Source: a virus
Strand: one strand, 5' to 3'
Virus record (IMG/VR): IMGVR_UViG_3300021131_000034
Span: 1-32,247 of that record
Length of the DNA: 32,247 nt
Under the pieces are notes generated by a model. The model was not told the origin of the DNA and ran no database searches. It saw only the letters and a program-made list of their open reading frames with translations. Every line of letters starts with the position of its first letter. Positions within the stretch are counted from its first letter, which is position 1. Both the position numbers and the translations under genes were made by a program. Shown piece after piece: positions 1 to 32,247 of the stretch.

Positions 1-99
1 AATCTGAGTAACCTTAACTATCTCGGAAGGTTGCCACTTTTTAATGAGATCAACAATTTCGGATTTAACTTCCGGTTTTTCGTAATTGCCATTTTCCTC
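1..99. repeat. Left copy of 99-bp terminal direct repeat (assembly overlap)
   Basis: Bases 1-99 are identical to 32149-32247. The leftward reading frame of the replication gene continues without interruption from base 1 into base 32148. The repeat is therefore most simply an assembler overlap on a circular map, not a biological terminal repeat. It lies inside the primase-helicase gene. A true physical direct terminal repeat of 99 bp is less likely beside a headful-type P22-like packaging module. Confidence 0.93.
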
Positions 100-1020
100 T
101 ACTTTTTCTTGAGCTGTAAAAACGGATCTAGGTATATCATCATAACGAGCTTTCCACCGTTCATCTTTGGCCATTAGCGATGATTCCATGAGCCCGCGAA
201 GGGTGCTAACCACAGTGCCTGGGTGGGCCCCGCTTGCGACCAGGCTAAACGCCATCTCGTTAATAGACTCGTGCAGCCGTTCGCCACGCACAATATTGCT
301 TGCAGTTATTCTTAATAAATCTAATTGCCCATCATATTTACTGCTAACCTTTTCGCTTACCCCGATCTTTTCATTTTTTAACTTATCAATATCAATGCTA
401 AACACACTCGCAGCGTCAGCAAGGGACATCACACAATCAGGATTCCAGATTGACAATGAATGATCCCAGTTCCCAGTCTCACGCGGTTTTTGATTTTGAC
501 CTACTGGCAGCCTGACATACCTTACCGAATTATTACCCGACATATCAGCACGTAAAAGCCCGTTGTCGGCCATGCGCGTCACGATCGCGTCCACTAACGC
601 ACGATTCTTAGCGTCTGGATCCGTTTTATCAATAAATATGCCAATTTGCACTTTACCAGGCGAAGTATTTAAAACATAAGACACGGTGCCCTTGATATCG
701 TCTAGCGCTGCATCATCGGCCACCAACACTAGCAGCCGTTCAAAATTAGCCTTCCTACGCCGAATCTCGCCATCGGCATTGGGCGATAAAGCCGCGACAG
801 AAAAATAGGCATTAACATTCGACATGGCATCAACAACCATATGTCGAGTCGGTTTATAAGGTTTCCCAAACCAGTTGATGCTATCCGTAAGATCGGGATT
901 GCCTGGGAAGGACGCTACCCACAAACACGACTGCGTCGGAATATCATTAGCGAGCAATTGCAAAAACTCACTGTTTTTAACGATATTTTGAGTGTTTTTA
1001 TTTATCATTGTGGAAGTCAT
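1..1020 (-). CDS. Primase-helicase, N-terminal part (residues 1-340; gene continues across the contig ends)
   Basis: Reading leftward from ATG at 1020, the frame is open to base 1 (340 codons) and continues in frame at 32148, giving one 689-aa protein ending at 31099. This N-terminal half looks like an archaeo-eukaryotic-type (RepB-like) primase. Visible landmarks are NAYFSVA near residues 70-76, LVLVADD around 97-103, NTSPGKVQIGIF around 118-129, and VRYVRLPVGQNQK around 166-178. These match the conserved order seen in phage and plasmid replicases that fuse such a primase to a RepA-type helicase. The start codon overlaps the stop of the upstream helix-turn-helix gene (ATGA), so the two are probably co-translated. 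The activity is inferred from family resemblance. Each half looks truncated in the linear window only because of where the contig was cut. Confidence 0.85.
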   Translation of the reverse strand, partial: MTSTMINKNTQNIVKNSEFLQLLANDIPTQSCLWVASFPGNPDLTDSINWFGKPYKPTRHMVVDAMSNVNAYFSVAALSPNADGEIRRRKANFERLLVLVADDAALDDIKGTVSYVLNTSPGKVQIGIFIDKTDPDAKNRALVDAIVTRMADNGLLRADMSGNNSVRYVRLPVGQNQKPRETGNWDHSLSIWNPDCVMSLADAASVFSIDIDKLKNEKIGVSEKVSSKYDGQLDLLRITASNIVRGERLHESINEMAFSLVASGAHPGTVVSTLRGLMESSLMAKDERWKARYDDIPRSVFTAQEKVEENGNYEKPEVKSEIVDLIKKWQPSEIVKVTQI

Positions 1021-1190
1021 TTTGTTATTTTTTTACGATCACTTTGCATCTTTTTAAATATTTGATCCGCAATAACAACCCTACGACCTGCCAATACAGT
1101 TGTTGAGATCTTTCCCTGATTGATCAATCTATGCATATATTGTCTAGTAATACCCATTTTAGTAGCAGCGCCAGTAATTGTTAGATACAT
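1017..1190 (-). CDS. Small helix-turn-helix (HTH_17/excisionase-type) DNA-binding protein, 57 aa
   Basis: ATG at 1190, stop TGA at 1017-1019 overlapping the primase-helicase ATG. The protein opens with a classic MerR/excisionase-like winged helix: YLTITGAATKMGITRQYMHRL covers the two DNA-recognition helices, and GKISTTVLAGRRVVIADQI forms the beta wing. The rest is a short basic tail. Proteins of this kind bind tandem direct repeats and act as excisionases, repressors or replication accessory factors. No integrase is present, so excision is unlikely. Control of the divergent early region or help at an origin is more plausible. Two GTATACAT direct repeats lie about 40 bp upstream of its start, as expected for autoregulation. 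The only ribosome-binding signal is a weak AGAG upstream. Confidence 0.8.
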   Translation of the reverse strand: MYLTITGAATKMGITRQYMHRLINQGKISTTVLAGRRVVIADQIFKKMQSDRKKITK

Positions 1191-1226
1191 TTTTTACTCT
1201 CTTTTAATTTACAAAAAGTGACTATC

Positions 1227-1258
1227 AGTATACATTCGTATACATAAAAAGCAAATTG
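1227..1258 (-). promoter_or_regulatory. Leftward promoter overlapped by GTATACAT direct-repeat operator candidate
   Basis: GTATACAT occurs at 1228-1235 and again at 1238-1245, a 10-bp step that places both copies on the same face of the helix. Read leftward, TATACT (1232-1227) is a good -10 with TTGCTT 16 bp upstream as a poor -35. The repeats cover the -10 and spacer. This arrangement suits autorepression by the helix-turn-helix protein encoded just downstream. The repeat is seen directly; the binding is inferred. Confidence 0.5.
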
Positions 1259-1291
1259 ATTGCATAAATTTACTAAAAACTTATAAGAATC

Positions 1292-1308
1292 AATAATTTA
1301 TAATTATT
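1292..1308. repeat. AT-only inverted repeat (AATAATT-tat-AATTATT)
   Basis: A perfect 7-bp inverted repeat with a 3-base centre sits in the middle of the divergent region, upstream of the early -35 box. It could be an operator or an unwinding element. In such AT-rich DNA it could also be chance. Confidence 0.35.
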
Positions 1309-1341
1309 TAAAAATATTTGATATATATTTACAAAAAACAG

Positions 1342-1370
1342 TTGACACAAGGTAAACAAACCCTTAATAT
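1342..1370 (+). promoter_or_regulatory. Early rightward sigma70-type promoter
   Basis: TTGACA at 1342-1347 and TAATAT at 1365-1370 are separated by exactly 17 bp. Transcription would start near 1377, about 33 nt before the first early gene at 1410. This is a perfect -35 with five of six -10 positions, so host polymerase should use it immediately on entry. Confidence 0.85.
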
Positions 1371-1386
1371 CACTACAGCACCACAA

Positions 1387-1404
1387 CAACCAACCAACCA
1401 AGGA
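1387..1404 (+). repeat. Repeated 18-nt leader with Shine-Dalgarno, copy 1
   Basis: CAACCAACCAACCAAGGA lies just before the ATG at 1410. The AAGGA end is the ribosome-binding site. The CAAC tandem repeat in front should be unstructured and may act as a translation enhancer. An identical copy lies exactly 300 nt downstream. Confidence 0.75.
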
Positions 1405-1409
1405 ACAAA

Positions 1410-1664
1410 ATGACATTTGAAAAAGCACTCAACGCACTGCCTGATGTTTGCGGCTTTGATTCATTCAGCCACAAAACAATTCAAGACCTTTGCTACCTCT
1501 GCTTGCATGAGCTTGACTTACATGCGGAACATGAATATTGGCATACAGTTGCCGTTCGCAAAAAGCTGTTGGCATTTTGCAAAAAATATGGCTATTACGG
1601 CGCTGAAGCAGAAGCCATGTTTATTGCAGGTCAAGGTTTAAAAAAAGTTGACTCGTATATTTAA
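1410..1664 (+). CDS. Hypothetical early protein, 84 aa
   Basis: First gene after the early promoter, with AAGGA six nucleotides before ATG. The protein is soluble, without membrane segments. It has alternating aromatic, Cys and His residues in its middle (CYLCLHELDLHAEHEYWH) followed by a basic helix (RKKLLAFCKKYGYYG). I do not recognise the family. As the first early product it would be made at once after infection, a position often used for host-takeover or anti-defence proteins; that is positional inference only. A GC-rich hairpin follows its stop. An alternative frame starting at 1417 lacks a ribosome-binding site and was not accepted. Confidence 0.75.
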   Translation: MTFEKALNALPDVCGFDSFSHKTIQDLCYLCLHELDLHAEHEYWHTVAVRKKLLAFCKKYGYYGAEAEAMFIAGQGLKKVDSYI

Positions 1665-1667
1665 ATC

Positions 1668-1682
1668 GGGGGCCTCGGCCCC
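1668..1682 (+). other. GC-rich hairpin after first early gene
   Basis: GGGGGCCTCGGCCCC can fold into a five- to six-pair GC stem with a very short loop four bases after the stop of the preceding gene. No U-run follows, so it is not a standard intrinsic terminator. It may protect the 3' end, pause polymerase or isolate the second leader repeat from upstream RNA. Confidence 0.5.
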
Positions 1683-1686
1683 TACC

Positions 1687-1704
1687 CAACCAACCAACCA
1701 AGGA
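1687..1704 (+). repeat. Repeated 18-nt leader with Shine-Dalgarno, copy 2
   Basis: Identical to 1387-1404 and placed the same distance before the ATG at 1710. The two start codons are exactly 300 nt apart, as if a leader-gene cassette had been duplicated and one coding part later replaced. Confidence 0.75.
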
Positions 1705-1709
1705 TAATC

Positions 1710-1967
1710 ATGCAATTTAAATTTAAGATAGACGATATGTATTGCACCATCGTAGTCACGGACTACACATTAGGCGATGAAGACTTTTTCGAGTGTGATT
1801 ACAAAGTCTACGACCCAGATCAAGAAGAATTAAAACACGCATTCATCAGTGATTTTTACCACGATTGGATCATTGACGAGATTTTAGATCGGGCTTTAGA
1901 AGAAGAAAAACACGCAGCCAAGGATGAGATTGCATATCAACGTTGGGAGCGCAACCATGCACAATAA
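1710..1967 (+). CDS. Hypothetical acidic early protein, 85 aa
   Basis: AAGGA precedes ATG in the second copy of the repeated leader. The protein is strongly acidic. The N-terminal half looks like beta strands (MQFKFKIDDMYCTIVVTDYTL) and the C-terminal half is a long charged helix with DFYHDWIIDEILDRALEEEKHAAKDE. Similar small acidic beta-plus-helix proteins are common in phage early regions, but I cannot assign a function. Strong acidity in an early phage protein can indicate DNA mimicry; there is no further evidence here. Its 3' end overlaps the start of a 27-aa membrane peptide. Confidence 0.75.
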   Translation: MQFKFKIDDMYCTIVVTDYTLGDEDFFECDYKVYDPDQEELKHAFISDFYHDWIIDEILDRALEEEKHAAKDEIAYQRWERNHAQ

Positions 1968-2040
1968 TGATTTAGGAGATTTTTTAGTGGGTGTCACATG
2001 TATGGCAATAGCAGTAATGATGATTTGTGGTGTTATATAA
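1957..2040 (+). CDS. Candidate 27-aa single-span membrane peptide
   Basis: ATG at 1957 lies inside the end of the preceding gene, with GGGAG about seven bases upstream; stop TAA at 2038-2040. The peptide has a short polar start (MHNNDLGDF) followed by an uninterrupted hydrophobic segment (LVGVTCMAIAVMMICGVI). This is long enough to span a membrane and ends immediately after it. The overlap suggests translational coupling. It is too short for homology calls. The good ribosome-binding site and clean TM profile are the only support. Confidence 0.5.
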   Translation: MHNNDLGDFLVGVTCMAIAVMMICGVI

Positions 2041-2059
2041 CATAACCGGAGAGAATGAA

Positions 2060-2794
2060 ATGGCAATAAACTTAAAGAGCATTAAAAAGAATACGGAGCT
2101 TTTACCCCCGAGGATCATGCTCTACGGCCCGCATGGGCTTGGGAAAACTACCTTCGGTGCAGGCGCCCCCAACCCGATCTTTATACTCACTGAAGACGGT
2201 TTAGGACAGATCGAAGCCGATCATTTCCCGCTTGCCACGACATTTACGCAAGTCCAAGAGGCATTAGCATCTTTAACAGGCGATCACGATTTTCAAACCG
2301 TCGTGATTGACAGCCTTGACTGGCTTGATAATTTAGTGTGGGAAGAAATTAATACAAAGTATGACGCTAAAGACTTGGCATACGGCAAAGGCGCCGTGAT
2401 TGCTGCGGACTATTGGCGTAAAGTTCTCGACACCCTAAACGTGCTGAGATCAAAAGGAATGGCCAGTATTTTATTAGCCCACTGCGAGATCAAAAGATTT
2501 GATAGTCCAGAAGTTGAACCATACGAACGCTATCAGCCCAAACTACAAGCCCGCAGTAGCGCACTGGTGCAGGAATGGTGCGACATGGTGTTATTCACCA
2601 ACTATAAAACATTAGTAAAAACCACCGACGTAGGATTTAATAATAAAGTGACACGCGGAACATCCACAGGCGAGCGCATTATGCACACAAATGAGCGCCC
2701 AGCGTACCTTGCCAAGAATCGTTACAACCTACCCGACCAGCTGCCACTGGAATGGTCTGCATTAGCAGAAGCAATAACTGGCAACAATAAATAA
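2060..2794 (+). CDS. RecA-fold ATPase, Sak4-like single-strand annealing/recombination protein (AAA_24), 244 aa
   Basis: Start chosen at ATG 2060, preceded by GGAGAG; an in-frame upstream codon at 2027 lacks a ribosome-binding site. Residues 23-30 (GPHGLGKT) form Walker A, VVIDS at 81-85 Walker B, and ILLAHCEI near 140 a strand typical of RecA-like cores. The compact size, and the neighbouring DUF669 ssDNA-binding protein and nuclease, match Sak4-type phage recombinases, which anneal single strands in an SSB-dependent way. It probably repairs and recombines replicating phage DNA. The family assignment is strong; the exact biochemical role is inferred from characterised relatives. Confidence 0.85.
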   Translation: MAINLKSIKKNTELLPPRIMLYGPHGLGKTTFGAGAPNPIFILTEDGLGQIEADHFPLATTFTQVQEALASLTGDHDFQTVVIDSLDWLDNLVWEEINTKYDAKDLAYGKGAVIAADYWRKVLDTLNVLRSKGMASILLAHCEIKRFDSPEVEPYERYQPKLQARSSALVQEWCDMVLFTNYKTLVKTTDVGFNNKVTRGTSTGERIMHTNERPAYLAKNRYNLPDQLPLEWSALAEAITGNNK

Positions 2795-2824
2795 TCAATC
2801 AACCTAAACAACAAAGGAAATACC

Positions 2825-3310
2825 ATGGCAACATTAAACTTTAACCCCGCGTCAGTAGAACCCCAACAAAATTTCTCAGCATTACCCGCAGGTCGTTACT
2901 GCGCTGAGATTACTGATTCAGAAATGAAATCGACAAAAGCAGGCACCGGCGAGTATTTGCAATTAACCTTTACCTTAACCGATAACGAGTCGGGAGATGG
3001 AAGAAAAGTCTGGACACGCCTCAACCTGTCCAACCCTAACAAGACCGCAGAAGGTATCGCACAGCGCGAGCTGTCCGCAATCTGCCATTGTTTGGGCTTT
3101 GGGGATCGCAACATCTCGGAAAGTGAGGAGCTGCACAACATACCGTTATTTATTGACGTAATACAAGAGCGCAACCCAGTAACGGAATCCATAGCTAACC
3201 GCATTAAAGGATACGCGCCCCTTGAAAAAGCAGTTCGTGTAGCTAAAGGTGCCGAGAAGTTTTCATCGCCCGCAGCCCCCGCAGTCAGAAAAAACCCCTG
3301 GGGTAAGTAA
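2825..3310 (+). CDS. DUF669-family ssDNA-binding protein, 161 aa
   Basis: AAAGGA precedes the ATG. The protein has the family's N-terminal pattern of FNP, then LPAGRYCAEI, then a beta-rich core (YLQLTFTLTD, GRKVWTRLNLSNPN) and a C-terminal low-complexity tail ending NPWGK. DUF669 proteins regularly travel with Sak4-like ATPases and behave as phage single-stranded DNA-binding proteins. Here it sits directly between that ATPase and a Cas4-like nuclease. Unlike bacterial SSB, the tail is not acidic. Its stop codon abuts the next start, so the two are translationally linked. Confidence 0.85.
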   Translation: MATLNFNPASVEPQQNFSALPAGRYCAEITDSEMKSTKAGTGEYLQLTFTLTDNESGDGRKVWTRLNLSNPNKTAEGIAQRELSAICHCLGFGDRNISESEELHNIPLFIDVIQERNPVTESIANRIKGYAPLEKAVRVAKGAEKFSSPAAPAVRKNPWGK

Positions 3311-4414
3311 ATGACACAGCTGCCCACCCCGCAGCACACCACCGCAGCTGCTATTTTTCAGCATTACCAGAAGAATAGCAGTTCCGGTGGGCGTAAGCAC
3401 CTCGGAGCCTCTGAGATTGGCCACGAATGCGAGCGATACCTATGGCTTAATTTTAGATGGGCTAAACCCACGAGGTTTGAAGGCCGTATGTTAAGACTGT
3501 TTGAAACAGGACAATTACAGGAATCGCGTCTAGTGCAAAACCTGCGCGACATTGGCGTAGATGTATCAGACAAAGACGATGATGGCAACCAATGGGGTTT
3601 TGAGGCCCTTGGTGGGCATTTTGGGGGTAGTATGGACGCTGCCGGTTTGGGATTTCCCGAAGCCCCAAAGACCTGGCATGTAGTCGAGTTCAAAACCAGT
3701 AACGCCAAGAGTTTCGCAATACTACAAAAAAAAGGTGTCAAAGAAGCAAAATTCATTCATTATGCACAAATGCAACTTTACATGGGTTGGTCGACCATGG
3801 ATCGGGCAATGTATATTGTGGTGAATAAGGATACCGATGACATTTATACAGAACGCGTTAATTTTGACCAGGCAGAGTTCGTTAAATTATTGGCAAAAGC
3901 AGAGCGAGTCGTCACATACCCAGAGCCCCAAATCGTCCTGGGAGACAACCCCGCAAAACCGCCATTCGTCTGTCAGTATTGCCAATTCAAAGACCAATGC
4001 TACGGAACGGAATCACCGGCGGTAAACTGCCGAACCTGCGCCCACGCGACCGCAAATCTCGATGGCAATTGGGTTTGTGAGCTTAAAAGCAAAACCCTGA
4101 CAATTAACGAGCAGCGTAAAGGCTGCGAAGATCACCGCCACATTCCAAAACTGCTAGAAAGTTTTGCTGAGTTAGTCAGTGGGGATGACGATAATACGGT
4201 AACGTATAAAAACAAAAAAACAGGGAACACCTTTACTCAACCCCAGTATTCTAGCCAAGACATTACAAATACGAACGATAAAGTATTAATTGGGGATCCA
4301 GGCGTAAATAGCATATTGAAAGAATTTGAAGGATCAAGCATAGACCCACTGCCCGAGCTTACTAATGATCTTCCCTGGTTAACAGAACCCAAACCACCCA
4401 AAAAAAAGAAATAG
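3311..4414 (+). CDS. PD-(D/E)XK nuclease with Cas4/AddB-like Fe-S cluster, 367 aa
   Basis: ATG directly follows the DUF669 stop. Catalytic landmarks are Asp109 in GSMDA, the EFK motif at Glu126-Lys128 and the HYAQMQLYM helix with Gln153, the normal RecB/Cas4 order. Cys40 with Cys221, Cys224 and Cys230 (CQYCQFKDQC) has the one-plus-three spacing of the 4Fe-4S clusters in Cas4, Dna2 and AddB. A second set, Cys240, Cys243, Cys256 and Cys272, could bind zinc and is unusual. The tail is Pro/Lys-rich. The enzyme probably resects DNA ends to feed the annealing pair upstream. An acquisition role like true Cas4 is unlikely without a CRISPR locus. Confidence 0.87.
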   Translation: MTQLPTPQHTTAAAIFQHYQKNSSSGGRKHLGASEIGHECERYLWLNFRWAKPTRFEGRMLRLFETGQLQESRLVQNLRDIGVDVSDKDDDGNQWGFEALGGHFGGSMDAAGLGFPEAPKTWHVVEFKTSNAKSFAILQKKGVKEAKFIHYAQMQLYMGWSTMDRAMYIVVNKDTDDIYTERVNFDQAEFVKLLAKAERVVTYPEPQIVLGDNPAKPPFVCQYCQFKDQCYGTESPAVNCRTCAHATANLDGNWVCELKSKTLTINEQRKGCEDHRHIPKLLESFAELVSGDDDNTVTYKNKKTGNTFTQPQYSSQDITNTNDKVLIGDPGVNSILKEFEGSSIDPLPELTNDLPWLTEPKPPKKKK

Positions 4415-4421
4415 GTGAAAT

Positions 4422-4628
4422 ATGCAAAACATACTAGATCCGAATTTTAAATACATAAATGCAGCACAAACCGACATAACCAAAACATGGAGAAAACATG
4501 GTTGGAAACCTCAGCACGAAATTTTGTACGAATTGTCAGGCACATCAGCCGATTTTGAATGGCCAATTTTACTGGGCAGGCAAGATAAAACGTTGGAAGT
4601 GTGTGAATTGCGTAAAAACAATATTTAA
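4422..4628 (+). CDS. Small hypothetical phage protein, 68 aa (overlaps next gene)
   Basis: AGGTGA lies six bases before ATG and seven bases after the nuclease stop. The N-terminal part ([20 protein letters not shown]) resembles a short conserved segment I have seen at the start of small phage proteins. The C-terminal half has no recognisable feature and overlaps the next frame for 131 bases. The conserved part may be the whole functional unit, with the overlap arising from loss of an original stop. Confidence 0.55.
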
Positions 4629-4743
4629 TAAAAACCTTATGAAAAGAAATATTGAAGCTAGACATAAAGCGGAGGATTTATGTGCAACCAAAATTGCAAT
4701 CAAGGAAGAACCTGTACGTGTTCGCATTGGAGAAGATATATGA
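4498..4743 (+). CDS. Small zinc-ribbon-like protein, 81 aa
   Basis: GGAGA lies six bases before ATG. Two CxxC pairs, FCTNC near residues 9-13 and KCVNC near 34-38, frame a [12 protein letters not shown] stretch, the usual layout of a zinc ribbon in small phage proteins. A basic helix follows. The 5' third overlaps the preceding gene in another frame and the 3' end overlaps the next gene. Both neighbours also have good ribosome-binding sites, so this is a true nested cluster or one with a decaying member. Confidence 0.65.
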
Positions 4744-4949
4744 GATTAGTTATAGGTAAGAAACCACCACCCGCGTTACGAAACAATCAAGGAAAAATTA
4801 TTCATGCAGGCACATTAATGATTAGTCCTGATTTTCCTGAGAGTTGGGTTCCTTCACGGTTTATATTGGAAATGGCAATGGAAAAAGTAAAGTTGCAAGT
4901 AATAAAGTATTACGAATTAAAAAATCATATTGTATGGACAAAACCATGA
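4680..4949 (+). CDS. Cys-rich CNQxCNQGRxCTC protein, 89 aa
   Basis: GGAGG lies five to six bases before ATG, among the best ribosome-binding sites in the early region. The protein opens [14 protein letters not shown], a motif that forms very short stand-alone peptides in many phages. Here it is fused in frame to a basic region (GKKPPPALRNNQGK) and a further ~50 residues. A second ATG at 4740 overlaps the stop of the zinc-ribbon gene (ATGA) and could start the downstream part separately. The function of the Cys motif is unknown; metal binding is plausible. The stop overlaps the methyltransferase start. Confidence 0.65.
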   Translation: MCNQNCNQGRTCTCSHWRRYMRLVIGKKPPPALRNNQGKIIHAGTLMISPDFPESWVPSRFILEMAMEKVKLQVIKYYELKNHIVWTKP

Positions 4950-5932
4950 ATAAAATAGAATTTGGTGATTGTCGAGAAACCATGCGTCGGTGGGCTAAAG
5001 AAGGCATCAAAGCACAGACTTGCGTGACTAGCCCGCCTTACTTTGGTTTGCGGGACTATGGGCATGATGGGCAATTGGGGCTTGAGGAAACACCAGAAGA
5101 ATATATTAAATCTATGGTTGAAGTTTTTAGATGTGTTTGGGATGTGTTGGAAGACGATGGGACGCTGTGGTTAAACATTGGGGATAGTTATGCTGACAAC
5201 AACTCAAGAGCATCTAACAATGGTCGTGCTGGCTTTGGTAACGCAAGGGAAAAAGTTGTCAACAGAACTGGAGAAGGTTTAAAGACTAAAGACTTGATTG
5301 GCATACCGTGGATGCTTGCCTTCGCATTACGCGCAGATGGTTGGTATCTGCGTCAGGACATTATTTGGCACAAGCCTAACCCTATGCCTGAGTCAGTGCA
5401 GGACAGATGCACTAAAGCGCATGAGTATATTTTTCTATTGAGCAAGTCTCAAAAGTATTATTACGACATTGATGCAATTCGTGAGCCTCATTCACAAGCT
5501 GAAAAAGATGGCGTGACAAAAGAAATGATGCAAAAAGAATGGACTGCAAAAAGAGAGAGTCAAGGAAAAGTGCAATCTGATCAATCTGGTAAAACAAATC
5601 AAGGTGGCACCGTCAACAGGAATAAAAATTATTATGGCAATCCAGAAGGAAGAAACAAGCGAAGCATCTGGACAGTCAATACCAAGCCCTACAAAGGTAG
5701 TCACTTTGCTACATACCCGCCAAAACTTATAGAACCTTGCATACTCGCAGGTTGTCCTGAAAGTGGCATAGTCTTAGACCCGTTTATGGGAAGTGGCACT
5801 ACTGCTTTTGTAGCACTTATCAATAAGAGACAATATTTGGGTTGTGAACTTAATTCAAATTACGAAGATTTGCAGAAAAAAAGAATAAAAGATGCTTACG
5901 ATATGACTGCTCAACAAAGTTTATTTATTTAA
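4946..5932 (+). CDS. Orphan DNA methyltransferase (N4-cytosine/N6-adenine type, beta class), 328 aa
   Basis: Start chosen at ATG 4946, which overlaps the preceding stop (ATGA); further in-frame upstream starts would add a non-family extension. The catalytic motif TSPPY is at residues 28-32 and the AdoMet-binding DPFMGSGTT at 278-286. This inverted order places it in the beta class. SPPY is most frequent in N4-cytosine enzymes, but adenine methylation cannot be excluded. A polar, low-complexity stretch around residues 190-240 is probably part of the target-recognition region. No restriction endonuclease is nearby, so it likely protects phage DNA from host restriction or modulates its own gene expression. 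Confidence 0.9.
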   Translation: MNKIEFGDCRETMRRWAKEGIKAQTCVTSPPYFGLRDYGHDGQLGLEETPEEYIKSMVEVFRCVWDVLEDDGTLWLNIGDSYADNNSRASNNGRAGFGNAREKVVNRTGEGLKTKDLIGIPWMLAFALRADGWYLRQDIIWHKPNPMPESVQDRCTKAHEYIFLLSKSQKYYYDIDAIREPHSQAEKDGVTKEMMQKEWTAKRESQGKVQSDQSGKTNQGGTVNRNKNYYGNPEGRNKRSIWTVNTKPYKGSHFATYPPKLIEPCILAGCPESGIVLDPFMGSGTTAFVALINKRQYLGCELNSNYEDLQKKRIKDAYDMTAQQSLFI

Positions 5933-5960
5933 TTTTGCGAATCTTAACGAAAGGAATATT

Positions 5961-6185
5961 ATGAAATGCGCTTGTGATGAGTGTGGACGATCCGGCGGTT
6001 ATGCGCTGTATTGCTTAAGGTGCGCTGATTTAGCTCTTAAGAAAGATTGGATTAATCTGACTGAAAAACAAATTAACTCTTTACTTGGTGATGGTAAATG
6101 TTGGGTTGGTGATGATTGTAGTATGCCAAACCTAATGTATATCGTGAGATTAGTAGAATCAACATTACGGGAGAAAAACAAATGA
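5961..6185 (+). CDS. Hypothetical Cys-rich protein, 74 aa
   Basis: AAAGGA precedes ATG. The N-terminus has a treble-clef-like Cys set (CACDECGRSGG...YCLRCADLAL, Cys3, 5, 8, 18, 21), followed by a helical region with two more Cys (CWVGDDC) and the conserved-looking MPNLMYIVRLVESTLRE helix. Probable zinc binding; function unknown. Its stop overlaps the next start (ATGA), continuing the early operon's coupled style. Confidence 0.7.
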   Translation: MKCACDECGRSGGYALYCLRCADLALKKDWINLTEKQINSLLGDGKCWVGDDCSMPNLMYIVRLVESTLREKNK

Positions 6186-6496
6186 CTAAAATAATGGATG
6201 GCGTTACAGAGTATGAGGAAGGTATGGAGGTAAAACTCGTTTACCAGATGGACAGACGTACAAAAAAAGAAAGATATATGGTTCTTGCAATGAACGAGGC
6301 TGGTCATTGCTGTACGCGAGTTGATTTAATTCAATTACTAGATTGGGTAAAAATTAATAAACCTGAATTAATGAACCGCCCGTGGGTTGGGTTGACGGAT
6401 GCGGAAGCTACGGAGCTATGGGAAAACATAGATAATTGCGACAGTTGGGAATTAATTATGCAAGTGCAAAAAAAATTACAAGAGAAAAACAAATGA
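6182..6496 (+). CDS. Hypothetical early protein, 104 aa
   Basis: ATG overlaps the preceding stop. The protein is soluble. Its C-terminal PWVGLTDAEATELWENIDN segment resembles one seen at the ends of many small phage early proteins, so this is a real gene, but I cannot name a function. The stop again overlaps the next start. Confidence 0.75.
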   Translation: MTKIMDGVTEYEEGMEVKLVYQMDRRTKKERYMVLAMNEAGHCCTRVDLIQLLDWVKINKPELMNRPWVGLTDAEATELWENIDNCDSWELIMQVQKKLQEKNK

Positions 6497-6762
6497 CTAA
6501 AGACAAAGCATTGACTATGGCTTTAGATTTTATTGAACGCGTCAATAAAGATGGTTGGCTATTGGCTGACTTTGAACCAGAAATGTATGCTGCCATTACC
6601 GCGATTAAAGAATCCTTAAAGCAGTCAGAGCAAGAGCCTGTAGGTAAATTTGCAAAATTTACGGATGGAGTGTGGAGAGAAGTAACGGATGGATCACCTG
6701 GTGTGCTGCTATACACTGCACCGCCACAGTCAACGGAGGAAGATAATGACGGACGGTGCTAG
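6493..6762 (+). CDS. Hypothetical early protein, 89 aa
   Basis: Start chosen at ATG 6493 because it overlaps the preceding stop (ATGA); an upstream in-frame start at 6436 would lie deep in the previous gene. An N-terminal helix is followed by EPVGKF and GVLLYTAPPQ, a beta-hairpin signature common in small phage proteins that often carry a C-terminal Tyr-Thr-x-Pro-Pro element. Function unknown. Confidence 0.7.
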   Translation: MTKDKALTMALDFIERVNKDGWLLADFEPEMYAAITAIKESLKQSEQEPVGKFAKFTDGVWREVTDGSPGVLLYTAPPQSTEEDNDGRC

Positions 6763-6847
6763 GATTTTTATCCAAGGTATTGCCTTTGGGATCGCCGTGT
6801 ATATGGTGTTTGATTTTATTGACTGGTTTGACGAGGATCAAGCGTAA
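6746..6847 (+). CDS. 33-aa membrane peptide, last early gene
   Basis: GGAGGA stands eight bases before ATG. The peptide has one hydrophobic segment (IFIQGIAFGIAVYMVFDFI) and an acidic end (DWFDEDQA). Its last ten bases overlap, on the opposite strand, the end of the endolysin gene, so the early and late operons converge here without a spacer. It was too short for routine gene calling. The strong ribosome-binding site makes it credible. It could be a membrane-active or regulatory peptide. Confidence 0.65.
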   Translation: MTDGARIFIQGIAFGIAVYMVFDFIDWFDEDQA

Positions 6848-7266
6848 GCTCTCGTGCCAGTTTTATCAATAATCAAAACCTGTTTACGAGGCGTTGCCGT
6901 TTCTTGAGTTGGCACAGAAATATGCGTCCAGGCATCAAATTCTCGAATTAATTGATCATACGGTATATTGGCTTTAATTATTGTCTGCACAACAATATCG
7001 GGTGTTTGTCCTGGTATTCTAATATCAGCAGCGCACCCAAGCCGGTGTTGTGAACCGTCAGACGATTTCACAGCGCGATTAACTTCTAAAGACCTATACG
7101 CGCTATTGACCATTACAGGCGAGCCGTTAAACAGCGACCTAACCTGTTCCAGAATCATCGCTAACCGCTTAAGATTATCAATAACATCACTGGGAGGAGT
7201 ATTGTCAAACTCACGATGGTCCGTATGCGATAGTTCTTCCAGACTAAAATTAGCCGTCAGTTTCAT
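6838..7266 (-). CDS. Endolysin, M15-family D-Ala-D-Ala carboxypeptidase-like peptidase, 142 aa
   Basis: Zinc ligands and surroundings are clear: SAYRS at residues 55-59, His74 and Asp81 in QHRLGCAAD, and His115 in DAWTHIS. This is the layout of Peptidase_M15_3 endolysins that cut peptidoglycan cross-bridges. There is no signal peptide, so release depends on the holin upstream. It is the last gene of the late operon and overlaps the preceding membrane protein by 17 bases. The length is normal for a single-domain enzyme. Confidence 0.9.
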   Translation of the reverse strand: MKLTANFSLEELSHTDHREFDNTPPSDVIDNLKRLAMILEQVRSLFNGSPVMVNSAYRSLEVNRAVKSSDGSQHRLGCAADIRIPGQTPDIVVQTIIKANIPYDQLIREFDAWTHISVPTQETATPRKQVLIIDKTGTRAYA

Positions 7267-7471
7267 TATTTTTTTTACCTATCTTTATGCCTGTTACTAA
7301 GCCAATAAACCCACCGACAATAACCTGAAATGATGGGCCTATAATTGTAAAAACTTCTTCGTCATCAGTATTGGGGTCTATGATTGCATAACAAAACATC
7401 GCTAGCATCGCGCATACAATTAAACTTAGCGAAAATGTGGCAATTAAAATAACTTTATCTTGTATGCTCAT
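7250..7471 (-). CDS. Small membrane protein of lysis cassette, two TM segments, 73 aa
   Basis: A hydrophobic span at about residues 7-31 and a second at 44-65 (FQVIVGGFIGLVTGIKIG), separated by an acidic loop, end in a Lys-rich tail. The gene lies between the holin and the endolysin, overlapping both. It may be a second holin or antiholin. No Rz-type spanin motif was found. Confidence 0.75.
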   Translation of the reverse strand: MSIQDKVILIATFSLSLIVCAMLAMFCYAIIDPNTDDEEVFTIIGPSFQVIVGGFIGLVTGIKIGKKNNETDG

Positions 7472-7875
7472 TTATTAGCAACCCCCTGCACTTTCTCAAA
7501 AGTTCGCAACCCACCCATTCCTAGCATTGCCATCATTAACTGCCACAGGTTTTCATCGAGCCCAGGCATTACTGGGAGAGGATGCCCGACAGCTGCGAAC
7601 ACCGCTACTGCCAGTGGCCTGACTAGATATTGGTATAAGAGTGCAAGAGCGCAAACCCAACCGATAGCTGGGCGCCAGCCCGACACGAACATATTGGCGT
7701 TGGCGGCCTCTATTTTGTTAATTTCTAATTGACCGGTCATCTGGGCTAAATCACCAGACTGTTGGAGTTTGATTAATTCTAGCTTTGCAGTAGCAGCCTG
7801 AGCTGGATCAGGCCACATACGATCTATGAGCTTACCGCCAATGTCTAAGACTGCGGTTACCGGATCAAGAGCCAT
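7468..7875 (-). CDS. Holin of the 3-TM (GTA-holin-like) family, 135 aa
   Basis: Start chosen at ATG 7875, with AGGTGG five bases upstream; a GTG three codons earlier has no such site. The N-terminal soluble helix (DPVTAVLDIGGKLIDRMWPDP) and the glutamine-rich amphipathic segment precede FVSGWRPAIGWVCALALLYQYLVRPL and a third hydrophobic helix near the end. The WRP-x-IGW element and overall plan match the holin family first recognised in gene transfer agents. It would form membrane lesions that release the endolysin next door. It overlaps the gene upstream by 11 bases. Confidence 0.85.
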   Translation of the reverse strand: MALDPVTAVLDIGGKLIDRMWPDPAQAATAKLELIKLQQSGDLAQMTGQLEINKIEAANANMFVSGWRPAIGWVCALALLYQYLVRPLAVAVFAAVGHPLPVMPGLDENLWQLMMAMLGMGGLRTFEKVQGVANK

Positions 7876-8068
7876 TTGAGCCACCTATTGGTGTGGTGGT
7901 AATAAACCGCAAGAAAACTACCGCTACAGAAATTAAAAGACCGATATACATTTGATTAACAGGTGTAATCGGCAACAACCCTACAAAGCCCTGCAAAACA
8001 GATAAAATCGCTATTAAAAGAGCAAACAATACTGTTCTTGACTTTAACGCTGACTTTAATGTGTTCAT
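7865..8068 (-). CDS. Small two-TM holin-like membrane protein, 67 aa
   Basis: A basic N-terminus (MNTLKSALKSRT) leads into two hydrophobic helices (VLFALLIAILSVLQGFVGLL and MYIGLLISVAVVFLRFI). This LKSRTVxFA opening is typical of a phage membrane-protein family often beside holins. A truncated look-alike occurs at 16320-16382. ATGA overlap with the gene upstream. Probably part of the lysis system. Confidence 0.75.
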   Translation of the reverse strand: MNTLKSALKSRTVLFALLIAILSVLQGFVGLLPITPVNQMYIGLLISVAVVFLRFITTTPIGGSNGS

Positions 8069-8286
8069 TTGTCGGCCTTTACATCGAGTTTATCAAAAAT
8101 ACTTTTTAGTATACTTTTAATCTCGTCAATATCCCTGCGGTAGTCTTCTTTTGCAACATAACGGTCTGGCATGGTTTGTAGCCGTTCTTCTATCTTTTCT
8201 ATTGACCGAGTGATTGAATTAATGACATAACCGCCAAAGAAAGCAGCAATGCCAATAATAATGTTTATAAGCACCTGTGGTTCCAT
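8065..8286 (-). CDS. Membrane-anchored coiled-coil protein, 73 aa
   Basis: One N-terminal membrane helix (LINIIIGIAAFFGGYVINSI) is followed by a charged coiled coil (EKIEERLQTM... YRRDIDEIKSILKSIFDKLDV). Small proteins of this plan are common next to phage holins. A spanin-like role is conceivable but there is no lipobox partner. The stop overlaps the next start. Confidence 0.72.
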   Translation of the reverse strand: MEPQVLINIIIGIAAFFGGYVINSITRSIEKIEERLQTMPDRYVAKEDYRRDIDEIKSILKSIFDKLDVKADK

Positions 8287-8532
8287 TTAACACTTCCACT
8301 TTTTAAGAGCTTTGTTAATGCGGCTGTCAGGGTCTTTAGCCGTTTTTGGGCTAGTCAGCTTCTTTTTCATGCCTTCCATACGAGCGCAAAATGAATCTTT
8401 ACGCGGTCCACCTTTGGGCTGCGGAGGTTTAATGTCGTGACCTTCAGCCTTTAAACTAGCGCGACCTTTAGCGTTAAGGCCACCAGAGGGATTTTTACCT
8501 TCTTTGCGCTGCCATGCGGGAGATTTAGCCAT
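8287..8532 (-). CDS. DUF6321-like basic phage protein, 81 aa
   Basis: The sequence is highly characteristic: AWQRKEGKNPSGGLNAKGRAS, then PPQPKGGPRKDSFCARMEGM and a Lys-rich tail ending SRINKALKKWKC. This is a conserved family in podovirus late operons whose function is not established. It is very basic, so nucleic-acid binding inside the virion or procapsid is plausible. Its ATG overlaps the stop of the large ejection protein (TAATG). Confidence 0.85.
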   Translation of the reverse strand: MAKSPAWQRKEGKNPSGGLNAKGRASLKAEGHDIKPPQPKGGPRKDSFCARMEGMKKKLTSPKTAKDPDSRINKALKKWKC

Positions 8533-10871
8533 TATTTACCTTTACTAATTTCTTGAAGTGATATACCGGCGCCTGGGCCAAGTCTACGTTTTGATAATTC
8601 TGCTGCTGCCTTGGCTTCTTCTGCTGCCAATTTTTTAGCCTTACGACCTTCTAAACCTTTTCTAATTAAAGTACCGGCAAAAGGAACAGCCAAATTTGCT
8701 TTAATTTCAGCACCTGTAGCCAACATAGATTTTGCAGCTTCTTTAGTAGCATTTTGTTCTCTAAGTATTTCAGTATTAGAAACATTGACTGCATGTTTTC
8801 CTTTAGTATGCTCAGATAAATGCGCTACGTCAGCTAAATCTCTAAAGTCTTTTGCTACTTCATTTCCAAACATTATAGGCAAATTATCAACATGCTGATG
8901 ATGCACAATATTATTTAATGATTTTTGTCTTACTACGCCAGTATCATTTGTGACACCGGCAGCATGTTTAAATTCTTCAATCTTTGCTCTATTTAATGCT
9001 TGATGTTCTGGAGAATCACGACCAATAATATCTAACATTCGCTCTATATTAACTTGAGGAGTTTTAGCGCTATAGTAATTTTGCATAAATGTATTGGATG
9101 CAGGATGCAATATACCTAGTTTTATTTCAGCAAGAGTTCTGGTATCAGCAGCAGCGGAAGCATAAGCAGGTATTTTTAACTTATTTTTTAATGCTACAAC
9201 ATTTGCTCTCGCTTTATCATAAAGTGGTTTGTATTCAGCAAATTCATCTTTTAAAGGCACAGCTTCTAATTGATCACGAACAATACCGGCAGCCTGTCTT
9301 GCTAGTGGGGCTCTGTCAGTTCTTTGAATAGTCGCAGTATCCGTCCTAAAGTTTTCGTATTCTTCAGCAGTTAAATGACCTTTAGACAAAGCATCTTCAA
9401 GTTCTGCCTTAAAATCAGCCGGTAAATATTTAGTTTTATTAGCTTTTTTAAGTGCATTTGTAATATTTTGCTGTAATTGTCCTACGTCAATAGGAGATTC
9501 TCCTGTGCCAGTAGCTTCATTAGCTTTTTTATAATCATTACTAATAGATAGCTCATGCTCATCTAAATCAGCTTTCATTTTTTTTAAAGCCATATTTGCT
9601 AAATTAGCGGGCTTTGTTTCATGGACATCAGGAGCCACTTTTTCACGCAAACTATTAAATGCTTCAATTAATTTAGGATCACGTTCTTCTAATCTAGCGT
9701 GTAATTCTGGGTCTTTTAATCTTTCATTCATTTCTGCCGATAGTTTTTGACTATCTTGCAATGCTTCACCTTCAGTTGGAGTCATGCCAAATTTATTAAA
9801 TTTATTATGAGTTTCCAAAGCAGATAAATTAATATCTTTAGGATTAACATTAGTATACAAAGCCTGTATTTCTGGTGATGCTTCAGCCAATGCAGCTTTA
9901 ACAGCCGTATCATGCGCTGTGGCAGCAGCTCCAGCACTAACTTTACCTGTTTCTGGTATGCCTGCCTCAACCGCTTGTTTGCTCTTTAAACCACTTTGCA
10001 TTTGCTCACGTAAGGTTTTAACTTCCGCGCCAAATTCTTGACTTTTAGCAATAGCATTTACAACAGGTTTGCCAATGGCAGCCAAAGCTCGTTCTGCATG
10101 AGTTCCAGCTTGTGCTAAAGCAGCAGGTGCAACAGCAGCTGTAGTCATGCTAGTAACCGGCGGTAAGCCCATTGAGGAGCCCAATACCTTTTCTGGTATA
10201 GCACCAACTTTTGCTAAAAACTCTCGTGCTTGTGGGTCTGTAGGCGTATAACCCAATTTTTCTGCTACAGCTGCGCGAGTTTTTTCATCAATGTTACCTG
10301 TGGTAGGTGCTTCACCAGTGGTCAAAGTATGATAAATGCCTCTGCCAACACCAGCAAAAGCACCGGCAGTTGTTGCAAATATATTTTGAGCTAAGGAACG
10401 AACCACTTGACCGGTAGCACCCAGTGGGCCTACCTCATCTGGTTTTTTGCCTTGCATGATGGTTTGACGTTGACGCGCCATCATTGGGTTAACCGTTGCA
10501 CGACCTGTTTCCTCGGATGGCATTGGCTGGGCTGGTTTTTCTTTTACTTCCTCAACTGGAGTTTGTTCCCATAAATCAGCCAAAGTTCCTACAGTTGGTG
10601 CGGTAGGAGCAGCATTCTGCACAGTTTCAGACGTTTTTAAAGATTGTTGCGTAATTTTTGGATACGCAATTATCTTTGCACCACCAATTAATTTTCTTTT
10701 ATTGGCAATTTCATTTTGCAAGTCTATGTCATTAGGTGACTTTTCTTGCTCTTTTAATAAAATATCAAGACTTTCCTGATCTCGCTGTTTTTGTACGTTA
10801 TCAGGTATTTTAAGTGAAGGATTAACCGCAGCTGGTTTTTCTGTATCCCATAATTCAGCAAGAGTTGCCAT
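8532..10871 (-). CDS. Large ejection (internal virion) protein, 779 aa, gp16-like by position
   Basis: Third of three consecutive ejection-type genes, in the place of P22 gene 16. The protein is Ala/Lys/Glu-rich and mostly helical, with a small-residue hydrophobic stretch near residues 240-275 (TSMTTAAVAPAALAQAG) that could insert in a membrane. No lysozyme or transglycosylase motif was seen. The N-terminus carries the same short motif twice: TLAELW at about residues 3-8 and TLADLW at about 95-100. This looks like a docking tag. Codon use is AT-rich compared with the coat and fibre genes. Function is assigned mainly from synteny. Confidence 0.7.
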   Translation of the reverse strand: MATLAELWDTEKPAAVNPSLKIPDNVQKQRDQESLDILLKEQEKSPNDIDLQNEIANKRKLIGGAKIIAYPKITQQSLKTSETVQNAAPTAPTVGTLADLWEQTPVEEVKEKPAQPMPSEETGRATVNPMMARQRQTIMQGKKPDEVGPLGATGQVVRSLAQNIFATTAGAFAGVGRGIYHTLTTGEAPTTGNIDEKTRAAVAEKLGYTPTDPQAREFLAKVGAIPEKVLGSSMGLPPVTSMTTAAVAPAALAQAGTHAERALAAIGKPVVNAIAKSQEFGAEVKTLREQMQSGLKSKQAVEAGIPETGKVSAGAAATAHDTAVKAALAEASPEIQALYTNVNPKDINLSALETHNKFNKFGMTPTEGEALQDSQKLSAEMNERLKDPELHARLEERDPKLIEAFNSLREKVAPDVHETKPANLANMALKKMKADLDEHELSISNDYKKANEATGTGESPIDVGQLQQNITNALKKANKTKYLPADFKAELEDALSKGHLTAEEYENFRTDTATIQRTDRAPLARQAAGIVRDQLEAVPLKDEFAEYKPLYDKARANVVALKNKLKIPAYASAAADTRTLAEIKLGILHPASNTFMQNYYSAKTPQVNIERMLDIIGRDSPEHQALNRAKIEEFKHAAGVTNDTGVVRQKSLNNIVHHQHVDNLPIMFGNEVAKDFRDLADVAHLSEHTKGKHAVNVSNTEILREQNATKEAAKSMLATGAEIKANLAVPFAGTLIRKGLEGRKAKKLAAEEAKAAAELSKRRLGPGAGISLQEISKGK

Positions 10872-12370
10872 TATTGAATGATTCCTAATTGTTTAGCTAA
10901 ACGTATTTTATCGCCCAATTCTTTTTGAGCAGCAGCCGACATTGAAGATTTAAGTTTTTTAACTTCAGCAGGGGTCATTTCTTGGAATATTCTTGGATCG
11001 GCTACACTATTAAATTGTTGCAATTTTTGTTGGTATTGAATCGCATCATCTTTAACAGGTGCTAAAAAGTTATATTTTGCAGTTTTTAATTTTTCTAAGC
11101 CAATTAATTGATCTGTGGCAATACGAATTGCGTCTAAATTCATTTTTGCATTAGGATTACTTGCTTCCGCTAATGCTCTTGCTGCATCAGTATTTCCACC
11201 TGTTAATGCAAGTAAATTAGCATTTTTAGCCAAAACATCAGTGGCAGTTTTTTCTGCTTCATACGCAGGAATTCCGATAGCGTTTGCTATACCAGCAGCC
11301 AATGATTTTCTTGCTCCACCAACGCCAGTAAACGCATCATTAGCATATTTTTTAATATTTTGTAATGTTCCAATAGTATTAGCAGCAGCAGCACCGTTTG
11401 CAGACGTAGTTTTCCAATCTTCTGCAACGACATTACCACCAGCCTGCAATATTGCTATTTGCTGTGGCGGTAATGAAGCTGCAACAGGTGGGTTATTTGG
11501 TGCGCTTAAATAATTTGTTCCTCCTTGTGGGGTGGCAAATGTAGTTCCTGGTATTGCAGTGCCTACAGCATTTGGTGCATTTAAATAATTTGTCCCTCCT
11601 TGTGGGTTGGCAACAGGAGTTGTAGGCGGTAATTGATTCACGAATGTAGTTCCTGGTATTGCAGTGCCTGGTGGATATTTGCTAAATTCATTTGTTGATG
11701 GAGTACCACCACCAGCGCCAGTAGAAACAGCAATGCCAGTTGGAGCCATACCGATAAGTTGTGCATGAGAATCAAGAAAAGATAATAATTTACTTTTTAA
11801 AAATTGTCTAAAATTAGCTGGATTTTTAGTGGCCTCAACAATATAAGGAGCCGTTAATTGCTCTGCTTTGTCTTCTGGTATTCCTAAATCTTTTGCTCTT
11901 TCCATGCCATGTTGACGAGCTTTTTTAGCTAATTCATCTACGTTGACTGATTTTGGATCTTGTTCTGCTGCTATTACTGTAGGATCATTTATAAGAGCAG
12001 TTAAACTACTTGTAATGCCTTTTGATTGTTCAGCAGCAAATTTTATTGCAGCAGATTTTGATCCCGTTGCAGCAGTGTCAGCTTCTGATTTTGCTTTTCC
12101 AATAGTTGATTCTACAGTTCCTTCTGCAAGTTCGGTAGCTGCTTTTTGTTGCCGTATAGTTAAAGGTGAAGTCTCACGAATTTGATTTAATTCAATCTGA
12201 GCTTTTTCTAACTGCAAAGGATTTAATTGTTTGGCTTGCTGTAAAGATTGAGCATTACTAGCCATGCTCATAATGTCAGACAATTTCATACCTTCAGCAG
12301 GTCTAATGCCAGCAGCAACAGCAGTGGTAGGATTAATACCAGGGACAGTAAAAGCACTTATATCAGCCAT
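10871..12370 (-). CDS. Ejection (internal virion) protein, 499 aa, gp20-like by position
   Basis: Second ejection-type gene. The N-terminal third is an Ala/Gln-rich helical region (NAQSLQQAKQLNPLQLEKAQIELNQIRE). The centre (residues ~230-300) is Pro/Gly/Thr-rich with two copies each of GTAIPGTTF and PQGGTNYL. The C-terminal part is helical again. This matches the composition of P22 gp20-type DNA-transfer proteins that leave the capsid ahead of the genome. It shares a TAATG junction with the 779-aa protein. I cannot point to a catalytic domain. Confidence 0.68.
   Translation of the reverse strand: MADISAFTVPGINPTTAVAAGIRPAEGMKLSDIMSMASNAQSLQQAKQLNPLQLEKAQIELNQIRETSPLTIRQQKAATELAEGTVESTIGKAKSEADTAATGSKSAAIKFAAEQSKGITSSLTALINDPTVIAAEQDPKSVNVDELAKKARQHGMERAKDLGIPEDKAEQLTAPYIVEATKNPANFRQFLKSKLLSFLDSHAQLIGMAPTGIAVSTGAGGGTPSTNEFSKYPPGTAIPGTTFVNQLPPTTPVANPQGGTNYLNAPNAVGTAIPGTTFATPQGGTNYLSAPNNPPVAASLPPQQIAILQAGGNVVAEDWKTTSANGAAAANTIGTLQNIKKYANDAFTGVGGARKSLAAGIANAIGIPAYEAEKTATDVLAKNANLLALTGGNTDAARALAEASNPNAKMNLDAIRIATDQLIGLEKLKTAKYNFLAPVKDDAIQYQQKLQQFNSVADPRIFQEMTPAEVKKLKSSMSAAAQKELGDKIRLAKQLGIIQ
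11506..11669. repeat. Interleaved direct repeats within ejection-protein gene
   Basis: A 27-bp unit is perfectly repeated at 11538-11564 and 11643-11669. A second 33-bp unit occurs at 11506-11538 and 11581-11613 with two mismatches. They encode the duplicated Gly/Thr/Pro motifs. Near-identity at DNA level suggests recent slippage or duplication. Confidence 0.8.
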
Positions 12371-12379
12371 AATTATTCC

Positions 12380-13216
12380 TTAATCAATATTCCAATTAAC
12401 CGAAGTAGGCACTTGTCCTCCTCCACCTGGGCCGTATACATTACCAGCTCCATAAGTACCACTTAATATTTGACCTTGATTAATTGCTGCCTGTCCACTT
12501 TGATTATTAGCATAATTATTTAATAATGCACCGCTTACGCCTGCACTACCAAGGCCAGATAAACCAGATGCTTGTGCATTAGCAGCACCCACAACACCGG
12601 CAGCTGTAGCCTGCGCACCACCAACACCAAGGTTAGTAATATTAGTAGCCGTTCCAGAAGCCAAATTAGAAAGACCTGCAATTGCGTTTTGACCAATACC
12701 AGCCACACTAGCCAATCGGTTAAAAATATTAGACTGCGCGGTTTGTCCTTGACTAAATTGTTGACCTTGCTGACTTTGATAATTGGCTAATGCGTTTTGA
12801 TAAGCATTAGAAGCGTAATCTTCAGCAAATTTAGTATTAGCTGTATTTATATTGCTACCGCCACCACCTACGTTTAATGCTTGAGATTGTGCCCCAAGAC
12901 CTTGATTAAGCATAAATTGATAATTAGGTGCAAGATTACTTTTTAAATCTGCAGCGGTAAACGGTTTATAACTTTCAGGCATCTGCATCAAAGATGGCAT
13001 TGCAGCATTTAATGCAGCCAAACCTGCAGCACCCGTTTGCATATAAGGCGTAAAGTTTGGAGACAAATTTTGAAAGTTTTGTTGTTGTAATTGCTGACCT
13101 GCTTGAGCTGCATTAGCTTGTATCTGAGCAGCGTCCGTTGCTGCACTGGCCTGATTTGCGCTACTAATACTTCCTAAAACAGCACTACCTATAATTGCAG
13201 TTGCGATCCATGCCAT
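12380..13216 (-). CDS. DNA-transfer/ejection protein, 278 aa, gp7-like by position
   Basis: The start MAWIATAIIGSAVLGSISSA is a hydrophobic, small-residue segment typical of phage ejection proteins of this slot. A Gln/Ala-rich coiled region (AAQAGQQLQQQNFQNLSP) and a Gly/Asn/Ala-rich C-terminus follow. First of three such genes after the tail-assembly genes, as in P22 (7, 20, 16). It probably forms part of the periplasm-spanning conduit for DNA. Confidence 0.75.
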   Translation of the reverse strand: MAWIATAIIGSAVLGSISSANQASAATDAAQIQANAAQAGQQLQQQNFQNLSPNFTPYMQTGAAGLAALNAAMPSLMQMPESYKPFTAADLKSNLAPNYQFMLNQGLGAQSQALNVGGGGSNINTANTKFAEDYASNAYQNALANYQSQQGQQFSQGQTAQSNIFNRLASVAGIGQNAIAGLSNLASGTATNITNLGVGGAQATAAGVVGAANAQASGLSGLGSAGVSGALLNNYANNQSGQAAINQGQILSGTYGAGNVYGPGGGGQVPTSVNWNID

Positions 13217-13217
13217 A

Positions 13218-13652
13218 TTAATTCTCCAACATTTTTAGTTTATTACTGGAATCAAATAAAGCCAATGTATCCGGTTCTATAACTTCCGCTTCAATTTCAT
13301 CTAAATCTGTTTTTTCCGTTCTGTGGACAGTCATTCCAATTGCATCTGTTACTGCCATAGTCACTCTTTTAGTGCCAGCTTTGCTTTCTATTATATCGCC
13401 AGCTTTTAAATGCCTCATTCCTGTTTCTGACCATGAAATTATCTCACCTTGAGCGCATATAAATAAATGGTCTTTTTTATGCACTTTTCCAACAATTATC
13501 GTTCCAGCTTTTCTAAAAAGCCTTCTGCAATACATTCCATCACTAAAAAAATGCTCAGTATTTAATCCTTCAGCCTGTGGCATTTTAAGCATTTCTGTTT
13601 GTAATTGCTCAATTTGCTCTCTGGAAGGGATATTTATGGTCTGCATATCCAT
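13218..13652 (-). CDS. Cupin-like small virion/assembly protein, 144 aa
   Basis: The core reads as a double-psi cupin barrel: CRRLFRKAGTIIVGKVHKKDHL, then FICAQGEIISWS, then LKAGDIIESKAGTKR. It ends in an acidic tail (KTDLDEIEAEVIEPD) common in phage cupins. His in KVHKKDH could be a metal ligand. It occupies the slot between the gp10-like and ejection genes where P22 encodes its tail needle, but shows no needle-like coiled coil. GGAG lies before ATG and the start overlaps the preceding stop. The role is unknown; a virion structural use of the fold is likely. Confidence 0.72.
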   Translation of the reverse strand: MDMQTINIPSREQIEQLQTEMLKMPQAEGLNTEHFFSDGMYCRRLFRKAGTIIVGKVHKKDHLFICAQGEIISWSETGMRHLKAGDIIESKAGTKRVTMAVTDAIGMTVHRTEKTDLDEIEAEVIEPDTLALFDSSNKLKMLEN

Positions 13653-15115
13653 TAGTTTTCTCCAGTTTCAGCTTTAAGGTTGGCAGAAACAATGACCGCT
13701 TTTACCGGATCGCTGATAGAAACCTCAAAGATTCTGTCCCGAGCCTGACCCAAACGCCTCCAAATAGCCCTATTCTTGTATTTTCCAACCATTCCAATAC
13801 TAGTCCAATGTTCGTTGGAATAAGTTGAACCGCCATCATTAGACCATCTAAGCATAGCCTGTGGGTCTTGACCTTGACCTGTTTGTAACCCGACACCAGG
13901 TTGAAATTGTATTTGTAATTCAGCGAAATACTCACGCTGAAGGTCTGCCACTAAATGCGGAGCCCTTCTTAACCTACGAATAGTCGCGCCATTATCGGTA
14001 TAAACCGCATTGTCTAAAGCGTAGATATTACCGTTGGAGTAATCACCGACTAAATAGGAATTATTGAAAAATGCACCACAATTAGATCGATGGCGGTTAT
14101 ATTGACTGCCATCCCAAGAAAGCCATTTATGCCACATTTGCGTAGTTAAATCATAAACCCAAGTTAAATTAACGCTTGGAAACGTCACGACATAAAACTC
14201 ATGACCTTCGAGCTGGTAGGTATAAGCCACTGCGTCAGAAATGGTCTGACCAAGTAAGGTTTGCTCTACCGCATGAGTTGAAAGTCTGACGAAAGCATAG
14301 CCCTGAATCGCCCCAATAATAGCCTGTCCACGACTGTCTTTAGAGACAAACATAAACATCTCAGAAAACCGCGCTACAGACGCTACAGCTGCCAAACCAT
14401 GCTGAACCATCGTGCCTTGTATTCTTGCAAAAGGAAATGAAATAATACCGGCAATTTGATTGCCTACGTCAGTCCAAACCTCGGTAGTCTGCTGACCAAG
14501 CAAGAATACTTGCCTATGATCGGCAATAATAGCGATTAAAGGGTCTGGGGCAGCGTCTTTTGTGCCGTAGTAGGCATTAGTAGATAGCGCACTACCAAGG
14601 TCTGTAGCAGCCCAATTCTGAGTTCCTACGTTGTTATAAATGTAGTAATTATCTACCACGTCTACGACAGAAGCCCCCTGCCACGGCCCATCGCTAGGAG
14701 ATAAAGTAGTAAAAGTATTGGTAGAAGCCACCCAAGTATATCGATTTAAACCGTCTACAATGTAAGCCGTAAGACCATTTGCAGTAGTAATGTTATCGGT
14801 CATCGATACAAAACCAGCAGAAGTGCTTAAAGTTCCAACCAAAGTTGCAACATAACTTGTAGAAATAGAATAAACAGAAGAATTAATAACCACCAGAAGA
14901 ATCGTATTTCCTGACAAATTCCGCATAGCGCGAACCGGCCCGACCTCCGGTTGAATTAATTGTGTAAGTCCTGGTGTCGGATAAAGAGCAACCACACCAC
15001 GTTGACCTGGTTGTTTTAACGGGTCAATCTCAGGATAAAAGTTAATACATTCCTGCGCTTCTTGATAAATACTGGGAGCTTCGTAAGACGGCCCCACAAA
15101 TCCGAAATCTGGCAT
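13652..15115 (-). CDS. P22 gp10-like packaged-DNA stabilisation / tail hub protein, 487 aa
   Basis: The N-terminus (FVGPSYEAPSIYQEAQECINFYPE) followed by a Pro-Thr-Pro-Gly-Leu turn is the signature of the gp10 family. The rest alternates beta strands, consistent with its beta-propeller-like fold. It plugs the head below the gp4-like protein and receives the adhesins. Length is close to P22 gp10 (about 470 aa). It is directly downstream of the gp4-like gene and followed by the cupin. Confidence 0.85.
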   Translation of the reverse strand: MPDFGFVGPSYEAPSIYQEAQECINFYPEIDPLKQPGQRGVVALYPTPGLTQLIQPEVGPVRAMRNLSGNTILLVVINSSVYSISTSYVATLVGTLSTSAGFVSMTDNITTANGLTAYIVDGLNRYTWVASTNTFTTLSPSDGPWQGASVVDVVDNYYIYNNVGTQNWAATDLGSALSTNAYYGTKDAAPDPLIAIIADHRQVFLLGQQTTEVWTDVGNQIAGIISFPFARIQGTMVQHGLAAVASVARFSEMFMFVSKDSRGQAIIGAIQGYAFVRLSTHAVEQTLLGQTISDAVAYTYQLEGHEFYVVTFPSVNLTWVYDLTTQMWHKWLSWDGSQYNRHRSNCGAFFNNSYLVGDYSNGNIYALDNAVYTDNGATIRRLRRAPHLVADLQREYFAELQIQFQPGVGLQTGQGQDPQAMLRWSNDGGSTYSNEHWTSIGMVGKYKNRAIWRRLGQARDRIFEVSISDPVKAVIVSANLKAETGEN

Positions 15116-15124
15116 TGTAAGTCC

Positions 15125-16264
15125 TTATCTGAAGAAACCGCCCGAAAGTATCCAACCGGCATCTTTTGATCTTGAAGTCGTAATAACCTCATCATACCGA
15201 GAAACCGATGGAGGACGCATATTGGTGCGTTTGATTGTTGCTTTGCTTTGACCTGCAAATCCTATAATAAGACTTATTTGCGTCTGACTAGCCTTACCAT
15301 ACATCGGCATCAATCTTTCCGCTAAACACCATCTGAGTGCGTTATTGTAGCCTTCTGGCAGCTGTATGTTGTCGTAAAGACCTACATATCGACTTAACAG
15401 CGTATTAACAAACATGTGCATCTCGCCTTGAGCTGGATTAGGCCAAACAAAAATATTGCCCATAGACTCAGTAGGCTGATAATACAGAGCTTTAGGCCAT
15501 GGCCCATTTAACGTCTTAAGCCCAATAAGCTCATAACTGTCAAAATCAAGGATGCTAATAGGATAATCAAGCCCACCGTTAATGATAGGATAACCGTTGC
15601 TGTTAGTCGCAATACGCACAAAAGCAGAGTTGATAGCCAAAGGCCGTTGATAATAGCCATTTATCGCCAGTATAGTGTTACAGATTCCGGTTCCTGAGCC
15701 TGCGCCAGTAGCGGTAAAGATTGCACCTACCGTATTAGACGGTGCGCCTATAGCCACAAAATTAGTGGTTCCAACAACAGTAATAACATAAGTAACGCCC
15801 ACTACAAAACTGCCTGCATTGACCAATAATGGTGCAATGGAGTTATTCATTGTGTAAGTGCCGGTTTCATTCACATTACCACCAGCTCCGGTTCCAAACG
15901 CCACAATCTTAGTGCCTGTAGTAATATTGGTATTAGCTAAAGTCTGGCCTAAAGCCACAGCTCCAGAAGTAATACCGGTGACCGTTAATGTAAAATTATT
16001 AACATAGCCAGTAAAATTAGAGCCAATATAATTTGATCCGGCATTTGGGTTTGGGCCTATCGTATATTGGGTCTGACCTTGGACTACAGGCCAAATTACC
16101 TCGGTTTTATAGAAAACCATCATAGATTCATTCGACCACTGGTCAAGCATGTCGTTAAACATATCAAACGCGTCTTGTGCAGCATCAGCGGTAGGAACCT
16201 CACCGGCCTCCAAAGCACCGATATCTTTTAATGCACGACTTACAATATCAATTGGTTTTGTCAT
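15125..16264 (-). CDS. P22 gp4-like head-completion / tail accessory protein with inserted beta modules, 379 aa
   Basis: AAAGG precedes ATG. Residues 1-70 match the gp4 family opening (DIVSRALKDIGALEAGEVPT, then AFDMFNDMLDQW). The family core resumes after about residue 197 (YYQRPLAINSAFVR) and includes GYNNALRWCLAERL. Between them sit two extra beta modules: about 90-142 (VTGITSGAVALGQTL to GTYTMNNS) and about 148-194 (AGSFVVGVTYVITVVGTTNF to GAGSGTG). Such modules are mobile decorations typical of tail fibres. P22 gp4 is only about 166 aa, so this is a much enlarged version. It binds beneath the portal and starts tail assembly. Confidence 0.82.
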   Translation of the reverse strand: MTKPIDIVSRALKDIGALEAGEVPTADAAQDAFDMFNDMLDQWSNESMMVFYKTEVIWPVVQGQTQYTIGPNPNAGSNYIGSNFTGYVNNFTLTVTGITSGAVALGQTLANTNITTGTKIVAFGTGAGGNVNETGTYTMNNSIAPLLVNAGSFVVGVTYVITVVGTTNFVAIGAPSNTVGAIFTATGAGSGTGICNTILAINGYYQRPLAINSAFVRIATNSNGYPIINGGLDYPISILDFDSYELIGLKTLNGPWPKALYYQPTESMGNIFVWPNPAQGEMHMFVNTLLSRYVGLYDNIQLPEGYNNALRWCLAERLMPMYGKASQTQISLIIGFAGQSKATIKRTNMRPPSVSRYDEVITTSRSKDAGWILSGGFFR

Positions 16265-16319
16265 GTCAAACCTTTATGAAAAACTGACTTCAATAATTGA
16301 ACACCGCCGCCCGGTCATG

Positions 16320-16382
16320 TTATTTCTCCGAGGTCAGGATGGCGAACCAGACGGTTTTGGACTTGAGCAGTTGAGTTATCAT
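16320..16382 (-). pseudogene. Remnant of a holin-like membrane protein gene, 20 codons
   Basis: This leftward ORF reads MITQLLKSKTVWFAILTSEK and stops. Its first part matches the opening of the 67-aa membrane protein at 7865-8068 (LKSRTVLFALL) but ends where the first membrane helix should continue. A second mini-ORF (16274-16318, 14 codons, GGAG upstream) follows immediately. The 120-bp gap between tailspike and gp4-like genes therefore seems to hold the debris of a lysis-type gene, perhaps left when the adhesin genes were exchanged. Confidence 0.45.
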
Positions 16383-16384
16383 TT

Positions 16385-18202
16385 TTATCCCACTATCCAT
16401 TGAGTTCCGTTAAATACACACTCTATTTTTTTATAGTTGCCCGTTATTGTTATCCCAGTAGTTCCAAGAACACCATTTACGTTATTTGACGCGGATTTTA
16501 CGTATACGTTTTGTCCGTTTATGTCGTATATTAAAAGTGTAATCTTTGACAGCATTAAAGTTCTAAACTGAGTTTCTAAAGTTGATGCTGAAACAGGTAA
16601 ATTTACTGTGACGTTTCCAATTCCACTGCCTTGCGCTAATTGGTACGCGTTTCCCCAAGACGCAGAAAAGCTAGCAACATTGTATTGAGTGTATAAGTTT
16701 GTGTCGAAATTTTCGCCATTCCCGGTATATTTTAATCCAGATGCAATTCCGTTGACGCTTGTATTAAAGCTGATTAATGCTAGACTGGTTTCGCCGGTTA
16801 TATCTATGCAAGGGTTTATGCCGTATTCAAATCGAATGTCCGCAAAAGAGTTTCCTTCATAGTAATTTCTAAAATCACCAGAAGAAATAGTGTAATGCGG
16901 AGATGAACCGCCGCGTCCAATAATGCGACCGTAAATGCTGTTTCCTTCAATTATATTGTTATCCGATTCGGCGCCGTATAGCGCATGATCGTCTAAACCC
17001 GCCAGCTTGTTTGTATTCATAACGCTATTCTGAATTTTTATTTCAGAATTATCACCTTGTGACATAATACAAACACCAGACCCTTGATGAATAGAATAGG
17101 CGGCGCTGGTAACAGTATTATCAAATACAGGGTTGACCGTTAATGTTGTTGCGGTAACAGAGATAATTGCTCTCGGCAAAGTTTCACCGCCTACGTGAAC
17201 GTAGTCGTACATTGGGCGGACAAAAGTTGTTAGATCGGCAGCGCCAGTTATTGTTGCTACAGTTCCACTGGCCGATGCCGCAGCGGTTCCGGTATTGTAG
17301 GTCGTGCCATTTAGCCAAATCAAACTGCGATCTACAACAAAATTGTTGTGGTTTCCATAAGTAGAAAATAAAACACCGTCGTATTTGCAATTTTGTACAC
17401 GGCAGCCAGAAATCAATCCAGAGTTTGTGCCAAAGCTGTTTACATCATCGCCAACATAAATACCATTATTTGCAAGACTGTTGCCATCAACGGTAATATT
17501 TTCAATTCTAGATTGTGACCCGCGCATTTTAATAACACTGCGAATTGCAGCTGTTGCTTTGATTGTGCTATCAAAACTCTCGCCAACAATATTGCAACCG
17601 TTTGGCACTAACTCTGCGGTTACGCAATATGTGCCGATCGGAAAAAATACATCAACAAAAACACCTGTTCCTGCGGCGTTTGAATAAGCATTAAACGCTG
17701 CTTGTATGGCTGACGTTACGTCACCAGTTCCAGCGGCAACATTGGCTATTTGTGCCGTGTTCATAAAGTCAAAAACGCTAATCGTATCGCTTAATTTAGA
17801 CTGCACTGTACGTGCGACTGATCCAGTTGAGCCTTGAATATAGCCAACCAATGAGGAACCGCTAGACGCAGCAAATGCGGCGTATATAGCCGCTATTTGT
17901 GCGGTAACATCATTTATTCCTAACAGATTGTCATAAGAACCAATTTGAACAAAAGTAGCGTCTTTAAGTACAAACTTATATGCAACGCCTTGCGTCAGCC
18001 AAACTTCACTGGCCGTTCTGCCCGCCGCGTCCAATACGATTGGATTAGCATTGGCTATGTTGCCCGCGCTAGTCGTATACGTAGCCTGCGGCGTTGTAGT
18101 GCCTGCGGCGTAGCTATACAACAAACCACCACTTAACGGCACACCATTGGAATCAAAAAACTGCCAGCCAGCGCCTGCTAACGGTGAAAGATTTACGCTC
18201 AT
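16385..18202 (-). CDS. Tailspike-like adhesin with beta-helix (pectate-lyase-type) domain, 605 aa
   Basis: Residues ~10-92 are the common phage adhesin N-terminal module (WQFFDSNGVPLSGGLLYSYAAG, NPIVLDAAGR, EVWLTQGVAYKFVLKDA). Residues ~135-215 have the start of a right-handed beta-helix: SVFDFM, AIQAAFNA, FPIGTY and CNIVGES. Short Asn/Gly-rich coils follow to about residue 470 (ENITVDGNS, ISGCRVQNCKYDGV, NIIEGNSIYG). The C-terminal ~100 residues resemble a trimerisation cap. It may bind or depolymerise surface polysaccharide; catalytic residues cannot be assigned by eye. ATGA overlap with the long fibre gene makes the two adhesins one translational unit. Confidence 0.82.
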   Translation of the reverse strand: MSVNLSPLAGAGWQFFDSNGVPLSGGLLYSYAAGTTTPQATYTTSAGNIANANPIVLDAAGRTASEVWLTQGVAYKFVLKDATFVQIGSYDNLLGINDVTAQIAAIYAAFAASSGSSLVGYIQGSTGSVARTVQSKLSDTISVFDFMNTAQIANVAAGTGDVTSAIQAAFNAYSNAAGTGVFVDVFFPIGTYCVTAELVPNGCNIVGESFDSTIKATAAIRSVIKMRGSQSRIENITVDGNSLANNGIYVGDDVNSFGTNSGLISGCRVQNCKYDGVLFSTYGNHNNFVVDRSLIWLNGTTYNTGTAAASASGTVATITGAADLTTFVRPMYDYVHVGGETLPRAIISVTATTLTVNPVFDNTVTSAAYSIHQGSGVCIMSQGDNSEIKIQNSVMNTNKLAGLDDHALYGAESDNNIIEGNSIYGRIIGRGGSSPHYTISSGDFRNYYEGNSFADIRFEYGINPCIDITGETSLALISFNTSVNGIASGLKYTGNGENFDTNLYTQYNVASFSASWGNAYQLAQGSGIGNVTVNLPVSASTLETQFRTLMLSKITLLIYDINGQNVYVKSASNNVNGVLGTTGITITGNYKKIECVFNGTQWIVG

Positions 18203-20949
18203 AATTTCTCCAGTCTGTTAACTTTTTCCGTTAACAATTCTATGGTTGCTAATGCTTTTTGAAGTGACATAACGGTTACCGCAAGAATTGATCTGTCGTA
18301 ATAGCCCCACGGTTTACCTTCTTCCGGTTTTGGCGCGGCTTCCGGCCCGATAGCGGCGTTAACATTTTGCGCGTAAAAGCCAAGCTGCCGATCCGTTCCA
18401 AAAGTTTCTTTTTTATCGTCATTGTAATACCAGTAACCCGGTTCTAGCTTGTTAAGCATTGCATCCGCGTTAACTGGCGCACCGTCTTTAATTTTCCATG
18501 TTTCATCCGAAACAGATGATATTACACCAGAACCGTTAAAAGTTGCAGTTCCAACGCCATAATTAGAAAAAGTCACTACGCCTGTGGCGCTTAATACCCC
18601 TGTAACAGCTACGCCTGTTCCTGAAATAGTAGCTTTTGTGCTGCCGCCAATTTGAGCGTAGATATTACTGTTGCCGATTAGCCAACCATCACCAGCACCA
18701 GCACCGCCTATATTCATGAACGCGATATAGATATTATCTGTATAGATAAAAGCAGTTTTATTTGACGCGGCGGCGTTAGTAAAACTAGCAACATCGCCTG
18801 CGGTAGCTTTTACCGCGCTTATAGTTGTAAATGCGCCTGTATTTTTAGTTGTTGCGCCAACAGTGCCATTGATGTTAATGCTGGCGGTGCCGGTCAGGTT
18901 GGTGACGGTGCCGCTAGACGGTGTGCCGAGAGCGCCGCCGTTAACCACAAACGCGCCAGCAGTGCCGGTATTCACGCCGAGCGCGGTGACCACGCCCGTT
19001 CCGGTCGTTATGGTAGACGGTGCAACACCAGCGCCACCGCCTTGCATCAACGAACCAGCCGCAAGCGCCGCCGAGGTTGCCCAAGTTGTGCCGCTTGAAA
19101 AATAAGGGATACCGCCAGAAGTACCTGCAACCGTCAGCGCCAGTGTGCCGGATGTGGTGATCGGTGAGCCCGCAACCGAAATCAAACCGCCGGTAAAGGA
19201 TTGCGCCACACTGGTGACTGATCCGCTGCCTTTGTTGTTAAACGTCGTCCAATCCGCAGCACTCAACGCCCCACGATTAGATGCAGAAGCAGTTGGGACT
19301 TGAAGTGTGATAACCGGCGTTGTTGTGCCGTTTGCCACGGTGCTAGACAGGTCGGTTCCGGTCGTGCCGAGCGTCAGCGCAGCTACACTGGTAACAGTGC
19401 CGCTGCCTTTATTATTAAAAGTTGTCCAATCAGTTGATGACAAATACCCATCAACCGATGTTGTGGCTTTTGCCATACTAATAGCTGGTGTAGTGCCTCC
19501 AGACGATACAACCGGAGCCGTTCCGGTAACGCTAGTAACCGTGCCACCCGAGCCGGTCGCGGTAATCGTAATGGCTGTTGATCCGTTATAAGTAGTGCCT
19601 GCGCTGAAAGAAACGCCTGTGCCAGCGGTTAAGCTAAATAAGTTACCGCCTAAAGATACGCCGGAAATGGTTGAGTTACTTAACTGGCTGTTAGCAATAC
19701 TTCCAAGTGTGCCACCCAGTGTCAGACTTCCACTGCTAGTCACCGTGCCGGTTAAAGTAATTCCGTTGACCGTGCCAGTGCCAGATACGGAAGTGACCGA
19801 TCCGCTACCTTTATTGTTAAAAGTAGTCCAATCCGCAGAGCTTAACGCGCCTCTATTAGTTGCGCTAGCAGTAGGCACATTTAACGTAATTACAGGGGTT
19901 GTAGTGCCATTTGCTACCGTGCTTGATAAGTCTGTGCCAGTAGTGCCTAAAGTAAGCGCAGCAACACTTGTAACCGTTCCACCGCTTCCGGTAGCAGATA
20001 ATGTTCCCGCCGCAAAACTAACGCCTGTCCCAATCGTGACATTTGAGAATCCACCAGAGCCGTTGCCGTAAAGGATCGAAGTCCCGCTAGTAGCCGGTGC
20101 ATAGTCTGTCCCAGAAGTTGCTGCGCTAATAGCCGTTCCGTTACCTTTTAATAGCCCTGTAATCGTTGTAGATAGCGTTATGGCGGGAGTTGTTGTGGCT
20201 GTGGCTACTGTGCCTGCCAAACCGTTAGCCGACACCACAGAAACGCTTGTAACCGTTCCTCCAGATGATGGCGAAGTATTGGTAACAGTAATCGAACCGG
20301 AACCGTTAGTAATAGAAATACCAGTGCCTGCGGTTAAAGTAGACTTTGCAAGCGTATTGCCTGTGGTATTGCCGATTAATAGCTGACCATCAGTATAAGT
20401 AGTCTGGCCTGTGCCACCGTAAGCCACTGCAAGAGTTCCGGCAAGGGATACAGCACCAGTCGTTGCAGTAACAGGTGTTAAACCTGTGCTACCCCCGCTG
20501 AACGACAAAACGCCAGTATTAGCAAACGTAACATTGCCTGTAGCACCCGAAACGCTAATACCTGAACCGGCAATGGCTGATAAAACGCCGGTATTGGCAA
20601 TAGTGACATTACCAGTTGCACCAGATACGGATATTCCAGAGCTTGCAATATTACTTAAAACGCCTGTATTGGCTACAGTAATTAAACCCGCGCCATTCGT
20701 AATGCCAATGCCAGAGCCAGTAGATAAAGTATGTAATGTGTAATTACCTGCATTACCAATTAGTAGCTGTCCATTTGTGGGAGCTGTAGAAATACCAGTG
20801 CCACCAGAGGAAATTGCTAAAGCATTTGCATAAGTAGCACTGACAAAACTAGGATTCTGTAGCCACAAAACCCAAGGTAAAGAAGGACGGCCCGTACTAG
20901 GATCAATAAACGGGGTCTGCGGAAAAAGTATATTTGTGTTTGTGGCCAA
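18199..20949 (-). CDS. Long repetitive tail fibre with C-terminal S74 self-cleaving chaperone, 916 aa
   Basis: After a short N-terminal anchor (FIDPSTGRPSLPWVLWLQNP), residues ~50-730 are Gly/Thr/Ser-rich modules. Some are near-perfect protein repeats, such as SVAALTLGTTGTDLSSTVAN with NRGAL-DWTTFNNKGSGSVTSV, present at roughly 320-395 and 510-585. The last ~105 residues are an intramolecular chaperone of the peptidase S74 type. It has the Ser-Asp then Lys dyad in SDETWK, then LNKLEPGYWYYN, LGFYAQNV and a C-terminal coiled coil (TVMSLQKALATIELLTEKVNRLEKL). The chaperone trimerises the fibre and cuts itself off. The protein probably mediates first contact with the host. Confidence 0.88.
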   Translation of the reverse strand: MATNTNILFPQTPFIDPSTGRPSLPWVLWLQNPSFVSATYANALAISSGGTGISTAPTNGQLLIGNAGNYTLHTLSTGSGIGITNGAGLITVANTGVLSNIASSGISVSGATGNVTIANTGVLSAIAGSGISVSGATGNVTFANTGVLSFSGGSTGLTPVTATTGAVSLAGTLAVAYGGTGQTTYTDGQLLIGNTTGNTLAKSTLTAGTGISITNGSGSITVTNTSPSSGGTVTSVSVVSANGLAGTVATATTTPAITLSTTITGLLKGNGTAISAATSGTDYAPATSGTSILYGNGSGGFSNVTIGTGVSFAAGTLSATGSGGTVTSVAALTLGTTGTDLSSTVANGTTTPVITLNVPTASATNRGALSSADWTTFNNKGSGSVTSVSGTGTVNGITLTGTVTSSGSLTLGGTLGSIANSQLSNSTISGVSLGGNLFSLTAGTGVSFSAGTTYNGSTAITITATGSGGTVTSVTGTAPVVSSGGTTPAISMAKATTSVDGYLSSTDWTTFNNKGSGTVTSVAALTLGTTGTDLSSTVANGTTTPVITLQVPTASASNRGALSAADWTTFNNKGSGSVTSVAQSFTGGLISVAGSPITTSGTLALTVAGTSGGIPYFSSGTTWATSAALAAGSLMQGGGAGVAPSTITTGTGVVTALGVNTGTAGAFVVNGGALGTPSSGTVTNLTGTASININGTVGATTKNTGAFTTISAVKATAGDVASFTNAAASNKTAFIYTDNIYIAFMNIGGAGAGDGWLIGNSNIYAQIGGSTKATISGTGVAVTGVLSATGVVTFSNYGVGTATFNGSGVISSVSDETWKIKDGAPVNADAMLNKLEPGYWYYNDDKKETFGTDRQLGFYAQNVNAAIGPEAAPKPEEGKPWGYYDRSILAVTVMSLQKALATIELLTEKVNRLEKL

Positions 20950-21306
20950 TTACGACTGATCGCCGATAGCGGTCACATAAAGCGTAGAAGAGCCTGTTCC
21001 GGTAATAGCGGTTACTGAAAATCCACCACCAGGGTTACTGTAAGGCACTGCTAGAACGACTGGTTGCGTCATCGATGCAGGTAATACAAAGCCACCAAGG
21101 GTGCTTGTAACAGGAAATACAGCTGCGGGAGCTGAGGCAGCAGGCGAAACCACGACTGCTACAGGATTGGTGCCTGTATTTAGAAAAGCTGCGTAGTTAG
21201 CCTGGTCGTTATTAGTAGGGGTGATAAATACGCTAGTTGAGCTTGAAGCTGAGACTGCAATTGATTGAGTCTGACCTACAACGCGTAAAACGGCTGTGTT
21301 TGCCAT
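20950..21306 (-). CDS. Small beta-rich virion protein, 118 aa
   Basis: GAGGA precedes ATG. The composition is Thr/Ser/Val/Ala-rich with alternating strands (SIAVSASSSTSVFITP, AVVVSPAASAPAAVFPV), consistent with an Ig-like or head-decoration fold. It is the first gene after the strong terminator at 21347-21373, at the head of the adhesin genes. Function unknown; virion location inferred. Confidence 0.7.
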   Translation of the reverse strand: MANTAVLRVVGQTQSIAVSASSSTSVFITPTNNDQANYAAFLNTGTNPVAVVVSPAASAPAAVFPVTSTLGGFVLPASMTQPVVLAVPYSNPGGGFSVTAITGTGSSTLYVTAIGDQS

Positions 21307-21346
21307 GATTTTGTCCTCAAAAATGGTGATTATCCACCAAAATTAT

Positions 21347-21373
21347 AAAAAAAGGGGGTTTTTAAGCCCCCTT
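21347..21373 (-). terminator. Strong intrinsic terminator after the capsid block
   Basis: Read leftward, AAGGGGG-CTTAAAAA-CCCCCTT forms a seven-pair stem with five G-C pairs, followed by an unbroken T-run (seven T, counting the last stem bases). It lies 15 bases after the stop of the gene at 21388. Read rightward, the stem is followed by CTTTT, so it may also act weakly in that direction. It should separate abundant capsid mRNA from adhesin and tail genes. Confidence 0.88.
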
Positions 21374-21387
21374 CTTTTAACACATTT

Positions 21388-21810
21388 CTACGGCAAGAAC
21401 GTTAAATCGTAGCCATAAACAAATACGTCCATCGTAGCAGCTGCACCTTGTGCGGTTCCCACGTTGAAATAGATGTTTTGACCAGTTTGAGCAGCAGTGC
21501 TGTTGATAGTGGCATTTGTCACGACAGAGGCTGAAGTTTGAGCTGACAATGCTGCATTACTAACAATAGCCGTTCCACCGGCAGCAGCCGAAGGAAATAC
21601 TCCGGCAGCAGCGGTAGTCAGACTTGTTGAGGCGTTAGTAAATACCACGTTTGACACTGAATAACGCGCGGTATTAATTACCGGCATTACGGTGTCACCA
21701 GTTGCATTTAAGTTAACGCTTTGAGCCGAAGCCAATAACCGGATTGCTTGGTTTGTGGTCAAGTTTTGCGGGTGATTGGTAACGGTAGTGCTTGGGCCTG
21801 GGTTACTCAT
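21388..21810 (-). CDS. Small virion protein next to coat, 140 aa
   Basis: The protein is Ala/Thr/Asn-rich with regular beta strands (YSVSNVVFTNASTSLTTAAAG, ASVVTNATIN, MDVFVYGYDLTFLP). It follows the coat gene and ends before the terminator, so it should be made in similar amounts. This is the typical position of capsid decoration proteins. No specific family is recognised. Confidence 0.7.
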   Translation of the reverse strand: MSNPGPSTTVTNHPQNLTTNQAIRLLASAQSVNLNATGDTVMPVINTARYSVSNVVFTNASTSLTTAAAGVFPSAAAGGTAIVSNAALSAQTSASVVTNATINSTAAQTGQNIYFNVGTAQGAAATMDVFVYGYDLTFLP

Positions 21811-21835
21811 GTTAAATTTCCTTTAAGTTAATTGA

Positions 21836-23080
21836 TTAGGCTGCAACACGGCAAGCAAGCTCAGGATACAAAGGAGCCCAACCGTATAGAACATCCAAAC
21901 GCGTAGGAATTGAGTCATTGTTAATGGTGTATTGACGGACAACACGCATTGACAATCCAATTTCCTTATCGCTTGCACGACCAGCAAAATGCACTCCTTC
22001 TGGCAGCTCAAGATCAGCCACAGCAACGCAAAATGCATTTTTGTGCATAACGATGTTTTGTGGTGACACAGTACCGGCAGCATTAAAAGGAGTCACCGTT
22101 GCAGTTGTGCTGGTTGAACCAATCAAGATACTGTTTTGGAATTGTCCACCCGTGATAATAGCAGGCGAAACAGTTACCGCAACACCACCAGTGGTTAGAG
22201 CAGCATTAGCCATCACAACAAAGTTACGCAATTTGCCAGAGCCATAAGCCTGACGATTCTGCGGGTTGGTAGCATAAACGCCTGCAATCTGGATTACATC
22301 ACCGGCATTCAGCGTAGCAGTGCTGGAAGCGGTTTTGATCGTGATTGTAGAGTTTTGAGCCCATCCAGAAGTCAAAGAACCGGTAAACGTTGTGGTGTTG
22401 GTTTGCAACGTCACAGAGCTTGAACCGAAGGTTTGATTCTGCACGTTCTGGTCAAGAAACCAGTTCATGCCGGATGAATCACGTCCCATCAAACCTTTTT
22501 CATACTGCTCGCTAATTTTTGTGGAAGGCATAAATAAACCTTTCAAAGAATCAACGATGGTTGCAGACGTAAAGGGTTCTACAATACAAGACCTACGACC
22601 GTCACGAGGAGCGCCTTCAGCATCAAGATAAGCCTGGGCGGTTAGATACGTGATAAGACCGGTCGGAGGCGTACCAGCAACACCCACGATGTTAGCGGTA
22701 TTACTTAAAGCGGTAGCCAAACCATCACGGTCAATCTTGTTCGCAATCGCAGCCACGGCAGGCTTTAATACACGATCACTAAACATATCTAAACTCAATG
22801 CCAAATCTTGCGTAGTAAATTGCGTATCTACGTGGAATTGAGTGCTTAACGTGACTGGCACTGAAGTCTCGTTAAAGTCTTCAACGTTCAAAGCCGGGCC
22901 AGTAGTACCAATAAAACGACCAGGTCTGCGGACGTTGACCGTATTACCGATCTTCGCACCAACCACAGCAAATTGGTCATCATAGTTACGATCTACGTTG
23001 TTGGTGAACGTTAATTGGTTCTCCAACACCATTAATGCTTCATTAGTAATTTTTGAAATAGTCAATAAATTATTCGACAC
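21836..23080 (-). CDS. Major capsid (coat) protein, P22 gp5-like HK97 fold, 414 aa
   Basis: The N-terminus matches the P22 coat family: ISKITNEALMVLENQLTFTNNVDRNYDD, then NVRRPGRFIGTTGP and TLSTQFHVDTQFTTQDLALSL. The central region contains the extra beta domain typical of this lineage, and the C-terminus ends with SMRVVRQYTINNDSIPTRLDVLYGW. Length is close to P22 coat (430 aa). It assembles around the scaffold encoded just upstream. Confidence 0.9.
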   Translation of the reverse strand: MSNNLLTISKITNEALMVLENQLTFTNNVDRNYDDQFAVVGAKIGNTVNVRRPGRFIGTTGPALNVEDFNETSVPVTLSTQFHVDTQFTTQDLALSLDMFSDRVLKPAVAAIANKIDRDGLATALSNTANIVGVAGTPPTGLITYLTAQAYLDAEGAPRDGRRSCIVEPFTSATIVDSLKGLFMPSTKISEQYEKGLMGRDSSGMNWFLDQNVQNQTFGSSSVTLQTNTTTFTGSLTSGWAQNSTITIKTASSTATLNAGDVIQIAGVYATNPQNRQAYGSGKLRNFVVMANAALTTGGVAVTVSPAIITGGQFQNSILIGSTSTTATVTPFNAAGTVSPQNIVMHKNAFCVAVADLELPEGVHFAGRASDKEIGLSMRVVRQYTINNDSIPTRLDVLYGWAPLYPELACRVAA

Positions 23081-23105
23081 GATAATTCCTTATAAAAAGT
23101 TTTGT

Positions 23106-23981
23106 TTACCTAATCTTCCCAGCACGTCTAGCTTCTCGCCACTGTGATGCCGTGCCGTGAAACTCACCATCTGAGCCCACGCCTGAATCAGCAGCGGAGG
23201 AGCTTGCACGTAATGGTTGAATAGGCGCAGGTGCTCTAGTTTTTTGAACAGTCTTGCTAGGTTCTTTAACATCAAACCTTGCTTCCAATCGCCCAATTTC
23301 ACGTAATGCTGCGGTAACAGACTTCTTAGATAACGCCTCGGCAATTTCAGGATTCTCGGCAAGGTGATATAGGATTTTAGGTCCTACGTCACTCTCAATA
23401 ATTGCATCACGCACCTGGTCAGAAACCATGACGTTACTGCTGGCAATCATTTCCTCGTAATCCGGCAATTCTGCTTTAGCGCTGGCTTGTCGTTTGTTCC
23501 ATGCTTCAACCACTTTTGCACGTTCCTCGGCAGCCTTAACTTCAGCTTCTTGCAATTTCATTTGCTTTACTGCGTTCTCCGCTGACCACTCACTTAGAGC
23601 CTTTGCGTATTCAAACGCATCGGTAAATTGTGAAGGTTGCGGTTCTTTATCTTCAAAAGTCTGAGCTTTAGGTGTGCTGGATTGCTCCAGAGCCTTTAGC
23701 TTTGTTTCCAACTCACTAGCCCTTAGTCGCTCGCGTTCAGCTTCCTGACGCGCCATTTCTCTTTGTTTAGTAAGCTCTGAAAACCGCTTTTCCAATTTGG
23801 GATTGGCTTTGCGCTCCTCTGTTACGGCCTCTTTTTCTGCTACGGGTTCACTCTGCTCGCTATCCTGAACCGGCTCTGATGGTTCATCAGCCACGGCTTC
23901 AGGTGCGTCAGCTAAACCTAAACGTTGTGCATAAAAATCGGCTGCATTCTCACTTGTTACTACATTTGATGCTTGTGACAT
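23106..23981 (-). CDS. Scaffolding protein, 291 aa
   Basis: Start chosen at ATG 23981 with GGAGG five bases upstream; a TTG four codons earlier overlaps that site and is unlikely. The protein is very charged and helical: an acidic region (EPVQDSEQSEPVAEKEAVTEE), a long coiled coil (residues ~60-180) and a basic C-terminal helix (ASQWREARRAGKIR). The basic end is the usual coat-binding part of scaffolds. Location between portal and coat, and length near P22 gp8 (303 aa), support the call. It should be absent from mature virions. Confidence 0.85.
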   Translation of the reverse strand: MSQASNVVTSENAADFYAQRLGLADAPEAVADEPSEPVQDSEQSEPVAEKEAVTEERKANPKLEKRFSELTKQREMARQEAERERLRASELETKLKALEQSSTPKAQTFEDKEPQPSQFTDAFEYAKALSEWSAENAVKQMKLQEAEVKAAEERAKVVEAWNKRQASAKAELPDYEEMIASSNVMVSDQVRDAIIESDVGPKILYHLAENPEIAEALSKKSVTAALREIGRLEARFDVKEPSKTVQKTRAPAPIQPLRASSSAADSGVGSDGEFHGTASQWREARRAGKIR

Positions 23982-23997
23982 GGATTCCTCCAAGAGT

Positions 23998-24021
23998 TTA
24001 CCTAGTGATCCTCACTAGTAA
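23998..24021 (-). other. Inverted repeat between accessory gene and scaffold
   Basis: CTAGTGA (24002-24008) and TCACTAG (24012-24018) form a perfect 7-bp stem with a 3-base loop. It extends by three A-T pairs if one C is bulged. It lies just ahead of the scaffold ribosome-binding site. No U-run follows, so processing, mRNA stabilisation or translational tuning is more likely than termination. Confidence 0.45.
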
Positions 24022-24050
24022 GGTTTACTGCAATTACTTAATCATAAGAA

Positions 24051-24542
24051 TTAACTTTGTGCATTTTTAATTTGTTTCAATTTTCTTGCTTCATTTTTAG
24101 CTCTAAGTCTGGCTATTTTTTCTTCTTGCTCTTTGTTTGTTTGCATATGTTTTGCTGGCCCCAAAGACCTCATTTCATGTGACATTTTAATATAATGTTC
24201 TGCATCAGATGGTTTAAAAACATTATGGACTAATTCATTTTGTTTTTCACCCTTAGAATGCCCACTAAATCTAATAGGATCAACAATATAACGACCTGTT
24301 TGAGGATCAGAAACTGTAACATAACTTGATGCACCTAATTTACTTCCAGAATGATTCACGTCAACATCAAAACCAAAATTTTTTAAATTTGTAGCAAATT
24401 TTTCTGCATGATGTTTTATGTAATTAGAATCATTAAATTTTCCAAATTCTTCATCCATTTCATCATAATTAGATTTTCCGCTTTTTTTATTCATTTCTTG
24501 ACGATTAAATTCTTCGCGGTTTTCACTAGTTACTGTTGGCAT
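24051..24542 (-). CDS. Accessory protein between portal and scaffold, 163 aa
   Basis: MPTVTSENREEFNRQEMNKK is a recurring N-terminus among small phage proteins near the portal. A middle segment (GASSYVTVSDPQTGRYIVDP, then IRFSGHSKGE) resembles a short substrate-like domain in which a Ser-Tyr strand is followed by an IR-S-H motif. The tail is very basic. The gene is clearly more AT-rich than portal and scaffold, suggesting separate acquisition. Function unknown. Its ATG overlaps the portal stop. Confidence 0.65.
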   Translation of the reverse strand: MPTVTSENREEFNRQEMNKKSGKSNYDEMDEEFGKFNDSNYIKHHAEKFATNLKNFGFDVDVNHSGSKLGASSYVTVSDPQTGRYIVDPIRFSGHSKGEKQNELVHNVFKPSDAEHYIKMSHEMRSLGPAKHMQTNKEQEEKIARLRAKNEARKLKQIKNAQS

Positions 24543-26674
24543 TATTGCACCTGTGGTGGTTGTGGAGCCTGTGCCATTACTGTTTGCACAGCCTGACCTG
24601 CTGATTGATATTGCTCTTGATTGCGCTTATCAATCTCCTTCTCAAGTCTAGCTGTATCCATATGATGCAAGAGCAGTTGCACAATTCCTTCAATTTCTGA
24701 CTTATTCTGACTCGTAATAGACCGTGTATTCTGGTCGTTAACCTTAACCTGTGCGTTTGTCTCAGTATCGTGAGCCTTAGTAGTCTGTTTAAGCATTTCA
24801 CGACTAAGTGCGCCTTGTTCTTTAATCGCAGATACCTGAGCCCCGTATTTAAGATCGAGAGCCATCGTTTGTATTTGTTGTTGCAATTGTTGGATAGTCT
24901 GCTGACTTTGTGCCAGTTGCATTTGCACTTGGGGCGGTATGTCAGATTTAGGATCAAGTTGCGCTAGCGGATTAGATGCTGCCAAACGATCCGCAATGAC
25001 ATCAGCACCAGGAAAATCCATATTCCTAAACACCAAGTCACCGGCCAGTTGGAATAATTGTTGATTACTAGATATTAACGGCATCATCGCGGTAACAGCT
25101 TCTTGACGCTTGGAGTTAAAGCCTGGGCCTGTATCCATCACCACATCGTATTCGCCCACTGTAAGGTCGTTTAATACACGATTAACGCCATTTGCATCAG
25201 CAGTTTGTTGGTTTACAGTGACAAGTTCATGTTTTCCATCGTCACCAATAATCCGCATAACGCGTTCAGTATCATAGATTTTAGGTATTAAATCTAAAAT
25301 AATCTTGCCTGTCCAACGTAGTGACCTGGTCAAATTATCGTAAAAGTTATAATTGGTCATGTCTGACTGCTGCTGCTGACCATTAATAGCCTTACCGCTG
25401 ATATTGCCTTGTTGCAGTTGTGCAGGGTCAAATATACCTAATACTGACTTTAAATCATTGTCAATAACGCCCATCGCGCCCATTACACCAGTCGGAGGCG
25501 GTTCTGGTTGCAATCTTTGAGGAGCTGGTGCAGGCACGCCTTCGATATCTTTTTGTTTGTATCTGAGTAATGGATAAGCCTTAATGTTAGCGTTTGCCCA
25601 CTCACTTTCGTGACCTTCGTCCTGACCTTCAGCCATTATCCACTTAGCCTTGGGAGCCAGAGCCACGGATTCAGTCAGTGCGGTTTGCCAAAAGTTATAC
25701 ATGCGCTGTGGGTCTTTGGCATTTCTGACAATGCCGTACTTTTTACGTTTATTCTCAACAATTAATTGCTGACCGTAAACAGGAACAATCGGTATATAAC
25801 GACCAGACCAAACGCCTTCTTCGAGAATCTCCATACCGGTCATCTTAGCCCAATGGATTTCTTTTTTATAGCTGTCGCGCTTATCAATAATATTAACGCC
25901 GATACGTTTTAAATGAGGATTTTTGTTGTAGTCATCTTCATACAACTCTGAGCCATCCTCAAACATTAACAGTTTCGTAGGAGTTCTAACCGTATAAAAA
26001 TACTCAGCAATACGGATATCCTCTCGCATCACCCATTCAGCGTTTGAATCGCCGTTACCACGTAAAGTAAATCCCGCACCATCGTCAGCACCAGGATAAA
26101 GTTTACGGAACAAATCCTTTGGTATTACCTCAGTGACCATGCACTTTTCAGCGTCAGAACCATCAGGCAGCACTGAATTAGGATCAAAATAAACAGTAAA
26201 CGGGTTAGTAATCTGTTTTATGTAAATTTCTTGGTTAAAGGTTTTGTCGCTAATGTAATCAGTGCATACGCGAAAATAACCCCAACCCATTCTGACAGCA
26301 AAATCAAAAGCATTGTCATAGGCCTGATCCGCGTCTGATTGCACCTCAATATGCCTAAAAATGCCTGAAATGATCTCAGCGACCTTCTCATCAGACTGAG
26401 TATTCATGCCATGACACTTCATTCTAGGTCGTTGCTGACGTTGCTGATTTGTAATTTGACGAACAAAAGGATCAATTTTGTTGATCGTCAAGCATGGCCT
26501 AGCCTCTAAAGTCCGCGAGTTTTGAATCTCCACAGGCCACTGGTCACCAGCTGCGAATTTTAAATCCTCAAGTGCTTCGGATCGGTTCGTAGAGTCCGCA
26601 TCCGAGGCTAATCGTAAGAATTGTTTAGCTTCCTCGATACGACTGTCAAAATCATCTTCTCTATCATCTGCCAT
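24542..26674 (-). CDS. Portal protein, P22 gp1-like, 710 aa
   Basis: The family opening is clear: FDSRIEEAKQFLRLASDADS, then LKFAAGDQWP, CLTINKIDPFVRQITNQQRQ and IEVQSDADQAYDNAFDFAV. A helical Gln-rich barrel region lies near the C-terminus (residues ~585-640, SQQTIQQLQQQIQTM). Twelve copies form the ring through which DNA enters. Length is close to P22 portal (725 aa). The gene starts one base after the large terminase stop. Confidence 0.9.
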   Translation of the reverse strand: MADDREDDFDSRIEEAKQFLRLASDADSTNRSEALEDLKFAAGDQWPVEIQNSRTLEARPCLTINKIDPFVRQITNQQRQQRPRMKCHGMNTQSDEKVAEIISGIFRHIEVQSDADQAYDNAFDFAVRMGWGYFRVCTDYISDKTFNQEIYIKQITNPFTVYFDPNSVLPDGSDAEKCMVTEVIPKDLFRKLYPGADDGAGFTLRGNGDSNAEWVMREDIRIAEYFYTVRTPTKLLMFEDGSELYEDDYNKNPHLKRIGVNIIDKRDSYKKEIHWAKMTGMEILEEGVWSGRYIPIVPVYGQQLIVENKRKKYGIVRNAKDPQRMYNFWQTALTESVALAPKAKWIMAEGQDEGHESEWANANIKAYPLLRYKQKDIEGVPAPAPQRLQPEPPPTGVMGAMGVIDNDLKSVLGIFDPAQLQQGNISGKAINGQQQQSDMTNYNFYDNLTRSLRWTGKIILDLIPKIYDTERVMRIIGDDGKHELVTVNQQTADANGVNRVLNDLTVGEYDVVMDTGPGFNSKRQEAVTAMMPLISSNQQLFQLAGDLVFRNMDFPGADVIADRLAASNPLAQLDPKSDIPPQVQMQLAQSQQTIQQLQQQIQTMALDLKYGAQVSAIKEQGALSREMLKQTTKAHDTETNAQVKVNDQNTRSITSQNKSEIEGIVQLLLHHMDTARLEKEIDKRNQEQYQSAGQAVQTVMAQAPQPPQVQ

Positions 26675-27961
26675 TTAGCCCATCCATGAAGCCATAGGTT
26701 GGTAAAAGTTCTTCTTTTTAACCGGTTTACGCGGTTCGTTAATCATTAATCCAATATATCTAAATGCGTCAGCACCATGACTGTAGTGGTCATGCAAGGG
26801 AGTCTTTGAAAATTGCTTGGTGTCAGGGTCTACCTCATACCGATAATGTCTCAAGCACTGCAGCCCCTGATGACAATTATCCCGATCAAACCAACAATTA
26901 CCAAATATCGTTCTCGCAGCATTAATGCTATCAACAATTGGCGTTTTGTCAATTATCCTCGTTTTATAACCGCTTGACCTGACTATTTCCTCAATACTTC
27001 GCCCATTACCAGCCAAAGTCTTGTTTTCAGCGTCATGCGGGAGCCACATCGTATCGTAGACATAACCAAAGGTTTGAAGCTCTGCGAGCCAACTGGTGAC
27101 CGTTCGTTGATTACCTTCAATGTATCTAATTAAATGATTTTCACCGCCAATAAACTGTAAAAACCAAATCGCCGTAGCATCGGACCATCCCAAATCCCAC
27201 ACCGTATGCACCGGTTTAGTAGGATCGTAGACCACTTTAGTGATACGCCCATCCAAGTCTGCAACCTGTATTTCTCTGGCAAATATGGCTCCATCCACGG
27301 TTTGCCGACACAAACCTTCCCAAACCGTGTTGTATTGCTCCACGTCTCTAGCGAGTAACGCATCTTTTTCAATGCGTAAGGTATCAGGCAGCCAAGGGTT
27401 ATCCGACCAGTTAATTTTTTGGACAATCGCATTATCGGGAGGATGAAGGACAAACCGCTGGTAAGTTTCGTCTGTTTCTAGCTCAGGGTTAAATGTTATC
27501 CACAGCTCTGATTCTTCTTTACGGATCGTAGGAATCAGCACGTTCCAGGACATTCTTGATACCGTTATGGCTTCCTCAACCCAACAGATATCTATACCTT
27601 CAAAGCTCTTAATATTAGCAATGTTGTTTTTCAGACCGGCAAAGTTAAACTCGGAGCCATTCTTACCGCGTATCGTATTCTGTGTGATTTCATAGAAACC
27701 ATTGAGCCCTAAAGCGTCAATCTGGTCACTCAGGAGCTTGTGTACGGAGTCTTTAATACTGGTTTGGTATTCACGCGCACACAGTATTCGCAGTGGCCTC
27801 TCAGCTGCTTTAATCAATAAAGCCCTAGACACACCCCAAGACTTAGCACCTCCACGCCCACCCCAAAGCACCCGATAGCGTTTTGATGTAGGCTGAAACA
27901 GGCATTCTAATTTTTCAGGAAATTCAGCCTGGCTAATTGCATTGCGAGTTTCACTGTCCAT
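26675..27961 (-). CDS. terL: Terminase large subunit (Terminase_3/PBSX type), 428 aa
   Basis: Packaging motor and nuclease. Walker A GGRGGAKS at residues 34-41, Walker B CWVEEA at 126-131 and the coupling motif ELWITFNPE at 152-160 form the ATPase. The nuclease has Asp256 in VWDLGWSDATA, with Asp261 nearby, and a final acidic residue in DHYSHGADAFRY. It overlaps the small subunit by 11 bases. At 428 aa it is shorter than P22 gp2 (499 aa), pointing to a different terminase lineage joined to a P22-like head. Confidence 0.92.
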   Translation of the reverse strand: MDSETRNAISQAEFPEKLECLFQPTSKRYRVLWGGRGGAKSWGVSRALLIKAAERPLRILCAREYQTSIKDSVHKLLSDQIDALGLNGFYEITQNTIRGKNGSEFNFAGLKNNIANIKSFEGIDICWVEEAITVSRMSWNVLIPTIRKEESELWITFNPELETDETYQRFVLHPPDNAIVQKINWSDNPWLPDTLRIEKDALLARDVEQYNTVWEGLCRQTVDGAIFAREIQVADLDGRITKVVYDPTKPVHTVWDLGWSDATAIWFLQFIGGENHLIRYIEGNQRTVTSWLAELQTFGYVYDTMWLPHDAENKTLAGNGRSIEEIVRSSGYKTRIIDKTPIVDSINAARTIFGNCWFDRDNCHQGLQCLRHYRYEVDPDTKQFSKTPLHDHYSHGADAFRYIGLMINEPRKPVKKKNFYQPMASWMG

Positions 27962-28301
27962 TCGGCTTTACAAATGTCACTTGTATGCCTGCCAGTGGTT
28001 CACCTTCTGCGCCTGTGAGTTCTTGCTTGACAGTCTCAGACCAACGCATCTGGGCTTTCGTCCACCAAATCATCGCCGTGGTATCGCCACCAGTAGCTTT
28101 CGCAAATAGTGTCTTAGCCACAGCTTTGCTTGACTTAGCCTTGCCTTGCACTAGCTCATCGTAATAATGCTTACGCAAGGTCTTATCATCAATGCCGATT
28201 AAAGAGCCAATTTGTTCTTGCGGTAAGCCTAAACCGCTAGCTTCCATAACGGTGCGCCTGGACACTTCCGTAGGTTTATGAGCAGGTGCGCCAACTTTCA
28301 T
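27951..28301 (-). CDS. terS: Terminase small subunit, 116 aa
   Basis: Residues ~10-45 contain a helix-turn-helix (EVSRRTVMEASGLGLPQEQI, then IGIDDKTLRKHYYDEL), followed by the typical oligomerisation helix (SSKAVAKTLFAKATGGDTTA) and IWWTKAQMRW. This binds the packaging start site and recruits the large subunit, whose gene it overlaps. Confidence 0.85.
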   Translation of the reverse strand: MKVGAPAHKPTEVSRRTVMEASGLGLPQEQIGSLIGIDDKTLRKHYYDELVQGKAKSSKAVAKTLFAKATGGDTTAMIWWTKAQMRWSETVKQELTGAEGEPLAGIQVTFVKPNGQ

Positions 28302-28318
28302 TTTATATACCGGAAAAA

Positions 28319-28507
28319 TTAAGCGTTAACTTGCTGATTTACGGCACTTTCCGCATCATTTGCCACTGAATTTGGTTTTACAACCGGCATCTGCGCTTGC
28401 ACTTGGGTTTGCACCTTCTTCATGATCTGCTGATGCACTCCCAAATGAGCTTCTAAAACTTTCCACAAATGCTCGATTTCTTCGACTGTATGCTCAAGCG
28501 TAATCAT
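28319..28507 (-). CDS. Hypothetical helical protein, 62 aa
   Basis: An acidic N-terminal helix (EHTVEEIEHLWKVLEAHLGVHQQIMKKV) is followed by a Gln/Asn/Val-rich tail. ATGA overlap with the basic protein upstream. No family recognised. Its position before terminase suggests a packaging or assembly role. Confidence 0.65.
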   Translation of the reverse strand: MITLEHTVEEIEHLWKVLEAHLGVHQQIMKKVQTQVQAQMPVVKPNSVANDAESAVNQQVNA

Positions 28508-28647
28508 TTCTTTGCCTTTTTCTTCATAGCTTCACGCTTTTCTGAATAAGCAATAGCCACGGCCTGCTTAATAGGCTTGCCTGCTTTGACCTCGGCTTCT
28601 ATGTTTTTCTTAAAAGCCTTCTTTGATGCGCTTTTCATTAACGGCAT
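28504..28647 (-). CDS. Basic DUF6496-like protein, 47 aa
   Basis: Short and highly basic: MPLMKSASKKAFKKNIEAEV, then KAGKPIKQAVAIAYSEKREAM and a poly-Lys end. The KQAVAIAYSEKR segment is a recurrent mark of this small phage family of unknown function. AAGGA precedes ATG. Part of that site pairs in a hairpin at 28656-28676, so its translation may depend on ribosomes finishing the upstream gene. Confidence 0.78.
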   Translation of the reverse strand: MPLMKSASKKAFKKNIEAEVKAGKPIKQAVAIAYSEKREAMKKKAKK

Positions 28648-28677
28648 GATAAATCCTTTTTATGGCGGTTAAAAAGT

Positions 28678-29136
28678 TTAGACCTGTGCTACGTGCAAAA
28701 TACCAAAATTAATTGTCAGCGCTTCAGATAATGATCCGGCCGACAAATTACTAATCACAATCGCAAAACTACCGTTAGCAACAGCTCCAACATTGATTGC
28801 ATACGTTATAGCATTAGCAGCTCCCGAAGCAATGGCTACAACTGGGATATCGTATAAACTTACCATTGAGTTAGTAACCACAAACGATGCTTCAGCGCCT
28901 GCTGCAATCGCGGTATTAAACGTAACAATCTGTCCACAAGATGCGTTAATCGTCACACCCGTAGATTTGCTAGTCAGCTGCGTAACCGTAGACGGCAGAT
29001 TAGCTGCGCCAGTCGTATATCCAATTTGACCGCCCGTAGCATTAACATAAACCATATCGCTATTAACGATATTTTGGTCTGCATATGCAACGCCAATTGC
29101 TTGTGTGTTACCAGTCGTGCTTGCTATTGTACTCAT
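28678..29136 (-). CDS. Decoration-like virion protein, 152 aa
   Basis: Beta-rich sequence with VTQLTSKSTGVTINASCGQIVTF-type strands and SLYDIPVVAIASGAANAITYAI. The Thr-Ser-Lys-Ser-Thr to Cys-Gly-Gln-Ile pattern recurs in phage structural proteins that coat capsids. It stands before the terminase genes. Function is inferred from pattern only. Confidence 0.7.
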   Translation of the reverse strand: MSTIASTTGNTQAIGVAYADQNIVNSDMVYVNATGGQIGYTTGAANLPSTVTQLTSKSTGVTINASCGQIVTFNTAIAAGAEASFVVTNSMVSLYDIPVVAIASGAANAITYAINVGAVANGSFAIVISNLSAGSLSEALTINFGILHVAQV

Positions 29137-29146
29137 TTAAACTCCT

Positions 29147-29404
29147 TTAGTTTTCAACAACACCACAAATATCCGCTTCATCAATAATCTGATAATCCTG
29201 ACCATCTATCCTATGCGTGGGCCACTTTAAATAATCGCCATTACCATACTTAATAAAATCACCCACCGCGCAATCATCAACTAATGCCCCAATTGCTATA
29301 ATCGTGCCTTCGTTGAATGATTCTGTATTCTTTACAATTAACACTTCCGATAATGTCCTCACTATCGGTTTTACCACTACTTTAGTTCTCAGTGGCTTAA
29401 TCAT
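29147..29404 (-). CDS. GroES-like co-chaperonin, 85 aa
   Basis: The chain follows the GroES fold: IKPLRTKVVVKP (1-13), a polar mobile-loop candidate at ~15-31 containing the hydrophobic patch EVLIV, then GTIIAIGA (33-40), AVGDFIKYGNGDYLK (46-60) and QDYQIIDEADICGVVE at the end, matching the family's closing strand. Bacterial GroES is about 97 aa. The missing residues fall where the roof hairpin would be, as in the T4 co-chaperonin gp31. It probably caps the host GroEL to help fold coat or another large virion protein. Its ATG overlaps the preceding stop. Confidence 0.85.
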   Translation of the reverse strand: MIKPLRTKVVVKPIVRTLSEVLIVKNTESFNEGTIIAIGALVDDCAVGDFIKYGNGDYLKWPTHRIDGQDYQIIDEADICGVVEN

Positions 29405-29631
29405 ACTGCCACCTTACGCGGTCTGCCACGTCTTTTAACCGTTCCTTCGCTTACCGAATTAATCATTTCTAAAGCCACTTCTTCAATTTCCGACCTAATA
29501 GTCTTAAAACAACCACACCAGTCATTGTGATGCTTAGAAACAGACTGAGGAAATCGTCTACAAGTGCCTAAAATGTCGTTTTTAGAAAAATACCGACAAT
29601 TACCACAAATACGTATAATTGAACCAGTCAT
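29401..29631 (-). CDS. Cys-cluster protein with AT-hook-like tail, 76 aa
   Basis: Start chosen at ATG 29631, with GGAG nine bases upstream; a longer frame from 29733 has no ribosome-binding site and would overlap the gene before it. Residues 8-42 hold ICGNCRYF, GTCRRFP and DWCGCF, a zinc-binding arrangement found in small phage proteins. The tail carries RRGRPRK, matching the AT-hook core that inserts in the minor groove of AT-rich DNA. A DNA-binding regulator or virion-associated factor is plausible. Confidence 0.75.
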   Translation of the reverse strand: MTGSIIRICGNCRYFSKNDILGTCRRFPQSVSKHHNDWCGCFKTIRSEIEEVALEMINSVSEGTVKRRGRPRKVAV

Positions 29632-29692
29632 TGCCAAATCTCCAGTTTGGTTGTGATTAGTGCTCGGCAGATGGCGGTCTGCCGTGGCACGA

Positions 29693-30052
29693 CTAGCACT
29701 TATCTTGCGCGTGTTCGTATCGTTGATGGTCATAAACGACTTTTTCGCCCATATGACCTTTCATTTCGCCCAAACGCCCATCATGGTGACCCATGTGGTG
29801 TTCATGACGTAGGCCAATACCATCTTGGTTTCCCATAGCAACACCACCTTCGATCGGCATTTTACGCTCGCCAGTCGTGTCGCTAGACAAAGCAGCGCGA
29901 GGAGCTTTAGCTCCTGTATGTGAAGGATAACCGTCACCTTCTTTGTCTTCCTTGGGAACGCGCACCATCTTTTCGCCAGATGAATCACGCGATTTTACGT
30001 GTTTAGGCATCTTTGCAGACTCGCCGTATCCGTAATGTTTGGCTTCTTTCAT
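29693..30052 (-). CDS. His/Gly-rich hydrophilic protein, 119 aa
   Basis: GGAG precedes ATG. The protein is highly charged without hydrophobic core. It carries KSRDSSGEKMVRVPKEDKEG in the first half and a His-rich stretch (HEHHMGHHDGRLGEMKGHMG) near residues 83-102. Probably intrinsically disordered and metal-binding. It directly follows the Dps-like gene, which may be functionally relevant. The family is not recognised. Confidence 0.7.
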   Translation of the reverse strand: MKEAKHYGYGESAKMPKHVKSRDSSGEKMVRVPKEDKEGDGYPSHTGAKAPRAALSSDTTGERKMPIEGGVAMGNQDGIGLRHEHHMGHHDGRLGEMKGHMGEKVVYDHQRYEHAQDKC

Positions 30053-30061
30053 AGCAGCTCC

Positions 30062-30427
30062 TTAGTTTAAGTATTTCAGTTTATACAACGTATTATTAAT
30101 TAAATCCTGAATTTCATCAATTAAATTTTGTAATTCAGAATCGCCTGGCAACAACGAACGACTCTGGTTGGTAAACTCATTAACCTTTTCCAAATAGTCA
30201 ATAGCATCTGTTGCCACATGATAGTCACCCCCATAATCCGCAATGTTTAATTGACCGTAACGGCCCATATAACACTCGGCAAATTGATCGGTTAACTTGA
30301 TTATATCTTTGTAGTAGTGACGCAAAGTCTTATGGATTGCGTAAGAGCCTGTAGACAAATGCAAAAGATGTGCATTGGTTGAAGAATGCAGGAGGGTTAG
30401 TATAAAAGCAGCGGCGTCTTTTTCCAT
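30062..30427 (-). CDS. Dps/ferritin-like protein (DUF5856-like), 121 aa
   Basis: AGGA lies before ATG. The helical N-terminal half reads AHLLHLSTGSYAIHKTLRHY then LTDQFAECYMGRYG. His20, His32, Asp47 and Glu51 have spacings of 12, 15 and 4 residues, exactly those of the Dps ferroxidase ligands (His51, His63, Asp78, Glu82 in E. coli Dps). A second helical pair fills the C-terminal half. It is shorter than cellular Dps (about 167 aa). It may bind iron, protect DNA, or be a packaged structural helper. It is the first gene of the late operon, directly after the promoter and structured leader. Confidence 0.75.
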   Translation of the reverse strand: MEKDAAAFILTLLHSSTNAHLLHLSTGSYAIHKTLRHYYKDIIKLTDQFAECYMGRYGQLNIADYGGDYHVATDAIDYLEKVNEFTNQSRSLLPGDSELQNLIDEIQDLINNTLYKLKYLN

Positions 30428-30468
30428 TTATCCTAAATAACCCGTATTTAAAACATTGTCAAGAAAAA

Positions 30469-30514
30469 TCTGATAGCTAAAGTCCATGCACAAGACTATC
30501 AGAAAATAGCATGG
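30469..30514 (-). other. Structured late leader: two interleaved inverted repeats (pseudoknot topology) followed by U-run
   Basis: TCTGATAG (30469-30476) pairs with CTATCAGA (30496-30503), and CCATGC (30484-30489) pairs with GCATGG (30509-30514). The arms interleave, the order needed for an H-type pseudoknot. In the leftward transcript the last arm runs directly into ATTTTT. This could be a terminator, an antitermination site or a protein-binding leader. The pairing is seen directly; the function is inferred. Confidence 0.55.
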
Positions 30515-30544
30515 TTTTGACCGAGGGAGAGTAGTCGGCACATC

Positions 30545-30573
30545 ATTTTAGGAATTCAAAAGCAATTTGTCAA
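30545..30573 (-). promoter_or_regulatory. Leftward late-operon sigma70-type promoter
   Basis: TTGACA (30573-30568) and TAAAAT (30550-30545) are exactly 17 bp apart. Transcription should begin near 30538, giving a leader of about 110 nt before the first late gene. An inverted repeat, GGAATT at 30551-30556 with AATTCC at 30572-30577, brackets the spacer and could be an operator. A second TTGACA at 30462-30457 has a poor -10 and lies too close to the ATG, so it was not called. Confidence 0.82.
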
Positions 30574-30628
30574 TTCCACGGGATTCTTGCTGCATCCTTT
30601 TTACCACACTTTTAACGTCACGAGACAT
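30548..30628 (-). CDS. Candidate 26-aa basic helical peptide
   Basis: ATG at 30628 overlaps the end of the nuclease-like gene. The peptide MSRDVKSVVKRMQQESRGID plus KLLLNS would form one amphipathic basic helix. It has no clear ribosome-binding site and its end coincides with the late promoter -10. It depends on coupling to the upstream gene and may be fortuitous. Confidence 0.35.
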   Translation of the reverse strand: MSRDVKSVVKRMQQESRGIDKLLLNS

Positions 30629-30926
30629 CAATAATACGCTGCACATACCGCCCAGCCGCTGACTTCCGCCATCCGTGGATCTCAATCCTCCACCCGCAAT
30701 CCCGCACCACAGGAAGATTGGGATGATCCATAATCTTTTTAAGCCTCGCAGAAACCCCAGAGGCCGTGACCTGCACTGCCAAAGTCTCACCCTTACGTAT
30801 CGCCAAGAGATCAATAAACCCGAACAAATCTTGGCGTATCCGCGCAAAGTGGTTCCAGTGTTCGACGATAGCAACGGCGTATCCTTCGGCTTTTAAATAC
30901 GCTATTGATCTTTGTGTTGGTGTCAT
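30618..30926 (-). CDS. Small PD-(D/E)XK-like (Hjc/VRR-NUC-like) protein, 102 aa
   Basis: The core reads AEGYAVAIVEHWNHFARIRQ, then DLFGFIDLLAI (Asp39) and LAVQVT, a restriction-fold strand pair, followed by a basic helix (ARLKKIMDHP) and a final strand (WRIEIHGW). In place of Glu-x-Lys it has Gln52-Val-Thr54. The same substitution is usual in this phage subfamily, so it is probably not decay, but cleavage activity is uncertain. It could process junctions or ends during replication and packaging. It follows the primase-helicase across the repeat cluster. Confidence 0.72.
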   Translation of the reverse strand: MTPTQRSIAYLKAEGYAVAIVEHWNHFARIRQDLFGFIDLLAIRKGETLAVQVTASGVSARLKKIMDHPNLPVVRDCGWRIEIHGWRKSAAGRYVQRIIDVS

Positions 30927-30960
30927 TAATTGTGCCTTTTAAGTAAGTTAATTATGTTGC

Positions 30961-31167
30961 CTGTTCCCTGTTCCCGCCTGTTCCGGTACACGATACACAC
31001 AGACAGGGTGGTGTGTGTGTGATAAGACACATCACCCCCTGTATACCCCCCTGTTCCCTGTTCCCTATGCTTAAGGGGGAACAGGGGTATCGGGAACACT
31101 AGCAAGCCCCCTTTAAAACCGCTAAACCCGATGGCGATAACTCCAAAACCGATGAGCTCCCTGTTCC
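30961..31167. repeat. CTGTTCC repeat cluster; candidate replication origin
   Basis: CTGTTCC occurs at 30961-30967, 30968-30974, 30978-30984, 31051-31057, 31058-31064 and 31161-31167, and inverted at 31078-31084. A perfect 10-bp inverted repeat (31056-31065 with 31077-31086) forms a GC-rich hairpin in the middle. A GTGT/ACAC-rich stretch lies between the two groups. The cluster fills the gap between the replication gene stop and the nuclease-like gene and runs 60 bp into the replication gene. Clustered iteron-like repeats beside a RepA-type helicase are typical of origins. A terminator-like use of the hairpin is possible but no U-run follows. Confidence 0.55.
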
Positions 31168-32247
31168 CGAATTTATCAACAAACCTTCGTTAATCCAATC
31201 GTTCACAAATTCCACGAAAATCTGCTTACGACCTTTAACAATATCGTAAATAACCTTTCTGCTTAACGGCCCTTTTTTCTGTATTATTTTTGCCACTTCT
31301 ATAAACTTTTCCATATTCTGCTCAACCTTGGTCTTTTTGGTAGCCTCAACCAAATTAAAAGAATAATCCTCCCGAATAATATAAATGGGCGCTATTGTCT
31401 TTCGTAACAAACTGCCACGCGTATCCGTAAGTTCAAGAATAGTGGATCCGCGATCCAGTGCATGATTATCAACCGCGTTAAGGTTAAGCATTTTCCGCGC
31501 ATCTTCAGCCTTTACGACCGCCAGATTCAACACAAACCGCAAGTTATCCGCTAAAGCCCCCGATCCCGCCCCGCTATACTGGTCTACAAGGCCCTCACGA
31601 GCCCCCTGTTTCGTTCCGTGGTGGTTGACTATAGCCGAACACCCACAATGATCTGCAATCGCTGTAATCGCCTTTGTAGCCACCGTGACGAGCTGGTCAT
31701 CGTTAGTCGTTCCGCCTGCAAACTGTCTTAGCGTATCTAAAGCCACGCACCGCAAATCAGGAATACCAGATAAAGCCTCGATCAACGCTAAATCAAGCCC
31801 AGTTGATTTAAACCCCTGGCCATCCTTTTGGGCAAACTTAATACTATTTTTAAGGCCACGTAAACTAATTAACCGCACCGACCGACGTATAAGATCCAGT
31901 TCGCCAGGACTAAAAGATCTACTTTTAAGTATCATTGCAAAACAGGAATCGAGATCTTCTTGAGCATCGTCTAAAGACAACAACACAAAAGAGCCTTGAG
32001 TAACCCGATTCCCAAACCACAAACCACCCAGAGCAGTCTCAATACCTAAAATCATTAAAATACTGGTTTTGCCTGTTCCCCCTTGCGACACCAAGGATCC
32101 AGACAGACGCGATTGAATAAGCCCTTCAACGTAATATTTAATTTCTCGAATCTGAGTAACCTTAACTATCTCGGAAGGTTGCCACTTTTTAATGAGATCA
32201 ACAATTTCGGATTTAACTTCCGGTTTTTCGTAATTGCCATTTTCCTC
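31099..32247 (-). CDS. Primase-helicase, C-terminal part (RepA-like AAA_25 helicase domain; same gene as 1-1020)
   Basis: Continuation of the gene starting at 1020; bases 32149-32247 duplicate 1-99. The domain is a RecA-fold hexameric helicase of the RepA/AAA_25 type. It shows Walker A GGTGKTS at residues 363-369 of the full protein, the acidic LSLDDAQED near 398-406, Walker B CVALDT with Asp478, and a later NHHGTK segment typical of this family. The last ~90 residues, after a charged linker, look like a winged-helix tail. A TTG codon at 32094 could be taken as the start, but it lies directly at the P-loop and would leave the domain incomplete, so the junction-spanning gene is the better model. 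It is the only replicative primase or helicase visible in the genome. The stop lies inside a cluster of CTGTTCC repeats. Confidence 0.88.
   Translation of the reverse strand, partial: EENGNYEKPEVKSEIVDLIKKWQPSEIVKVTQIREIKYYVEGLIQSRLSGSLVSQGGTGKTSILMILGIETALGGLWFGNRVTQGSFVLLSLDDAQEDLDSCFAMILKSRSFSPGELDLIRRSVRLISLRGLKNSIKFAQKDGQGFKSTGLDLALIEALSGIPDLRCVALDTLRQFAGGTTNDDQLVTVATKAITAIADHCGCSAIVNHHGTKQGAREGLVDQYSGAGSGALADNLRFVLNLAVVKAEDARKMLNLNAVDNHALDRGSTILELTDTRGSLLRKTIAPIYIIREDYSFNLVEATKKTKVEQNMEKFIEVAKIIQKKGPLSRKVIYDIVKGRKQIFVEFVNDWINEGLLINSGTGSSSVLELSPSGLAVLKGAC
32149..32247. repeat. Right copy of 99-bp terminal direct repeat (assembly overlap)
   Basis: Exact second copy of bases 1-99. Removing one copy closes the genome at about 32,148 bp. 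Confidence 0.93.

Follow-up and report, generated by a model that had tools for sequence, protein, structure and literature searches.

Bacteria protect their DNA against peroxide damage with Dps, a protein that oxidises iron. A small open reading frame (ORF) in the viral DNA studied here (IMG/VR record IMGVR_UViG_3300021131_000034; the whole stretch of 32,247 nucleotides is referred to below as the window) raises the question of whether its product is a phage relative of Dps and, if so, which residues would hold the metal and what the protein would do for the phage. An earlier note on this sequence had described a miniature Dps-like protein in which His20, His32, Asp47 and Glu51 reproduce the exact ligand spacing of the Dps ferroxidase site; it omitted that the ORF lies on the minus strand. 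The gene runs from 30427 down to 30062 (121 aa, stop codon included in the coordinates), and the plus-strand frame at the same positions is riddled with stops.

Family membership and genomic setting

The window protein matched the Pfam family DUF5856 (PF19174), whose profile the earlier note had proposed trying, along the entire model (positions 1-94 of 94, E = 3.7e-22, 79.6 bits against a cut-off of 34.6), and it matched PHROG 858 over positions 13-128 of 129 (E = 1e-26). The label of PHROG 858 is 'starvation-inducible transcriptional regulator', a name that RefSeq also carries. By tblastn, the family was found in 1,345 of 50,697 phage records, largely from Straboviridae and Ackermannviridae of enterobacteria. 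Many of these records are already named starvation (Dps-type) protein, and several genomes annotate the DUF5856 member as a structural protein. The jumbo phage PBECO4 also encodes a relative, and the product of the T4 gene rI.-1 (RI.-1, MobD.6) is a member with E = 5e-33. The window protein thus adds a member to a family that is known but uncharacterised and already tied to Dps in databases; the earlier statement that such proteins are poorly understood is true of their function, but not of a family this widespread and so often named Dps-type. Likewise, the protein is indeed shorter than cellular Dps (about 120 against 145-170 aa) but not small for its family, which has a median length of 119 aa: it is an ordinary-sized member of a large family and not a lone miniature.

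With the other DUF5856/PHROG 858 proteins, including T4 RI.-1, the window protein shares a score above the curated cut-off, a similar length and the same invariant residues, and the predicted fold is the same in both members modelled. His23, His32, Asp47, Glu51 and Asp104 are invariant in a 68-sequence family alignment that includes the window protein, in a family with a mean column identity of 38-40%. The window member differs from the Straboviridae and Ackermannviridae members in sequence (approximately 25-38% identity) and in the location of its gene, which lies in a P22-like head/packaging cluster and not near rI or tk. The PF19174 model begins at His23, so that nearly all of helix A (30359-30424, minus strand), including His20, is excluded and the boundary cuts through the region of the predicted metal site. 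Two giant-virus proteins, A0A481ZC29 of Pithovirus LCPAC404 (115 aa, 25% identity) and A0A7D3V608 of Fadolivirus (129 aa), have predicted structures that closely match the window-protein model, which suggests that giant viruses encode DUF5856-like proteins as well. NCBIfam had no model for the window protein, and a literature search found no paper naming DUF5856; several literature matches to 'starvation-inducible' concerned PhoH, which is unrelated to DUF5856. A Pfam match of the window protein to RVT_3 (E 0.05, below the cut-off) was dropped, and PADLOC gave no match on the window and hence no sign of a defence gene.

The window derives from a P22-like podovirus, in which genes for the portal, scaffold, major head protein, head closure and DNA ejection follow on the minus strand. 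The gene under study, termed here the mini-Dps gene, is the first of this head/packaging cluster, a position that is conserved in relatives. The features of the locus are as follows:

30545..30573, minus strand: promoter-like TTGACA-17-TAAAAT upstream of the mini-Dps ORF, 11/12 match (consensus match only)
30062..30427, minus strand: DUF5856/PHROG 858 mini-Dps ORF, 121 aa (PF19174, PHROG 858, AlphaFold pLDDT 96.5)
29693..30052, minus strand: next cluster gene, 119 aa, with a His-rich C-terminus in this phage only
29401..29733, minus strand: Cys-rich 110-aa protein of the same cluster, with relatives near the mini-Dps gene in 69 loci
29147..29404, minus strand: GroES-like protein of the same cluster, 85 aa (Pfam Cpn10, E = 3.4e-5)
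26675..27961, minus strand: terminase large subunit, downstream in the same operon-like cluster (Pfam Terminase_3, E = 1e-36)

The promoter-like site is one of 5 found in the scan, against 2.0 expected by chance. In IMG/VR relatives, a recurring order was observed: mini-Dps, small proteins, Cys-rich protein, GroES-like protein, terminase and portal, with the GroES-like relative present in 102 loci (within about 1.7 kb downstream of the mini-Dps gene), the large terminase in 78 and the portal in 51. The GroES-like gene, kept in about 100 related contigs, sits between the mini-Dps gene and the terminase. T4-type members of the family are instead found in the rI gene group and not among head genes, and those of the Ackermannviridae are located elsewhere.

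Two neighbouring products have features of their own. The 119-aa protein (29693-30052) ends in a His-rich stretch (HEHHMGHHDGRLGEMKGHMGEKVVYDHQRYEH), whereas its relatives are about 63-76 aa long, contain 1-6% His and are without the stretch; a metal-binding addition beside a ferritin-like gene is possible. The Cys-rich protein (29401-29733) contains the motifs CGNCRYF...CRRFP...WCGCF and has an AT-hook-like C-terminus.

Relation to Dps

A single-sequence search of the window protein against the PDB found no structure (best E 0.15, unrelated), whereas a profile of 20 diverse family members searched against PDB sequences placed the Dps family protein 2d5k first (E = 2.5e-7), followed by more Dps, and a 68-member profile retrieved 2d5k at E = 4.4e-4. 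Aligned with hhalign to 10 Dps proteins, the family profile gave E = 2.9e-7 and a probability of 93% over 114 columns; with the 68-member profile, the alignment covered the first two helices (E = 2.2e-5). In the reverse search, a small Dps profile recovered 106 of the 232 members at E up to 10, compared to 2 of 4,640 shuffled sequences. The Pfam Ferritin model (PF00210) did not retrieve the window protein at E up to 1, and no single member reached its gathering score (best 18.6 bits against 24.5). In two whole genomes that were reached via bacterial contigs carrying the gene, no Pfam Ferritin match was found, leaving no host Dps for comparison.

AlphaFold modelled the window protein as a four-helix bundle (pLDDT 96.5, pTM 0.89) with helices at residues 2-25, 29-57, 75-90 and 97-119 and a B-C connection of 17 residues that contains a three-residue helical turn at 62-64. 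The best PDB matches of this model in Foldseek were Dps proteins (probability 1.00, TM normalised to the query of about 0.75, with E-values of only 0.02-0.1). VIA-align superimposed it on a Dps with Z 14.0 and rmsd 2.4 over 120 aligned residues, and the top solved structures were Dps and other ferritin-superfamily proteins. For the LIMEstone1 orthologue, the model (pLDDT 94.4) had this fold as well and matched a Dps with Z 14.7. Since helical bundles readily give high structural Z scores, it is the sequence evidence that carries the claim of Dps homology, and the predicted fold agrees with it. Both the Dps relationship and the four-helix bundle put forward in the earlier note were borne out, no other fold being predicted, and profile homology identifies the window protein as a phage-specific relative of Dps.

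The resemblance to the Dps mini-ferritins (E. coli Dps, Bacillus Dlp-1/Dlp-2, MrgA and H. pylori NapA) comprises the four-helix ferritin fold, predicted here, and a common H/H/D/E ligand set in which the last three residues are spaced 15-4; in addition, the window protein and Bacillus-type Dps both have a further His three residues ahead of the first ligand. In contrast to Dps, the A-B loop is three residues shorter in most DUF5856 members, the B-C region of the window model has only the three-residue helical turn, the N-terminal DNA-binding tail is absent and Leu24 replaces the Dps Trp. A Lys-rich DNA-binding tail is, however, characteristic of the E. coli type and is missing in some accepted Dps proteins. 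Another shortened ferritin-superfamily bundle, the mini-bacterioferritin 9qq5 of Candidatus Methanoperedens (136 aa), matched the model with a VIA Z of 12.4. It is a bacterioferritin by name, with no special sequence similarity to the window protein, and in the bacterioferritin family the metal site is expected within one subunit.

True Dps genes are carried by phages of Streptomyces, Lactobacillus and Campylobacter and by the 'Gratiaviridae', where they have been proposed to limit oxidative damage (PMC8008677, PMC6669764). DUF5856 would share with them a phage-borne Dps chemistry. The true phage Dps proteins are directly similar to cellular Dps, whereas DUF5856 is seen only by profile or fold, and it is nearly ten times commoner in the same collection (1,345 against 141 records).

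Metal ligands of the predicted site

In Dps, two His and two acidic ligands are contributed by different subunits. The codons of the corresponding candidate residues in the window are:

30368..30370, minus strand: His20, accessory residue in the present reading (93% conserved over 42 clusters; Dps alignment)
30359..30361, minus strand: His23, proposed equivalent of E. coli Dps His51 (99.6% conserved; Dps alignments)
30332..30334, minus strand: His32, equivalent of Dps His63 by alignment (100% conserved; Dps alignments)
30287..30289, minus strand: Asp47, equivalent of Dps Asp78 by alignment (100% conserved; Dps alignments)
30275..30277, minus strand: Glu51, equivalent of Dps Glu82 by alignment (100% conserved; Dps alignments)

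The four residues named by the earlier note are present at exactly the 12-15-4 spacing. The pattern H-x11-H-x14-D-x3-E occurs once in the window protein, in 0.078% of 200,000 shuffles of it (P ~0.0008) and in none of the window's 133 other stop-to-stop segments that are 60 aa or longer. Because 219 of 232 aligned family members keep the spacing from the His20 column, the alignment marks the pattern as inherited and not as a product of chance. No columns of the family alignment are better conserved than those of the ligands; over the 42 clusters, His32, Asp47 and Glu51 are conserved in 100%, His23 in 99.6% and His20 in 93%, values that could be inflated since the loci were gathered partly with patterns containing ligand residues. 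The phage members from a plain tblastn search show the same ligand conservation. The conservation of ligands foreseen by the earlier note was thus found, but the note had overlooked His23, which is more strictly kept than His20.

The choice between the two His residues turns on the alignments with Dps. In every one of them (HMMER, hhalign and MAFFT), the first ferroxidase His of Dps (His51) pairs with His23, and a three-residue gap is placed in the A-B loop of most family members, which have lost three loop residues and have a His23-His32 distance of 9. Two members with a loop of Dps length, L011 (HLAAEGPGSYAKH) and L222 (HLQCQGVGSFARH), have 12 residues from the His23 column to the next His, as in Dps, and 15 from the His20 column. 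When five family members were aligned together with three Dps proteins, five columns were invariant, among them H23, H32, D47 and E51. By cluster weight, 17% of the family have Trp at position 24 and thereby recreate the 'HW' pair of Dps at 23-24, although the window protein itself has Leu24 where Dps has Trp after the first ligand His. His20 aligns with the extra His three residues before the ligand in Bacillus-type Dps (HNFHW in the aligned chains), and where its column is not His, it is Lys or Arg; Lys occurs in several Straboviridae, including members from Dhakavirus and Kanagawavirus. The residue at which the structural alignments start was rejected as a criterion between His20 and His23, as the ranges give ends only; the window and LIMEstone1 models differ by two residues at the N-terminus.

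It is conceivable, but improbable, that His20 and not His23 is the ferroxidase ligand and that the exact 12-15-4 spacing is the ancestral spacing of Dps. The number of members with this spacing and its rarity among shuffles favour such a reading, as does a clade of four members (L208, L209, L210 and L212) in which Arg-Trp replaces His23-Leu24 while His20, His32, Asp47 and Glu51 are kept. This clade may fit either the use of His20 as the ligand there or a loss of the site, and constitutes a natural test of which His is needed. The pairing of His51 with His23 in all Dps alignments, the 'HW' pair, the members with a Dps-length loop and the Lys at position 20 in several Straboviridae all argue against His20. 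The first ferroxidase ligand is therefore probably His23, the assignment to His20 in the earlier note is probably wrong and the exact distance of 12 from His20 is most likely coincidental. The predicted ligand set becomes His23, His32, Asp47 and Glu51; the first two would act together with Asp47 and Glu51, which the twofold-related subunit presumably contributes, by analogy with Dps, and His20, one helical turn ahead of His23, would be a probable accessory metal or gating residue.

Virion association of relatives and possible roles

Relatives of the window protein have been detected in particles of two other phage lineages. LIMEstone1 ORF78 was among 39 proteins identified by mass spectrometry, with 3 peptides and 28% coverage (PMC3296691). 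In CsCl-purified particles of ValerieMcCarty03/04, the members gp108/gp100 gave 26/27 spectra, compared to 1,126/1,158 for the major capsid protein, in a study that detected 153 and 135 proteins with a cut-off of 15 spectra set against contamination (PMC13119998). The relatives are apparently low-copy virion components in both lineages, with cytosolic contamination a possible source; they are distant from the window protein (about 25-38% identity) and come from phages other than that of the window. The accessible part of a report on the phi-D3 structural proteome names no DUF5856-type protein. Because the gene setting differs, with the rI group in T4-type phages and other locations in the Ackermannviridae, one role shared by these members and the window member is not assured.

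Conservation of the Dps di-iron set, with little else strictly conserved, points to metal chemistry. The explanation that we favour, and place just on the likely side of an even chance, is that of a phage-specific mini-Dps with a di-iron ligand set, made late and associated with the virion, that oxidises Fe(II) and limits Fenton damage. We infer late expression, a dimer-shared site, the identity of the metal, the activity, the oligomer and the protective role; the homology, conservation, predicted fold and gene order are those described above, and virion detection of relatives comes from the literature. The protein would be a ferritin-type four-helix bundle in which the A-B and B-C loops are shortened and the N-terminal tail of Dps is missing. 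Its gene, at the start of the head/packaging cluster, is probably expressed late, and the product is probably particle-associated by analogy with its relatives in the two lineages. It most likely oxidises Fe(II) using H2O2 or O2, which would lower Fenton damage to phage DNA while particles are assembled, inside them or on entry. The most likely role appears to be to protect phage DNA from Fenton chemistry, late in infection or in the particle, with about an even chance of being correct.

Alternatively, the protein could serve the structure or assembly of the particle, with a metal site that is structural and not catalytic. This we consider unlikely, even though the head/packaging cluster of the small phages begins with this gene, relatives are found in virions and several genomes carry the structural annotation. 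Strict conservation is nearly confined to catalytic-type ligands while the rest of the protein varies, a pattern expected of chemistry more than of a fixed assembly contact, and the T4-type gene lies among the rI genes and not the head genes. A further possibility is a lysis-timing accessory in the infected cell, acting for example in iron or redox sensing: RI.-1 is a DUF5856 protein and, according to a review (PMC6832632) citing Golec et al. 2010, the collapse of lysis inhibition is slightly delayed when rI.-1 is over-expressed. As described there, the effect is small and stems from over-expression; RaK2 has a DUF5856 relative but no T holin or RI antiholin (PMC3622015), and the P22-like phage of the window has the gene at its packaging cluster, so that we regard a lysis role as quite unlikely. 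A DNA-binding regulator, as the PHROG 858 and RefSeq name implies, is the least probable of these roles and would be surprising. The name probably derives from Dps similarity, and the label is unlikely to fit because the protein is acidic and without a DNA-binding tail: all 232 aligned members are acidic (median net charge -6, none positive), and the window protein, with a net charge of -6, has no counterpart of the Lys-rich tail at the N-terminus of E. coli Dps, helix A starting at residue 2 in the model.

The mini-Dps reading, favoured here for the window protein, could extend to DUF5856 as a phage-specific Dps branch that provides an on-board virion ferroxidase across podoviruses, T4-like and Vi01-like phages, T4 RI.-1 included; we consider this broader proposal possible but rather doubtful. 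If it is true, packaged or freshly injected DNA would be guarded from Fenton chemistry, and T4 RI.-1, so far only a minor lysis-inhibition accessory, would be such an enzyme. The window protein by itself only adds to a phage family that is very common already; the contribution of the analysis lies in a corrected ligand set and the links to T4 rI.-1 and to the virion proteomics of two lineages. The misleading name 'starvation-inducible transcriptional regulator' could be replaced by 'Dps-like (ferritin superfamily) protein', and the unassigned T4 gene rI.-1 would become a candidate for a specific, testable di-iron protein.
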